Source: Hyphomicrobiales bacterium (GTDB lineage: Bacteria > Pseudomonadota > Alphaproteobacteria > Rhizobiales > Rhizobiaceae). From it: a stretch of DNA of 64,000 bases. The position numbers and the translations under genes were made by a program. This document shows, one piece after another, positions 1 to 64,000 of the stretch. Where the stretch lies: contig JAKDNM010000005.1 in the NCBI GenBank assembly GCA_030456445.1, positions 1-64,000 on the forward strand, given 5' to 3'. The notes beneath the pieces were generated by a model. It was not told where the DNA came from. It made no database searches and saw only the letters and a list, made by a program, of their open reading frames with translations. Each line of letters begins with the position of its first letter. Position 1 is the first letter of the stretch.

Positions 1-132
1 CCACCCCTAACCCCTCCCCACAAGGGGGAGGGGAACTGGCCCACGTCGCTGACTGCAGAGACCTGACAAGGCCTGACGCGGCCAGAGCCACTGGGAATCC
101 CCCTCCCCCTTGTGGGGAGGGGTTAGGGGTGG
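1..132. repeat. Interspersed palindromic element with perfect 33-bp inverted arms (1-33 and 100-132)
   Basis: CCACCCCTAACCCCTCCCCACAAGGGGGAGGGG at 1-33 is the exact reverse complement of 100-132; may extend beyond the window edge. Confidence 0.9.
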
Positions 133-2420
133 GGGTCAGGACTACGAATCTCCTCGACCTCCGCCTCCCGGCCGCCGGCCGTGCGGTCGGCGCTTCGCCG
201 ATCCGTCTCGACGGCATTCCGAAAGTGTCGGGCACCGACCGTTTCGGCGCCGACGAGCGCCCCGTCGACGCGTTGTCGGTCATGGTTATCCGCTCGCCGC
301 ACTGGCACGCTTCATTCACGTTCGGCGATCTCGACGCCTTCGTTCGCGACCATCCCGGCATCGTGGCGGTCTATATGGCGGCCGATATTCCCGGTCGCAA
401 TGTGTTCGGGGTGATCGCGCCGTTTGCCGACCAGCCAGCGCTGGCGGAAGGCGCGGCGCGCTTCCGGGGCGAGGCGGTAGCGCTGGTCGCCGGCGAGAAG
501 GATGCGATAGAAGATTTCGATCCGGCCGATTTCCCGATCGAATGGACCGTCCTGCCGCACACGCTCGCGCCAGCGGAGGCGTTGAATGGTTTTGCGCCGG
601 TCCACGCCAGCCGCAAGGACAACATCCTGACCACCGGCTTCGTGGAGCGCGGCGATCCGGAACAGGCGCTGGCAGAAGCGGCGTTCACCGTCACCGGCGC
701 GGTCGACACCTCCTATGTCGAGCACGCCTATATCGAGCCGGAGGCAGGCTATGCCTTCATGGATGGCGACACGCTGGTCATCAAGGCATGCACCCAGGCG
801 CCCTATATGGACCGGGCCGATACCGCCGCCGTGCTCGGCCTCGCGCCGGAGAAGGTGCGGATCGTGCCGACAGCGACCGGCGGCGGCTTCGGCTCCAAGC
901 TCGACGTGTCTTTGCAGCCGCTGATAGGGCTGGTGGCGCTGAAGACGGGCCGGCCGGCCTGTCTCGTCTATACCCGCTTTGAATCGATGGCCTCGACCAC
1001 AAAACGCCACCCGGGATCGATGAAGGCGACGATCGGAGCCGATGCCGAAGGCCGGGTGACCGGCATGGTCTTCGAGGGCGATTTCAACACCGGCGCCTAT
1101 GCGAGTTGGGGGCCGACCGTGGCGAACCGGGTGCCGGTTCATGCCTCCGGCCCCTATGCCGTGGCGAACTATCGCGCGACCGGCAGGGCGGTGCATACGA
1201 ACGGTCCGATCGCCGGCGCCTTTCGCGGCTTCGGTGTGCCGCAGGCGACCATCATGCAGGAGACGCTTTACGACGAACTTGCCGAAAAGATCGGCATGGA
1301 CCGGCTGGAGTTCCGCCTGAAGAACGCCTTCCGCAAGGGCTCCGTCACCGCCACCGGGCAGGTGCTGGAGGCGGCCGGCATCGTCGAATGTCTTGAAGCC
1401 TTGGAGCCGCATTGGGCACGGGCGCTGGCGGACGCGGAAGCCTTCAATGCCGTGCATGCGGCGCGCAAGCGCGGCGTCGGCGTGGCGTCGTGCTGGTATG
1501 GCTGCGGCAACACCGCGCTGCCCAACCCGTCCACCATCAAGATCGGCATTTCGCCGACAGGCGAAGTGGTGCTGCATCAGGGTGCGGTCGATATCGGCCA
1601 GGGTTCCAACACGGTGATTTCACAGATCGCCGCCGACTCGCTCGGCCTGCCGCTCGGCAAGCTGCGCCTCGTCGGAGCCGATACCTCGATCACGCCGGAT
1701 GCCGGCAAGACGTCCGCCTCCCGCCAGACCTTCATCACCGGCAAGGCGGCGGAGAAGGCCGGCCGCGCCCTTCGCGAAAAAATCCTGCGTTTCGCCAATG
1801 TCTCCGAGAAGGCGGTGCTGTCGCTCGACGGTACAACGCTTACGGTGCGGGAGGGTGACGCCGTGCGCGCCATCGATCTTGGCGCGATGAAGGCGGATGT
1901 CGACGGCTTCGTCTTCCGTGCGGTCGAGACCTATGACGCGCCGACTACCGCTCTCGACGCCAAGGGGCAGGGCAAGCCTTACGCCGTCTACGGTTTCGGG
2001 GCGCAGATCGCCGAACTCGAGGTCGACATGAGGCTCGGCACGGTGAAGCTCATCAAGATCACCGCGGCCCACGATGTCGGCCGCGCCATCAATCCTCTTC
2101 TGGTCGAAGGCCAGATCGAAGGCGGCATCGCTCAAGGGATCGGGCTGGCGTTGATGGAGGAATATATTCCAGGCCGCACCGAGAATCTGCACGATTACCT
2201 GATCCCGACCATCGGCGACGTGCCGCCGATCGAATCGATCCTGGTCGAGGTGCCGGACCCGGAAGGTCCCTTCGGCGCCAAGGGGCTGGGCGAGCATGTG
2301 CTGATCCCGACCGCGCCCGCGATCCTCAACGCCATCCGCCACGCGTCGGGGGCGAAGATCGCCAAGGTGCCCGCGACACCGTCGCGGGTGCTGGCCGCGA
2401 TTAAGGAAGTGGGCAAATGA
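129..2420 (+). CDS. Xanthine dehydrogenase family molybdopterin-binding subunit (Mo hydroxylase); probably 5'-incomplete because the frame is open to the window edge
   Basis: Motifs typical of the family: GGGFGSKLD, GAFRGFGVPQ, GAVDIGQGSNTVI, GPFGAKGLGE; frame has no stop from position 3. Confidence 0.85.
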   Translation: MGVRTTNLLDLRLPAAGRAVGASPIRLDGIPKVSGTDRFGADERPVDALSVMVIRSPHWHASFTFGDLDAFVRDHPGIVAVYMAADIPGRNVFGVIAPFADQPALAEGAARFRGEAVALVAGEKDAIEDFDPADFPIEWTVLPHTLAPAEALNGFAPVHASRKDNILTTGFVERGDPEQALAEAAFTVTGAVDTSYVEHAYIEPEAGYAFMDGDTLVIKACTQAPYMDRADTAAVLGLAPEKVRIVPTATGGGFGSKLDVSLQPLIGLVALKTGRPACLVYTRFESMASTTKRHPGSMKATIGADAEGRVTGMVFEGDFNTGAYASWGPTVANRVPVHASGPYAVANYRATGRAVHTNGPIAGAFRGFGVPQATIMQETLYDELAEKIGMDRLEFRLKNAFRKGSVTATGQVLEAAGIVECLEALEPHWARALADAEAFNAVHAARKRGVGVASCWYGCGNTALPNPSTIKIGISPTGEVVLHQGAVDIGQGSNTVISQIAADSLGLPLGKLRLVGADTSITPDAGKTSASRQTFITGKAAEKAGRALREKILRFANVSEKAVLSLDGTTLTVREGDAVRAIDLGAMKADVDGFVFRAVETYDAPTTALDAKGQGKPYAVYGFGAQIAELEVDMRLGTVKLIKITAAHDVGRAINPLLVEGQIEGGIAQGIGLALMEEYIPGRTENLHDYLIPTIGDVPPIESILVEVPDPEGPFGAKGLGEHVLIPTAPAILNAIRHASGAKIAKVPATPSRVLAAIKEVGK

Positions 2421-2475
2421 TTGCCGCCGGCGGTGTGAAGGAACGCGAGCGTATCCGTTTCGGGGAGCAGCTCTC

Positions 2476-4014
2476 GTGAGCGAACTCTCCGAGCGTTTCG
2501 AGACGCATGATCCCGGCCCACAAAAGTCCGGCGAGAAGATCCGCTGCGATGCCTGCCCTGTCATGTGCTACATCGCCGAGGGCCGCACCGGCGCCTGCGA
2601 CCGCTACGGCAATGTCGGCGGCCGGATCGTGCGCTGCGATCCGCTGACCATCCTCGAGCATACCGAAGAGGCCGGCGGCGCCGTCACGCCCTTCCTCGCC
2701 GAGGGCGAGGACTGGAACGGCGAGCTGGTGAACAGCGGCCGCCGTTTCGTCAGCGCCATCGGTGCCGGCACCACCTATCCCGACTACAAGCCCGCGCCCT
2801 TCATCGTCAGCCAGGAGGTCGAGGGCGTCGATCTCGTCACGGTCGTGACGGAAGGGATATTTTCCTACTGCGGCGCCAAAGTGAAGATCGACACCGACCG
2901 CCATCTGGGCGACGAGACCGCCCCCGTGCGCGCAGGCGCCGAGGTGATCGGCCATGTCTCCACCGCCGAATATGGCTCGCAGATGCTGTCGCTCGGCGGC
3001 GTGCATCACCTGACCGGCGGCTCCAAGGCGGAGGGCCGCGCCACCTGCGACGCGCTGCTTGCGCTTTGCAACAAGAAGGCTGTGGAACTGACCATCGATG
3101 GTGGCGTGAGCGTCGTCGTCCAGGCCGGCAAGGCGCCCATCATCGACGGCAGGGCCGAGCAGCGCATGCGCGTCGGCTGCGGCTCGGCCACCATCGGCAT
3201 GTTCGCCACCCAATGGAAGGACCTTGTTGACGAGGTGGTTGTCGTGGACGACCATATCACCGGCGTCGTCTCCGAGCATCAGGCCGGCAAGGTGCTCGGT
3301 TGGCCAGATACGGGGATAAAGATCCTCGGCCGGCGTTCGACGCCGGGTCGCTATTTCAAGGTCTCCGAGGCGGGGCTCGGCTGGGGCGGCACCACCGTTT
3401 CCGATCCGCTGCAGATCCTTGGCGAATGGAACCCGAAGAAGGGTGCACGGCCCGGCCTGTCGCTGATGATGGTCTCCACGACCGGCGAGCAGTTCGCTTA
3501 TTTCGAGCTGGACGACGATCTGAAGCCGATCGAAAAGCCGTTCCCGGAGCGGCTGCGGAAGTCGGTGGATCTGATCGAGGACAATTGCGAGCCGGCGCTC
3601 TGCACCGTGCTCTTTGTGGGCGGCGCCGGCGGCTCATTGCGTGCCGGCGTGACCGAGAACCCGGTCAACCTCACACGCTCTGTCCACGGGCTCCAGACCT
3701 ATGTCACGGTCGGCGGCGCGCCGGTCTATGTGTGGCCTGGCGGCGGCATCATGCTGATGGTCGACGTCATGCGCACGCCGGACAATTCTTTTGGCTACGT
3801 GCCGACGCCGGCGCTGGTCGCGCCGATCGAGTTCACGCTTACCCGCGACGATTACGAGCGGCTCGGCGGCTATGTCTCCGAGATACGCACGGTAGAAGAC
3901 GTGATCGCGCGCGGCGGCGAATATCTGAACCCTCGCCGTGGCGCCGGTGCGCCGGGCGTCAATCCGTGGCCGCCGCTGCAATATCTCAGCCATTCCCGGG
4001 GCCGGCCGCGATGA
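2476..4014 (+). CDS. 6-hydroxynicotinate reductase-like iron-sulfur protein
   Basis: 512 aa; N-terminal CDACPVMC...GACDRYGN Cys cluster; overall resemblance to proteins annotated as 6-hydroxynicotinate reductase; between Mo hydroxylase and UPF0280 genes. Confidence 0.65.
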   Translation: MSELSERFETHDPGPQKSGEKIRCDACPVMCYIAEGRTGACDRYGNVGGRIVRCDPLTILEHTEEAGGAVTPFLAEGEDWNGELVNSGRRFVSAIGAGTTYPDYKPAPFIVSQEVEGVDLVTVVTEGIFSYCGAKVKIDTDRHLGDETAPVRAGAEVIGHVSTAEYGSQMLSLGGVHHLTGGSKAEGRATCDALLALCNKKAVELTIDGGVSVVVQAGKAPIIDGRAEQRMRVGCGSATIGMFATQWKDLVDEVVVVDDHITGVVSEHQAGKVLGWPDTGIKILGRRSTPGRYFKVSEAGLGWGGTTVSDPLQILGEWNPKKGARPGLSLMMVSTTGEQFAYFELDDDLKPIEKPFPERLRKSVDLIEDNCEPALCTVLFVGGAGGSLRAGVTENPVNLTRSVHGLQTYVTVGGAPVYVWPGGGIMLMVDVMRTPDNSFGYVPTPALVAPIEFTLTRDDYERLGGYVSEIRTVEDVIARGGEYLNPRRGAGAPGVNPWPPLQYLSHSRGRPR

Positions 4015-4910
4015 ACGGACCTCGGATCGTCTGGCTGCCGGACGGACGCCGGCTGCACATGAACCACGGCCCGATAGACCTGGTCGTAGAGGCCTTTGGC
4101 GCTGCCGGCGAGGTCAAGGCGGCCTACCGGCAGGCGGCACGGCGTTTCCAGACGATTTTGGGTGAACTGGTCGAGGAACTGACGGAGTTGCGCCGGCCGT
4201 CTTCGCTCAAGCGGCGTTCCTTTGCCGGCCCGACGGCGCGCCGCATGGAGGTGGCCGCCTCGCGCTTCGCCGAAATTTTCGTGACGCCGATGGCGGCGGT
4301 CGCCGGTTCGGTCGCCGACGAGATGCTGGCGGCGATGCTTGCCGGCCGCTCGCTCGACCGCGCCTATGTCAATGATGGCGGCGACATTGCCATCCATCTT
4401 GCGAAAGGCCAGTCGATGAAGGCGGCAATCGCCGGCGCCTTGCATGGCCTGTCCGACCGGCTGGTCATCCGCGCGGACGATCGCGTGCGCGGCATCGCCA
4501 CCAGCGGCTGGCGCGGCCGCAGCTTTTCCTTCGGCATCGCCGACGCGGTGACGGTTCTGGCGAAGGACGGCGCCAGCGCCGATGTCGCCGCCACCCTGAT
4601 CGCCAACGCGGTCGACCTGCCCCGCCATCCCGCGATCCGGCGCCAGTGCGCCTGCGATATCCAGCCGGACAGCGACCTCGGCGAGAGACTGGTGACGACG
4701 GATGTCGGGTTGCTCGGCGATAACGAAATCACGCTTGCGCTGGAGCGCGGTCGGGCTGTCGCCGAAGACTACCGCCGGCACGGGCTGATCGAAGCGGCGG
4801 CGCTGTTCCTTGGCGGGCAATCGCGTATCTGCGGAGATGACTTCGTGGAAAAGGCGACGCTCCTGCGCGCGCCCATCTTCAAATCTCATATGGAGCCGCA
4901 GCATGCCTGA
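4011..4910 (+). CDS. UPF0280 family protein (ApbE superfamily)
   Basis: ATGA overlap with upstream gene; MNGPRIVWLPDGRRLHMNHGPIDLVVEAFG..., YVNDGGDIAIHL..., GIATSGWRGRSFSFGIADAVTVLA...ADVAATLIANAVD resembles UPF0280/COG2122. Confidence 0.8.
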   Translation: MNGPRIVWLPDGRRLHMNHGPIDLVVEAFGAAGEVKAAYRQAARRFQTILGELVEELTELRRPSSLKRRSFAGPTARRMEVAASRFAEIFVTPMAAVAGSVADEMLAAMLAGRSLDRAYVNDGGDIAIHLAKGQSMKAAIAGALHGLSDRLVIRADDRVRGIATSGWRGRSFSFGIADAVTVLAKDGASADVAATLIANAVDLPRHPAIRRQCACDIQPDSDLGERLVTTDVGLLGDNEITLALERGRAVAEDYRRHGLIEAAALFLGGQSRICGDDFVEKATLLRAPIFKSHMEPQHA

Positions 4911-5487
4911 ATTCCCGATCCGCAAGATCGCAGTCGTGACCGAGGAAATCCTGCACGAGGGTGGGCCGGCGCCGGCAGCACCGCGCCGCCGCGCCGCCGC
5001 GCTGGCGCTGGTGAAGAACCCCTATGCCGGCAGATATGTCGCCGAATTGCAGCCCGGCATGGAGGATCTGAAACCGCTCGGCCTGATACTGACCGACCGG
5101 CTGATCGCCGCGCTCGGTGGCGACATCGCGGCGATCGACGGCTACGGCAAGGGCGCCATCGTCGGCACGGCAGGGGAAATAGAGCATGGCGCGCTCTGGC
5201 ACGTGCCGGGCGGCTACGCCATGCGCGCAAGACTGGGTGATGCCAAGGCCATCGTGCCCTCGGCGATGAAGGTCGGCGCGTTCGGCGCCTCGCTCGACGT
5301 GCCGCTCGGCCACACCAACGCCGCCTATGTGCGCAGTCATTTCGACGCCATGACCGTCTCGATACCGGACGGCCCGCGCGCCGACGAGATACTGTTTTGC
5401 CTCGCCATGGCCTGCGGTCCGCGCGTCCATAACCGTATGGGCGGCCTGGCGGTGGAGGACATCAAGGCGGGGGACGGGCTGAGATGA
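4903..5487 (+). CDS. Amino acid synthesis (AA_synth) family protein
   Basis: MPEFPIRKIAVVTEEILHEGG... typical of the family; overlaps upstream gene by 8 nt. Confidence 0.75.
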   Translation: MPEFPIRKIAVVTEEILHEGGPAPAAPRRRAAALALVKNPYAGRYVAELQPGMEDLKPLGLILTDRLIAALGGDIAAIDGYGKGAIVGTAGEIEHGALWHVPGGYAMRARLGDAKAIVPSAMKVGAFGASLDVPLGHTNAAYVRSHFDAMTVSIPDGPRADEILFCLAMACGPRVHNRMGGLAVEDIKAGDGLR

Positions 5488-5939
5488 CCGTGCCGGGCGA
5501 CAAGCTGAAGCTGGTCGAGGCCGGCGCCGAGACGGCCTACCGGCTGCATAAGCAGATCGGCTTCATCCTGCGCAAGGCGAACCAGCGCCATATCGCCATC
5601 TTCGCGAAGCATATCGGCGACCTTACCCCGCCGCAATTCGCCGCGCTCGCCAGGCTGGCGGAGATAGGCGAGGCCTCCCAGAACCAGCTTGGCACGATGG
5701 TTGCGATGGATGCAGCGACGATCAAGGGCGTCATCGACCGGCTGAAGGCGCGCGGGTTGGTCGTGCTGTCCGCGCACAAGGAAGACCGGCGCCGGCTGGT
5801 GGTCAGCCTTTCCGATGAGGGGAGGGCCATGATCGAGAAACTGTTGCCGCTCGCCGAACGGATCACCGCCGAGACACTGGCGCCCCTCAACGGCCGCGAG
5901 ACCACGGCCTTCCTGAAATTGCTGGCCAAGCTCGCTTAA
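5484..5939 (+). CDS. MarR family transcriptional regulator
   Basis: 151 aa, LTPPQFAALARLAEIGEASQNQLGTMVAMDAATIKGVIDRLKARGLV...DRRRLVVSLSDEG winged-helix signature; ATGA overlap with upstream gene. Confidence 0.9.
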   Translation: MTVPGDKLKLVEAGAETAYRLHKQIGFILRKANQRHIAIFAKHIGDLTPPQFAALARLAEIGEASQNQLGTMVAMDAATIKGVIDRLKARGLVVLSAHKEDRRRLVVSLSDEGRAMIEKLLPLAERITAETLAPLNGRETTAFLKLLAKLA

Positions 5940-6042
5940 AGCATGTCTCCCGAAAGTGGGACCGGTTTCGGAACAAAGACATGCGTAAAATCAAAAGCCT
6001 AAAGCGTACGGAGCGAATCTGAAAGATCGCGACACGCTCTAG
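5939..6042. repeat. Rhizobiales-type intergenic palindromic repeat
   Basis: GCATGTCTCCCGAAAGTGGGACCGGTTTCGGAACAAAGACATGC palindrome followed by AAAGCG...CGCTCTAG. Confidence 0.75.
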
Positions 6043-6115
6043 CCGGCCTCGCTTTCCTTGCGGAGGCGCGAACGCGCTCCTATCTGCGGCCCGACTGGCC
6101 AACCCGGATGGACGA

Positions 6116-6862
6116 ATGATCCTCGAAGCCGCCCGCCGTGCGCTCGGCGACCTCTTCACCGCCGAATTCCGCGCCGCCTTCTTCAAGTCGCTCGGCCTGA
6201 CGTTGCTTTTGCTGGTGCTGGTGTGGCTTGGCCTCCAGCATCTCTTCGACGCCTATGCCCTGCCATGGATAGGCGCGCTGCTGCCCGGCTTCCCCGGCTG
6301 GGCAAGCTGGCTCGGCATCATCGCGGCCATATTCGCCGCGATCGGCCTGGCGCTTGGCCTGGCGTTGTTGATCGCGCCGGTCGCGGCGGTCATCGCCGGG
6401 CTGTTCCTGGACGATGTGGCGGAGATCATCGAGAAGAACGAGTACAGGCTCGATCCGCCTGGCCGCGCGGTGCCGACCATGCGGGCCGTCCTGCTGTCGG
6501 CGAAATTCCTGGCGGTCGTCATCCTCGGCAACATCGTCGCGCTGTTCCTGCTGCTGGTCCCGGGCGTCAACATCGCCGCCTTCTTCCTGATCAACGGTTA
6601 TCTGCTTGGCCGCGAATATTTCGAGTTTGCCGCCATGCGCTTCCATGAGGAGGCCGAGGCGAAGGCGTTGCGCCGCCGCCATTTCGGCACGGTCTTCCTC
6701 GGTGGGCTCGTCATCGCCGCCTTCCTTGCCGTGCCGGTGGTCAATCTCCTGACCCCGCTCTTCGCGGCGGCGCTGATGGTGCATCTGCACAAGATGGTGT
6801 CGGCCGGGGAACTGTCTCCTAGTCGAGCGGCACGAGCGGCGCCGGCACATCGCAGGTCTTGA
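6116..6862 (+). CDS. EI24 domain / CysZ-like membrane protein
   Basis: 248 aa hydrophobic, GREYFEFAAMRFH motif typical of EI24 family. Confidence 0.75.
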   Translation: MILEAARRALGDLFTAEFRAAFFKSLGLTLLLLVLVWLGLQHLFDAYALPWIGALLPGFPGWASWLGIIAAIFAAIGLALGLALLIAPVAAVIAGLFLDDVAEIIEKNEYRLDPPGRAVPTMRAVLLSAKFLAVVILGNIVALFLLLVPGVNIAAFFLINGYLLGREYFEFAAMRFHEEAEAKALRRRHFGTVFLGGLVIAAFLAVPVVNLLTPLFAAALMVHLHKMVSAGELSPSRAARAAPAHRRS

Positions 6863-7568
6863 CCGGCGCCTTGCAGAGATCCGCGACGATGCAACGCTCA
6901 CATTCCGGGCGCCGCGCCTTGCAGACATAGCGGCCATGCAGGATCAGCCAGTGATGTGCGTGGCGCAGGAATTCGGGCGGGATGATCTTGAGGAAACCAG
7001 CCTCGACCTGTTCCGGCGTCTTGCCGGGCGCAAGCAGCAGCCGGTTGCCGAGCCGGAAGATATGCGTGTCGACCGCGAGTGTCGGCTCGCCGAAGACGTT
7101 GTTCAGCACGACATTGGCGGTCTTGCGGCCGACGCCCGGCAGCTTGACGAGTTCCTCGCGGCTGTCCGGCACGTCGCCATGGTGATCGCGGATCAGCGCC
7201 TGCGATAGCGCCAGTACGTTCTTCGCCTTGGCGCGCCACAGGCCGATCGTGCGGATATGGTCGGCGATGCCGCCTTCGCCGAGCGCGGCCATCTTCTGCG
7301 GTGTGTCGGCAATGGCGAAGAGCTTTTTCGTGGCCTTGTTGACGCCGGCATCGGTCGCTTGCGCGGAAAGCACGACCGCCACCAGCATGGTGAAGGCGTT
7401 GGTGTAGTCGAGTTCGCTTCGGGGCTCCGGCCGCTGCACGGAGAAACGTCGGAAGATCTCGTATATCTCGTCGGCCGTATAAGGGATTTTCGGCCGCTTC
7501 GCCGGTCTGGCAGCGGCCGTCGTTTTTTGTTTCGCCGGTAACGCTGATTTGCTGTTCCGCTTTTGCAT
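6819..7568 (-). CDS. nth: Endonuclease III
   Basis: HhH motif LPGVGRKTANVVLN, catalytic VDTHIFRLGNRL, C-terminal CxnCxxCxnC Fe-S loop. Confidence 0.95.
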   Translation of the reverse strand: MQKRNSKSALPAKQKTTAAARPAKRPKIPYTADEIYEIFRRFSVQRPEPRSELDYTNAFTMLVAVVLSAQATDAGVNKATKKLFAIADTPQKMAALGEGGIADHIRTIGLWRAKAKNVLALSQALIRDHHGDVPDSREELVKLPGVGRKTANVVLNNVFGEPTLAVDTHIFRLGNRLLLAPGKTPEQVEAGFLKIIPPEFLRHAHHWLILHGRYVCKARRPECERCIVADLCKAPVKTCDVPAPLVPLD

Positions 7569-7589
7569 TCCTCCTCTATAATTACTTCC

Positions 7590-8075
7590 ATGAGCGACAC
7601 AATCGCAGCGGACGAGCCGTTCTTCCGGGCGCTTCTGACGCCGCACCGGTCCCTCGGCCGCGTTGGCTTCTTTATCCTTATGGGCGCGCTCGGCTTCGGC
7701 TGGCTGGTGACGGGCGTCATCTTCCTTCTGGATGGTGCCTGGCCTATCCTGTGTTTCTGCGGCCTTGCCATGCTCGGCATCTATATCGCATTCCGGCTGA
7801 ATTACCGCGCCGCCCGCGCCCGCGAAGAGGTCACGCTGTCGCGCACGCTGCTCGACATCCGCAAGACCGCGCCTTCCGGAAAGTCGGAGGAGCACTGCTT
7901 CAATCCCTTCTGGGCGCGCTTCTCGGTCAACCGCCACAGCGAGATCGGCATCACGCGCATGGCGGTGACCTCGCGCTACGAGACGGTGGCGATCGGAAGC
8001 TTCCTCAACCCCGACGACCGCGAGAGTTTCGCGACGGCCTTTTCGCGGGCCTTGGCGACCGCCAAAGGGCGGTAG
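7590..8075 (+). CDS. DUF2244 domain-containing protein
   Basis: FRALLTPHRSLGRVGFFILM...; divergent from nth. Confidence 0.75.
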   Translation: MSDTIAADEPFFRALLTPHRSLGRVGFFILMGALGFGWLVTGVIFLLDGAWPILCFCGLAMLGIYIAFRLNYRAARAREEVTLSRTLLDIRKTAPSGKSEEHCFNPFWARFSVNRHSEIGITRMAVTSRYETVAIGSFLNPDDRESFATAFSRALATAKGR

Positions 8076-8155
8076 CGCCGTCCAGGTTCAACCATAGAGA
8101 GCATTGCAGGAATCGGGTGGGAAATCCCGCTTTTCCCGACGATATTGCGGTTACT

Positions 8156-8258
8156 GCATCGGCCGGAAAATCGGACTCGATTTTCGGAAGGCGCGATGCA
8201 GCAGGATCAAAGTGTTAGAGGGTCCTTTGTGCGTCCGAATGGACGCACGGCGCTCTAA
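8156..8258. repeat. Intergenic palindromic repeat (Mesorhizobium-type)
   Basis: TGCATCGGCCGGAAAATCGGACTCGATTTTCGGAAGGCGCGATGCA plus GTGCGTCC-GAAT-GGACGCAC hairpin. Confidence 0.7.
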
Positions 8259-8285
8259 TCGAAGTTTCAGCCCAAGGAGGCCGAC

Positions 8286-9164
8286 ATGAACGCCCAGACC
8301 GCAATCCTTCAACAGGATATCACGCCGGACGGTGGCGACTACGAGGTCGTGCGCCGCTGCATAGAGAAGATCAGCCTCGACTATCGCGACCAGCCTTCGC
8401 TGGAGGTGCTGGCCGAGGCCGTCGGTGACACGCCGACCGGCTTGCAGAAACTGTTCACCCGCTGGGCGGGACTGAGCCCCAAGGCTTTCCTGCAAGCCGT
8501 CACGCTCGATCACGCACGTCGGCTGCTGGACCAGGGCGCGCCGTTGCTCGACGCCGCCTACGAGGTCGGCATGTCGGGGCCGGGTCGCCTGCATGATCTC
8601 TTCGTCACGCATGAGGCGATGTCGCCGGGCAATTACAAGACGCGCGGCGCGGGCCTCACCATGCGCTACGGCTATCATATCTCGCCCTTCGGCGTGGCGC
8701 TCGTCATGGTGACGGAGCGCGGCCTTGCCGGCCTCGCCTTCTGCGATCCCGGCCGCGAGCGCGAGGCCTTCGCCGACATGTCGGCGCGCTGGCCGAACGC
8801 GACCTATGTCGAGGACATGGCGGCAACGGCGCCTTATGCCGGCCGCGTCTTCGACCCGGCGAAATGGCGAACCGAAGAGCCGCTTCGCGTCGTGATGATA
8901 GGCACCGATTTCCAGTTGCGTGTCTGGCAGGCGTTGCTCAGGATCCCGATGGGCCGCGCGATCAGCTATTCCTCCATCGCAAGGGAGATCGGCGCACCCA
9001 AGGCGTCCCGCGCGGTCGGCGCGGCCATCGGCGCCAACCCGATGTCGTTCGTGGTGCCGTGCCACCGCGCGGTCGGCAAGTCGGGTGCGCTCACCGGCTA
9101 CCATTGGGGCCTGACGCGCAAGCGCGCCATCCTCGGCTGGGAGGCAGGGCAGCTTGCCGGATAG
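8286..9164 (+). CDS. AraC-domain methylated-DNA--protein-cysteine S-methyltransferase (Ada-like, lacking the N-terminal Zn/Cys domain)
   Basis: N-terminal AraC HTH; active-site PCHRAV; GxxMSFVVPCHR. Confidence 0.9.
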   Translation: MNAQTAILQQDITPDGGDYEVVRRCIEKISLDYRDQPSLEVLAEAVGDTPTGLQKLFTRWAGLSPKAFLQAVTLDHARRLLDQGAPLLDAAYEVGMSGPGRLHDLFVTHEAMSPGNYKTRGAGLTMRYGYHISPFGVALVMVTERGLAGLAFCDPGREREAFADMSARWPNATYVEDMAATAPYAGRVFDPAKWRTEEPLRVVMIGTDFQLRVWQALLRIPMGRAISYSSIAREIGAPKASRAVGAAIGANPMSFVVPCHRAVGKSGALTGYHWGLTRKRAILGWEAGQLAG

Positions 9165-9205
9165 ATACTGAACGGCGCTCTTTCCATTTGAGCACATCAT
9201 GGTCT

Positions 9206-9236
9206 AGCTTCCCGGAAACCGCGTTTCCGGGAAGCT
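9206..9236. promoter_or_regulatory. Perfect 14-bp stem / 3-nt loop hairpin immediately upstream of ribokinase start
   Basis: AGCTTCCCGGAAAC-CGC-GTTTCCGGGAAGCT. Confidence 0.8.
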
Positions 9237-9240
9237 CTTC

Positions 9241-10146
9241 TTGATCACCATCACCGTCATCGGCTCCATCAATCTCGATCTCATAGCCACCGTCGAGCGG
9301 CTGCCTGCGCCGGGCGAGACCGTCACCGGCGGCGATTTCTCCACCGCGCCGGGCGGCAAGGGGGCCAACCAGGCGCTCGCCGCGCGACGCGCCGGGGCCC
9401 AGGTCCGGATGATCGGCGCGGTGGGAAAGGACACCTTCGCCGTTGAGGCGTTGTCGCTGCTGGAGGAGGGCGGCGTCGACCTCTCCCATGTCGGGCGCCT
9501 GCATGCCCCGACCGGAACGGCGCTGATCCTGGTCGATCCGAAAGGCGAAAACGTCATCGCCGTCGTGCCCGGCGCGAACCAGACGGTCCTGCCGGGTGAT
9601 CTTGTGGCGGCCGGTCTGAAGAAAGGCGAATATCTTCTCCTGCAGCAGGAGATCCCGCTTGAGACAGTGGAGGCATCCCTGAGGACAGTTCGGGAGGTGG
9701 GCGCGGTTTCCGTCCTCAACACGGCGCCCTTCCGCGCCGAGGCGGCCGCCTTCATCGGCGAGGCCGATTACGCCGTCGCCAACGAGACCGAATTCGATCT
9801 TTACGCCGATGCGCTTTCCCTGCCCGAAGGCGAGCGCACCAGCCGCATGAGGGCCTTCGCGGAACGCACGGGCCGGACGCTGATCGTCACGCTGGGAGCC
9901 GATGGCGTGCTTGCCGCCGCGCCCGGCGAAACGCTTGCGGTGCCGGCCCTAAAGGTGAAGCCGGTCGATACGGTCGGCGCAGGCGACACGTTCTGCGGCT
10001 ATCTGGCGGCGTCGCTCGCTTCCGGCCTGCCGTTGGAACAGGCGCTCCGTCGCGCGGCCACCGCTGCTTCGCTCGCCTGCCTCAAGGAAGGCGCGCAGCC
10101 GTCGATCCCGCTTAAGGCCTCGGTCGACCGGGCCATGAAAGGCTGA
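9241..10146 (+). CDS. rbsK: Ribokinase
   Basis: pfkB family: GSINLDLIATVERLPAPGETVTGGDF, GGKGANQALAARR, DTVGAGDTFCGYLAA; TTG start. Confidence 0.9.
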   Translation: MITITVIGSINLDLIATVERLPAPGETVTGGDFSTAPGGKGANQALAARRAGAQVRMIGAVGKDTFAVEALSLLEEGGVDLSHVGRLHAPTGTALILVDPKGENVIAVVPGANQTVLPGDLVAAGLKKGEYLLLQQEIPLETVEASLRTVREVGAVSVLNTAPFRAEAAAFIGEADYAVANETEFDLYADALSLPEGERTSRMRAFAERTGRTLIVTLGADGVLAAAPGETLAVPALKVKPVDTVGAGDTFCGYLAASLASGLPLEQALRRAATAASLACLKEGAQPSIPLKASVDRAMKG

Positions 10147-10157
10147 GGAGGACGGCG

Positions 10158-10772
10158 ATGGCGCTTCACACCTATCTTGCCTATCTCCTCGCCACCATCG
10201 TCATTGTCATGGTGCCGGGGCCGACGGTCACGCTGGTGGTGGCGTCGGGCATGCGCCATGGTGCCCGTGCCGCCCTCCTCAACGTGGCGGGCACGCTCGC
10301 CGGCGTGGCGATGGTCTTCGCCGTGGTCGGCATCGGGCTTGCCTCGGCAATCACGGCGCTGGGCGACTGGTTCGACTATATCCGCTTCATCGGAGCGGCC
10401 TATCTCGTCTGGATCGGCCTTCAGATGCTTTTCTCGCATAGCGGGGCGACGGGAGACGTCGCACCGCAGACGCCCCGGATGGGTTTCTTCGCGCAGGGGC
10501 TGCTGGTGGCGATCAGCAATCCGAAGACGCTGTTCTTCTTCGGCGCCTTCATCCCGCAATTCATCGATCCGGCGGGCAGCTACCCGTTGCAGATTGCGCT
10601 CATGGGGGTGACCGCCATGTTCTTCGGTGCGCTCTCCGACAGTACCTATGCGCTTGCCGCCGCCCGCGCCGGCCGGGCGCTGTCGGCGAAGCGCTTCCGC
10701 CTCTTGACGCGGGTCGGCGGCGGCTTCCTGGTCAGCGGAGGGTTGTGGCTCGCCTTTTCGCGGGTGCGCTGA
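10158..10772 (+). CDS. LysE family translocator
   Basis: MVPGPTVTLVVASGMRHGARAALLNVAGTLAG... and NPKTLFFFGAFIPQFID. Confidence 0.9.
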   Translation: MALHTYLAYLLATIVIVMVPGPTVTLVVASGMRHGARAALLNVAGTLAGVAMVFAVVGIGLASAITALGDWFDYIRFIGAAYLVWIGLQMLFSHSGATGDVAPQTPRMGFFAQGLLVAISNPKTLFFFGAFIPQFIDPAGSYPLQIALMGVTAMFFGALSDSTYALAAARAGRALSAKRFRLLTRVGGGFLVSGGLWLAFSRVR

Positions 10773-11801
10773 TCAGTCTTTCTTCCCGCGCACCGTGTCA
10801 CGCCAGACAAGCGGCGCTTCCAGAAAGCGGCTGGCGGGTGCCTGTTCGGCCGCCGTCTCGCCCATCGTCGCGAGATCGACCACGGCAGCGGCGAGTTCCT
10901 CGACCGGCGGAGAAAAGCTCGTCAGCCGGTAGGAAAGCCAGCTTGCCTGCTCGATGTCGTCGAAGCCGATGATGCTGAGTTCGTCGGGGACCGAGAGGCC
11001 GTATTCGTGCCGCGCGACATCCATGAAGCCGCAAGCGATGAGGTCGGTGACGCAGAAGGCCGCGTCGGGCCGCTCGCGCCCGGCGAAGAGCGCGCGTGCG
11101 CCAGCCACGCCGGCCTCGTAGCTGGTGCGGCCGTTGCGGGTGCTCGCTACCTCGATGCCGGAAGCCCGGGCGGCGCCGATGAAGGCTTCTTCACGCGCGA
11201 TCAGGCTTGGCGTTCCTGCCTCCGAGGCGACAACAGCCAGCCGTCTGCAGCCGGCCCTGACGAAGGTTTCGAGCGCGGTTCTCCCGGCGAGCCGGTTATC
11301 GAGGGAGAGGTTGTAGGGGCCGGCGAGGCGGTCGTCGCGGTTTATGAGGATCAGGCGCTGGCCATTGTCGAGGCAGGTTCGGATGATCGACTGCGCCGGC
11401 GTCCCCGACAGCACCACGGTGGCGTCTGCGCGGTAGTTGAGCGTTTGCCTCAGTGCGTGCTCGACGTTTTCGCTTGGACCTGTCGTGTCGATCACCATCG
11501 CCACTTTCCCGGCTTCCTGAAGGTGCCGGGCGAGCGTGCGCACCATGCGCGATATATAGGGCGTATCGCTTTCGGCCACGACAAGGCAGACGATACCGGT
11601 CGATTTGCGCAGCAGGCCGCGCGCCAGATGGTTGACGTGGTAGCCGAGTTTTTCGGACGCCTGGATGACGCGCCGGCGCGTTTCTTCCGAGACACTGGCC
11701 CCTGGGGTGAAGGTGCGCGAAACGGCCGAGCGCGACACGCCGGCGAGTTCCGCCACCTGCTTGGCGCTGGCAAAGGCTTTGCGGGTCTTGGTCGAATCCA
11801 T
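10773..11801 (-). CDS. LacI family transcriptional regulator
   Basis: AKQVAELAGVSRSAVSRTFTPGASVSEETRRRVIQASEKLGYHVN HTH; periplasmic-binding-like effector domain. Confidence 0.93.
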   Translation of the reverse strand: MDSTKTRKAFASAKQVAELAGVSRSAVSRTFTPGASVSEETRRRVIQASEKLGYHVNHLARGLLRKSTGIVCLVVAESDTPYISRMVRTLARHLQEAGKVAMVIDTTGPSENVEHALRQTLNYRADATVVLSGTPAQSIIRTCLDNGQRLILINRDDRLAGPYNLSLDNRLAGRTALETFVRAGCRRLAVVASEAGTPSLIAREEAFIGAARASGIEVASTRNGRTSYEAGVAGARALFAGRERPDAAFCVTDLIACGFMDVARHEYGLSVPDELSIIGFDDIEQASWLSYRLTSFSPPVEELAAAVVDLATMGETAAEQAPASRFLEAPLVWRDTVRGKKD

Positions 11802-12110
11802 GGGCCGGGGCGAGGTGAGGAGATGTCGTTAAGGAACCGTCATCTTGCACCGGTGCGGCGCAACGGACAAGGTCATGAATGGTGCCGCACTGTTCCGGCT
11901 CAGGCGCGGGCGATATCGCACAGGTTCAAGCCTGCATCCTGCTCGTCTACCGCGCCGCCGACGCTTCCGGCCGGGCCGGATTGACGCTCCGGTAACGCCT
12001 GCCTGCTAGAGATCGGCTTGACAAGCAAGAGCCGGGCCAGTTTCCTTCCCGCGGAAATAAATCCGCCGGACGTCCGTCCGGCAAGGCACGGGATGCTCGG
12101 GCAAGGCACG

Positions 12111-13622
12111 ATGGGGCTTTCCGCCAGGCTGCAACTGAAGCAATCGCAATCGCTGGTGATGACGCCGCAGCTCATGCAGTCCATCCGGCTGCTGCAATTG
12201 AGCCATGTCGATCTGGAGCTTTTCATCGACGAGGAGATCGAGCGCAATCCGCTGATCGAGCGCGGCGGCGAGGACGATCTGCCTGCTGGCCCCGATGCAG
12301 CGCAAGATCGTGGCGGGAACGGGGAGGAAAGCGATACCGAGCCCGAATGGAGCGCGGCTTCCATGTCGGACCGGCTCGACACATCGCTGGAAAACATCTT
12401 TCCCGACGATCCCGGTATGCGCGATCCGATCGGCCCCGATCTGGCGGCGCAATGGAAATCGGCCCATGACGGTGGCGGCCATGCGCTCGAAAGCGACGGC
12501 TTCAGTCTGGAGGAAGTGACCGCGGCCCCGGTGACGCTGCGCGACCATGTGCGCGAGCAGATAGCCTTCGCCTTCACCGACCCGGTTGAAAGTGCCGTCG
12601 CGGTCGAACTGGCCGATGGGGTGGACGATGCCGGCTATCTGCGCGCCGGCCTCGGTGAGGTTGCCGAAAGGCTGGGCGTTGGTGCGGATGTCGCCGCCGC
12701 GGTGCTTTCCGTCTGCCAGACATTCGATCCGGCGGGTATCTTCGCGCGCGATCTTTCGGAGTGCCTGGCGCTCCAGCTTCGAGTCCGCGACCGCCTCGAC
12801 CCGGCGATGGAGGCGCTTCTGCGCAACCTGGAGCTTTTGGCGCGGCGCGATTTCCAGGCACTGACGCGCCTGTGCGGCGTCGGCCAGGAAGACCTGCTCG
12901 ACATGCTGGCCGAGATCCGCGCGCTCGATCCCAAGCCCGGCATGGCTTTCGCCGGGGGCACGGCCGATGTGATCGTGCCGGACGTCCTTGTCCGCCCGGC
13001 ACCGGACGGAAGCTGGCAGGTGGAACTCAACCCCGATACGCTGCCGCGCGTGCTGGTGGACAACGCCTATTACGCACGGGTCAGTTCGGCGGCGAAGGAT
13101 CCGGCCGAGAAAGACTTTCTGACGGAATGCCTGCAAAGCGCGACCTGGCTGAAGCGCAGCCTCGACCAGCGCGCCCGCACGGTCCTGAAAGTGGCGTCCG
13201 AAATCGTGCGCCAGCAGGACGCGTTTCTCGTCCATGGCGTGCGCCATCTGCGGCCGCTCAACATGAAAAGCATCGCCGAGGCGATCGGCATGCATGAATC
13301 GACCGTCAGCCGCGTGGCGGCCAACAAATACATGCTGACCCCGCGCGGCGTCTTCGAATTGCGCTATTTCTTCACGCCGGCCATCGCCGGCGCAAACGCG
13401 GGCGAGGCGCATTCCTCCGAAGCGGTCCGCGATCGCATCCGCCAGCTCATCGAGCAGGAGGAACCGGCCGAAGTGCTTTCCGATGATTCGATTGTGGATA
13501 AGCTGCGCCAGAGCGGTGTCGACATCGCCCGAAGGACAGTTGCCAAGTATCGGGAAGGAATGAGTATTCCCTCTTCCATAGAGCGCCGCCGCGAGAAGAA
13601 GGCGCTCGCCGCGCTCGGCTGA
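12111..13622 (+). CDS. rpoN: RNA polymerase sigma-54 factor
   Basis: MGLSARLQLKQSQSLVMTPQLMQSIRLLQLSH and RpoN box ARRTVAKYREGMSIPSSIERR; ORF open from 12018, alternative start at 12093. Confidence 0.96.
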   Translation: MGLSARLQLKQSQSLVMTPQLMQSIRLLQLSHVDLELFIDEEIERNPLIERGGEDDLPAGPDAAQDRGGNGEESDTEPEWSAASMSDRLDTSLENIFPDDPGMRDPIGPDLAAQWKSAHDGGGHALESDGFSLEEVTAAPVTLRDHVREQIAFAFTDPVESAVAVELADGVDDAGYLRAGLGEVAERLGVGADVAAAVLSVCQTFDPAGIFARDLSECLALQLRVRDRLDPAMEALLRNLELLARRDFQALTRLCGVGQEDLLDMLAEIRALDPKPGMAFAGGTADVIVPDVLVRPAPDGSWQVELNPDTLPRVLVDNAYYARVSSAAKDPAEKDFLTECLQSATWLKRSLDQRARTVLKVASEIVRQQDAFLVHGVRHLRPLNMKSIAEAIGMHESTVSRVAANKYMLTPRGVFELRYFFTPAIAGANAGEAHSSEAVRDRIRQLIEQEEPAEVLSDDSIVDKLRQSGVDIARRTVAKYREGMSIPSSIERRREKKALAALG

Positions 13623-13661
13623 TCTCGCCGGCACCGGCCGCGGGAAAGCGGCTGCCGTCGG

Positions 13662-13690
13662 TTGACATGCCCGTTCAATCCCCCTACTAG
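13662..13690 (+). promoter_or_regulatory. Sigma-70-type promoter upstream of hpf leader
   Basis: TTGACA (13662-13667), 17-bp spacer, TACTAG (13685-13690). Confidence 0.65.
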
Positions 13691-13697
13691 GCCGCCC

Positions 13698-13979
13698 GCA
13701 TGAGGTGGGGGCGGAGCCGCAAGCCCTGCTTGAGGCAGGCTGCGGTGCGGATTCCGCGCCGTTTTGGCTACGGGACCGTCGGGCTTGCACCGCCCGGCGG
13801 ACGCGAGCGTTTGTTGAAAAAATCGTGTTTGAAATCAAAAACTTGAAGTGCGTTTCGACGCGATGCCGCCTATGCTGCCGTGAAATCGTGGAGATGATGA
13901 CCCAACCTTGTGCGCACGGGCCATCGGTATAAACTCGACCGGGGTCTGTCGAGCATCAAAACGAAAGGTCGGACTTCCG
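13698..13979 (+). ncRNA. Candidate structured leader / small RNA upstream of hpf
   Basis: Hairpins at 13717-13745 and 13776-13800 (CCGTCGGGC-TTGCACC-GCCCGGCGG) downstream of promoter; no identified RNA family. Confidence 0.4.
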
Positions 13980-14558
13980 ATGAACCTGCGCATATCTGGC
14001 AAGCAGATGGATATAGGCGATGCGTTCCGGACGCGTATCGAGGGCCGCATCGGGGAAGCCGTCGACAAATATTTCGATGGCAGCTATTCGGGCCGCGTGA
14101 CGGTCGAGAAATCGGGCTCGCGCTTTTCCGCCGATTGCATGATCCATCTCGACACCGGCATCGCGCTGCAGGCGACCGGCGAGGCACAGGAGGCGATCTC
14201 CGCCTTCGACGCGGCGGCGGAGCGCATCGAGAAGCGGCTGAGGCGCTACAAGCGGCGGCTGAAATCGCACAAGTCGACCGCCTCGGAACCCGAGACGACG
14301 GCCGCCTACCGCATCGTCGAGCCGCTGGCGGACGACGATTCGGAGATTCCGGACGATTATGCGCCGGCGGTGGTGGCTGAATCGACCGTGTCCCTGCGCA
14401 CCATGACGGTTGCTTCCGCCGTGATTGAACTGGATGCTCGCGATGAGCCGGTATTCGTGTTCCGGCAGGCCGGCAGTGGCCAGGTCAATATCGTTTACCG
14501 CAGGGCGGACGGGAATATCGGCTGGATCGACCCAGCCGGCGGCGCTGGTAACGAGTAG
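13980..14558 (+). CDS. hpf: Ribosome hibernation promoting factor, long form
   Basis: MNLRISGKQMDIGDAFRTRIEGRIGEAVDKYFDG... and C-terminal domain VFVFRQAGSGQVNIVYRRADGNIGWIDP. Confidence 0.92.
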   Translation: MNLRISGKQMDIGDAFRTRIEGRIGEAVDKYFDGSYSGRVTVEKSGSRFSADCMIHLDTGIALQATGEAQEAISAFDAAAERIEKRLRRYKRRLKSHKSTASEPETTAAYRIVEPLADDDSEIPDDYAPAVVAESTVSLRTMTVASAVIELDARDEPVFVFRQAGSGQVNIVYRRADGNIGWIDPAGGAGNE

Positions 14559-14629
14559 AAAAATCTCGCGCGCCCGGCGGTAAACGGCCCGCGGGGCGGA
14601 AACGAAGTCCACACAAGGGACGCGGATAA

Positions 14630-15094
14630 ATGGATCTCAGCGATCTGATCGAGGTTTCGGCGATCATGCCGGCTTTGAAGGCGAATTCGAAGAAGCAGGC
14701 TCTCCAGCTTCTCTCCGAAAAGGCGGCGCGGATCACCGGTCTGCCCGAGCGCGAAATCTTCGACACGGTCCTAAGGCGCGAAAAGCTGGGCTCGACCGGC
14801 GTCGGCAACGGCATCGCCATCCCGCACGGCAAGATCCCCGGCGTGCGTCGCATCACCGGCGTCTTCGCCCGGCTGGAACAGCCGGTTGATTTCGATTCGC
14901 TGGACGACCAGCCGGTCGATCTCGTCTTCCTGCTCCTGGCGCCCGAAGGCGCAGGCGCCGATCATTTGAAGGCGCTTTCGCGGATCGCCCGCGTGCTGCG
15001 TGATACCGATACCGTCGCCAAGGTACGCGGCACCTCCGACGCCGCCGCCATCCTGGCCTTCCTTTCGCAGACGCCGGCCTCGCACGCGGCCTGA
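14630..15094 (+). CDS. ptsN: PTS IIA-like nitrogen regulatory protein
   Basis: GSTGVGNGIAIPHGKIPG active-site His motif; downstream of rpoN-hpf. Confidence 0.95.
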   Translation: MDLSDLIEVSAIMPALKANSKKQALQLLSEKAARITGLPEREIFDTVLRREKLGSTGVGNGIAIPHGKIPGVRRITGVFARLEQPVDFDSLDDQPVDLVFLLLAPEGAGADHLKALSRIARVLRDTDTVAKVRGTSDAAAILAFLSQTPASHAA

Positions 15095-15120
15095 CAATCT
15101 CGAACACTCCCAATGCAAAA

Positions 15121-15144
15121 CGGGCGCGGCCACTGGCCGCCCGG
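15121..15144 (+). terminator. Probable terminator hairpin after ptsN
   Basis: AAAA-CGGGCGCGGCC-ACT-GGCCGCCCG-GTTCTC; weak U tract. Confidence 0.45.
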
Positions 15145-15170
15145 TTCTCATCCTCGATGACTGCCTCTCA

Positions 15171-15270
15171 GAGCATGATCCGGAAAAGTGGGAACCGGTT
15201 TTCCGAAAAGATCATGCTCAAACAAAGAGATAAGAGCATGATGCGATTCAATCCAATCGCATCATGACTC
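15171..15270. repeat. Rhizobiales intergenic palindromic repeat (two adjacent hairpins)
   Basis: GAGCATGATCCGGAAAAGTGGGAACCGGTTTTCCGAAAAGATCATGCTC, then GAGCATGATGCGATT-CAATCC-AATCGCATCATGACTC. Confidence 0.85.
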
Positions 15271-15601
15271 AGTGCAGGCTGACCGGCGTCAGGTCGTTTT
15301 CCAGCGCGCCCGCCAGCGCTCCGGCGCGGGCATCCGTCAGCAGGATCGGTTGGCCGTTGGCCGCAAACAGCGCCCACAATTTGGTTCCCGCCTGGAGGTT
15401 GGGAATGCCGGGGAAGCTCCCCATCAATTCATCCGCGCCGATTTCGCGCATATAGGCGATGACGCCTTCGCCGAGATGGGCAAATTGAATTTCGGTCAGG
15501 GCGTTCGTTCCCATGTTCCCGGTCATTTCAGTGTTCTCGGTCATTTCAGCCTCCTTTCGCGAACCGTCTTTCCTGGACCGGTCCGCATAGAGCAGAGCCA
15601 T
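15269..15601 (-). CDS. DUF1150 family protein
   Basis: FAHLGEGVIAYMREIGADELMGSFPGIPNLQAGTKLWALFAANGQPILLTD; downstream of hsp20. Confidence 0.85.
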   Translation of the reverse strand: MALLYADRSRKDGSRKEAEMTENTEMTGNMGTNALTEIQFAHLGEGVIAYMREIGADELMGSFPGIPNLQAGTKLWALFAANGQPILLTDARAGALAGALENDLTPVSLH

Positions 15602-15610
15602 CGGTGAAGA

Positions 15611-16036
15611 TCAGTCTTTCACCGAAATGTTGATTTTCTGTACCAGCCGCTGCGGCTCCGGCCGGTCGAGATCGATCGCCAAAAGCCCGTTCTTCAGTTC
15701 CGCCGAGACGACCCGCATTCCCTCGGCCAGCACGAAGGCGCGGACGAACTGGCGCGCCGCGATGCCCCGGTGCAGATATTCGTGCTCGCCGTCCTCTTCC
15801 TGCCTGCCGCGGATCACCAGTTGGTTCTCTTCCGTGGTTACATCGAGGTCGCTTTCCTTGAAGCCGGCCACAGCAAGCGTGATCCTCAGCCGCACAGCCT
15901 CGGAACCGGCGTCGCACAATTTCTCGATATTGTAGGGCGGGTAGCCGTCGCCCGATTTCGCCAGACGCTCCAGCGTCTTTTCCATCGTGTCGAACCCAAG
16001 CATCAACGGGCTCGAGAAAGGCGTCATTCTGCTCAT
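15611..16036 (-). CDS. Hsp20 family small heat-shock protein
   Basis: MSRMTPFSSPLMLGFDTMEKTLERLAKSGDGYPPYNIEK... alpha-crystallin domain, EYLHRGIAARQFVRAFVLAEGMRV. Confidence 0.95.
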   Translation of the reverse strand: MSRMTPFSSPLMLGFDTMEKTLERLAKSGDGYPPYNIEKLCDAGSEAVRLRITLAVAGFKESDLDVTTEENQLVIRGRQEEDGEHEYLHRGIAARQFVRAFVLAEGMRVVSAELKNGLLAIDLDRPEPQRLVQKINISVKD

Positions 16037-16097
16037 TTTCCTGTCCTCGAAGAGCGACGTGGAAATGGAAAAACCCCGATGGCATCTTTCCGTACGA
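16037..16097 (-). promoter_or_regulatory. ROSE-type RNA thermometer in hsp20 5' UTR (predicted)
   Basis: GUCGCUCUUCGAGGAC hairpin (16043-16058) with UYGCU motif pairing to the AGGA Shine-Dalgarno, bulged G, 7 nt before ATG; upstream GCAUC...GAUGC hairpin. Confidence 0.7.
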
Positions 16098-16102
16098 TGC
16101 TG

Positions 16103-16131
16103 ATATGGTCCGCGCGCCGAACGGATTCAAG
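16103..16131 (-). promoter_or_regulatory. Sigma-32 (RpoH) heat-shock promoter
   Basis: CTTGAA (16126-16131) - 17 bp - CCATAT (16103-16108) on minus strand. Confidence 0.75.
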
Positions 16132-16153
16132 CCTCAAACAGCGGAGAAAAAGC

Positions 16154-17095
16154 ATGGCCGCGGCGCGCCGGATCATCATCGATACCGACCCCGGCCAGGA
16201 CGATGCGGTGGCCATCCTGCTGGCGCTGGCGAGCCTGGAACTGGAAGTGATCGGCATCACGGCGGTCGCCGGCAACGTTCCCCTCAGCCTGACGGAGAAG
16301 AACGCGCTGAAGATCTGCGAACTGGCGGGCAAGACGGACATGAAGGTCTATTCCGGCGCTGTCCGGCCGCTGGTGCGTCCGCTGGTGACGGCCGAGCATG
16401 TCCATGGCAGGACCGGCCTCGACGGCCCCGACCTGCCGGAGCCCAAGATGAAGCTTCAGGGACAGTACGCGGTCGATTTCCTCGTCGAGAAGCTGATGGG
16501 AGAGGAACCCGGCTCGATCACGCTTTGCGCGCTCGGACCCCTCACCAACATCGCGCTGGCGCTGATCCGCGAGCCCAGGATCGCGCCGCGCATCCGCGAG
16601 ATCGTCATGATGGGCGGCGCCTATTTCGAGGTCGGCAACATCACGCCCACCGCCGAATTCAACATCCATGTCGATCCGCATGCCGCGGCGGTGGTGTTCC
16701 GGGCCGGTATCCCGATCGTCATGATGCCGCTCGATGTGACCCACAAGGCGCTGGCCACCAGTCAGCGGGTGGCGGCGTTCCGCGCACTTGGCAACAAGGC
16801 CGGTATCGCGGTCGCGGAAATGCTGGGCTTCTCCGAGCGCTTCGACAAGGAGAAATATGCCGGCGACGGCGGCCCCCTGCACGACCCTTGCGTCATCGCC
16901 TATCTCGTCCAGCCGGAACTTTTTTCCGGACGCAATTGCAATGTCGAGATCGAGACGGGATCCGAACTCACCATGGGCATGTCGGTGGTCGACTGGTGGG
17001 GCGTTACCGACCGCAAGAAAAACGCCATCGTCATGCGCGAGGTCGACCCCGAGGCCTTCTTCACGCTTCTGGCCCGCCGCCTCGGCCGCCTCTGA
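16154..17095 (+). CDS. Nucleoside hydrolase
   Basis: RRIIIDTDPGQDDAVAILLAL DTDxGxDD motif; EFNIHVDPHAA. Confidence 0.95.
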   Translation: MAAARRIIIDTDPGQDDAVAILLALASLELEVIGITAVAGNVPLSLTEKNALKICELAGKTDMKVYSGAVRPLVRPLVTAEHVHGRTGLDGPDLPEPKMKLQGQYAVDFLVEKLMGEEPGSITLCALGPLTNIALALIREPRIAPRIREIVMMGGAYFEVGNITPTAEFNIHVDPHAAAVVFRAGIPIVMMPLDVTHKALATSQRVAAFRALGNKAGIAVAEMLGFSERFDKEKYAGDGGPLHDPCVIAYLVQPELFSGRNCNVEIETGSELTMGMSVVDWWGVTDRKKNAIVMREVDPEAFFTLLARRLGRL

Positions 17096-17143
17096 CGATA
17101 TCGTGTCCGGATGGATGGCTTTCCCTTTGCGCCGGTCTGTTGT

Positions 17144-17230
17144 AGGTAGCGTCGGCGCGGGATGAAGCGGCGGGCTTCAGGCGTCAATTCTACCGCATCG
17201 ATGGGCCGGTACGGGTCCGGGACGCTACCT
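17144..17230. promoter_or_regulatory. 10-bp perfect inverted repeat flanking the RND operon promoter region
   Basis: AGGTAGCGTC (17144-17153) / GACGCTACCT (17221-17230). Confidence 0.5.
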
Positions 17231-17245
17231 TCACCGGGTTGTTGA

Positions 17246-18433
17246 ATGAAACTGTCAAACCTAGTGCCAGCGGCCGTCGTCGGCCTTGCCTTGATGGCCC
17301 TTGCCGCCTGCACGGAATCGCAAAGCTCGGCCAATCCTCCTGCCCCGCCGCCGCCACCGGTCAGCGTCGTCAGGGTCAAGGCCCAGCCGGTCTCGATCGT
17401 CAACGACCTGCCCGGCCGGATCGCGCCGACGCGCATCGCGGAGGTCAGGCCGCGCGTCACCGGCATCGTCCTCAAGCGGGTCTTCGAGCAGGGAAGTCTC
17501 GTCAAGGCAGGCGATATGCTCTACCAGATCGACCCGGCGCCTTTCCGCGTCCAGGTGGAAAGCGCCCAGGCGACGTTGCAGCGCGCGCTTGCCACGCGGA
17601 CCCTCGCCCGCCAGCAGGCCGACCGGCAAAAGGAGCTTCGCCAGCGCAATATCTCGAGCGTGCAGGATCTTGAAGCCGCGACCGCGCAACTGGCGCAGGC
17701 TGATGCCGATGTCGCCGCCGCGCAGGCCGGCCTCGACGCGGCGAAACTCAATTTGCAATATTCGGACGTGAAGGCACCGATCAGCGGCCGGATCGGCCGC
17801 GCCCTCATCACCGAGGGCGCGCTGGTCAGCGGTAACGGTGCCGAGAATCTGGCGACCATCCGCCAGCTCGATCCTGTCTATGCCGACTTCACCCAGCCTT
17901 CGTCGGAGATGCGCCTGCTGCGCAAGGCGCTGAAGGACGGCCTCCTGAAAAGCCCGGCGGACGGGCAGGCGACGGTTCGGCTGCGGTTCGATGACGGCAG
18001 CGAATATCCCTATCCGGGGCGGCTGCTCTTTTCCGAATCGACCGTCGACGAGACGACCGGCCAGGTCACCATGCGCGCCGAGTTCCCCAATCCGGACGGC
18101 GACCTCCTGCCGGGCCTTTATGTTCGCGTCCTGATCGAGCAGGGGGTCGAGCAGGCGGCGCTGACGGTTCCGGTGCAGGCCGTCCAGCGCGACAGCGGCG
18201 GCAAGGCGCAACTCTACGTCATCGGCAAGGACGATGTCGCGGAATTGCGTCCAGTGTCGGCGGGGCGCACGACCGGCCAGCAGGTGGTGATCACGAAGGG
18301 GCTGAAGGATGGCGAACAGGTCGTCGTCGAGGGTTTCCAGAAGATCCATCCGGGCGCGGCCGTGAAGCCGGAAGAATGGAAGCCGGCCGACAACACGCTT
18401 TCCAGCGCCCAAAACAAGGCCGACGCCGGTTAA
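17246..18433 (+). CDS. RND efflux periplasmic adaptor subunit (AcrA-like)
   Basis: Lipoprotein-like N-terminus LMALAACTESQ; VRPRVTGIVLKRVFEQGSLVKAGDMLYQIDPAPF. Confidence 0.95.
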   Translation: MKLSNLVPAAVVGLALMALAACTESQSSANPPAPPPPPVSVVRVKAQPVSIVNDLPGRIAPTRIAEVRPRVTGIVLKRVFEQGSLVKAGDMLYQIDPAPFRVQVESAQATLQRALATRTLARQQADRQKELRQRNISSVQDLEAATAQLAQADADVAAAQAGLDAAKLNLQYSDVKAPISGRIGRALITEGALVSGNGAENLATIRQLDPVYADFTQPSSEMRLLRKALKDGLLKSPADGQATVRLRFDDGSEYPYPGRLLFSESTVDETTGQVTMRAEFPNPDGDLLPGLYVRVLIEQGVEQAALTVPVQAVQRDSGGKAQLYVIGKDDVAELRPVSAGRTTGQQVVITKGLKDGEQVVVEGFQKIHPGAAVKPEEWKPADNTLSSAQNKADAG

Positions 18434-18604
18434 GGCCCTGTGGATGGATTGGAGACGGATTTCGCCATGAGGATTGTCGATCAAGGTCAAGCAAAGCGGA
18501 GCGACGCGATGTTTACCCATCGCGAGCGAGGCTTTGCGCAGGATTTGGTCGACAAGACCATGGCTCGCCGCCACGAAATCCGTCTCCAATCCGTTTGCAG
18601 GGCC
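18434..18604. repeat. ~171-bp near-complete palindromic element between RND adaptor and permease genes
   Basis: GGCCCTG...GGATTGGAGACGGATTTCG / CGAAATCCGTCTCCAATCC...CAGGGCC plus inner pairs GCCATG/CATGGC, GCAAAGC/GCTTTGC, CGCGATG/CATCGCG. Confidence 0.9.
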
Positions 18605-18607
18605 TAA

Positions 18608-21600
18608 ATGCCCAGTTTCTTTATCGATCGGCCCATCTTTGCCTGGGTCGTAGCCATTTTCATCATGATCGCGGGCGCGATTTCGCTGCCGCTCTTGCCG
18701 GTGTCGCAATACCCGAACGTCGCGCCGCCGACGCTGACAGTCTATACCCACTATAACGGCGCGCCGCCCGAAGACATCTACCAGAGCGTGACGCAACTGA
18801 TCGAGCAGCAGCTCAACAGCGTGCCCAACCTGCTCTATTACGAATCGACATCCGATTCCTCGGGGCTGGCGCGCATCGTCGTCACCTTCCAGCCGGGTAC
18901 GGACCTCAACCAGGCCAGCGTCGATACGCAAAACGCCATCAACCGCGTCCAGGCGCGGCTGCCGGAAGCCGTCTCCCGGCAGGGCGTCCAGATATCGCAA
19001 TCCGGCTCGGGCTTTTTGATGTTCATCGGCCTCAGGTCGACCGACGGCAAGACCGACGCGGTCGGCCTCGGCGATTATCTCGACCGCAATGTTGTCGGCG
19101 AGATATCGCGCCTGCCGGGCGTTGGGCAGGTACAGCTTTTTTCGCCCAAGCGCGCCATGCGCATCTGGATGGACCCCGACAAGATGATCGGCCTCAACCT
19201 GTCGGTCGACGACGTCATGAAGGCCATCGGCGCGCAGAACGCGCAGGTGTCCGCCGGCCGCATCGGCGCCAAGCCGAACCCGGTGAACCAGCAGATTTCG
19301 GCGACCGTGCTGGTCAGGGGGCAGCTTTCCACGCCCGAGGATTTCGGTTCGATCGTGCTTCGCGCCAATTCGGATGGCTCCACCGTCAGGCTGCGCGACG
19401 TGGCGCGTATCGAGATCGGCGCGGAAACCTACAATTTTTCCACCCGTATCGACGGACAGCCCGCCGCCGGCATCGGCGTCCAGCTCTCGTCGACCGGCAA
19501 TGCGCTTGCCACCTCCGACGCGGTGCGCGCCCGGATGGCGGAATTGGCGAAGTTCTTCCCGCCGGGCTACGAATACATGATCCCCTATGACACATCGCCC
19601 TTCGTGCGCGTGTCCATCGAGAAGGTGGTGCACACGTTGCTGGAAGCGATGGCGCTCGTCTTCGTGGTCATGTTCGTATTCCTGCAGAGCATCCGCTATA
19701 CGGTCATCCCGGCGCTGGTGGTGCCGGTGGCGCTGCTCGGCGCGTGCGCCATCCTTCTGGCGACAGGTTCATCGATCAACGTGCTCACCATGTTCGCCAT
19801 GGTGCTCGCCATCGGCATCCTCGTCGACGACGCCATCGTGGTGGTGGAGAATGTCGAGCGCATAATGGCGCAGGAAGGCCTGCCGCCCAAGGAGGCGACG
19901 CGCAAGGCGATGTCGCAGATCACCGGCGCCATCGTCGGCATCTGGCTGGTGCTGACCGCTGTCTTCGTGCCGATGGCCTTCTTCCCCGGTGCCGTCGGCG
20001 TCATCTATCGGCAGTTCAGCGTCACCATGGTCGGTTCGATCCTGTTCTCCGGCTTCATGGCGCTGTCGCTGACGCCGGCATTATGCGCCAGCTTCCTCAA
20101 GCCGGTTCCGGAAGGCCACCACGAAAAGCGCGGCTTCTTCGGCTGGTTCAATCGCGGCTTCGCCCGCACGACCAGCGGCTATACCTCGATGGTCGGCTGG
20201 ACCACCCGCCGCGCCGGCCGCTTCATGATCATCTACCTCGCCCTCATCATCGGGCTCGGCTATCTCTTTGTGCGCCTGCCTTCCTCCTTCCTGCCCAACG
20301 AGGATCAGGGCTTCGTTCTGGTAGACATGCAGACGCCGCCCGAATCGGCAGGCAACCGGACCGATCACGCCGTCCAGAAAGTGGAGGCCTTCTTCGGCAA
20401 GGAGGAAGCCGTCGAGCACCGCACCGTCATCGAGGGCTATTCATTTTCCGGAGCCGGCGACAATGCGGCGCTCTCTTTCATCACCTTCAAGGACTGGAGC
20501 CTGCGCGGCCTGAAGGATTCGGCGCAGGCCATCGCCGGACGGGCCAATGCCGCCTTCTCACAACTGAAGGACGCCGTCGCCTTTGCGTTGTCGCCGCCGC
20601 CGATCTCCGGCCTGGGTACATCGAACGGCTTCACCTTCCGCCTGCAGGATCGCAGCGGCCTTGGCCAGGCCGCGCTTTCCGCCGCCGCTGCGCAATTGAT
20701 GGCCGCTGCCGCCAAAAGCCCGGTCGTGACCGGGCTGCGCATCGAGGGCATGCCCGAGGCCGCCCAGGTCAATCTGGTGATCGACCGCGAGAAGGCGAAT
20801 GCCTTCGGCGTCGCCTTCGGCGACATCAATTCCGCTCTCTCGGCGTATATCGGCTCGGCCTACATCAACGATTTCCCCAATGCCGGCCGTCTCCAGCGCG
20901 TGATGATCCAGGCCGGCGAGAAGGAGCGCATGCAGCCGCCGGACCTTTTGAAGCTCAACGTGCGCAATGCCTCGGGCGGGATGGTCCCGTTCTCCGCCTT
21001 CGCCCATATCGAGTGGTCGAAGGGGCCTTTGCAGGTCGTCGCCTATAACGGCTACCCGGCGGTGCGCATCAGCGGCAATGCCGCGCCGGGCCATTCCTCC
21101 GGCGAGGCCATCACGGAGATGGAGCAGCTCGCCACCGGCTTGCCGCCCGGCTTCGGCTATGAATGGACGGGCCAGTCGCTGCAGGAGATCCAGTCGGGCT
21201 CGCAGGCGCCGTTCCTGATGGGCATGACGGTGCTGTTCGTGTTTCTGCTGCTTGCTGCGCTTTACGAAAGCTGGTCGATCCCGCTTTCGGTCATGCTGGT
21301 GGTGCCGCTCGGCATCATCGGCGCGGTGCTGGCGGTGATGCTGCGCGGCATGTCGAACGACGTCTATTTCAAGGTCGGTCTCATCGCCATCATCGGCCTG
21401 TCGGCGAAGAACGCGATCCTCATCATCGAATTCGCCAAGGATCTGCACGCGGGCGGCATGTCGGTGTTCGATGCAACGATAGAGGCCTCGCGCATCCGCT
21501 TTCGCCCGATCATCATGACCTCGCTCGCCTTCTCGCTCGGCGTCATGCCGCTGGTGGTGGCGGTCGGCGCCAGCGCCGCCAGCCAGAACGCCATCGGCAC

Positions 21601-21757
21601 CGGCGTGCTCGGCGGCATGATCACCGCGACCGTAATCGCGGTGCCGTTCGTGCCGGTCTTCTTCGTCTTCGTGCTCAGGCTTTTCGGCGGCCGCAAGGCG
21701 CTGGAGGCGAAGCCGCAGGAAGAGCCGTCATTGCCGCTGGAGGCCCCGGCGGAGTGA
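18608..21757 (+). CDS. RND efflux permease subunit (HAE1/AcrB family)
   Basis: 1049 aa; MPSFFIDRPIFAWVVAIFIMIAGAISLPLLPVSQYPNVAPP typical N-terminus. Confidence 0.97.
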   Translation: MPSFFIDRPIFAWVVAIFIMIAGAISLPLLPVSQYPNVAPPTLTVYTHYNGAPPEDIYQSVTQLIEQQLNSVPNLLYYESTSDSSGLARIVVTFQPGTDLNQASVDTQNAINRVQARLPEAVSRQGVQISQSGSGFLMFIGLRSTDGKTDAVGLGDYLDRNVVGEISRLPGVGQVQLFSPKRAMRIWMDPDKMIGLNLSVDDVMKAIGAQNAQVSAGRIGAKPNPVNQQISATVLVRGQLSTPEDFGSIVLRANSDGSTVRLRDVARIEIGAETYNFSTRIDGQPAAGIGVQLSSTGNALATSDAVRARMAELAKFFPPGYEYMIPYDTSPFVRVSIEKVVHTLLEAMALVFVVMFVFLQSIRYTVIPALVVPVALLGACAILLATGSSINVLTMFAMVLAIGILVDDAIVVVENVERIMAQEGLPPKEATRKAMSQITGAIVGIWLVLTAVFVPMAFFPGAVGVIYRQFSVTMVGSILFSGFMALSLTPALCASFLKPVPEGHHEKRGFFGWFNRGFARTTSGYTSMVGWTTRRAGRFMIIYLALIIGLGYLFVRLPSSFLPNEDQGFVLVDMQTPPESAGNRTDHAVQKVEAFFGKEEAVEHRTVIEGYSFSGAGDNAALSFITFKDWSLRGLKDSAQAIAGRANAAFSQLKDAVAFALSPPPISGLGTSNGFTFRLQDRSGLGQAALSAAAAQLMAAAAKSPVVTGLRIEGMPEAAQVNLVIDREKANAFGVAFGDINSALSAYIGSAYINDFPNAGRLQRVMIQAGEKERMQPPDLLKLNVRNASGGMVPFSAFAHIEWSKGPLQVVAYNGYPAVRISGNAAPGHSSGEAITEMEQLATGLPPGFGYEWTGQSLQEIQSGSQAPFLMGMTVLFVFLLLAALYESWSIPLSVMLVVPLGIIGAVLAVMLRGMSNDVYFKVGLIAIIGLSAKNAILIIEFAKDLHAGGMSVFDATIEASRIRFRPIIMTSLAFSLGVMPLVVAVGASAASQNAIGTGVLGGMITATVIAVPFVPVFFVFVLRLFGGRKALEAKPQEEPSLPLEAPAE

Positions 21758-21767
21758 GCCAGAAACG

Positions 21768-22472
21768 CTACAGCCCCAGATACGCCTGCCGCACGCGGTC
21801 GTCGGAGAGAAGCGCTTCGCCGCTGCCGGAAAGCGTCACGCGGCCGTTTTCCAGCACATAGGCGTGCCGGGCAAGTTTCAGCGACACGGCGACGTTCTGC
21901 TCGACCAGCACGCAGGTGATGCCCTCGCGGTTGAGATCGACGATTGCCTGAAGAACGTCGTGCACCAGCGCCGGAGCTAGTCCTAGCGACGGCTCGTCGA
22001 ACATGATCAGTTCCGGGCTCCCCATCAGGCACCGGCCGATGGCGAGCATCTGCTGCTCGCCGCCCGACAGCGTTCCCGCGTCCTGCGTCCGGCGTTCGGC
22101 GAGGCGCGGAAACATCTGGTAGACATGGTCGAGATTGTGCGCCTTGCCCGCGCGGGCGCGGGGCAGCATGGCGCCTGTTTCGAGATTCTCGGTGACCGTC
22201 ATGGAGGGGAAGATCTGCCGTCCCTCGGCCACCTGGCCGATGCCGAGATCGCAGACCTTGTAGGTCGGCCAGCCGGCGATTTCGGTTCCCTTGTAACGGA
22301 TATGGCCGCCGGCCGGCTTCTGCATGCCCGCGATGGTACGGATGAGCGAGGTCTTGCCGGCGCCGTTCGCCCCGACGATGGCGACGATCGCGCCCGGCTC
22401 GATCGTGATCGAAACGCCGTCGAGCGCCTGTGCGTCGCCGTAGAACACGTCGATGCCGTCGACCTCCAGCAT
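21768..22472 (-). CDS. livF: Branched-chain amino acid ABC transporter ATP-binding protein (LivF)
   Basis: GANGAGKTSLIRTIAG Walker A, LSGGEQQMLAIGRCLM. Confidence 0.9.
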   Translation of the reverse strand: MLEVDGIDVFYGDAQALDGVSITIEPGAIVAIVGANGAGKTSLIRTIAGMQKPAGGHIRYKGTEIAGWPTYKVCDLGIGQVAEGRQIFPSMTVTENLETGAMLPRARAGKAHNLDHVYQMFPRLAERRTQDAGTLSGGEQQMLAIGRCLMGSPELIMFDEPSLGLAPALVHDVLQAIVDLNREGITCVLVEQNVAVSLKLARHAYVLENGRVTLSGSGEALLSDDRVRQAYLGL

Positions 22473-23218
22473 CAGGAAAGCTCCTCGGCGCCGAGATAGC
22501 AGGCGAGCACGTCGGGATTGCGCGTCACCTGTTCGGGTGTGCCTTGGGCGATCACCTTGCCGTAGTTCAGGACCACGACATGGTGCGACAGCGCCATGAC
22601 CGCGCGCATGACATGCTCGATCAGGACGATCGTGACACCGGTCTCCTTGTTCAGCCGGCGGAAGGTCGCGACCATGCGGTCGGTCTCGGTCGGGCGCAGG
22701 CCGGCCATCACCTCGTCGAGCAGCAGGAGCTTGGGCTTCGTCGCCAGCGCGCGCGCTACCTCCAGGCATTTGCGGTCTGGCAGCGTGATGCTGCCCGGCA
22801 GCGCGTTTCGCTTGTCGGCGAGCCCGAGGAGCTCCAGCATGTCGAGCGCGTAGCGCCGTGCCGCCGCCATGTCGCTGGTCCAGGAGAGCGCGCCGACCGC
22901 GACATTGTCGATGACGGTGATCGCGTTGAACGGACGCACCACCTGGAAGGTTCGGCCGACGCCGGCGCGGCAGATTTCGTCCGGCCTCATGCCGACCAGC
23001 GAATGCCCGTCGAGCGAGACGTCGCCGCTTGTCGGCTTCAGCGCGCCGGCGATCATGTTGAAGGTCGTCGTCTTGCCGGCGCCGTTCGGGCCGATCAGTG
23101 CATGGATGGCGCCGGGCGGCACCTCGAAGGAGACATAGTCGACGGCGGTCAGCCCGCTGAAGCGGCGGGTCAGCCCTTCGACCTTGAGCGAAGCGGAGCG
23201 GGGCGCGCCGGCAATCAT
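22472..23218 (-). CDS. livG: Branched-chain amino acid ABC transporter ATP-binding protein (LivG)
   Basis: [16 protein letters not shown] Walker A; ...LLLDEVMAGL. Confidence 0.9.
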   Translation of the reverse strand: MIAGAPRSASLKVEGLTRRFSGLTAVDYVSFEVPPGAIHALIGPNGAGKTTTFNMIAGALKPTSGDVSLDGHSLVGMRPDEICRAGVGRTFQVVRPFNAITVIDNVAVGALSWTSDMAAARRYALDMLELLGLADKRNALPGSITLPDRKCLEVARALATKPKLLLLDEVMAGLRPTETDRMVATFRRLNKETGVTIVLIEHVMRAVMALSHHVVVLNYGKVIAQGTPEQVTRNPDVLACYLGAEELS

Positions 23219-24225
23219 CGTCCGTCCCCTCCCGTGGAGCGATCGAGCTTGAGCAGCCCAGCCAGCCACGGCCAGACGCCGGACGGGCGGAAGAGCACGA
23301 TGGCGACGACGCAAAAGCCCCAGAAGAAGGTCTTGATACCGTCGATCTGGAGGCCGGAAGTGAGTTCGGTCAGCAATTCGCCGAGCGGGGTCAAGATGAG
23401 CGCGCCGAGGATCGGTCCGAACAGCGTGCCTACGCCGCCGACCACCGTGCCGAGGATAAGCTCGATCGAGCGTCCGGTAGCGAAGGTCGATTCGGGGAAG
23501 AGGTTGTTGTAGTAGAAGGCGTACCAGACGCCGGCGACGCCCGTCAGCGCAGAGGAGATCGCGACCGCGATCATCTTGTAGCGGAAGAGCGGCACGCCGG
23601 CCGCTTCCGCCGCCTCCTGGTCGTCGCGGATCGCCTGCCAGTAGAGCCCGAGCTTGCTGTTCAGGAGAAGGCGGCAAAGCAGCAACGCCGCGCCGGTCAG
23701 GATCAGGATCATATAATAGAACAGGACCGGCGGGCCGCGCAGATTGAGGAGGTCGATGCTGCCCGCGTTCTTCACCGGCAGGAAGAGCCCGGCCGACCCG
23801 CCGAGCCAGGCATTGTTGTCGACCATGATGCCGGTGAATTCGGCGAATGCGATGGTGAGCAGCGCGAAATAGACGCCGCGGATCGAGAAGCGGAAGCCGA
23901 GATAGCCGATGACGCAGCCCATCAGCGTGGAAAGCGCGACCGCCGCCACCACGCCGACCCACGGGCTGACGCCGAAATGCGTGAACAGCGCGGCACTCGT
24001 ATAGGCGCCGATGCCGACGAAAAGCGCATGCCCGAGCGACAATTGCCCGGCAAAGCCGAGCATCAAATTCCACGCCTGCCCGACGAAGGCGAAATAGAGC
24101 GAGATGATCAAGACGCTCAGCACATAGTCGCTGGCGAAGAAGGGCGCGGCCGCCATCACCGCCGCGAAGGCGGCGAGCAGCGCTAGCGCCCGGGGCGGCA
24201 ACCCGTCCGTCAGCCGCGCGATCAT
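23215..24225 (-). CDS. livM: Branched-chain amino acid ABC transporter permease (LivM)
   Basis: AWNLMLGFAGQLSLGHALFVGIGAYTSA. Confidence 0.92.
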   Translation of the reverse strand: MIARLTDGLPPRALALLAAFAAVMAAAPFFASDYVLSVLIISLYFAFVGQAWNLMLGFAGQLSLGHALFVGIGAYTSAALFTHFGVSPWVGVVAAVALSTLMGCVIGYLGFRFSIRGVYFALLTIAFAEFTGIMVDNNAWLGGSAGLFLPVKNAGSIDLLNLRGPPVLFYYMILILTGAALLLCRLLLNSKLGLYWQAIRDDQEAAEAAGVPLFRYKMIAVAISSALTGVAGVWYAFYYNNLFPESTFATGRSIELILGTVVGGVGTLFGPILGALILTPLGELLTELTSGLQIDGIKTFFWGFCVVAIVLFRPSGVWPWLAGLLKLDRSTGGDGR

Positions 24226-25094
24226 CGCACTTCCTTGCCGAGCAGGCCCTGCGGCCGAAGCAGGAGAACGAGGATCAAAAGCCCGAAGGAAACCGCGCTC
24301 TTCATCGAGGGCTGGAACACGAGCCCCGCCAGCGCCTCCGAGACGCCGATCAAAAGGCCGCCGAGCAGCGCGCCGGGCAGGCTGCCGAGCCCGCCGATGA
24401 TGACGATGATGAAGGCGAGCAGCGTATAGGACGGGCCGAGATAGGGGTGCACGTCGATCAGGAGAACGAGGATAGCGCCGGCGGCGCCCAGGCAGGCCGT
24501 ACCGATGCCGAAGGTGAGCGCGAAGAGGTGGCGCACGTTCAGCCCCACCACCAGCGCGCCGACCTGGTTGTCCCCGCAGGCACGGATCGCCTTGCCCGTA
24601 TCGGTATAGCGGAAGAAGGCGAAGAGCAGGCCGGAGACGACGAGCGCCGCGATCCCGGCATAGATGCGCACCTTGTCGACCAGGAGCGGGCCGATCTGGA
24701 AGGAATCATAGGCATAGGCGACCTGCACGCCCTGCGCGTCCGGACCGAAGATCATCAGGCAGAGGCTGACGATCATCACCGCGATCGCCGCCATCAGGAG
24801 GAACTGCATATAGTCGGGCAGGTGCACGATGCGGCGCACGACGAGGTCCTGCAGCAGATAGCCGAAGGCGAACAGCGCCGCCGCCACGATCGGTATGCAA
24901 TAGAGCGGGTCGATGCCGAGATGGCGAAACAGCACCAGCGTCGCGAACATGCCCATCACCATGATCTCGCCATGGGCGAAATTGACGATGCGGATGACGC
25001 CGAAGATGACCGACAGGCCGAGCGCTGAAAGGCCGTAGATGAGGCCGGTCAACAGGCCGCTGACGGCGACGTTGAGATAAAGCTCGACGGGCAA
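24222..25094 (-). CDS. livH: Branched-chain amino acid ABC transporter permease (LivH)
   Basis: GLIYGLSALGLSVIFGVIRIVNFAHGEIMVMG; ORF open to 25226, likely TTG start at 25094. Confidence 0.9.
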   Translation of the reverse strand: MPVELYLNVAVSGLLTGLIYGLSALGLSVIFGVIRIVNFAHGEIMVMGMFATLVLFRHLGIDPLYCIPIVAAALFAFGYLLQDLVVRRIVHLPDYMQFLLMAAIAVMIVSLCLMIFGPDAQGVQVAYAYDSFQIGPLLVDKVRIYAGIAALVVSGLLFAFFRYTDTGKAIRACGDNQVGALVVGLNVRHLFALTFGIGTACLGAAGAILVLLIDVHPYLGPSYTLLAFIIVIIGGLGSLPGALLGGLLIGVSEALAGLVFQPSMKSAVSFGLLILVLLLRPQGLLGKEVR

Positions 25095-25161
25095 GGCTTG
25101 CTTCCGGTGCGCGATGTGATTCCGCCCCGGCCGGGTGACCGGGGCGGAGCGGGAATGCGTC

Positions 25162-26418
25162 TTAGCGCTTGTCGTAGGGCGGCATCGGCCAGACTGTCTT
25201 GGCGACGGCGGCGCCTTCAGGCGCAACCACGATCAACTCGCCGCCGACATTCTGGATCGAGGCGTCGCCGACCTTGTCGTTCTGGCCCTTCGCGTTGAAG
25301 CTGATGCCGGCACCGATCGAGACGTTGTCGGTGATGTTGGTGGAGCGCACCGCCTCAGTCAGTTCCTTGGAATCGCCCGTGCCGGCGCGCTTGTAGGCGT
25401 CGGCGGCCACCAGGAGCGCCTCGAACGTATAGACGTGGTTGGTGTTCATGTTGACGTCCGGATAGGCCTTCTTCATGGCTGCCTTCAGCGTCTGGCTGAG
25501 CTTCTTCTTCGGATCGTACCACGGCACGAAGGAGATCGGCCCGTCGGAGAGCTTGCCGAGCGTCTTGAAATACTGGTCCTCGTACCAGCCCGGCCCCATC
25601 GAAAGGACCGCCTCGGGCGTCCAGCGCTGCTTGACCAGTTCGCGGGTAAGCAGGATGGCGTCGTTCAGGCGGCTGACGACGAGAAGCGCGTCGGCGCCGG
25701 TCGCCTTGGCCTTGGCGATCTCCACCGAGAGGTCGCGCGCGGCGCGGTCATAGGCGATGGTTTCGGTCACCTTGTAGGGCATGTCGAATTTCGGCATGAC
25801 CTTGCCGATGCCGCCGGCCATCGACGTGCCGAACGTGTCGTTGACGTGCAGGAAGACCACCGATTTCGGCGCCGAGCCGACCTGCTTGAAGATCTCCAAC
25901 TGCTGCTTGAAGGCGTCGGTGAGGATGGTGACGGCGGTCGGGAAGTTGCGGAAGACGTATTTGTAGCCCTGTTCGGTGATCTGCGGCGCCGCGGCGATGT
26001 TGATGACGAAGGGAATGCCCTTCTGCTCGGCGACCTGCGCTATCGCGGCGCTCTGGCCGGAATCGAACGCACCCACCAGAAGCTGCGCTCCGTCGCCGAT
26101 CAGTTTCTCGGCCTGGGAGCGTGCGGTCTGCTCGTTGGATTCGGTGTCGCCGTTCATGATCTGGAGTTCGGGCAGGCCGAGTTCCTTCAGGATCGGCGCG
26201 GCGACCTCGACGCCGCGCTGGCAGTCCTGGCCGATGCCGGCCTGCACGCCCGAGCGCGGCAGGAGCACGCCGACCTTGAGCGGGCCGCCCGCCGCGCGCA
26301 CGATCGAGAAGGGCGACGTTCCGGCGACGATGCCGGCCGCTCCTATACCCGCCACCACGGTGCGGCGGGTGACACTCCCGGCGGCGCCGGCGGCCTTGCT
26401 GATATTGCTGTTGGTCAT
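25162..26418 (-). CDS. ABC transporter substrate-binding protein (LivJ/K type, Tat-like leader)
   Basis: SVTRRTVVAGIGAAGIVAG... leader; LKVGVLLPRSGVQAGIGQDCQRGVEVA. Confidence 0.92.
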   Translation of the reverse strand: MTNSNISKAAGAAGSVTRRTVVAGIGAAGIVAGTSPFSIVRAAGGPLKVGVLLPRSGVQAGIGQDCQRGVEVAAPILKELGLPELQIMNGDTESNEQTARSQAEKLIGDGAQLLVGAFDSGQSAAIAQVAEQKGIPFVINIAAAPQITEQGYKYVFRNFPTAVTILTDAFKQQLEIFKQVGSAPKSVVFLHVNDTFGTSMAGGIGKVMPKFDMPYKVTETIAYDRAARDLSVEIAKAKATGADALLVVSRLNDAILLTRELVKQRWTPEAVLSMGPGWYEDQYFKTLGKLSDGPISFVPWYDPKKKLSQTLKAAMKKAYPDVNMNTNHVYTFEALLVAADAYKRAGTGDSKELTEAVRSTNITDNVSIGAGISFNAKGQNDKVGDASIQNVGGELIVVAPEGAAVAKTVWPMPPYDKR

Positions 26419-26624
26419 TTGGCTTTCCTCCCTGCGGGCACGGTCCGAGAGCCGCCCCTTAACCCTTTTCCCGCGCCGATCGGGCACGTCGATCCGGCCG
26501 GATCGGGCCCGGTCGGCGATGGCGGCATTCTTAATGGGTAGTACGGCAGCGTCAATGAGAAGCGGTACGATCTCGGTGCTTCTTCGGCACACCCTGACTT
26601 TCGTCGAATGCGAGACGAGGCAGC

Positions 26625-27425
26625 CTAAAGCGTAAAGCCCTCGCCGAGATAGAGGCGGCGCACATCGGCGTTGCCCACCACTTCCGAGGGCTCGCCATGG
26701 GTGAGAACCTTGCCGGCGTGGATGATGTAGGCCCGGTCGATGAGGCCGAGCGTCTCGCGCACATTGTGGTCGGTGATGAGGACGCCGATGCCGCGGCTGG
26801 TCAGATGCCGCACCAGTTGCTGGATGTCGAAGACGGCGATCGGGTCGATGCCGGCGAAAGGCTCGTCCAGCAGCATGAATTTCGGGCTCGATGCCAGTGC
26901 GCGGGCGATTTCGAGACGCCGTCTTTCTCCGCCGGAAAGCGAGATCGACGGCGCCTTGCGCAAATGGCTGATATTGAATTCGTCGAGCAATTCGTCCAGC
27001 CGCCGCTCACGCTCCTTGCGGTTCTTTTCCACAATCTCCAGAACGGCGCGGATATTCGCCTCGACCGAAAGGCCACGGAAGATGGACGCTTCCTGAGGCA
27101 GGTAGCCGACGCCGAGCCGGGCACGGCGGTACATGGGCAGCGCGGTCACGTCGTAGCCGTCGATGGAAATGGTCCCTTTGTCGACCGGCACCAGCCCGGT
27201 GACCATGTAGAAGCAGGTGGTCTTGCCGGCCCCGTTCGGCCCGAGCAGGCCGACAGCTTCGCCGGCCCTGACCCCGATCGACACGCCGCTCACGACCTGG
27301 CGGCCCTTGTAGCTCTTGGTCAGGCCGCGCGCGATGAGCGTGCCTTTCAGCCGTTCCGGATCGATGGCGGCGGTTTCGCCATTTTCAGGCTGCGCGGGCG
27401 CGGAAATCTTCGAGACTGCCGTCAA
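26625..27425 (-). CDS. lptB: LPS export ABC transporter ATP-binding protein
   Basis: [64 protein letters not shown]. Confidence 0.96.
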
Positions 27426-27426
27426 G

Positions 27427-28029
27427 CTATTTAGCCGCCTTCTTCTTGTCGGGCGTCAGCAGCACCTTGACGCGGCCGTTCTCTTTGGAGCCGTCGCAGC
27501 CGTCGAGCTTGGAGAGGCCTGTCTTGAGATTGGCTGTCAGCTTGCAGCCCATGACGACGTTGTCGCCCTGCGTCAGCACCACCTGGTTGCCTTCGAGCAC
27601 GAGAACCTGGGTCTGCATGTCGAACGTGCCGTGATCGCCGGTGGCGATCTGGTCGTTGGACTTCACATAGACTTTTCCGTCGACGTCGATGCTCTTGATG
27701 TTGCCGGACCCGCCAGTGACGGTTCCGCCCGCGCCCTTGAGGTAGTACACGATCATGCGGCCGGCCTTCAACAGCGTCGTACCCTGAACGACGTTGACAT
27801 TGCCGGTGAAGATGGCCGTGTTGTCCTTGTCGTGGACCTCGAGATTGTCGCTTTCGATCTGGATCGGCTTGTCGCCCGAAAGCTTCATGCCGGAGAAGCT
27901 GTCATTCGTGCCGGCCTGCGATCCGTTTTGCTGGGCCAGCGCCGGCCCGGCCGCGAGCATCGAAGCGCCGGCAAGCAAGCCGCATGAAATTGCAAGAAGA
28001 AAACTAGCGCGGCGCATTGGTCGCTCCAT
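27427..28029 (-). CDS. lptA: LptA/OstA family LPS transport protein
   Basis: [41 protein letters not shown]; between lptC and lptB. Confidence 0.93.
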
Positions 28030-28729
28030 TGTTGTCTCCGGCGGCTTTCTTTTTTTCGGGCATCATCGTCACTCGAACTTTCTGGTCGAAGACAAGCACT
28101 TTGCCCCGATCCTGTACAGTCATGCCGTCCGCGGTGATATGCGATCCCTTTAGAGTAATATCGACCGGATCGGAAGTCTTCAAATCTCCCGTCGCGATAT
28201 TGACGAAGGCGGAATTGAGCTTGGCGACGAGGCCGTCCGTCGTCGTCACGGTCATCGCGCTCGGGACGTCGAGCGTATCTTCCTTCTTGTTGTAGATGCC
28301 TTTGGCCGCGCTCACATTGGCCCAGTTGTCATCGCTGACGGGAAGCCTGGCGGTGATGTCGTGGAGCTGGACGATGTCGGTATTCGTCACGTCCTGCACG
28401 GCGCGCGCGGCCTTGAGCGAATAGGGACGGTTCTGTCTGGTAAAGCCCTCCAGCCTCGGATTGGCCATGGTGAGCTTGCCGTCGCTATAGCTGGAGCCGA
28501 TTATATCGACTGCCATGCCGCCCGGCGTCAGCAGATAGGAATAGATCGTGAAGCCGACGACAATGAGGATAGCCAGGCTAGGCAGCAACACCTTCAGCAT
28601 TCTGACGGCGCCGGAGTGCCGCCTGGCACGGCGAAACGCCTGCTCGACCGAACGGCCGCCGCTCTCGTTCGCCGGGGAAACGGCCGGGTCGGGCCGGAGG
28701 GTTCTGCGCTCAGCGTCTATCGTTGTCAC
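28004..28729 (-). CDS. lptC: LPS export ABC transporter periplasmic protein LptC
   Basis: 241 aa with one N-terminal TM; upstream of lptA. Confidence 0.88.
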   Translation of the reverse strand: MTTIDAERRTLRPDPAVSPANESGGRSVEQAFRRARRHSGAVRMLKVLLPSLAILIVVGFTIYSYLLTPGGMAVDIIGSSYSDGKLTMANPRLEGFTRQNRPYSLKAARAVQDVTNTDIVQLHDITARLPVSDDNWANVSAAKGIYNKKEDTLDVPSAMTVTTTDGLVAKLNSAFVNIATGDLKTSDPVDITLKGSHITADGMTVQDRGKVLVFDQKVRVTMMPEKKKAAGDNNGATNAPR

Positions 28730-29031
28730 CGGCTCGATCCGAATCGATTTTCATTTTCACGGTGCGCGTCGGATGCCGCGCAATATCCGTGCACTCCGAC
28801 CGTCTCCTGCCGAAGCGACTAACCCAACCAAGCCCGCCCTGTGTCTATTGGTTTGATACGCCTTCTGCGAGGCGCTCGGCAATTTTCATCCCAATATGGT
28901 GATTTTGCGGTCGAACGCCAGTGTGAACTTTGTCGAGGAGCGGCTCCGCAGGGCGTGGCGGAAAGCGGTGGCGGCAAAGAAGCGCATGGCATAGGAATGA
29001 CTTCCGGGCGGCAAATACGGGAAACAACGAC

Positions 29032-29973
29032 ATGGCTACACGGGCCGACGAACTGATCGACCGCCACCGCCTGCGGCGGAAACTGACTTTCTGGCGCGTC
29101 GTGGCGCTTGTCGTTATCGCGCTTGCGGTGGCGTGGGCCGGATCGAGGCTGTACCGGAACGAATACGGCTCCCTTGCGGCCAATCATATCGCCAAGGTCA
29201 AGATCGCCGGTACGATCGCACAGGACGACGATCTCGTCGACCAACTCGAGAGATTGCGCACTTCGCCTGCCGTCAAGGGCTTGATTCTGGAGATCAATTC
29301 GCCAGGTGGTACGACCGCGGGCGGCGAACAGCTTTACGAGGAAGTGCGCCGCGTGGCCGCCGAAAAGCCTGTCGTGGCCGAGATCACCGGGCTTGGAGCC
29401 TCGGCGGCCTATATGGTGGCCGCTGCGGCCGACCATATCGTGGCGCGCCAGACCTCCATTGTCGGCTCGATCGGCGTGCTGGTCGAATTTCCGGACGTTA
29501 CCGGCCTGATGGACAAGATCGGCGTCAAGCTCGAAGCGATCAAATCTTCGCCGCTCAAGGCCGAGCCCTCGCCCTTCACGCCGACGACGGATGAGGAGCG
29601 CGCCATGGTCCAGAAGCTGATTTCCGACAGCTACGACTGGTTCGTCGGGCTGGTCGTCTCGCGCCGGCCGCTTTCCCGCGACGAGGTACTGAAGCTCGCG
29701 GACGGATCGATCTTCACCGGACGTCAGGCCGTCGCCAACAAACTGGTCGACGAGGTCGGCGGCGAGCGTGAGGCCGTGGCCTGGCTGGCGAAGAAAGGCG
29801 TCGATCCGAATCTGGCGATCATCGAATGGAAATCGCCGAGCGGCCGCAGTTTTTTCTTCTCCAAAGCGCTCGCCCGCGCTGTCGGCCTGCCGGAGGGAAC
29901 GGCCGGTCTTTTCGAGCGGATCGGCGCCGACCGCATCTTCCTTGACGGTCTCCTGTCGGTCTGGCACCCTTGA
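29032..29973 (+). CDS. sppA: Signal peptide peptidase SppA
   Basis: LILEINSPGGTTAGGEQLYEEVRR...GASAAYMVAAAADHIVARQTSIVGSIGV. Confidence 0.95.
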   Translation: MATRADELIDRHRLRRKLTFWRVVALVVIALAVAWAGSRLYRNEYGSLAANHIAKVKIAGTIAQDDDLVDQLERLRTSPAVKGLILEINSPGGTTAGGEQLYEEVRRVAAEKPVVAEITGLGASAAYMVAAAADHIVARQTSIVGSIGVLVEFPDVTGLMDKIGVKLEAIKSSPLKAEPSPFTPTTDEERAMVQKLISDSYDWFVGLVVSRRPLSRDEVLKLADGSIFTGRQAVANKLVDEVGGEREAVAWLAKKGVDPNLAIIEWKSPSGRSFFFSKALARAVGLPEGTAGLFERIGADRIFLDGLLSVWHP

Positions 29974-30054
29974 CGGCAGAGCTTGAGCAATTGAAAAGCA
30001 AGCAGAATTCGATTCCGTCGAAGTCTGACCAAGCACGCCCCGGGGACGCTATCC

Positions 30055-30336
30055 ATGATCAAATCCGAACTCGTGCAGACGATTGCCAATCGTAATCCGC
30101 ACCTTTTCCTGCGGGATGTCGAGAACATAGTGAATGCCATTTTCGAGGAGATCACGCACGCGCTGGCCGATGGCAACCGCGTGGAATTGCGTGGTTTCGG
30201 TGCCTTTTCCGTCAAGAATCGCCCAGCCCGGACCGGCCGCAATCCGCGCACCGGCGAATCGGTCGAGGTCGAGGAGAAATGGGTTCCCTTCTTCAAGACC
30301 GGCAAGGAACTGCGCGAGCGGCTGAACGGCCAATAA
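30055..30336 (+). CDS. ihfB: Integration host factor subunit beta
   Basis: [33 protein letters not shown]...[31 protein letters not shown]. Confidence 0.96.
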
Positions 30337-30491
30337 GATTTTCGTCGGCCGTCATTCTGCGGCATTGTCGACCTTTCCCATTGGAACGGCGGGCGTTAGA
30401 AGTAACCGGAGAGGCGTGAAAACCCCCGTGAACCGGACTGCTGCCGTGTAGCAGGCAGTTCGGACCGGGTTCTGACCCTGTTGGGCGGCGT

Positions 30492-30833
30492 ATGATTAAG
30501 CGGATAGTAACCATAATCGTAATTATTCCGGTGGCGATCGTGCTGATCGCTCTCGCCGTGGCCAATCGAGCCTCCGTGCCGTTCACGCTCGACCCGTTCA
30601 ATCCGGGCAACCCCGGCCTGACGCTTTCGCTGCCGCTTTTCATCTATCTTTTCCTGGCGCTTTTGCTCGGCGTCCTGATCGGCAGCGCGGCGACCTGGCT
30701 GCGCCAGGGGCGCTATCGCAAGCGCGCCCGCAGGAATGCCGACGAGGCGCGGACGCTTCGCGAGGAGGCGGCCCGCGCCAAGCCGCCGGCACAGGCACTA
30801 CAGACCCGCGCCCTCTCCCAAACTCCTGATTGA
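30492..30833 (+). CDS. LapA/DUF1049 family membrane protein
   Basis: Two TM segments and basic C-terminus, downstream of ihfB. Confidence 0.8.
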   Translation: MIKRIVTIIVIIPVAIVLIALAVANRASVPFTLDPFNPGNPGLTLSLPLFIYLFLALLLGVLIGSAATWLRQGRYRKRARRNADEARTLREEAARAKPPAQALQTRALSQTPD

Positions 30834-30866
30834 AGCCGCCGGTTTGGTTGCGGACGATATGGGGCT

Positions 30867-31919
30867 ATGGCACAAGCGGCCCGGATTTCCCGGAGACCTC
30901 CGCAATTGAAACCTTCGCGCGACAGACGCGGCGACAATCGCTCCGAACCGTCCAGTCGCGCCGCCACGCCTGCGAAAACGCATGAGGCCGGACCGCGTCC
31001 GCTGGCCCGGCGCGACGGGCCGCTGCCGCACGAAAATCTTCCGCTCATTCTGGAAGTCCAGCCTGACGAGGACTACGCGTTGCTCGATTCCGGCGGCGGC
31101 GAGAAACTGGAGCAATACGGTCCTTATCGTATCGTACGCCCCGAAGGGCAGGCGATCTGGCAAAAGGCATTGCCCGCGCGCGAATGGCAATGCGCCGACG
31201 CCGTCTTCACCGGCAACATCGACGAAGAGGGCATGGGCCGCTGGCGCTTCCCGAAGGCGCCGCTCGGCGAGACATGGCCGATGCGCCATGCCGGGATCGA
31301 CTATCTCGGCCGCTTCACCTCCTTTCGCCATGTCGGCGTCTTTCCCGAGCAGGCGTCGCACTGGGATCACATGGACGGGCTGATCCGGGGCGCCGGCAGG
31401 CCCGTGAAAGTGCTGAACCTCTTCGGCTATACCGGCCTTGCCTCGCTGGTCGCGGCGCGCGCAGGCGCCGAGGTTACCCATGTCGACGCCTCGAAGAAGG
31501 CGATCGGCTGGGCGCGCGAGAACCAGGAGATCGCCCGGCTCGGCGACAGGCCGATCCGATGGATCTGCGAGGACGCCATGAAATTCGCCGAGCGCGAGGA
31601 GCGCCGCGGCAGCCGCTACGACATCGTCCTTCTCGACCCGCCGGCCTATGGGCGGGGGCCGAAAGGCGAGGTCTGGCAGCTTTTCGACGATCTGCCGGCG
31701 CTGGCCGACATCTGCCGCTCGATCCTCGCCCCGAAACCTCTCGCGGTCGTGCTGACGGCCTATTCCATCCGCGCTTCCTTCTTCGCCATTCATGCGCTGA
31801 TGCGCGATACTTTCGCCGGCATGGGCGGGCGCGTCGAATCGGGTGAATTGGTGATCCGCGAGAAATCGGCCGGCCGGGCGCTTTCAACCTCGCTGTTCTC
31901 GCGGTGGGTGGCTGAATGA
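30867..31919 (+). CDS. Class I SAM-dependent rRNA methyltransferase (RlmI-like)
   Basis: KVLNLFGYTGLASLVAARAGAEVTHVDASKKAIGWARENQ...LLDPPAYGRGPKGE. Confidence 0.9.
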   Translation: MAQAARISRRPPQLKPSRDRRGDNRSEPSSRAATPAKTHEAGPRPLARRDGPLPHENLPLILEVQPDEDYALLDSGGGEKLEQYGPYRIVRPEGQAIWQKALPAREWQCADAVFTGNIDEEGMGRWRFPKAPLGETWPMRHAGIDYLGRFTSFRHVGVFPEQASHWDHMDGLIRGAGRPVKVLNLFGYTGLASLVAARAGAEVTHVDASKKAIGWARENQEIARLGDRPIRWICEDAMKFAEREERRGSRYDIVLLDPPAYGRGPKGEVWQLFDDLPALADICRSILAPKPLAVVLTAYSIRASFFAIHALMRDTFAGMGGRVESGELVIREKSAGRALSTSLFSRWVAE

Positions 31920-32758
31920 ATACCCGCGTCGGACAGGTCAAGGAAGTCACCAGCCTTTCCAACCCGCTGGTCAAGGATATCCGTGCGTTGGCGCTGAAGA
32001 AGTTCCGCGATCGCGAGGGCGCCTTCATCGCGGAAGGGCTGAAGCTCGTCATCGACGCGCTCGATCAGGGCTGGTCGATCCGCACGCTGGTCTTCGCCAA
32101 GGCGGGCCTCGGCAATCCCGCCGTCGAAAAGGCCGCCGCCCGCACGGTGGCCGCCGGCGGAACCGTGCTCGAAGTCACCGAGAAAGTGCTCGGCGCCATC
32201 ACCCGCCGCGACAATCCGCAAATGGTCATCGGGGTTTTCGCCCAGAAATTCGTGCCGCTTGCCTCGGTCCGGCCCTCCGGCGAGGATGTCTGGGTGGCGC
32301 TCGACCGCGTACGCGATCCCGGCAATCTCGGCACCATCATCCGCACCATCGACGCGGCCGGCGCCAAAGGCGTCATCCTGGTCGGCGACTGCACCGACCC
32401 TTTTTCGCTCGAAACCGTGCGCGCCACCATGGGCTCTATCTTTTCGGTGCCGGTCGCCAGGGCTTCCGTTGAGGCATTTCTCGGCTGGCGAAAGGATTTT
32501 CCCGGCCTCGTCGCCGGAACGCATCTCAAGGGCGCGGTCGACTACCGCTCGGTCGATTTCTCCGGGCGGCCGGTATTGCTCCTGATGGGCAACGAGCAGC
32601 AGGGCCTGCCGGACGATCTCGCCGCCGTCTGCGGCCGGCTCCTGCGCATCCCGCAGGCTGGACGCGCCGATTCGCTCAATCTTGCGGTCGCCACCGGCGT
32701 CATGCTTTTCGAGATCCGCCGCAACGCCCTCAGGATCGACCCGGAACAAGCCAAGTGA
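31916..32758 (+). CDS. TrmH/SpoU family RNA methyltransferase
   Basis: VRDPGNLGTIIRTIDAAGAKGVIL...LLMGNEQQGLPDDL...RADSLNLAVATGVMLFE. Confidence 0.95.
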   Translation: MNTRVGQVKEVTSLSNPLVKDIRALALKKFRDREGAFIAEGLKLVIDALDQGWSIRTLVFAKAGLGNPAVEKAAARTVAAGGTVLEVTEKVLGAITRRDNPQMVIGVFAQKFVPLASVRPSGEDVWVALDRVRDPGNLGTIIRTIDAAGAKGVILVGDCTDPFSLETVRATMGSIFSVPVARASVEAFLGWRKDFPGLVAGTHLKGAVDYRSVDFSGRPVLLLMGNEQQGLPDDLAAVCGRLLRIPQAGRADSLNLAVATGVMLFEIRRNALRIDPEQAK

Positions 32759-33261
32759 AACTGCGCTCCATCCTGCCCTATCTCCTGATCGTGGTCGTCG
32801 CCGTCGGCGTCGATCAATGGATCAAGCGGCTTGTCGAGAATGGCATGGCGCTGCACGAGCAGGTCGACCTCCTGCCTTTCCTGGCGCTCTACCACGCGCA
32901 CAACACCGGTATCGCCTTCTCCCTGCTGACGGATTTCGGTGACGTCGGCCTGGTGCTGGTGGCGCTTGCGGTCATCGCGGTCGTGCTGGCGCTTGCCTGG
33001 CGCACCACCGGCCGGCAGGTGCTGGCCCGGGCCGGCTTCGCTCTGGTCGTGGGCGGCGCGATCGGCAATCTCATCGACCGCGCTACGCTTGGCTACGTGA
33101 TCGACTATATCCTGTTCCACACGCCGGTCTGGTCTTTCGCGATCTTCAACCTGGCCGACGCATTCATCACTGTCGGCGCCGGCCTCGTCCTCTTGCAGGA
33201 ATTCGTCGACTGGCGGCGCGATCGCGATACGAGGGAGCCGGAACCGCCCTCCGGGCGTTGA
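32755..33261 (+). CDS. lspA: Lipoprotein signal peptidase II
   Basis: [42 protein letters not shown]. Confidence 0.96.
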
Positions 33262-33307
33262 CGGAAACGAGTTAACTGTCCAGGCGGTGCTGAAAACGGA
33301 GAAAAAG

Positions 33308-34300
33308 ATGCCCGATACGTTCAAGGCCATTCTCATCTCGCGCGACGAGGAAAAGAAACAGTCGGTCGCCGTGACGGAACTCACCGATGCCGATTTGATG
33401 GAAGGCGACGTCACCGTCGCCGTCGAGGCGACCACGGTGAACTACAAGGACGGGCTCGCCATCACCGGCAAGGCGCCGGTTGTGCGCCGCTTCCCGCTTG
33501 TGCCGGGCATCGATTTCGCCGGCACGGTGATCCAGTCGGTCCATCCGGACTGGAAGGAGGGCGATAAGGTCATTCTCAATGGCTGGGGTGTCGGCGAGAC
33601 GCATTACGGCGCCTATGCCGGCCATGCCCGCGTCAACGGCGACTGGCTGGTGCCGCTGCCGGAAAGCATGACCGCGCATCAGGCGATGGCGGTGGGCACG
33701 GCCGGCTATACGGCCATGCTCTGCATCCTGGCGCTGGAGCGCCACGGCATCACGCCGACGCGCGGGCCGGTGGTTGTGACGGGCGCGGCCGGCGGTGTCG
33801 GCTCGGTCGCCGTCTCCATCCTTTCCAGGCTAGGCTACCATGTCGTCGCCTCGACCGGCCGGGCCGCCGAGGAGACCTATCTGCGCGATCTCGGCGCCGC
33901 CGAGATCATCGCACGCGACGAATTGTCGGGGCCGGCGAAGCCGCTCAACAAGGAGCGCTGGGCGGGCGGCATCGACGCGGTCGGCAGCCACACCCTCGCC
34001 AACGTGCTTTCCATGACCTCCTATGGCGGCGCGGTAGCCGCCTGCGGGCTGGCGCAGGGCATGGACCTGCCGGCAAGCGTGGCGCCATTCATCCTGCGCG
34101 GCGTCTCGCTGCTCGGCATCGATTCGGTGATGGCGCCCAAGCCCATCCGCATAGAGGCCTGGCGGCGCATCGCTTCCGACCTCGACCACGCAAAGCTTGC
34201 CGCGCTTTCCACCACCGTTGGTTTCGACGGCATCGTTCAGGCCGCCCACGATATCGTCGAGGGCAGGGTGCGGGGCCGCATCGTGGTCGATATGGAGTAA
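33308..34300 (+). CDS. acuI: Acrylyl-CoA reductase-like MDR oxidoreductase (AcuI/YhdH family)
   Basis: [12 protein letters not shown]...[13 protein letters not shown]...[11 protein letters not shown]...[18 protein letters not shown]. Confidence 0.88.
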
Positions 34301-34350
34301 AATGCCGCTTCGCTAAAATTGTAGTGAAGCCCAAAAACCTTCCCTAATCG

Positions 34351-36708
34351 GTGTTCCGCTATCTTCATGGCGAGATGGCGGAACCCGGCTTTCATTCTGA
34401 TACGGCTTTTGCGGCGGGCGGCGGTGAGGCGGCCCCGGCAGGGCGTGCTGCATCGCATGTCGTGCCCCCACCTGCCATGTCCCCGCCTGCCATGCCGGTC
34501 GCCGCGCCGGGCCAGTTCGCCGGGCGCATCTCCGGCACGCCGGGGTTCCTGCTTTACGCGATGACCTTCGCCGCCATCCTGCTTTCCGGCCTCACCTATC
34601 TCTCGGGCTCTCCTTCCTACCTTAGCGTCGCCATCCTGATGGTCGGCATCGCCTCCTTCCTGATCGGCTGGCGAACGCGCAACGACGCGGCGAAAGTCGA
34701 ACGCCTTCTCGACGGCGAGGCGGCCAGCCGCGCCGAGATCGAGACGCTCGCCGACCGCATGTGGGAGTTGCAGGAGAGCGAGGAGCGCTTCCGGGGTCTG
34801 ATCGACGCGCTCGGCGATATCGTCGTCCATCGCGATCGCGAGGGGCGCATCGTCTACGCCAACCGCGTGTTGGCCGACCTGGTCGACTGCCCGCAAAAGG
34901 CGCTGTCGGGCAAGACGCTCGCCAGTCTGGGCATCGACATAGGGGTTGTCCCCGACGCTGCCTTCGCCGACGGCGAGTGCCTGAGTTCCACCGATGTCGC
35001 CATTCGTTCCGGCGGCGAGGCGCGCTGGTATTCCTGGATCGAGCTTTCCGTGCGTGACAAGGCGAGCGACGCCGTCTCCCACCGCGCCATCGCACGCGAC
35101 ATCACCGCCCGCAAGCGCGCCGAAAAAGCTTCCGTGGCGGCGCGCGAGCACGCCGAGTTTGCGAACCTCGCCAAATCGCGCTTCCTGGCAACGGTGAGCC
35201 ACGAGATACGCACGCCCATGAACGGTATCATGGGCATGGCCAAGCTTCTGGCCGATACCCGCCTGTCGCCGGAGCAGCGCACCTATGTCGGCGCCGTCTC
35301 GACCTCGGCCAGCGCGCTTCTCGCCCTGATCGAGGACCTGCTCGATTTCTCCAAGATCGAGGCCGGCCGCTTCGATATCCAGCCGCAATCGGTGGCGCCG
35401 CGCGAGATTGTGGAAAACGTTTGCGAACTTCTCGCCGCCAAGGCCTACGCCAAGGGGATAGGCTTGGGATGTTATTGCGCGCCGGACGTCCCGGCAATCA
35501 TGACCGCCGATCCGAACCGCCTGCGGCAAGTGCTCCTCAATTTGATCGGCAACGCCATTAAATTCACCGACGAGGGCGGTGTGCAGGTGGCAGTGGAGGT
35601 TGCCGGGAAGACGGTGACGCCCTCCATCCGCTTTTCCGTAGCCGATACCGGTCCGGGCATGCGCAAGGCCGATCTGGAGCGGATCTTCCGTGAATTCGAA
35701 CAAGCGGACGGAACCTCGACGCGCAGATATGGCGGCGCCGGCCTCGGCCTCGCCATCTCGAAGCGGATCGTCGAGGCAATGAACGGTTCTATCGGGGTGG
35801 AGAGCGAACCCGGCGCGGGAAGCCGGTTTAATGTCGAACTTCCGCTTGGCCGCCTGACGACGCTTGGCGTACGGCCGAAGGTGCTGGAAGGCCGCGGGAT
35901 CGGCATCCTCTCGCCTAACCGGGTCGAACCGGAACTGATCGCACGGGCCGTCGAGGCCTCAGGCGGCTCGGCGGTCGCAGCCGATAGTGTCGCCGCGCTT
36001 GCCCGCGAGGCGCAGGCGCGTGGCGTCGAGCTCGATTCCATCCTCGTCGATACGGCACTCGAAGAGCCGGATGGCAGCACTCTCAAGCGGCTTCGCCGCG
36101 ATCTGGGCGGGGGCTTCGAAGCCATAACGCTGATCGCTCCTTCCGATCGGGGGCGTCTCGCGGAATACCGGCAGGCTGGTTATGCGACCTTCCTCGCCCG
36201 CCCGGTGCGCGGCGAGACGTTGCTGCGCGTCCTGATCGCCGCGAAATCGGCCGATCCGATCCTGAAAACACCGGAAAAAGCCGAGCCGACAGGCACCGGT
36301 GTGCCGGAAGCCGGCGAAACCGCACTCAACATCCTGGTTGCCGAGGATAACGAGATCAACGCCATGCTGGCGCGAGCGGTGCTGTCGAAGGCGGGACACC
36401 GGGTCCGGCTCGTTACCAATGGCCGTGCGGCGGTCGATGCGGTGATCCATGCTGAGGCCGGCAGGCGCTTCGACGTGGTGCTGATGGACCTGCACATGCC
36501 CGTCATGGACGGTCTCGACGCCATCGCGCTTATCCGCAAGCACGAGGAAGAACACGGCGCGCCGCCCATCCCCATCATGGTTCTTTCCGCCGATGGACAG
36601 GAGACGACACGGCATGCCGTTCTGGCGCACGGCGCCACCGGTTTCGTCTCCAAGCCGCTCGACCCGAAGGCGCTCGCCGAGGTGGTGGCCGAACAAGCCG
36701 TTGCATGA
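34351..36708 (+). CDS. Hybrid sensor histidine kinase/response regulator with PAS and REC domains
   Basis: FLATVSHEIRTPMNGIMGMAKLL (H box), DTGPGMRKADLERIFREFEQ, C-terminal REC VVLMDLHMPVMDGLD. Confidence 0.95.
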   Translation: MFRYLHGEMAEPGFHSDTAFAAGGGEAAPAGRAASHVVPPPAMSPPAMPVAAPGQFAGRISGTPGFLLYAMTFAAILLSGLTYLSGSPSYLSVAILMVGIASFLIGWRTRNDAAKVERLLDGEAASRAEIETLADRMWELQESEERFRGLIDALGDIVVHRDREGRIVYANRVLADLVDCPQKALSGKTLASLGIDIGVVPDAAFADGECLSSTDVAIRSGGEARWYSWIELSVRDKASDAVSHRAIARDITARKRAEKASVAAREHAEFANLAKSRFLATVSHEIRTPMNGIMGMAKLLADTRLSPEQRTYVGAVSTSASALLALIEDLLDFSKIEAGRFDIQPQSVAPREIVENVCELLAAKAYAKGIGLGCYCAPDVPAIMTADPNRLRQVLLNLIGNAIKFTDEGGVQVAVEVAGKTVTPSIRFSVADTGPGMRKADLERIFREFEQADGTSTRRYGGAGLGLAISKRIVEAMNGSIGVESEPGAGSRFNVELPLGRLTTLGVRPKVLEGRGIGILSPNRVEPELIARAVEASGGSAVAADSVAALAREAQARGVELDSILVDTALEEPDGSTLKRLRRDLGGGFEAITLIAPSDRGRLAEYRQAGYATFLARPVRGETLLRVLIAAKSADPILKTPEKAEPTGTGVPEAGETALNILVAEDNEINAMLARAVLSKAGHRVRLVTNGRAAVDAVIHAEAGRRFDVVLMDLHMPVMDGLDAIALIRKHEEEHGAPPIPIMVLSADGQETTRHAVLAHGATGFVSKPLDPKALAEVVAEQAVA

Positions 36709-36823
36709 TAGGCCGAACTCCGGCATCCTTGCCGCCAAATGTGGAATTGCCACGAAACAGTCATCCTCCCGTTGCAGGGACCGGCTAGGGATCGGTCTGG
36801 TTACCGAATCGGGAGATTCATCG

Positions 36824-37708
36824 ATGCGGGCGATGATGCTGGAACGTAAGAACAACCCCGTATCCGGCAGGGCGCTTCCCGCAACGCAACGCGAGGATGT
36901 GCCGTGCGGCGGCGTGCTTGGCCGCATCGGCCGGCTGGAAGTCCGCCTGGCGCGGAATACCGAGGAAATCGCCGCCGCGCAGGAGGTCCGTTTCCGCGTC
37001 TTCTACGACGAACTCGGTGCCCGCCGCGACGCGGCTACGGCGTTGGAGCGGCGCGATTCGGATCGTTTCGATTCGGTCTGCGACCATCTTCTCGTCGTCG
37101 ATACGGCGATCCACGGACCCGCCACCCGGCAGATCGTCGGCACCTACCGCCTTCTGCGCCAGGAGAGTGCGATCGCCGCAGGCGGCTTCTATTCCGACGA
37201 GGAATTCCAGCTCGAGGCGCTGATCGCGCGCCATCCGGGACGGCGCTTCCTCGAACTCGGCCGCTCCTGCGTGCTGCCGGCCTATCGCTCCAAGCGCACG
37301 ATCGAGCTTCTCTGGCAGGGCATCTACGCCTATGTCGGCTACTACGACATCGCCGTCATGACCGGCTGCGCCTCTTTCCACGGCACGGTGCCTGCAGCCC
37401 ATGCCGAGGCGCTGTCCTTCCTCGCCCAGAACTGCCGGGCCGATCCCGAATGGGACGTGCGCGCCGTGATCTCGCGCTACCACACGATGGATCTGATGCC
37501 GCCCGAGGCCGTCCATTCGCGCTCCGCGCTCGCCGCCATGCCGCCGCTCATCAAGGGTTATCTCAGGCTCGGCGCCCGCATCGGCGACGGCTGTGTCATC
37601 GACGGCGATTTCGGCACCACGGATGTGTTCATCATCATGCCGATGGAATTCGTTTCCGAGCGCTACTTGAATTACTACAGCGCCGAGGCCGAGCGCTTCA
37701 ACGCATGA
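36824..37708 (+). CDS. olsB: L-ornithine N(alpha)-acyltransferase (ornithine lipid synthesis)
   Basis: AAQEVRFRVFYDELGA...VGTYRLLRQ...FLELGRSCVLPAYR; GNAT-like, hemolysin-type fold. Confidence 0.88.
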   Translation: MRAMMLERKNNPVSGRALPATQREDVPCGGVLGRIGRLEVRLARNTEEIAAAQEVRFRVFYDELGARRDAATALERRDSDRFDSVCDHLLVVDTAIHGPATRQIVGTYRLLRQESAIAAGGFYSDEEFQLEALIARHPGRRFLELGRSCVLPAYRSKRTIELLWQGIYAYVGYYDIAVMTGCASFHGTVPAAHAEALSFLAQNCRADPEWDVRAVISRYHTMDLMPPEAVHSRSALAAMPPLIKGYLRLGARIGDGCVIDGDFGTTDVFIIMPMEFVSERYLNYYSAEAERFNA

Positions 37709-37877
37709 ATTGACGGTCCGGCTGCGTAGAATCCTGACGCCGACCAAATAGCCGGCCGCGTCGGTTTTATCGCAATTTGATTGCGGCGCCGTCCTTATCG
37801 TAGTGTGTTCCGGCATTCATGCCGGAGGAGCTATCGATGCCGGACACGCGAAGTCGTTTTCCGCACGAATCGGCGCG

Positions 37878-38549
37878 ATGAGCTACCAGTTCGATTTCCA
37901 GGATGTTTTCGCCGCCTGGCCCGAGCTTGCCTGGGGCGCGCTCCACACGCTCGTGCTTTCCGGCATAGCGATGGCCATCGGTATGGTCGTCGCCGTCGCC
38001 GGGGCGCTCGGCAAGACCTCAGGCCCGAGGCCCGTCCGCATCGTCATCGACGCCTATATCGAGCTGATCCGCAATACGCCGTTCCTGATCCAGATCTTCA
38101 TGATCTTCTTCGGGCTGCCTTCGCTCGGCATACGCCTGTCATCCAATACGGCGGCGGTGATCGCGCTGGTCATCAATGTCAGCGCCTACGGCATCGAGAT
38201 CATCCGGGCCGGCATAGAGAGCATAAACGCCGGGCAGATCGAGGCCGGCAAGGCGCTCGGCCTAAGGCCGCTCCAGATATTCCGCCTCATCGTCCTCAAG
38301 CCCGCCATCCAGGCGATCTATCCGTCGCTGACGAGCCAGTTCATCTTGCTGCTTTTGAATTCCAGCGTCTGCTCCGCCATCGCCGCCACCGAACTGACGG
38401 CGGCGGCCGGCGATATCCAGTCGCGCACCTTCCGCTCCTTCGAGGTCTATTTCGTCATCACCTGCATGTATTTCGTCATGTCCGCCTTCTTCTGGGCCGT
38501 CTTCGGCGTCATCGAGAAGAATTTCCTGCGCACGCCGGTGGAGCGCTAG
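37878..38549 (+). CDS. Polar amino acid ABC transporter permease
   Basis: YIELIRNTPFLIQIFMIFFGLPSLG, EIIRAGIESINAGQIEAGKALGL. Confidence 0.93.
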   Translation: MSYQFDFQDVFAAWPELAWGALHTLVLSGIAMAIGMVVAVAGALGKTSGPRPVRIVIDAYIELIRNTPFLIQIFMIFFGLPSLGIRLSSNTAAVIALVINVSAYGIEIIRAGIESINAGQIEAGKALGLRPLQIFRLIVLKPAIQAIYPSLTSQFILLLLNSSVCSAIAATELTAAAGDIQSRTFRSFEVYFVITCMYFVMSAFFWAVFGVIEKNFLRTPVER

Positions 38550-38552
38550 GCG

Positions 38553-39203
38553 ATGCGTGAACTCGGTTCCGGCGATCTCTTCTACATTATCGGCGCCATC
38601 CGCTGGACGCTGCTGCTTTCCCTCGTCGCCTTCGCCGGCGGCGCGGCAGGCGGGGTGCTCGTCGCGTTGGCGCGCTCGGGCCGCTTCCGCTGGCTGCGGC
38701 TGGTCGCGGCGGGCTTCATCAAGATATTCCAGGGAACGCCGCTCCTGATGCAGCTTTTCCTTGCTTTCTTCGCGCCGGGCATCTTCGGCATCAGCGTCGA
38801 TCCGTGGGCGGCGGCGGCGCTCGGCCTGTCGCTGCATGCCAGCGCCTTCCTCGGCGAGATATGGCGCGGCGCAATCGGGGTCGTGCCGGCCGGCCAGACC
38901 GAAGCCGCCACCGCGCTAGGCCTGCGCTACTGGCCGGTGATGGCGCTGGTTATCGCGCCGCAGGCCGTCCGCATCGCCATTCCGCCGACGGTCGGCTTCC
39001 TGGTGCAACTCATCAAGGGTACGTCGCTCGCCTCGATCATCGGATTTGTCGAATTGACGCGCGCCGCCCAGATCGTGAACAACGCCACCTTTCACCCGTT
39101 CACGATTTTCGGGATCGTGGCGCTTGCGTATTTCTGCGTTTGCTGGCCACTTTCCGTATTGAGCCGGCGGATGGAGCGCAGGCTTTCCGTCGCCCGGCGT
39201 TAA
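38553..39203 (+). CDS. Polar amino acid ABC transporter permease
   Basis: FIKIFQGTPLLMQLFLAFF, GEIWRGAIGVVPAGQTEAATALGL. Confidence 0.93.
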   Translation: MRELGSGDLFYIIGAIRWTLLLSLVAFAGGAAGGVLVALARSGRFRWLRLVAAGFIKIFQGTPLLMQLFLAFFAPGIFGISVDPWAAAALGLSLHASAFLGEIWRGAIGVVPAGQTEAATALGLRYWPVMALVIAPQAVRIAIPPTVGFLVQLIKGTSLASIIGFVELTRAAQIVNNATFHPFTIFGIVALAYFCVCWPLSVLSRRMERRLSVARR

Positions 39204-39245
39204 GGCGCCGATCGCGTAGAAACGAAAACCAACAAAAAGGGAGAA

Positions 39246-40067
39246 ATGTCCATGACAATGACAATCACGCGCCGTGGCTTCGGCATGGTGGCGGCTGCAG
39301 GCCTCGCCACCGCTGCTTTCGGCATTTCCGTGGCCGATGCCGCGACGCCCGATGAGATCAAGAAGAACGGAACGCTGCGCGTCGGCGTCCTGGTCGACTA
39401 TCCACCCTTCGGCGGCACCGACGCCAACCAGCAGCCCGCCGGTTATGACGCGGATGTCGCCGCACTCATGGCGAAATCGCTCGGCGTGAAGCTCGACCTT
39501 GTGCCGGTCACCGGTCCCAACCGCATCCCCTATCTTCTCACCAACAAGATAGACGTCCTGATCGCGACCTTCGGCATCACCGCCGCGCGCGCCAAGCAGG
39601 TCCTGTTCTCCAACCCCTATTCGGCCCTTACGATCTACGTGCTCGCGCCGAAGGATCTGAAAATAACGGGTCCCGAAGATCTCAAATCCGTGTCGATCGG
39701 CGTGGCGCGCGCCTCGACCCAGGACACGGCCATCACCAAGATCGCGCCTGAGGGAACCGACATCAAGCGCTTCGACGACGATGCGACGGCATTGCAGGCG
39801 CTCATCTCCGGCCAGGTGCAGGCGCTCGGCGCCTCCAACACCATCCTTGCGCAACTGAACAAGGATTATCCGAAGATGAAGATCGAGCCGAAGATCACGC
39901 TCAAGGCGCAGGCCAACGGCATGGCGTTCCGCAAGTCCGACACTGCACTCGCGGACTATGCCAACAAGTTCATCGACGAAATCGTCAAGAACGGCGAACT
40001 TTCCAAGATCAACGAGCGCTGGTTCGGCACCAAGCTGGAAGAACTGCCGCCGATGCCGAAGCTGTAA
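39246..40067 (+). CDS. Polar amino acid ABC transporter substrate-binding protein
   Basis: GTLRVGVLVDYPPFGGTDANQQPAGYDADVAALMAKSLG SBP_bac_3 signature. Confidence 0.93.
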   Translation: MSMTMTITRRGFGMVAAAGLATAAFGISVADAATPDEIKKNGTLRVGVLVDYPPFGGTDANQQPAGYDADVAALMAKSLGVKLDLVPVTGPNRIPYLLTNKIDVLIATFGITAARAKQVLFSNPYSALTIYVLAPKDLKITGPEDLKSVSIGVARASTQDTAITKIAPEGTDIKRFDDDATALQALISGQVQALGASNTILAQLNKDYPKMKIEPKITLKAQANGMAFRKSDTALADYANKFIDEIVKNGELSKINERWFGTKLEELPPMPKL

Positions 40068-40093
40068 AGGCAAGCAAATCAGGCCGGGGTCGC

Positions 40094-42379
40094 TCAGACC
40101 CCGGCATTGTAGGCGGCGATGGCCGCCATGTTGACGATATCCGAATCCTTGGAGTTGAGCGACACGATCTCCACCGGCTTGTTCAGTCCGACGAGAAGCG
40201 GGCCGATCACGGTTGATCCGCCAAGCTCCTGCAACATCCTGGTCGAAATCGAGGCCGAATGGAAGGCCGGCATGACCAGCACGTTTGCCGGACCGGACAG
40301 GCGGCAGAACGGATATTGCTTGAGCAGCCGGCTGTTCAGCGCCACATCGGCCGCCATCTCGCCGTCATACTCGAAATCGACACGCCTCTTGTCGAGCAGC
40401 TTCACCGCTTCCTGTATGCGCTCGGACCGCTCGCTCTCCGGGTGGCCGAAGGTGGAGTGGGCGAGCATCGCCACACGGGGCTCATAGCCCATCCGCCGCG
40501 CGAAGCCGGCCGCCTCCTCGGCGATGTCGGCGATCTCCTCGGCATTCGGCATGTCATGCACGGCGGTGTCGGCGACGAGCACGGTCCGTCCGCGGCAAAG
40601 CGCGATGGAAACGCCGATGACGCGGTGGCCGGGCCTGGCGTCGATGACGCGCCGCACATCGTCGAGAACGGTGGAGTAGTTGCGGGTGAGGCCCGAGACC
40701 ATCGCGTCGGCGTCGCCCAGCGCCACCATGCAGGCGGCGAAATGGTTGCGGTCGTTGTTGATCAGCCGCTGGCAGTCGCGGAACAGGAAGCCCTTGCGCT
40801 GCATGCGTTCGTAGAGGTGGTCGGTATAGACCGCATTGCGGCGCGAGAGCCGCGCGTTGATGATCTCGATGCCCGGCCGGTCGAGGTCGACGCCGGCATT
40901 GGCGGCGTTCTCGCGGATGACGTCGTCGCGGCCGACGAGGATCGCCGTGCCGAGTTTCTGGTTGGCGTAGGAGATCGCCGCCCGCATCACCTGCTCTTCC
41001 TCGCCCTCGGCGAAGACGACGCGCTTCGGCTGTCGGCGCACGCGGTCGAAGATGCGCTGCAAGGTCGAGGCGATCGGGTCGCGCCTTGCCGAAAGCGCCT
41101 GCGCGTATTTGTCGAAATTGACGATCGGCCGCCGCGCCACGCCCGAATCCATTGCCGCCTTGGCCACCGCCACTGGAATGGCGGAAATGAGCCTTGGATC
41201 GAACGGCACGGGGATGATGTAGTTGGGTCCGTATTTAGGCCGTGCGCCCTGATAGGCGGCGGCGACGTCGTCGGGCACGTCGGCGCGCGCCAGGTCGGCG
41301 AGCGCGTGCGCGGCCGCCATCTTCATGTCGTCATTGATCGTGGTTGCACGCACGTCGAGCGCGCCGCGGAAAATATAGGGGAAGCCAAGCACGTTGTTGA
41401 CCTGGTTTGGGTAGTCCGAGCGGCCGGTCGCCATGATGGCGTCGGTACGGATGTCCGCCACCTCCTCCGGCGTGATCTCGGGGTCGGGATTGGCCATGGC
41501 GAAGATGATCGGCTGCTTGGCCATCGATTCCACCATGGCGCGGGTCAGCGCGCCCTTGGCGGAGAGGCCGAAGAAGATGTCGGCGCCTTCCATCGCCTCG
41601 GCGAGGCTGCGCGCCTTGGTCTTGGCCGCATGCGCCGATTTCCACTGGTTCATGCCCTCGGCGCGGCCCTGATAGACGACGCCCTTGGTGTCGCACAAAA
41701 TGACGTTTTCCGGCGAAAAGCCCATGGCTTTCAGAAGTTCGACGCAGGCGATGCCGGCCGAGCCCGCCCCGTTGCAGACGAGCTTCGCCGACTTCATGTC
41801 GCGGCCGGTCAGGTCGAGCGCGTTGATGAGGCCTGCCGCCGCGATGATCGCGGTGCCGTGCTGGTCGTCGTGGAAGACCGGGATATCGAGCAACTCGCGC
41901 AGCCGCTGCTCGATGATGAAGCATTCGGGGGCCTTGATGTCTTCCAGATTGATGCCGCCGAAGGAGGGGCCGAGATAGCGCACGCAATTGATGAATTCGT
42001 CGGCGTCTTCCGTATCAACTTCCAGATCGATCGAATCCACATCGGCAAAGCGCTTGAACAGCACCGCCTTGCCTTCCATGACCGGCTTGGAGGCGAGCGC
42101 GCCGAGATTGCCGAGCCCGAGGATCGCCGTGCCGTTCGTGATGACGGCGACGAGATTGCCTCGGCTCGTATAGTCGAAGGCGCGGCTCGGATCCTCGGCG
42201 ATCGCGCGGACCGGAACGGCGACGCCGGGCGAATAGGCGAGCGACAGGTCGCGCTGCGTCGCCATCGGTTTGGTCGGGTTGATCTCCAGCTTGCCCGGCC
42301 GGCCGGAAGAGTGGAAATCCAACGCCTCCTGGTCGCTGACCGATGGTCTGGGATTGTCCGATTTGCCCTTCGAAGCCAT
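40094..42379 (-). CDS. maeB: NADP-dependent malic enzyme with C-terminal phosphotransacetylase-like domain
   Basis: SLAYSPGVAVPVRAIAEDP, FHDDQHGTAIIAAAGLINAL, VCNGAGSAGIAC; PTA domain. Confidence 0.95.
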   Translation of the reverse strand: MASKGKSDNPRPSVSDQEALDFHSSGRPGKLEINPTKPMATQRDLSLAYSPGVAVPVRAIAEDPSRAFDYTSRGNLVAVITNGTAILGLGNLGALASKPVMEGKAVLFKRFADVDSIDLEVDTEDADEFINCVRYLGPSFGGINLEDIKAPECFIIEQRLRELLDIPVFHDDQHGTAIIAAAGLINALDLTGRDMKSAKLVCNGAGSAGIACVELLKAMGFSPENVILCDTKGVVYQGRAEGMNQWKSAHAAKTKARSLAEAMEGADIFFGLSAKGALTRAMVESMAKQPIIFAMANPDPEITPEEVADIRTDAIMATGRSDYPNQVNNVLGFPYIFRGALDVRATTINDDMKMAAAHALADLARADVPDDVAAAYQGARPKYGPNYIIPVPFDPRLISAIPVAVAKAAMDSGVARRPIVNFDKYAQALSARRDPIASTLQRIFDRVRRQPKRVVFAEGEEEQVMRAAISYANQKLGTAILVGRDDVIRENAANAGVDLDRPGIEIINARLSRRNAVYTDHLYERMQRKGFLFRDCQRLINNDRNHFAACMVALGDADAMVSGLTRNYSTVLDDVRRVIDARPGHRVIGVSIALCRGRTVLVADTAVHDMPNAEEIADIAEEAAGFARRMGYEPRVAMLAHSTFGHPESERSERIQEAVKLLDKRRVDFEYDGEMAADVALNSRLLKQYPFCRLSGPANVLVMPAFHSASISTRMLQELGGSTVIGPLLVGLNKPVEIVSLNSKDSDIVNMAAIAAYNAGV

Positions 42380-42501
42380 GGAATCCAACATTCTCTCCCG
42401 AATACATGCTCTTCTTTGTGGAGCACGACTGTTAAGGCTACACTTTGCAGGGCGGAATCGCCAAGCAGGATTAGCGCACAGGACCAAAAAGCAGTTTCGC
42501 C

Positions 42502-45246
42502 TTGAACGACGTCACATCCATCGACAAAGCCGCTTTTGCGGGGACGCCGGCGCCTGACAGCGCCGGGCAGGCCACGCCCGCCGCTGGCGGGATAACCCCG
42601 ATGATGGAGCAATATATCGAGATCAAGTCGGCCAATCCCGATTCGCTGCTTTTCTACCGGATGGGCGATTTCTACGAGATGTTCTTCGAGGACGCGGAAG
42701 TAGCCTCGCGCGCGCTCGGCATTGCGCTGACCAAGCGCGGCAAGCATCAGGGCCACGATATCCCGATGTGTGGCGTCCCCGTCCACGCGGCCGACGATTA
42801 TCTGCAAAAGCTGATAGCGTTCGGCCACCGTGTCGCCGTCTGCGAGCAGATGGAAGACCCGGCCGAGGCGAAGAAGCGCGGCTCGAAATCCGTGGTCCGC
42901 CGCGACGTGATCCGCCTGGTCACGCCCGGTACGATCACCGAGGAAAAGCTGCTCGCCGCCACCGAGACCAACTACCTGATGGCGCTCGGCCGGGTGAAGG
43001 GGGAAGGCACACTCGCGCTTTCTTGGATAGACATATCGACCGGCACGTTCCGCGTGACGGAGACCGCGCCGGCTCGTCTCCTGACCGATATATTGCGGAT
43101 CGATCCGCGCGAACTGATCGTCGCCGAGCCGGTATTCCACGACGAGGCGTTGCGGCCTGTCTTCGATATGCTTGGTCGCATCGTCAGCCCGCAGCCGGCG
43201 ATCCTGTTTGATTCTTCCGCCGCCGCCGACCGCATTTCACGCTTCTTCGGCATCGCCACGCTGGATGGGCTCGGCCAGTTTTCGCGGGCGGAACTGTCGG
43301 CCATTTCCGGCGCCATCGCCTATGTGGAGAAGACACAGAAGGCCGAGCGTCCGCCCCTGACGCGGCCGGAACGCGAGGCGTCTGGCGCCTCCCTCTTCAT
43401 CGATCCGGCGACGCGCGCCAGTCTGGAACTTACGCGCACGCTGTCGGGCAGCCGCGACGGCAGCCTGTTGAAAGCGGTGGACCGGACAGTCACCGGCGCC
43501 GGCGCGCGGCTGCTCACGGAGCGGCTTATGTCGCCGTTGACCGATCCCGGAGCGATCGGCGCGCGGCTCGATTCGGTCTCCTTCCTGCTCGCCGAACCCC
43601 GCCTTCGCGAAGGGATGCGCGAACTCCTGAAGGGCGCGCCTGACATGCTGCGCGCGCTTTCCCGGCTGGCCTTGAACCGGGGTGGCCCGCGCGATCTGGG
43701 CGCGCTCGCGGCGGGGCTGGGATCTGCACGCGATATCGGCGAACTCACGGGCCGTGAGGCGCTGCCGGCCGAACTGGAAGCCGCCCGCGCGGCGGTTTCC
43801 GCGCTGCCATGGAGCTTCGCCGAACATCTGGCGGCGGCACTTGCCGACGATTTGCCGCTGTTGAAGCGCGACGGCGGACTGGTGCGTCCGGGCTATAGCG
43901 CCGAACTGGACGAGATGCGGGCTCTGCGCGACCGGTCGCGGCGCGTCATCGCTGGCATGGAGCGTGACCTGGCGGAAGAGACCGGCATCCGCTCGCTCAA
44001 GATCCGGCACAACAACGTGCTCGGCTACTATATCGAGGTGACCGCCAACCATAAGGAGCCGATGACGGGGTCGGACGCGGCGCGCGCCCGCTTCATCCAC
44101 CGCCAGACCATGGCAAGCGCCATGCGCTTCACCACCACCGAACTGGCCGATCTGGAAACGAAGATCGCCAACGCCGCCGACCGCGCGCTGTCGATCGAGC
44201 TTTCCGTCTTCGACGCGCTCCTCGGCGAGGCGGTGGCTCATGCCGAGGCAATCCGCGCCGGGGCCGGGGCGCTCGCCGTCATCGACGTTTCGGCGGCGCT
44301 GGCGACGCTTGCCGAAAGCGGGGATTATTGCCGGCCGCAGGTGGACGACAGCCTCGCCTTCGAGATCGACGGCGGCCGCCATCCGGTGGTCGAGCAGGCG
44401 CTGCGCCGGCAGGCGGGCGATCCCTTCGTTGCCAATGATTGCGACCTTTCGCCGGCCGAAGGCGACAAGCTTGGCGCGATCTGGCTCCTGACCGGCCCCA
44501 ATATGGGCGGCAAGTCGACTTTCCTGCGCCAGAACGCGCTGATCGCCATCCTGGCGCAGGCTGGCTCCTTCGTCCCGGCGAAACGCGCCCATATCGGCGT
44601 CGTCGACCGCCTCTTTTCGCGTGTCGGCGCCTCCGACGACCTAGCGCGCGGCCGCTCCACCTTCATGGTGGAGATGGTCGAGACGGCGGCGATCCTCAAC
44701 CAGGCCGGCGAGCGAGCGCTGGTCATCCTCGACGAGATCGGCCGTGGCACCGCCACATTCGACGGCCTTTCCATTGCCTGGGCGGCGGTGGAGTATCTGC
44801 ACGAGAAGAATGGCTGCCGCGCAATCTTCGCCACGCATTTCCACGAGATGACGGCGCTCGCCGAAAAGCTGCCGCGCCTTGCCAACGTCACCATGCGCGT
44901 CAAGGAATGGGAAGGCGACGTGGTCTTCCTGCACGAGGTCGCGCGCGGCGCTGCCGACCGATCCTATGGCGTTCAGGTGGCAAGGCTTGCCGGCCTTCCC
45001 GAGGCTGTGGTCGAGCGGGCGCGGGAGGTGCTGCGTCAGCTCGAGGCCGGCGAGACTTCGGGCGAAGCGGAGCGGCTGGTGGACGATCTGCCGCTTTTCT
45101 CCGTGGCGGTCCGCCGCGAACCGCCGAAACCGAAACCCGATGATGCGTTTGCGGCCGCACTTGCCGCGATCCATCCCGACGAGATGACGCCGCGCGAGGC
45201 GCTGGATGCGATCTACCGGCTGAAGGGTCTGACGGCCGACAAATAG
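42502..45246 (+). CDS. mutS: DNA mismatch repair protein MutS
   Basis: [65 protein letters not shown]. Confidence 0.98.
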
Positions 45247-45340
45247 CCGGACAGGCCCTGTCGACCCTTGGCCCGGCCCGTATCCATCGCCATCTTTTCG
45301 CGCTATAGACCGCGCCCGAAAAGGACATGCCGAAGCGGAC

Positions 45341-48145
45341 ATGGCGAAAATTGCCCTGAAGCTCGAGGAACTGATCGACGGCAAGGCGCTTCGCAGTGAC
45401 CTGGCCGCGCTTGCGGAAAAGACGGCCGGCGGCTCCACGCCGGATCTGCGGCTCAGGCAGGCGGTCGCCGGCCTCATGAAGGAGAGGCTTGCCAGCGGCC
45501 GCCGCCAAGCCGAGGAATGGCTGCTCGCCGACAGGGGCGGGACGGCCTGCGCCATGCGGCTGTCGCACTTGATGGATGAGATCGTCCGCGCGCTCTACGA
45601 TTTCGCCTCGGGCCATGTCTACCGTTCGAGCAATCCATCGGCCGCCGAGCGCATGGCAGTGGTCGCGGTCGGCGGCTATGGCCGCGGTACGCTGGCGCCC
45701 GGCTCCGACATCGACCTCTTGTTCCTGCTGCCCTACAAGCAGACGCCGTGGGGCGAACAGGTGGTCGAATATATGCTCTACGTGCTGTGGGACATGGGCC
45801 TCAAGGTCGGCCACGCCACCCGCAACATCGATGAGTGCGTGCGGCTCGCCCGCTCCGACGTGACGATTGCGACGGCGGTGCTGGAGGCGCGCTTCATCTG
45901 GGGCGCGAAGCCGCTCTATGACGATCTCTTGCGTCGCTTCGACCGCGAGGTCGTCGAGGACACCGGGCCGGAATATGTCCAGGCCAAGCTCGCCGAGCGT
46001 GACGCACGCCATCACAAGGCCGGCGAATCGCGCTACCTCGTCGAGCCCAACGTCAAGGACGGCAAGGGCGGCCTTCGCGACCTCCACACGCTTTTCTGGA
46101 TCGCCAAATACTATTACCGCGTGCGCGACGGAAAGGATCTGGTCGGCAAGGGCGTCTTTACACGCCAGGAGTTCCTTACGTTCAAAAAGGCTGACGGTTT
46201 CCTGTGGGCCGTGCGCTGCCACATGCACTTTCTGACCGGACGCGCCGAGGAGCGGCTTCATTTCGACATCCAGCGCGATATCGCCGAGCGTCTCGGCTAT
46301 ACGAGCCACCCCGGCCTTTCCGCAGTCGAGCGCTTCATGAAGCACTATTTCCTCGTCGCCAAGGATGTCGGCGACCTGACCCGCATCTTCTGCGCGGCGC
46401 TGGAGGAGGAACAGGCCAAGCAGGTGCCGGGCTTCAACCGGCTTTTCCTCACCTTCTCGCGCCGCAGGCGCAAGATCGCAGGCACCAGCGATTTCATAAG
46501 CGACAACCACCGCATCAACATCGTCGACGATGATGTGTTCGAGCGCGATCCCGTCAATCTCCTGCGGCTGTTCTGGCTGGCGGACCGGCACGGGCTCGAG
46601 TTCCACCCCGACGCCATGCAACTCGTCACCCGCTCGCTTAGCCTCGTCACGCGCGATCTTAGGCGCGACGCGGAAGCCAACCGCCTGTTCATCGATGTCC
46701 TGACATCGGAACGGAATCCCGAACTCAATCTGCGGCGAATGAACGAGGCCGGCCTGCTCGGCAGGCTTATCCCGGATTTCGGCAAGATCGTCGCAATGAT
46801 GCAGTTCTCCATGTATCATCATTATACGGTCGACGAGCATCTGCTTCGCTGCATCGGTATCCTGTCGGAGATCGAGCACGGCGGCGGGGTGAAACTGCAC
46901 CCGCTGACGGATTCGCTGATGCGGGACATCAAGGCGCATCGCGAACTGCTCTATGTGGCGCTTCTCTTCCACGATATCGCCAAGGGCCGCCCGGAGGACC
47001 ATTCCGTCGCCGGCGCCCGTATCGCCCGCCGCGTCTGCCCGCATATGGGGCTGTCGGCCGCCGATACCGCAACCGTCGCCTGGCTGGTCGAACAGCATCT
47101 CACCATGTCGATGACGGCGCAGACGCGTGACCTGAACGACCGCAAGACGATCGAGGATTTCGCCGCGATCGTGCAATCGGTCGAGCGGCTGAAGATGCTG
47201 CTCGTCATCACCGTCTGCGACATTCGCGGCGTTGGTCCGGGCGTCTGGAACGGCTGGAAGGGGCAACTCCTGCGCACGCTTTATTTCGAAACCGAACTGC
47301 TCCTGACCGGGGGCTTTTCCGAAGCGCCGCGCGCCAAGCGGGCGGCGGAAGCGCGCGCCGAACTGGAGGCCGTCCTGACCGATTGGCCGGAAGCGGAGCG
47401 CGCCCATTATCTGGCGCTTCCCTACGACAATTATCTCCTCACGGTCGATTTGGAGAACCAGAAACGGCATCTGGCATTCATCCGCGAGGCCGATGCGGCG
47501 AAGCGGCCGCTCGCAACCATGGTCAAGCTGCACCAGTTCGAGGCGGTGACGGAAATCACCGTGCTTGCACCCGACCATCCCCGCCTGCTTTCCGTTATTG
47601 CGGGCGCCTGCGCCGGGGCGGGAGCGAACATCGTCGACGCCCAGATATTCACCACCTCCGACGGGCGCGCGCTCGACTCCATCCTGGTCTCGCGCGAATT
47701 CGAGCTTGACGAGGACGAGGCACGGCGGGCGCGGCGTATCGGCGAACTGATCGAAGAGGTGCTTTCGGGGCGTTCCTGGCTTCCCGCCATGATCGAAAGC
47801 CGCACGAAGCCGAAACGCGGGGCCAGGGCCTTCCGTATCGACCCGCGCGTTGATATCCGCAACGCTCTCTCCAACCGCTTCTCCGTCGTCGAGATCGAGG
47901 GGCTGGACCGGCCAGGCCTGCTTTCGGAGATCACCGGCGCGCTTTCCGACCTCTCGCTCGACATCACTTCCGCCCATATCACGACCTTCGGCGAGAAGGT
48001 CATCGACACGTTCTACGTGACCGACCTGACCGGCCAGAAGATCGAGAACCCGGAGCGCCAGGAGAAGGTGCGCGCCGTTCTTCTCGAAACGCTTCGGCAC
48101 GGCGTCCAGGCGCGCGGCGCCAAAGCGACGGCCGCGGCAGAATGA
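45341..48145 (+). CDS. glnD: [Protein-PII] uridylyltransferase / UTase-UR
   Basis: [25 protein letters not shown] nucleotidyltransferase, HD and two ACT domains. Confidence 0.97.
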
Positions 48146-48197
48146 AGAGCCCACGCACCTTGCCCATGCCCGAACTCCCGCAAGCGGAATCCTTTCC

Positions 48198-49775
48198 TTG
48201 TCATCCGTAAGCCTCGTCAGGAAATTCATGACCGTGGGCGGCGCCACCATGGCGAGCCGCCTGCTTGGCTTCTCCCGCGAGGCGATGATGGCGGCGGTGC
48301 TCGGCGCCGGGCCCGTGGCGGACGCCTTCTACGCGGCGTTCCGCTTCCCGAACCTTTTCCGCCGGCTTTTCGCCGAGGGTGCCTTCAACGCCGCTTTCGT
48401 GCCGCTCTTCTCCAAGGAGATCGAGGCCAACGGGCCAGACGGCGCACGGCGTTTCTCCGAGGAGGTCTTCGGCATCCTCTTCACGCTGCTCCTCGGCCTG
48501 ACGATCCTCATGGAACTCGCCATGCCTGTCTTGGCGCGCACGATCATCGCGCCCGGCTTCTCCGGCGACAAAATGGCGCTGACGACCGCGCTCGCGGTCA
48601 TCATGTTCCCCTATCTGATGTGCATGTCGCTGGCCGCCATGATGAGCGGCATCCTGAATTCGCTGCACAAATATTTCGCCGCCGCCATCGCTCCCGTCTT
48701 CCTCAACATCATCTTGATCGGCGTCCTTGCCTATGCGCTCCACAACGGCGTCGATCGCCGGACCGCCGGCCATTTCATGGCATGGGGCGTGCTCGTTGCC
48801 GGCGTCGTCCAGCTTGCGATCGTGGCGGTCGCGGTCCGGCGGTCGGGCATTCGTATCCGTTTGCGCTGGCCGCGCATGACGCCTGCCGTCTGGCGGCTTC
48901 TGGCGCTGGCATTGCCGGCCGCCATCACCGGCGGCATCACCCAGATCAACCTCGTCATCGGCCAGATAATCGCTTCCTCCAGGCCGGGCGCGATCTCGGT
49001 CCTGCAATATGCCGACCGCGTCTACCAGCTTCCGCTCGGCGTAGTGGGGATCGCGGTCGGCGTCGTGCTCCTGCCGGAACTGGCCCGCGCGCTGAAGTCG
49101 GGCCACATGGTCGAGGCGGCGAATTTGCAGAACCGCTCGGTCGAATTCGCGCTGTTCCTGACCTTGCCGGCGGCCGGCGCGCTGTTCGTCATGTCGGATG
49201 CGATCGTCCGTGTCCTCTATGAGCGCGGCGCATTCTCGACCGACACCACCCATTCGGTCGCCGCTGCGCTGGCCATTTTCGGGCTCGGCCTGCCGGCCTT
49301 CGTCATGATCAAGGCCTTCACGCCCGGTTTCTTTGCCCGCGAGGACACCAGGACGCCCATGCGCTTCGCCGCCGTCTCCGTCGCGGTCAACGTGGCTCTG
49401 GCGCTGACGTTATTCCCGATCATCCATGAAGCGGGCATCGCCACGGCGGAGGCTGCCGCCGGCTGGCTGAACGCGCTGATGCTTTTGGTGACGCTGGTCC
49501 GGCGCGGCCATTGGGGGCGCGACGACGGGCTCGTCCGGCGCGTGCCGCGCCTCGTCGTGGCGACGGCTATCATGGCTGTCGCGCTTCATTTCGGTGTAAA
49601 GGCAATGGCGTCATGGCTGACGCCGCAATCGCCGCTCCTGATACAGGCCTCGGCGCTGGCGATGCTGATTGTGGCGGGGATGGTGATCTATTTCGGCACC
49701 GCCTTTGCCATAGGCGGTGCCGAATTCGGAATGATCCGCCGCAACATGGAGCGTGGCCGCAAGCCCGCCGAGTGA
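48198..49775 (+). CDS. murJ: Lipid II flippase MurJ
   Basis: KFMTVGGATMASRLLGFSREAMMAAVLGAGPVADAFYAAFRFPNLFRRLFAEGAFNAAFVP. Confidence 0.97.
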   Translation: MSSVSLVRKFMTVGGATMASRLLGFSREAMMAAVLGAGPVADAFYAAFRFPNLFRRLFAEGAFNAAFVPLFSKEIEANGPDGARRFSEEVFGILFTLLLGLTILMELAMPVLARTIIAPGFSGDKMALTTALAVIMFPYLMCMSLAAMMSGILNSLHKYFAAAIAPVFLNIILIGVLAYALHNGVDRRTAGHFMAWGVLVAGVVQLAIVAVAVRRSGIRIRLRWPRMTPAVWRLLALALPAAITGGITQINLVIGQIIASSRPGAISVLQYADRVYQLPLGVVGIAVGVVLLPELARALKSGHMVEAANLQNRSVEFALFLTLPAAGALFVMSDAIVRVLYERGAFSTDTTHSVAAALAIFGLGLPAFVMIKAFTPGFFAREDTRTPMRFAAVSVAVNVALALTLFPIIHEAGIATAEAAAGWLNALMLLVTLVRRGHWGRDDGLVRRVPRLVVATAIMAVALHFGVKAMASWLTPQSPLLIQASALAMLIVAGMVIYFGTAFAIGGAEFGMIRRNMERGRKPAE

Positions 49776-49787
49776 TGCGGCGGCACG

Positions 49788-50156
49788 TCACGGAGAAACC
49801 GTGATGTTCCCCTTCATGTTGGGGTGGAAGCGGCAGTAATACTCGACCGCGCCCGCCTTCTTGAGCACAAGGCTCGCCGATTTCTTCGCCGGGATCATCA
49901 CGTCCCAGCCGCCCTTCACGGTCGCGGTGTGGGCAAGCACATCCTTGTTCACCCATTCGATCGTGTCGCCGACCTTCGCCTTTATGTCCGCCGGCGAAAA
50001 GACGAGCTTCTCGATCGTCACCGTGATCGTCTCGGCCTGCGCCGGGACGATCATCGCACCGAGCGCAAGCGCGATGAGGAGCGCGGAAGCCAGGCGCGGC
50101 GCCCGCGCCCGGACCTTATTTGAGCTCGGACTGGACATGTTCGGCATGTTCCTCAT
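49788..50156 (-). CDS. Cupredoxin-domain (plastocyanin/amicyanin-like) protein
   Basis: Signal peptide; FSPADIKAKVGDTIEWVNKDVLAHTATVKGGWD...GAVEYYCRFHPNMKGNI Cu ligands. Confidence 0.9.
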   Translation of the reverse strand: MRNMPNMSSPSSNKVRARAPRLASALLIALALGAMIVPAQAETITVTIEKLVFSPADIKAKVGDTIEWVNKDVLAHTATVKGGWDVMIPAKKSASLVLKKAGAVEYYCRFHPNMKGNITVSP

Positions 50157-50640
50157 GGCCCTGGAATATCTTCAGGCCGGTTTCGAGCAAATCCTTCAGT
50201 TCCGGGTTGGTGGCCGACGGGATCAGGAGATCCTTCAGGGCGCCGTTGACCTGCTTGTGGTAGGCGACCTCGTTGGCGACATAAGCCTTGTCGAAGGCCG
50301 CGCCGCTAAGCTTGGCGAGCTTGGCGTGTTCGGCCTTCGCCGCCTTGGTCAGCGCCTCGCTGGTGGCGTTGTCCTCCGGCGTCACCTTGAGCTTCTTGAC
50401 CAGCGCCAGCGCCTGATCGTTGACGGCCTTGTGGTCGCGCAGCATGTCCTCGGCGAACGCCTTGACGTCCTTGTTGTGCGCTTTCTTGAGGGCCTGCTTG
50501 GCCGCATCAATGTCGATTACGCCGGCGGTGTAGGCGATATGGGCGATCTGCGGATCGGTGGGCTTGTCGGCGGCGAATGCCGGCAGGCTTGCCAGGAAAA
50601 GGCACGATGCGGCTAGCACCGAGGTCAATCGAATGGCCAT
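50116..50640 (-). CDS. DUF4142 domain-containing protein
   Basis: Signal peptide; AYTAGVIDIDAAKQALKKAHNKDVKAFAEDMLRDHKAVND. Confidence 0.88.
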   Translation of the reverse strand: MAIRLTSVLAASCLFLASLPAFAADKPTDPQIAHIAYTAGVIDIDAAKQALKKAHNKDVKAFAEDMLRDHKAVNDQALALVKKLKVTPEDNATSEALTKAAKAEHAKLAKLSGAAFDKAYVANEVAYHKQVNGALKDLLIPSATNPELKDLLETGLKIFQGHEEHAEHVQSELK

Positions 50641-50688
50641 GGTTTTTCTCCTTCCGTGGCCGGGCCACGGCTATGTGGTTGGTAACGC

Positions 50689-50719
50689 CTATCTGATGCT
50701 GGCCGGCGGGAAAGGTTCC
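50689..50719 (-). promoter_or_regulatory. ECF-type promoter upstream of DUF4142-cupredoxin operon
   Basis: GGAACCTTTC-N11-CATCAGATAG on minus strand. Confidence 0.6.
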
Positions 50720-50726
50720 CGGAAAA

Positions 50727-51434
50727 TCAATCCGCGAAGCCGAGGCGCAGCATGACGGCTTTCGTCAACCGCTCGCAGCGGCGGCCGGCGAAGGGAAACG
50801 CATCCATCAACACCGGGCCGACTTCCTTTTCTATCTGCTCGCGCACGAGACGGCGGGCGCGGAAGAGCCTTGTCTTCACCGTTTCCGGCTTGATGCCGAG
50901 GAGTTCCGCCGTCTCCTCCATGCTCAGTCCCTCGATCACGCGGGCGACGAACACGGTGCGATAGATGTCGGGCAGATCGTCCGTTGCCCGCTCGACCAGG
51001 TGAAGAATCTGCCTTTGTGCCATCGTACGCTCCGGGTCGGCCTCGCTCGAGCCGAGAGGAAAGGGGATGATGCTCGCCCCGCCAGCGCGGTTCTCGCCAT
51101 AGCTTTCGGGGGCTTCGACAGCCGCCGTCCGGCGCCGCTTGCGCATTCGCCCGAGCGCTTCGTTGATGACGATGCGCGAAAGCCATGTCGCCAGCGCGGA
51201 ATCACCGCGAAACCCGTCGAGATGCGTGAAGGCCCGCATATAGGCCTCCTGGAGCACGTCCTCCGCTTCGCCGTCGCTGCGCACGATGCTGCGGGCGAGC
51301 CGGTAAAGCCTCTGGTTATAGGTCTTGATGAGCAGGCGGCAGGCGCCCGCCTCGCGTGCCCTCGCGCGCTCCACCAGCGCCATGTCGGCACGCAGGGCTA
51401 TGCCCGCCGACGCGGCGTTCGCAACTTTTGCCAT
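50727..51434 (-). CDS. ECF-type RNA polymerase sigma factor
   Basis: RSDGEAEDVLQEAYMRAFTHLDGFRGDSALATWLSRIVINEALGRMRKRRR; LSMEETAELLGIKPETVKTRLFRARR. Confidence 0.94.
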   Translation of the reverse strand: MAKVANAASAGIALRADMALVERARAREAGACRLLIKTYNQRLYRLARSIVRSDGEAEDVLQEAYMRAFTHLDGFRGDSALATWLSRIVINEALGRMRKRRRTAAVEAPESYGENRAGGASIIPFPLGSSEADPERTMAQRQILHLVERATDDLPDIYRTVFVARVIEGLSMEETAELLGIKPETVKTRLFRARRLVREQIEKEVGPVLMDAFPFAGRRCERLTKAVMLRLGFAD

Positions 51435-51451
51435 GACAGCCTCCTGACGCG

Positions 51452-51482
51452 CTATTGGATGACCGCGTCGGTGAAAGGTTCC
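51452..51482 (-). promoter_or_regulatory. ECF-type promoter upstream of ECF sigma gene
   Basis: GGAACCTTTC-N11-CATCCAATAG on minus strand, same spacing as 50689-50719. Confidence 0.6.
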
Positions 51483-51629
51483 GGAACTTAGCACGAAAAA
51501 GGGGCTGTCAGGATCCCCGCTATACGGCGTCAAATTCTCTTGCCGTCCCCTTCGCCATGATCCATAAGCGCCCGTCCAGGAATTTCGCCGCGCGCGAAAC
51601 GGCCCTCCACAAGCCACGAGGAAGAACAG

Positions 51630-52694
51630 ATGTCCTTCAAGCCCCTTGTCTTTTCCGGCGTCCAGCCGACCGGCAACCTCCATCTCGGCAACTATCTCGG
51701 CGCCATCCGCAAATTCGTCGCCCTGCAGGAAAGCCATAACTGCATCTATTGCGTGGTCGACATGCATTCGCTGACGGCGACGCTGGTCCACGAGGATCTT
51801 CCCGACCAGACGCGCGCCATCGCAGCCGCTTACCTGGCGGCCGGCATCGACCCGAAGAAGCATATCGTCTTCAACCAGGCTCGGGTCATGCAGCACGCAG
51901 AGCTAACCTGGGTCTTCAACTGCGTGGCGCGCATGGGCTGGCTGAACCGCATGACGCAGTTCAAGGAAAAGGCCGGCAAGGACCGCGAGAACGCTTCCGT
52001 AGGGCTGTTCACCTATCCCGACCTGATGGCCGCCGACATCCTCGTCTACCGCGCAACCCACGTGCCGGTCGGCGACGACCAGAAGCAGCATCTGGAACTG
52101 ACGCGCGACATCGCCCAGAAATTCAACAATGATTTCTCGGCACGCATCGCCGAACTCGGCGTCGGTGTCGAGATGGCGATGGGCGAGGAGAAGGTGAGCG
52201 GCTTCTTCCCGCTGACCGAGCCGCTGATCGGGGGTGTCGCCACCCGCGTCATGAGCTTGCGCGACGGGTCGAAGAAGATGTCGAAGTCGGACCCGTCCGA
52301 TCTCTCGCGCATCAATTTGACCGATGACGCCGACACGATCGCCAAGAAGATCAAGAAGGCGAAGACCGATCCCGAGGCGCTGCCTTCGGAGGTCGCCGGG
52401 CTGAAGGACCGGCCCGAAGCGGAAAACCTCGTCGGCATCTATGCCGCGCTGGCCGACACGACCAAGGAGAAAATCGTCGCCGAATTCGCCGGCCGGCAGT
52501 TTTCGGCCTTCAAGCCGGCGCTGGCCGACCTCGCGGTCGATAAACTCGCCCCGCTTGCCTCGGAGATGCGCCGCCTGATGGCCGATCCGGCCCATATCGA
52601 CAGTGTCCTCAAGGATGGCGGCGAGCGGGCGCGTGTGCTGGCCGAGGCGACGATGAAGGCGGTGCGGCGCATCGTCGGGCTTCTCGATGATTGA
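51630..52694 (+). CDS. trpS: Tryptophanyl-tRNA synthetase
   Basis: [20 protein letters not shown] (HIGH-like), [16 protein letters not shown] (KMSKS). Confidence 0.98.
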
Positions 52695-52769
52695 CGCGGC
52701 GCCTGTCGGCTCGCTAGCTTCGGGAAATTGCGGGCGGTGGGTCGCGCCGTCTGCAACGAGGGATGCTTC

Positions 52770-53261
52770 ATGGTTTCCAAACGCCTGAGTCACGAGGCGG
52801 GTCACCGCCGCAAGTTCCTGGCCGTCGTCGACGAGACGCCCGAATGCGAGCGCGCGGTGGCTTATGCCGCCTATCGCGTGAAGGCGACGGGCGGCGGGCT
52901 TGTGCTGCTCTTCGTGGTCGACGCCGGCGACTTCAAGCAATGGCTCGGCGTCGAGCAGATCATGCGCGAGGAGGCTGTCGCCGCCGCCAAGGCCGCGCTC
53001 GACAAATTCGCCTCCAAGGTCCGTGAAAAGCTCGGGATCGAGCCGGAACTGGAGGTGCGCGAAGGCGCGCCGACCGAAGAGATCACCAAGCTCATCGAGG
53101 AGGACCAGGACATCTCCATCCTGGTGCTCGCGGCCGGTTCCTCGAAGGAGGGCCCCGGCCCGCTCGTTACCTCGATCGCGGGCAAGACGGCGGCGTTCCC
53201 GGTTCCCGTCACCGTCGTGCCCCAGGATCTCTCGGACGAGGACATAGAGAGCCTTGCCTGA
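52770..53261 (+). CDS. Universal stress protein (UspA family)
   Basis: FLAVVDETPECERAVAYAAYRVKATGGGLVLLFVV...FPVPVTVVPQDLS. Confidence 0.88.
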   Translation: MVSKRLSHEAGHRRKFLAVVDETPECERAVAYAAYRVKATGGGLVLLFVVDAGDFKQWLGVEQIMREEAVAAAKAALDKFASKVREKLGIEPELEVREGAPTEEITKLIEEDQDISILVLAAGSSKEGPGPLVTSIAGKTAAFPVPVTVVPQDLSDEDIESLA

Positions 53262-53343
53262 GCGGATCGATCGAACTTGTAGATCGGCCGTCAGGGGCCT
53301 ATTTTAGCAGCACACAGGGTTTCCCCCGAAGGGATCGCGCGAA

Positions 53344-53922
53344 ATGTTCATCCAGACAGAATCCACGCCCAATCCGGCGACACTGAAATTCCTGCCCGGC
53401 AAGGTCGTCATGGCCGAGGGCACGGCTGATTTCCGCGATGCCGATGCGGCTGATGCGGCCTCTCCGCTTGCCGGGCGGCTTTTCGCCGTGCCCGGCGTCA
53501 GCGGCGTCTTCTTCGGCTACGATTTCATCGCCGTCACCGTCGAGGGAGCGGAGTGGCAACATTTGAAGCCGGCCGTGCTCGGCGCCATCATGGAGCATTT
53601 CATGGGCGGCGATCCGGTGCTGGCGCCGGCGCATAGCCATGATGCCGACGCGCACCGCGAGACGGGCGAGGAATTCTACGACAAGGAAGACGAGGAGATC
53701 GTCCTGACGATCAAGGAGCTTCTGGAGACGCGCGTGCGCCCGGCGGTCGCCATGGATGGCGGCGATATCACCTTCCGCGGCTTTGAGAACGGCACCGTCT
53801 TTCTGAACATGAAGGGCGCCTGCTCGGGTTGCCCGTCCTCGACGGCGACGCTCAAGCACGGCATCCAGAACCTGCTCAGCCATTTCATCCCCGAAGTGCA
53901 GCAGGTCGAGCAGGTGGTCTGA
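53344..53922 (+). CDS. nfuA: NifU/NfuA family Fe-S scaffold protein
   Basis: MFIQTESTPNPATLKFLPG; CSGCPSS CxxC motif. Confidence 0.95.
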   Translation: MFIQTESTPNPATLKFLPGKVVMAEGTADFRDADAADAASPLAGRLFAVPGVSGVFFGYDFIAVTVEGAEWQHLKPAVLGAIMEHFMGGDPVLAPAHSHDADAHRETGEEFYDKEDEEIVLTIKELLETRVRPAVAMDGGDITFRGFENGTVFLNMKGACSGCPSSTATLKHGIQNLLSHFIPEVQQVEQVV

Positions 53923-53952
53923 GGCCATCGTTCCCCGATAGCGGAACCCAAC

Positions 53953-53983
53953 AAAAAACCGGGCTTTTCGGCCCGGTTTTTTG
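53953..53983. terminator. Rho-independent (bidirectional) terminator between nfuA and L,D-transpeptidase
   Basis: AAAAAACCGGGC-TTTTCG-GCCCGGTTTTTTG. Confidence 0.9.
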
Positions 53984-54033
53984 TCGGATCGTCCCTGTTG
54001 CCTGGACGGTTCCTCCTTCGCGACAGGATCGAC

Positions 54034-54648
54034 CTATTTCACGATCACCTTGGCGCCGACCTGGGCGCGATCGTAGAGGTCGATGATGTCCTGGTTCATC
54101 AGCCGGATGCAGCCCGACGACGAGTTCTTGCCGATCGTCCACCATTCCGGCGAGCCGTGCAGGCGATAGCCCGTGTCGCCATGCTTGGTGAAGAGATAGA
54201 GCGCCCGCGCGCCGAGCGGGTTCCTGAGGCCGGGATCCATGCCTTCGCGGTATTTCGCCAGTTCAGGCTGGCGCTTGATCATCGCCGAAGGCGGCGTCCA
54301 GGTCGGCCATTCGCGCTTCATGGCGACGCGCGTCGTGCCTTTCCACTCGAAGCCTTCCCGACCGACACCGATGCCGTACCGCATCGCCTTGCCGCCACCC
54401 TCGACGAAATAGAGGTGGTGGCCCTTCGTATCGACGATGATCGTGCCGGGTTCCTCGCCCGTGGGGAAGGAAACTTCCCGGCGGCGATACTGTTCGGGCA
54501 CCTTGTAGATGGGAATGGCCGGCAGCTGGTATCCGGCGTCCATTTTCGAGCCATAGGAATCCGTGAACAACGGGCCGACGCTTACGCATCCCGACAGCGC
54601 TGCCGTAAGCATAAGCGCCGCCAGGGTCAAAATCGACTTCATCTTCAT
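54034..54648 (-). CDS. L,D-transpeptidase (YkuD domain) lipoprotein
   Basis: LSGCVSVG lipobox-like; RLHGSPEWWTIGKNSSSGCIRLMNQDIIDLYDR catalytic HGxx...SxGCIRL. Confidence 0.95.
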   Translation of the reverse strand: MKMKSILTLAALMLTAALSGCVSVGPLFTDSYGSKMDAGYQLPAIPIYKVPEQYRRREVSFPTGEEPGTIIVDTKGHHLYFVEGGGKAMRYGIGVGREGFEWKGTTRVAMKREWPTWTPPSAMIKRQPELAKYREGMDPGLRNPLGARALYLFTKHGDTGYRLHGSPEWWTIGKNSSSGCIRLMNQDIIDLYDRAQVGAKVIVK

Positions 54649-54820
54649 CCGCTGTGCTAGCTCCCAGCCGCAATTTCGCCGTCTTTCTAGGGGGCGTTGC
54701 AAACCTTTGCCAAGCACATATCTCCCTGACAGGCTCGGGCAGCCGCTTTCCTTCGGCGGTTATTGTATTTGCGCCACACTTGCGAAGCTGTTTTGGCAGG
54801 ACAACCACAAGGGGAAGTCG

Positions 54821-55237
54821 ATGAACGTAGGTGAAGCGGCGAACCGGTCCGGCCTGCCGGCCAAGACTATCCGCTATTACGAGGATATCGGCTTGATTCG
54901 GCCGGCGCGCGCGGAAAACGGCTATCGCGACTATTCGGCGAGCGACATCCACAAGCTGGCCTTCCTGCGCCGGGCGCGCGGGCTCGGCTTTTCGATCCCC
55001 GATTGCCGGCAGTTGATGGCGCTTTACGAGGACCGCTCGCGCGCCAGCCATGACGTGCGCGAGATCGCCTCCGCCCATGTCGAGGCGATCGGCGAGAAAC
55101 TGCGCGAACTGGAGCAGATGCGCGCCACTCTGCAAAAGCTGATCCATGCCTGCCATGGCGACGATCGGCCGGATTGCCCGATCCTCGACGATATCGCGGG
55201 CGGAGAGCCCCACAAGGCCCGTTCGGCGGCCGGATGA
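54821..55237 (+). CDS. cueR: MerR-family Cu(I)-responsive regulator (CueR-like)
   Basis: MNVGEAANRSGLPAKTIRYYEDIGLIRPARAENGYRDYS; C-terminal CHGDDRPDCPIL metal-binding loop. Confidence 0.88.
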   Translation: MNVGEAANRSGLPAKTIRYYEDIGLIRPARAENGYRDYSASDIHKLAFLRRARGLGFSIPDCRQLMALYEDRSRASHDVREIASAHVEAIGEKLRELEQMRATLQKLIHACHGDDRPDCPILDDIAGGEPHKARSAAG

Positions 55238-55264
55238 TCTGCCGTCAGGCGCCGCTGGCGTGAC

Positions 55265-55567
55265 TCACGGAACGTCGTCCTTGGCGGACATGCCGCCCTC
55301 GTTCTCGAGCGTTCCGATTCTCTCGGTGATGGAACGGTTGAATTTCAGCCGAACGCCGGCTCCAAGCGATCCCTTTTCCGGAATGAACATGGCGCCGAGC
55401 GTTTCCAATGTCGATTGAAGCGCGTCGATGGTAGCGTCGTCGGGAACGCTGATGCCGCGCTCGAACAGTTCTATCGTGCGCGCGTCCACCTGCGAATTGG
55501 CGGCAAGCTTGGGTCGGCTTATCTCGACAAGGGCGCGTCCTGCCCTGCACAGCGGTCCGGTGATCAT
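55265..55567 (-). CDS. Small XRE-like DNA-binding protein
   Basis: CRAGRALVEISRPKLAANSQVDARTIELFERGISVPDDATIDALQSTLETLGAMFI. Confidence 0.75.
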   Translation of the reverse strand: MITGPLCRAGRALVEISRPKLAANSQVDARTIELFERGISVPDDATIDALQSTLETLGAMFIPEKGSLGAGVRLKFNRSITERIGTLENEGGMSAKDDVP

Positions 55568-55734
55568 GGCAACCTCCGATCGCTCGAGAGTAGCATGGAT
55601 GCCGCATATTGCGAGGCCGATCGGCCATCCACAGGCGAGGCTTGCTGCTGGCTGACCTCGCCACCTGACTCTCAAGCATGCCGGCGGCTGATCTCCGGTT
55701 TCCAGCGCGCCGGTGAGGCGTCCTGTCGATATTC

Positions 55735-56229
55735 CTACGCCGCTTTGGCGGCGGCGGAAGACTTGTTGATCGACGTCACCGCCAGATTAGTCAGCTTGTT
55801 GTTGGTCGCCTTCTCCTGGTCGAGTATCTCGCTCAAGAGCTTGTGAGCCTCGTTATGACCGAGGTCTTTCGCCCACTCGCGCAGCGATCCGTATCGGGCG
55901 ATCTCGTAATGCTCGACGGCCTGACAGGCAGCGAGCAGGCCGGCATCGAGCGCCGTACCGGAAGCTTCCTCCATCAGGCCGTCCGCTTCCTTGATGAGCC
56001 CCTCGATGGCATCGCATTTTTCGCCGGAAGCCTTCTTGCCGATAGACTTGAAGACCTGCTCCAGTTTCTTGATCTGCCCCTTGGTCTCCTCGAGATGGTC
56101 CTCGGCGGCCTTTTTCAGTTTCGCGTCATGCGCCGCCCTGGCCACTTTCGGCAGCGCTTTCGTGATCGCGTTTTCGGCATAGTAGATGTCTTCAAGCGTG
56201 TGCTCGAAAATGTCGGCCAGCGTCTTCAT
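55735..56229 (-). CDS. Ferritin-like DUF892 (YciE/YciF family) protein
   Basis: MKTLADIFEHTLEDIYYAENAITKALPKVARAA; QAVEHYEIARYGSLREWA. Confidence 0.92.
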   Translation of the reverse strand: MKTLADIFEHTLEDIYYAENAITKALPKVARAAHDAKLKKAAEDHLEETKGQIKKLEQVFKSIGKKASGEKCDAIEGLIKEADGLMEEASGTALDAGLLAACQAVEHYEIARYGSLREWAKDLGHNEAHKLLSEILDQEKATNNKLTNLAVTSINKSSAAAKAA

Positions 56230-56265
56230 GGCAATCTTCCTCGCGCCGGAATTGGCGTGGAGGAG

Positions 56266-56290
56266 AATGAAGCAGCCGGAGGTTGGTTCC
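56266..56290 (-). promoter_or_regulatory. EcfG/RpoE2-like promoter upstream of DUF892 gene
   Basis: GGAAC-N16-CATT on minus strand, ~37 nt before start codon. Confidence 0.55.
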
Positions 56291-56373
56291 GTGAAGGGCG
56301 CAAGAGCACCGCAAAGGCTGGGTCGGTTTTCGGCGGAATAGGGAAAAGTTACCGGCCTATAGGGGTTCAAAAC

Positions 56374-56901
56374 ATGAACATCCGGTGGCATAGTGCCGCC
56401 ATGCCCATTGTTTCGCCTTTCTCTCTCAATCCCCTCGTCGACGGTCGCCAGTCCGGGCGCGCCATGGTCATCCGTCGCGGCGTCCAGCGCCTGCTTCTCC
56501 AGATGGGGGCGCATGTGCTGCCGGAACTGTCGCTGGCGTCGGGCCGCCGCGCCGATCTCGTCGCCATGACGCGCAAGGGCGACATCTGGATCATCGAGAT
56601 CAAATCCTCGGTCGAGGATTTCCGGGTCGATCGCAAATGGCCGGAATACCGGTTCCATTCCGACCGGTTCTTCTTTGCCACCCATCCCGACGTGCCCGCC
56701 GGGATATTTCCCGAGGAATGCGGCTTCATCGTCTCGGACGGCTACGGCGCCGAGATCTTGCGCGATGCGCCGGAGCACCGCATGCCGGGCGCGACCCGCA
56801 AGGCGCTGATGCTGCGCATCGCGCGTGCCGGCGCTGCACGGCTGACGGCCGCCGAAATGGCGGGCGTCGCGATCCCCGTACTCGACGGCGAAAGCGAATA
56901 G
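56374..56901 (+). CDS. mmcB: MmcB family DNA repair protein
   Basis: GRRADLVAMTRKGDIWIIEIKSSVEDFRVDRKWPEYRFHSDRFFFATHPDVP. Confidence 0.9.
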   Translation: MNIRWHSAAMPIVSPFSLNPLVDGRQSGRAMVIRRGVQRLLLQMGAHVLPELSLASGRRADLVAMTRKGDIWIIEIKSSVEDFRVDRKWPEYRFHSDRFFFATHPDVPAGIFPEECGFIVSDGYGAEILRDAPEHRMPGATRKALMLRIARAGAARLTAAEMAGVAIPVLDGESE

Positions 56902-56998
56902 TCGAAACACGCTCTTCGTATCGGAACCGGCCGTCGGGATCGCGCGTTGAAAAGCGCCAGGCTATCAGGGCCGGTGTCCGGAGAGGGGAAGTCAACCG

Positions 56999-58144
56999 AT
57001 GGCCGTCGAAAAGAAGGCGTCTGCCGAAATTGTGGAGGTGAAGGCGGCCGGCGCCGCTGAGCCTTCCGGCGAAAATTCCAGCCGGCTGGTGCCGGTAATG
57101 CTGATGGGGATTTTCTTCATCATGGCCGTCTGTTCGCTCTACTTCGCCAAAGATTTCTTCATGCCGGTGTTCCTGGCGTTCCTGCTGACATTCACGTTGA
57201 CGCCGATCGTCCGCTTCCTGCGCAAGCGCGGGGTTCCCTCGCCGCTCTCCGCGACCCTTCTGGTGATCGGCTTCGGCATCGGCATCGCGCTTTTGGGCTA
57301 CATGATCAGCGGTCCGGTCGTCTCCCTCTTCAACGATGCGCCGCGGATCGGGTCCGAACTGCGTCAGCGGCTGGCCGACATCCGGGCGCCGCTCGACCGC
57401 GTACTGGAAGCTTCCAAGCAGGTGGATGGCGTCGCCAGTTCAGCCGAGGCGCCGGGCGTACAGCATGTCGTGGTGGAACAGCCTGGCGTTCTCACCCGCG
57501 CGGCGAACAATCTGGCTTCGCTCGGAACGACAGCCGCGATCACGCTCATCCTGGCGCTTTTCCTGCTCGCCTCGGGAACGCTCTTCTATGAGAAGATCGT
57601 TCAGTCCTTCCCGCTGATGAGCGACAAGAAACGGGCGCTCAGGGTGGTCTATGACGTCGAACGGGAGATTTCCCGTTACCTCCTGACCATCGCGCTGATC
57701 AATTGCGGGCTTGGCCTTCTCATCGGGCTCGGCCTCTGGGCGATCGGCATGCCCAACCCGCTCGTCTGGGGGGTGGCGGCCGCACTTCTGAACTTCCTGC
57801 CCTATATCGGCGCGCTGACCGGCATCGTCATTGTCGGCGTTATCTCGCTGGTGACTTTCCAGTCCTTCGGCTACGCGCTGCTTGCGCCGCTCTTCTACTT
57901 CGCCTGCACCGTGCTGGAGGGCCAGTTCCTCACCCCGTTGATCATCGGTCGGCGGCTGGAACTGAATTCCGTTTCGGTCTTCATCGCGCTCGCCTTCTGG
58001 ACATGGCTATGGGGTCCGATCGGTTCGCTGATCGCCGTGCCGCTGCTCGTCGTGGTCAAGGTTTTCTGCGACCATTTCGACGGCCTGGAGCATCTCGGCA
58101 ATTTCCTGTCCGCGCAGCAGGTAGCCGAGGAAGAAGAGGAGTAG
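56999..58144 (+). CDS. AI-2E family transporter
   Basis: FFMPVFLAFLLTFTLTPIVRFLRKRGVPSPLSATLLV; VLEGQFLTPLIIGRRLELNSVSVFIALAFWTWLWGPIGSLIAVPLL. Confidence 0.95.
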   Translation: MAVEKKASAEIVEVKAAGAAEPSGENSSRLVPVMLMGIFFIMAVCSLYFAKDFFMPVFLAFLLTFTLTPIVRFLRKRGVPSPLSATLLVIGFGIGIALLGYMISGPVVSLFNDAPRIGSELRQRLADIRAPLDRVLEASKQVDGVASSAEAPGVQHVVVEQPGVLTRAANNLASLGTTAAITLILALFLLASGTLFYEKIVQSFPLMSDKKRALRVVYDVEREISRYLLTIALINCGLGLLIGLGLWAIGMPNPLVWGVAAALLNFLPYIGALTGIVIVGVISLVTFQSFGYALLAPLFYFACTVLEGQFLTPLIIGRRLELNSVSVFIALAFWTWLWGPIGSLIAVPLLVVVKVFCDHFDGLEHLGNFLSAQQVAEEEEE

Positions 58145-58699
58145 TCAGGCTCCCGCGCTTTTATCCCTGCCCTGTTCGAGATACTTCCTCGCCGCCGGGA
58201 CCAGAAGCGAAACATCCGCCGTCCCGTCGAGCGTGACGCCGGCCTCATCGGGTTCGAGCGGCTGCAGATCGGCGAACTGGCTGTCGACCAGGCTGGCCGG
58301 CATGAAATGGCCTTTGCGGCCGGAGATGCGAGCCCGCGCCGTCTCCTTGTCGATGGCGAGATGCGCGAAGACGACGCGCGGGCAATGGCTTCTCAGCCGG
58401 TCGCGATAGATACGCTTGAGCGCCGAACAGGCGGCGACGGCGCTGTCGCCTTCCTCCGCGATTTCCGCCAGCCGTTTGCCGATCGCATCGAGCCATCCGG
58501 CCCGGTGCGCGTCGTCGAGCGGATGGCCGCTCGACATAAGCGCGATGTTCTCCGGCGGATGAAAGCTGTCGCCTTCGAGGAAATCGGCGCCGATGGCCCC
58601 GGCCAGCTTTTCGCCGACGAAGGTCTTGCCGCAGCCGCTGACCCCCATCACCACGACGACCGGCTTATCATCTGCCCGCCTGGTTTCTCCGTCGCTCAT
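58145..58699 (-). CDS. gntK: Gluconokinase
   Basis: VVVMGVSGCGKTFVGEKLA P-loop; LEGDSFHPPENIALMSSGHPLDDAHRAGWL. Confidence 0.94.
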   Translation of the reverse strand: MSDGETRRADDKPVVVVMGVSGCGKTFVGEKLAGAIGADFLEGDSFHPPENIALMSSGHPLDDAHRAGWLDAIGKRLAEIAEEGDSAVAACSALKRIYRDRLRSHCPRVVFAHLAIDKETARARISGRKGHFMPASLVDSQFADLQPLEPDEAGVTLDGTADVSLLVPAARKYLEQGRDKSAGA

Positions 58700-58738
58700 C
58701 GTATCTGATCTCCGCTCGAACGCCCGTCCGTCGCGCCG

Positions 58739-61168
58739 TCAGGAAGCCGGTTCGATGCGGACGGAAAAATCGAGATTCTCCCAATGCCCGGCTTCGGACC
58801 AGAAGAAGGTAAAGTCAATCGCGGCCCCCGCCTTCACCATGTCGACGGGCAGGTCGGCGACATGAATGCCGAAGATGTTCGCCGTCGTCTCGGTGTCGTT
58901 GACCGTAGTCCAGCCGTCGAGGCTCCAATGGATTCGAGCCGGCGCCAGCGCTTCGATGCGCAGCTTCCTGCCGGCAGGCATGGAGCGGATCTTGTTATTG
59001 AAACGCCACGACCGATAGGGCGACGCGGTTTTCTTGTCGATATAGCGCTTCCTCGCATGCGGCGGCATGTCGAATACGGCTCCGTCGCGGAGCGAGCGCA
59101 GGAGCTTGATGTGCTCGGCATGCGCCCACACCAGCGGCATGGCGCTGCCGGCGGGTTTGCCGTGGAAAAGCTCGCGCCCGGGCATGTCCGGCCCGTCCCA
59201 GATCTGCTCCGGCATCAGCCCGCCGGGACCCGAAGAGGCTTCCATGGTCGCCAGAAGCTTCTGCGCGGTGTCCTTGCGCCCGGCCGCCAGTTCGTAATGC
59301 GCACGCTCGCCGGCAAGCAGCGGCCATGAACGCCCGACGCCGGTGCCGTCGAAGGGCGAACCGTCCTCGTGCTCGCCATAGCCGTCCTCGTTGTAGCGGC
59401 GCCAGAGCGGCCCCTGCGGCAGGTCGCGGCGCAGGGTGGCGTCGATGATTTTGACGGTATCGACCATGCGCGGATCGTCGGCGGCGCGCAGGCCGAAACG
59501 CACCAGCGCCAACGCGTCGGGGCTGACGATCTGCCATTCCGCCCGTTGCGTATCGGCGGGCGGACGGTTCTTGATCGGCACGAAGCCGTCTTTCGGGCTT
59601 GCCGCGTCTGCCGTATCCGGCGCGCTGACGCGGACGTAATAGCCGTCTACCCCGAAATCCGAGCATGTCTGCGTGCCGGTTGCATAGAGCCAGCGCTCGA
59701 TCTGCTCGTTCCAGCAATCGGCGGTTTCGCGCGCGAACGGCGCGGCTTCGGCCCGGCCGCAGCGTTCGAGCAGATCCGCCGCCGCCAGAAGGCCGGCGAT
59801 CTCCGCCGCCAGCGTAAAGGGGGTGTAGCCCGCGTCCTCTTCCCAGCGATCCTGCCCCGTCACCGGGCCGTTCCTGAGGATAAAGGTCGCAGCGTTCAGG
59901 ATCATCTCCGCAAAGCCCTCGATCGCTTCCTGCGTCAGATGGCCTTCGCGGTAGAGCGCGTCGACCAGCAGGATCGGCAGCGCCGTCTCGTCCATCTGGA
60001 TGCCGCCCCAATAGGCGGTCCCGTCGAGCCAGGCGTTCTGCGGCCAATGGCCGTCCGCCTCCTGGATCGTGCGCAGGTAGGACAGGATCGCCAGCGCGTC
60101 GTCCGCCGCGCCGGCGGCGAGGAAGCCGCCCGCCGTCTCCACCAGGTCGCGCGGCCACACCAGATGATAGCCGCCGAGGTCCTCGTCGCCCTTCGAGAAG
60201 CCCCATGGGATGGAAAGACTCGCAACCGCGGGGCCGGGAAAGCCGAGCGGCCGGTGCGCGGCGAGAACGGCCGTGCTGACCCGGTAGCTGTCCGGGCCGT
60301 CCTCGCCCTTGCGGTCGCCCTTCCGGTCAAGCGCAAGCAGGCCGCCCTGCCAGCCCCGCCAGCTTTTCACATAAGGTTCGGCGGAGGCCTCGAAGCCCGC
60401 CTGAAGCGAGGCGAGCGCGTTGTAGCCGGCCTCTTCGGGCGAAGGGCCGAAGCCGAGCACAAGGAGCGTCTTGCCGTCATTTTCGGTGGAGAACCCGATT
60501 TCGCCGGTCAGCGCCACATTGCCGTTTTCCGCGCGGCGGTATTCGGGTTCCAGCCGCCCGCCATGCTTGAGCTGCTGCCAGCCGTCGGAGACGCCGACAT
60601 AGCCGGCCGAGCACGCCTGCCATGGCGCTGAAGAGGCAAGCGCCAGCGACATTCCGTCGCTGCCTGAGGCAAACAGCATGCGTGTGCCCTTGTAATCCCC
60701 GATCCAGCCGGTGTTGTGCATGCCGGCATTGACGAGGTGCGGCGCCAAAAGCGCATAGACGCGATAGTCCTGCAATGTGCCGGCTTGCGGAGTGAATGTC
60801 GTCTCCTGGAGCAAGGCCGGCCGCACCGGGTCGACCACGATACGCTTCTCGATCCGGTAGCTTCCGTTGCGGGCGGTATTGACGAGCCGATAGGCAGGAA
60901 CCCCGTCTTCCAAAGGCTCGATCCAATGCTCCGTATCGCGCTTTTCCTCGGAAAACATGCCGTTTGCGCCGGTGACGATCAGCCCGAGGTCGCGCGTGCA
61001 GGCCATATCCACACGCGGATAATAGACCTCGTTGAGGATGCCGTGGCTGACGGTGAACCAGACCTCGCAGGCCGGCGACAGCGCCGTCCCGACCCCGCTC
61101 TTGGCGCTCGACGTCCAGCGTGCCGAGATGCCCGGCGCGCCGGGCGCCCTGTCTTGAATATTTGTCAT
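58739..61168 (-). CDS. Glucan 1,4-alpha-glucosidase (GH15 glucoamylase)
   Basis: HGILNEVYYPRVDMACTRDLGLIV; YHLVWPRDLVETAGGFLAAG; GRSWPLLAGERAHYELAAG. Confidence 0.93.
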   Translation of the reverse strand: MTNIQDRAPGAPGISARWTSSAKSGVGTALSPACEVWFTVSHGILNEVYYPRVDMACTRDLGLIVTGANGMFSEEKRDTEHWIEPLEDGVPAYRLVNTARNGSYRIEKRIVVDPVRPALLQETTFTPQAGTLQDYRVYALLAPHLVNAGMHNTGWIGDYKGTRMLFASGSDGMSLALASSAPWQACSAGYVGVSDGWQQLKHGGRLEPEYRRAENGNVALTGEIGFSTENDGKTLLVLGFGPSPEEAGYNALASLQAGFEASAEPYVKSWRGWQGGLLALDRKGDRKGEDGPDSYRVSTAVLAAHRPLGFPGPAVASLSIPWGFSKGDEDLGGYHLVWPRDLVETAGGFLAAGAADDALAILSYLRTIQEADGHWPQNAWLDGTAYWGGIQMDETALPILLVDALYREGHLTQEAIEGFAEMILNAATFILRNGPVTGQDRWEEDAGYTPFTLAAEIAGLLAAADLLERCGRAEAAPFARETADCWNEQIERWLYATGTQTCSDFGVDGYYVRVSAPDTADAASPKDGFVPIKNRPPADTQRAEWQIVSPDALALVRFGLRAADDPRMVDTVKIIDATLRRDLPQGPLWRRYNEDGYGEHEDGSPFDGTGVGRSWPLLAGERAHYELAAGRKDTAQKLLATMEASSGPGGLMPEQIWDGPDMPGRELFHGKPAGSAMPLVWAHAEHIKLLRSLRDGAVFDMPPHARKRYIDKKTASPYRSWRFNNKIRSMPAGRKLRIEALAPARIHWSLDGWTTVNDTETTANIFGIHVADLPVDMVKAGAAIDFTFFWSEAGHWENLDFSVRIEPAS

Positions 61169-61281
61169 GATCGGTTCTCCCGTCTTTTCGTATTGCATCG
61201 GTTGGGGGCGTTGCAACCCTCGGTGCTACAAGGCTGGACCATCGCTCCACCCTTGTGGCACGACGCTATTGCGATAAAGCA

Positions 61282-63354
61282 ATGCTTTCCGATCAGGCTC
61301 TCGATATGCACGCCCCCAACCCGCTCCGTTCCGATTCGCCGCTCACGCCCGGCCCCGTCTTCCTCGGTATCGACACAGGCGGCACCTATACCGACGCCGC
61401 TCTGTGGCGCGACGGCGCGTCGGGCGGCACCGTGCTCGCCAAGGCCAAGGCGCTGACGACAAGGCACGACCTTGCCGTGGGCATTTCGGGCGCGGTCGAC
61501 GCGGTGCTGGCGAACGCCGCCATCGACCCGGCCTCGATCAAGCTCGTCTCCATGTCGACCACACTCGCCACCAACGCGCTGGTCGAAGGGCAGGGCGGAC
61601 GGGCCGCACTTGTCATGATCGGCTTCGGCGAGGCCGAGCTTGCCCGCGCCGGCCTTGGCCAGGCGCTCGGCTCCGATCCCGTCATCTTCTGTCCGGGCGG
61701 CCATGATGTTCATGGCAACGCCACCGAACTCGATCTTTCCCCGCTCGAGGAGGCGATGCCGGGACTGGCCGAGACCGTTTCAGGCTTTGCCGTGTGCGCC
61801 TGTTTCGCCACGCGCAATCCCGAGCACGAGCTTATCGTGCGCGACATGATCCGCGAGAGGACCGGCCTGCCCGTCACCGCGAGCCACGAACTGTCTGCCA
61901 AGCTTGGCGGGCCGCGCCGCGCGCTGACCACGCTCCTCAATGCCCGTCTGATCGCCATGATCGACCGGCTGGTTGCGGCGACGGAAGGTTTCCTGGAAGC
62001 ACGCGGCATCGCCGCGCCGCTGATGGTGGTGCGCGGCGACGGCGCGCTCGTCTCGGCTTCCTTCGCCCGCCAGCGGCCGATCGAGACGATTCTCTCCGGT
62101 CCAGCCGCCAGCATCGTCGGCGCCCGCCACATGACCGGCCTCGACAATGCCGTCGTTTCGGACATCGGCGGCACGACGACCGATGTGGCCGTGCTCGACC
62201 ATGGCCGGCCGCGCCTCGATCCGGAAGGCGCGATGGTCGGCGGTTTGCGGACCATGGTCGAGGCCGTCGCCATGCGCACCTTCGGTCTCGGCGGCGATTC
62301 GGAAGTGTCGCTCGACGAGCGCATCCTGGTGCCGCGCCTCAAGCTTGGCCCCCGCCGCCTGGTGCCGCTGGCGCTCGCCGGCATGGTGCATGGAAAGACG
62401 ATCTATTCCGAACTCGAGCGGCAGTTGCGCGCCGCCCATCCGAGCCGTCTCGACGGCCGCTTCGCCTTTCGCACCGGCGTGCCCGAACGGCTTGCCGCCG
62501 GCCTTAGCCGCAACGAGGCGCGGCTCTACGGGGAGATAGACAATACGCCCAGGCCGCTCGACCTGCTGCTCGTCTCCAACGCGCAGGGCGCCACGCTGAA
62601 CCGGCTGGTCGCGCGCGGTCTCGTCCATGTCGTCGGCTTCACGCCTTCCGATGCCGCCCATGTGCTCGGCAAGCAGGCGAACTGGGATGCGACGGCCGCC
62701 CGCCTCGGCGCCGAGCTTTTCTCCCGCCGGCGCGATGCCCTTGGCCAGTTCATCGCCGCCTCGCCTGAGGCGCTCGCCGAGTGGGTGCTGCGAGCGGTCA
62801 CGCGCCGTTCGGCCGAGTGCGTGCTGGAGACCTCCTTCGCCGAAGACGGGCTGGACGGCGCCGACACCGTCGCGCACCCTCTGGTACAGCGCGCGGTGGA
62901 GACGCGCCCGGGGATCGTCGGCCTTGCCGTCTCGCTCGACCGGCCGGTAATCGGGCTCGGCGCTTCCGCGCCGCTCCACTATGCCGGCCTCCCGCCGATC
63001 GTCGGCAATGAATGTATCGTGCCGCCGGACGCCGATGTCGCCAACGCGCTCGGCGCGGTCGTCGGACAGGTGCGCGTCACGGCGGAGGCCCTCGTAAGCC
63101 AGCCCGAGGAAGGCCTCTTCCGGCTTTCCTGCGGCGAGATCATGGTCGATTTCAAGGAAGAGGAGCCGGCGATCGCGGCAGCCGAAAAGGAGGCCCGCGC
63201 CATTGCCGCCGCACGTGCGCTGGAAGCCGGCACCGACAATGCCGAGATCGACGTGGCGACAGAGTTCCATGTCTCGACCGTTGAGGGAAGGCGCATGTTC
63301 GTCGAGGCGCATGTCGTAGCCACCGCCTCCGGCCGCCCGCGCATCGCGGCGTGA
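61282..63354 (+). CDS. Hydantoinase/oxoprolinase family protein
   Basis: FLGIDTGGTYTDAAL nucleotide-binding motif; MSTTLATNALVEGQGGRAALVMIGFGEA; DIGGTTTDVAVL; ORF open from 61255. Confidence 0.88.
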   Translation: MLSDQALDMHAPNPLRSDSPLTPGPVFLGIDTGGTYTDAALWRDGASGGTVLAKAKALTTRHDLAVGISGAVDAVLANAAIDPASIKLVSMSTTLATNALVEGQGGRAALVMIGFGEAELARAGLGQALGSDPVIFCPGGHDVHGNATELDLSPLEEAMPGLAETVSGFAVCACFATRNPEHELIVRDMIRERTGLPVTASHELSAKLGGPRRALTTLLNARLIAMIDRLVAATEGFLEARGIAAPLMVVRGDGALVSASFARQRPIETILSGPAASIVGARHMTGLDNAVVSDIGGTTTDVAVLDHGRPRLDPEGAMVGGLRTMVEAVAMRTFGLGGDSEVSLDERILVPRLKLGPRRLVPLALAGMVHGKTIYSELERQLRAAHPSRLDGRFAFRTGVPERLAAGLSRNEARLYGEIDNTPRPLDLLLVSNAQGATLNRLVARGLVHVVGFTPSDAAHVLGKQANWDATAARLGAELFSRRRDALGQFIAASPEALAEWVLRAVTRRSAECVLETSFAEDGLDGADTVAHPLVQRAVETRPGIVGLAVSLDRPVIGLGASAPLHYAGLPPIVGNECIVPPDADVANALGAVVGQVRVTAEALVSQPEEGLFRLSCGEIMVDFKEEEPAIAAAEKEARAIAAARALEAGTDNAEIDVATEFHVSTVEGRRMFVEAHVVATASGRPRIAA

Positions 63355-63471
63355 GCCGTCGCCGTCGATGCGGCCGATGCCGTTGGGCTTGCGAGGAATT
63401 GACCCTGTCGCGCCATCATGGTTGAAGCCATCCGCATGGATGCGCACGCATTTACCGCCAGGAGAAACGAT

Positions 63472-64000
63472 ATGATCGAACGCGTCGGGACCGACGGATT
63501 GCAAATTGCCCGGCCGCTCTACGATTTCGTCGTCGACGAGGCTATCCCCGGGACCGGCGTCGATCCGGCCCGCTTCTGGAAGGAATTTTCAGGCATCGTC
63601 CATGATCTGGCGCCGAAGAACCGCGCGCTGCTTGCCCGCCGCGCCGAGTTGCAGGCGAAAATCGACGCCTGGCACAAGGAACACGGCGCGCCCGCCGACC
63701 TCGCCGCATATCGGAAATTCCTCTCCGAAATCGGCTACCTCCGGCCCGAGGGACCGGACTTTTCCGTTACGACCCAGAACGTCGACCCGGAGATCGCCAT
63801 CGTCGCCGGGCCGCAATTGGTCGTGCCCGTGATGAATGCGCGCTATGCGTTGAACGCCGCCAACGCCCGCTGGGGATCGCTCTACGACGCGCTCTACGGC
63901 ACCGACGCCATCCCCGAGACGGACGGCGCGGAAAAGGGCAAGGGCTACAATCCTAAGCGCGGCGAGAAGGTGATCGCCTGGGCGCGCGATTTCCTCGACC
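63472..64000 (+). CDS. glcB: Malate synthase G (3'-truncated by window end)
   Basis: [54 protein letters not shown]...[30 protein letters not shown]. Confidence 0.94.

Follow-up and report, generated by a model that had tools for sequence, protein, structure and literature searches.

A candidate MarR-controlled operon for reductive nicotinate catabolism with a near-constant Hnr–UPF0280 gene pair

Gene content and the contig break

The window (the whole stretch of 64,000 nucleotides that was analysed) comes from a soil bacterium and opens with five genes on the forward strand. These are a fused [2Fe-2S]/Mo hydroxylase of the nicotinate type, represented by its C-terminal, molybdopterin part (3–2420), a 6-hydroxynicotinate reductase homologue, hnr (2476–4014), a member of UPF0280/COG2122 with an ApbE-like fold (4011–4910), a PF06684 protein (AA_synth, DUF1185; 4903–5487), and a MarR-family regulator (5484–5939). 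Re-checking the coordinates confirmed the compact arrangement described in the first-pass annotation, with 55 nt between the end of the hydroxylase gene and hnr, and successive overlaps of 4, 8, and 4 nt among the genes that follow. The hydroxylase start given there, at position 129, had to be rejected: the reading frame stays open back to base 3, and base 1 is the end of the contig (G000:C210:1), which cuts the gene. Homologues of this hydroxylase have an additional N-terminal [2Fe-2S] domain, and the missing 166 codons were found on another contig (C97:16022–16520), overlapping the first 18 bases of the window; the two parts join in frame into 966 aa with no stop. Bases 1–136 are a palindromic repeat element with 33-bp exact inverted arms (1–33 and 100–132); read in frame, the element encodes the stretch of protein that links the [2Fe-2S] domain to the Mo domains. 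This repeat is the point of the assembly break, and further copies are present on contigs C38, C44, and C168.

The hydroxylase matches MoCoBD_1/2 in the window and, with a FAD_binding_5 protein and the [2Fe-2S] domain on C97, its FAD, Fe-S, and Mo parts are all present. Divergent from the FAD-subunit gene, and like it on C97 outside the window, lies a gene for a PncA nicotinamidase (NF008623, 209 bits; cut-off 174). Over the two contigs, the full order is therefore pncA (divergent), FAD subunit, fused hydroxylase, hnr, UPF0280, AA_synth, and marR. The UPF0280 (NCBIfam NF003322, PRK04334; 374 bits, cut-off 290), AA_synth (Pfam PF06684; 227 bits, cut-off 27), and MarR-family (42 bits, cut-off 24.6) assignments all exceed their cut-offs. 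Hnr itself had no Pfam or NCBIfam match, and its homologues at 58–70% identity are annotated as 6-hydroxynicotinate reductase.

UPF0280 as a partner of Hnr

UPF0280, which is uncharacterised, is a near-constant partner of the Hnr reductase. In 77 of the 78 homologous loci with room downstream, UPF0280 adjoins hnr, with a gap of −4 or −1 nt in 59, the sole exception being locus L055. AA_synth comes next after UPF0280 in 66 of 74 loci (67 after a tblastn re-check) and is not beside it in seven. Among 249 Pseudomonadota genomes searched, Hnr (carried by 8 genera) and UPF0280 occurred in the identical 18 genomes, as neighbours in each, and all 18 also had AA_synth. The Hnr–UPF0280–AA_synth order is far from chance.

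Across 31 homologues, nine cysteines of Hnr are invariant (24, 27, 31, 41, 132, 191, 198, 235, and 371), as is the block VDDHIT-V-SEH-AGKV. Within it, residues 259–266 (invariant D-H-I-T-x-V-x-S) loosely resemble the ApbE target motif (D-x-x-S/T-G-A-T), of which we found no exact match in Hnr. Alhapel and colleagues are said to have described, in 2006, a covalently bound flavin on Hnr of Eubacterium barkeri. A PDB comparison with the predicted Hnr model (pLDDT 75) gave nothing at E 0.001. The idea that Hnr is a recognisable COG1900 relative was rejected, as no Pfam HcyBio match was obtained. A weak Pfam GCV_T_C match was seen in 22 of the 31 proteins.

The UPF0280 model (pLDDT 92) matches the ApbE flavin transferase 5mgy (Foldseek E 3.1e-5, probability 1.00), and its closest match is DVU1097 (2o34, E 9.9e-11). 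The alignment contains the conserved motifs HGPID, TPMAAVAG, NGGD, SG--GRS-S-G-AD, and AD-AAT-IAN, and no conserved cysteine. D191 and T195 are invariant with the Asp-x3-Thr spacing of the ApbE metal site, a tentative correspondence drawn from the alignment. The ApbE catalytic histidine is not conserved in the alignment, position 172 being H, F, L, or Q (GRS[H/F/L/Q]S), and the Pfam ApbE score of the window protein (11.3 bits) is below the 25.6 cut-off. UPF0280, with its ApbE-like fold, probably matures Hnr, possibly via flavin installation.

Two other roles have to be weighed. The first is that UPF0280 serves the cysteine-rich Hnr in sulfur trafficking or Fe-S assembly, as the methanogen COG2122 protein MA1715 has been described as acting in sulfur trafficking and the family is genetically tied to COG1900 homocysteine synthesis (PMC12068725, PMC5764234). 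The nine invariant cysteines of Hnr and the lack of conservation at the ApbE histidine would fit such a role, whereas the fold match to flavin transferases, the invariant Asp-x3-Thr, the lack of a conserved cysteine in UPF0280 itself, and the flavin said to be bound to E. barkeri Hnr argue against it, and we regard it as doubtful. COG1900/HcyBio as the partner of UPF0280 in this group was rejected, since PF01837 was found in 0 of the 249 genomes. Much the same low likelihood applies to UPF0280 being itself a pathway enzyme, acting for example on 1,4,5,6-tetrahydro-6-oxonicotinate (THON): it is co-transcribed, nearly always present, and has a conserved, pocket-like residue set, but it follows Hnr regardless of which hydroxylase or ring-opening enzyme the pathway employs, and elsewhere its relatives have the functionally unrelated COG1900 as partner (PMC5764234), a pattern more in keeping with maturation.

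The operator, hyuAB, and enamidase

Upstream of the operon, we predicted a strong promoter and an operator, ATCATTTGnATACnAATnAAT. No shared site emerged when the upstream sequences were first screened for exact 6-bp palindromes; the operator was noticed on comparing these sequences side by side and was then tested. It is present in 36 of 38 Mesorhizobium-type loci and absent from shuffled sequence, the reversed pattern gave no site in 15 of 15 genomes, and no site was found in three genomes in which Hnr was not found (G032, G165, and G138). In this genome there are only two sites, one before the operon (C97:15111) and one between fpr, encoding a ferredoxin-NADP reductase, and hyuA (C146:69392), where fpr and hyuAB lie on a third contig. 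Sites on separate or distant contigs also occur in G130, G110, G181, and G255, and the operator precedes fpr/hyuAB even where these are on another contig or ~100 kb away. The conserved upstream operator, together with marR as the last gene of the operon, fits control by the MarR protein, which we infer to be the repressor acting at both ATCATTTGnATACnAATnAAT sites.

The substrate of enamidase is the product of Hnr, and in other lineages a true enamidase adjoins Hnr. One example is L188, whose enamidase matches that of E. barkeri (2vun, E=2.4e-111); in L214, L215, and L216, enamidase copies 67–89% identical share a contig with hnr and lie near it. With the L188 enamidase as query, no match was obtained in the present assembly, which is 93% complete, and an enamidase in this genome was rejected. 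Across 38 Hnr genomes, 24 had only hyuB, 11 only enamidase, two both, and one neither. The two are thus almost mutually exclusive in Hnr genomes (Fisher p=7e-7, with genomes treated as independent, so that kinship makes the p value overstate independence). These data suggest that HyuAB, a relative of ATP-dependent lactamases, would open the THON ring in place of enamidase. It is also conceivable that hyuAB and fpr are unrelated to the pathway and that their proximity to the operon in some genomes is fortuitous, another hydrolase compensating for the absence of enamidase. These genomes hold a large hyu family, with many paralogues at 30–45%, and HyuA and HyuB, whose best NCBIfam match is caprolactamase CapA/CapB, score 507 and 320 bits against cut-offs of 1000, about half or less. 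However, the same operator stands before fpr/hyuAB even at a distance, in L187 and L189 hyuAB comes after AA_synth with both in the same orientation, and hyuAB and enamidase are nearly exclusive; we consider this explanation quite improbable and favour HyuAB as the ring-opening enzyme. A second hyuAB copy of this genome (86%), which has no such operator, neighbours a Tn3 transposase gene on C59.

Nicotinate as the probable substrate

The first-pass annotation read the locus as reductive nicotinate catabolism, and this reading gained support from the divergent nicotinamidase, the enamidase beside Hnr elsewhere, and the conserved operator. Its remark concerned recognisable downstream nicotinate genes in the window, and the evidence missing there lies outside it: the N-terminal part of the hydroxylase, the FAD-subunit gene, and the nicotinamidase gene are on C97, and hyuAB and fpr are on a third contig. 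The caution that another azaheterocycle could be the true substrate has lost weight. A hydroxylated pyridine or pyridine carboxylate, with Hnr as a ring reductase of shifted specificity, would be compatible with a window that itself holds no nicotinate-specific gene, with the replacement of enamidase by HyuAB in this lineage, and with a hydroxylase that is not close kin of NicAB: its Mo part is ~25% identical to NicB-type enzymes, and this difference from characterised nicotinate enzymes counts against a nicotinate model. Mo hydroxylases readily shift substrate. Against this, Hnr is 68–69% identical to homologues beside nicAB-type genes or near enamidase (68.6% to that of L214, which lies beside nicAB-type genes and 7 kb from enamidase), the nicotinamidase divergent from the operon is above its cut-off and has a homologue near the operon in ~40 loci, and both operon versions are preceded by the same operator. 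In L214 (genome G095, same order), this operator lies at the enamidase–fpr divergent promoter. A different substrate is unlikely, and the five genes would represent the downstream part of an operon for nicotinate.

Gene content, order, and co-occurrence were computed, as were the fold resemblance of UPF0280 to ApbE, the operator common to both promoters, and the hyuB/enamidase near-exclusivity. From these we infer which substrates are used, the order of reactions, which regulator acts at the sites, and what UPF0280 and the PF06684 protein do, as follows. PncA would convert nicotinamide to nicotinate, the three-cofactor hydroxylase nicotinate to 6-hydroxynicotinate, and Hnr the latter to THON, with electrons passing from NADPH through Fpr and a ferredoxin. 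The THON lactam would be opened by HyuAB, a step performed by enamidase in E. barkeri and some related genomes. For the PF06684 protein, the proposed substrate is what ring opening yields, 2-formylglutarate or its enamine; in this protein E92, E94, H95, H100, R174, and R178 are invariant and H146 and H176 nearly so, and these Glu, His, and Arg residues match residues of BB2672 with an offset of +2. UPF0280 would be needed for Hnr maturation, possibly by installing flavin, and the MarR protein would act through one operator to repress the operon as well as the fpr/hyuAB promoter, with release on a pathway metabolite. We hold this overall scheme, a MarR-controlled operon with HyuAB in the place of enamidase and UPF0280 maturing Hnr, to be probable. 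A broader proposal can be made only tentatively, namely that UPF0280/COG2122 is dedicated to a single client (Hnr in aerobic Pseudomonadota, COG1900 aldehyde sulfurtransferases in anaerobes), attaching its cofactor or maturing it, and that HyuAB has replaced enamidase in the same regulon.

Comparison with known systems

The reductive nicotinate route is already known, and a related cluster has been in the literature since 2012; new, as far as we found, are the regulon, the proposed replacement of enamidase, and the link between UPF0280 and Hnr. Anaerobes have a genetic requirement for COG2122 in homocysteine synthesis, and Hnr would be a near-obligate second client, one that occurs in genetically tractable rhizobia, where COG2122 activity could be tested directly. 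For a ring-opening step missed by current annotation, the exchange of hyuAB and enamidase and the shared operator yield a specific prediction; they also predict which Rhizobiales can use nicotinate.

The COG2122 proteins of the homocysteine pathway (DvMF_0044 and MA1715) are, like the present one, strict genetic partners of a single redox protein, but that partner is DUF39/COG1900, absent from 249 of 249 Pseudomonadota genomes, and here it is Hnr. With ApbE flavin transferases, UPF0280 shares the overall fold and an SG motif, and has an Asp-x3-Thr pair that may correspond to that of the metal site; it differs in the catalytic histidine and in its sub-threshold Pfam score. HyuA and HyuB share the domain composition of the caprolactamase CapAB and hydantoinase/oxoprolinase family, in which ATP-dependent lactam opening would fit THON, but fall well below the curated cut-offs and belong to another subfamily. 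TgnF of the trigonelline operon and HcdD of the 7-hydroxycoumarin operon are likewise PF06684 proteins of unproven activity in ring-catabolic operons, although with other substrates and other neighbours; TgnF is reported to stimulate succinate semialdehyde oxidation (PMC7913881).

The nicotinate fermentation of E. barkeri uses a four-subunit Se-dependent hydroxylase and enamidase, and reduces 2-formylglutarate rather than following the glutarate route. As proposed for our locus, its cluster (Alhapel 2006, cited in PMC3511419) combines nicotinate hydroxylation with ring reduction by Hnr, and its Hnr is reported to be 42% identical to that of SG-6C (PMC3511419). Similar in outline are the nicotinate degradation clusters of Azorhizobium caulinodans ORS571, Bradyrhizobium japonicum USDA110, Rhodopseudomonas palustris HaA2, and SG-6C (PMC3511419, Fig. 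4), which share the route through THON. In contrast to these, the locus described here has a fused [2Fe-2S]/Mo hydroxylase with a FAD subunit, co-regulated hyuAB in a genome in which enamidase was not found, a divergent nicotinamidase gene, and a defined MarR-type operator.

Operon structure and the shared operator

Our genome, from a Mesorhizobium relative, comprises 247 contigs, and the window spans the initial 64 kb of contig C210. The four complete overlapping genes that the first-pass annotation had placed after the Mo hydroxylase were found as described: hnr (2476–4014; 6-hydroxynicotinate reductase homologue), UPF0280 (4011–4910), AA_synth (4903–5487; PF06684) and marR (5484–5939), all on the forward strand. 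Its hydroxylase start at 129 did not stand, as the gene (3–2420 in the window) is cut by the contig end: the reading frame stays open up to the end of C210, homologues have an additional [2Fe-2S] domain at the N-terminus, and this domain (92% identity to a congener) was found at the end of contig C97, which shares with the window an 18-base overlap that keeps the hydroxylase frame across the join. The break falls within a palindromic repeat. Contig C97 also carries a FAD subunit gene and a divergent nicotinamidase gene, giving the order pncA (divergent), FAD subunit, FeS/Mo hydroxylase, hnr, UPF0280, AA_synth and marR.

Upstream of the FAD subunit gene, a predicted promoter, TTGACA-N16-TATCAT, is overlapped by ATCATTTGCATACCAATGAAT (L119:15087–15131, on C97). 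Searching our genome for the pattern ATCATTTGnATACnAATnAAT with up to 2 mismatches returned exactly two sites, this one and another between fpr (ferredoxin-NADP reductase) and hyuA (C146:69392), on the contig that holds fpr, hyuA and hyuB together. The same pair was present in other Hnr/hyuB genomes, even with the loci on separate contigs or ~100 kb apart. The operator was found in 36 of 38 Mesorhizobium-type loci versus none in shuffled sequence, had no sites in three genomes where Hnr was not found, and its reversed pattern gave no matches in 15 genomes. We infer that the operon's MarR protein binds it. In L214, a locus of an 8-Mb genome of the same order (G095), related sites are found in the nicA–hnr interval and in the one separating the enamidase gene from fpr; hyuAB thus occupies the regulatory position held there by the enamidase. 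At two further loci, L188 and L215, a TetR gene separates fpr from the enamidase gene, and the operator is missing.

Ring opening and substrate

We found no enamidase in our genome. Pathway-type hyuB genes share 65–86% identity with a Neorhizobium copy, which follows AA_synth on the same strand, and are clearly separate from other hydantoinase paralogues (≤45%). Counting enamidases at ≥60% identity, which left out 38–41% paralogues on other contigs of genomes G040 and G056, 24 of 38 Hnr genomes had hyuB only, 11 enamidase only, 2 both and 1, a fragmented assembly, neither (Fisher p = 7e-7). HyuAB is closest to caprolactamase, yet scores under the caprolactamase cut-offs.

A second hyuAB pair (L210:830–7209, contig C59) lies directly after a Tn3-family transposase gene, lacks the operator and encodes a HyuB 86% identical to the Neorhizobium plasmid copy; it looks recently acquired. 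A weak HyuA-like stretch in the window (61366–62301; 32% identity) is a hydantoinase-family paralogue without link to the operon.

In E. barkeri, the Hnr product is the enamidase substrate. At annotated Neorhizobium and Comamonadaceae plasmid loci, the hnr–UPF0280–AA_synth core lies beside another hydroxylase, of NicAB type, and the Comamonadaceae amidohydrolase near hnr matches the E. barkeri enamidase (2vun; E = 2.4e-111). Together with the nicotinamidase gene and a published nicotinate degradation cluster used for comparison (PMC3511419), this enamidase makes nicotinate the best-supported candidate substrate. Overall, the analysis supports and extends the reductive nicotinate reading initially proposed.

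UPF0280 and AA_synth beside hnr

The neighbourhood comparison suggested at the outset covered 80 homologous loci, of which 78 extend 1 kb or more beyond the end of hnr. UPF0280 adjoins hnr in 77 of the 78 (in 59 cases with a spacing of −4 or −1 nt), and AA_synth comes next in 66 of 74 (67 after tblastn), with an identical 8-nt overlap in 58. The sole Hnr locus with downstream room and no adjacent UPF0280 (L055:2689–5694) has convergent ABC transporter ATPase genes after hnr instead. Among 249 sampled Pseudomonadota genomes, Hnr and UPF0280 occurred in the identical 18, a pairing without exception (p = 9e-28, inflated since the carriers come from only 8 genera); AA_synth occurred in 34, including all 18, and HcyBio/COG1900 in none. 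In genome G076 (C1:2969805–2971249; L155, L156), hnr forms two overlapping reading frames that divide the protein around residue 243, reflecting either a frameshift or a protein of two subunits.

The UPF0280 structure model (pLDDT 92) best matched DVU1097, followed by ApbE flavin transferases. An Asp-x3-Thr pair spaced like that of the ApbE metal site is invariant. We did not class it with these transferases, because the ApbE catalytic His is not invariant. Covalent flavin has been reported for E. barkeri Hnr, and our leading idea, still tentative, is that UPF0280 attaches flavin to Hnr or helps it mature in some other way. In Desulfovibrio, homocysteine synthesis needs the UPF0280 family together with DUF39/COG1900 (fitness r = 0.98; PMC5764234); the family's common thread is a single putative redox client in each lineage. 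Compared with solved structures, the predicted Hnr structure (pLDDT 75, pTM 0.71) gave no significant hit, and its catalytic core may therefore adopt a fold for which no structure has been solved.

The PF06684 protein retains the Glu/His/Arg cluster seen in BB2672, whose structure is solved. AA_synth adjoins hnr with either ring-opening enzyme and also occurs as a tandem pair in separate islands without hnr or UPF0280, which connects it with the ring-opened product, not the reductase. These islands, in two same-family genomes (genus g59, probably Mesorhizobium; L212:7956–11724 and L213:7776–11694), place the pair beside enamidase-like, MarR and isochorismatase-family genes, with a flanking Bmp-type transporter gene in L212, and possibly represent another azaheterocycle pathway. 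For TgnF, a PF06684 member encoded in a trigonelline operon, a stimulating effect on succinate semialdehyde oxidation has been reported (PMC7913881). We propose, with low confidence, that AA_synth speeds tautomerisation or decarboxylation of 2-formylglutarate.

Relation to known systems

The reductive nicotinate pathway itself has been described before. Apparently undescribed in the literature searched are the predicted hyuAB/fpr regulon and its operator, the proposed replacement of enamidase by HyuAB, and the exact Hnr–UPF0280 pairing.

The [2Fe-2S]/Mo linker of the hydroxylase contains differing in-frame palindromic repeat elements in three lineages (window 1–136 with L119:16488–16520; L102, L104, L002, L013, L016, L017, L022, L048), reading NPSPQGGGE...NPPPPCGEGLGVG in our genome, SVLPDISP...SPL-GEMSGRTEGGAKG in congeners and HPPAGTFSPYSDGEKG...PSPRSSRGEG in Mesorhizobium; other homologues have a short linker. 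These in-frame elements are reminiscent of the protein-coding palindromic elements of Rickettsia.
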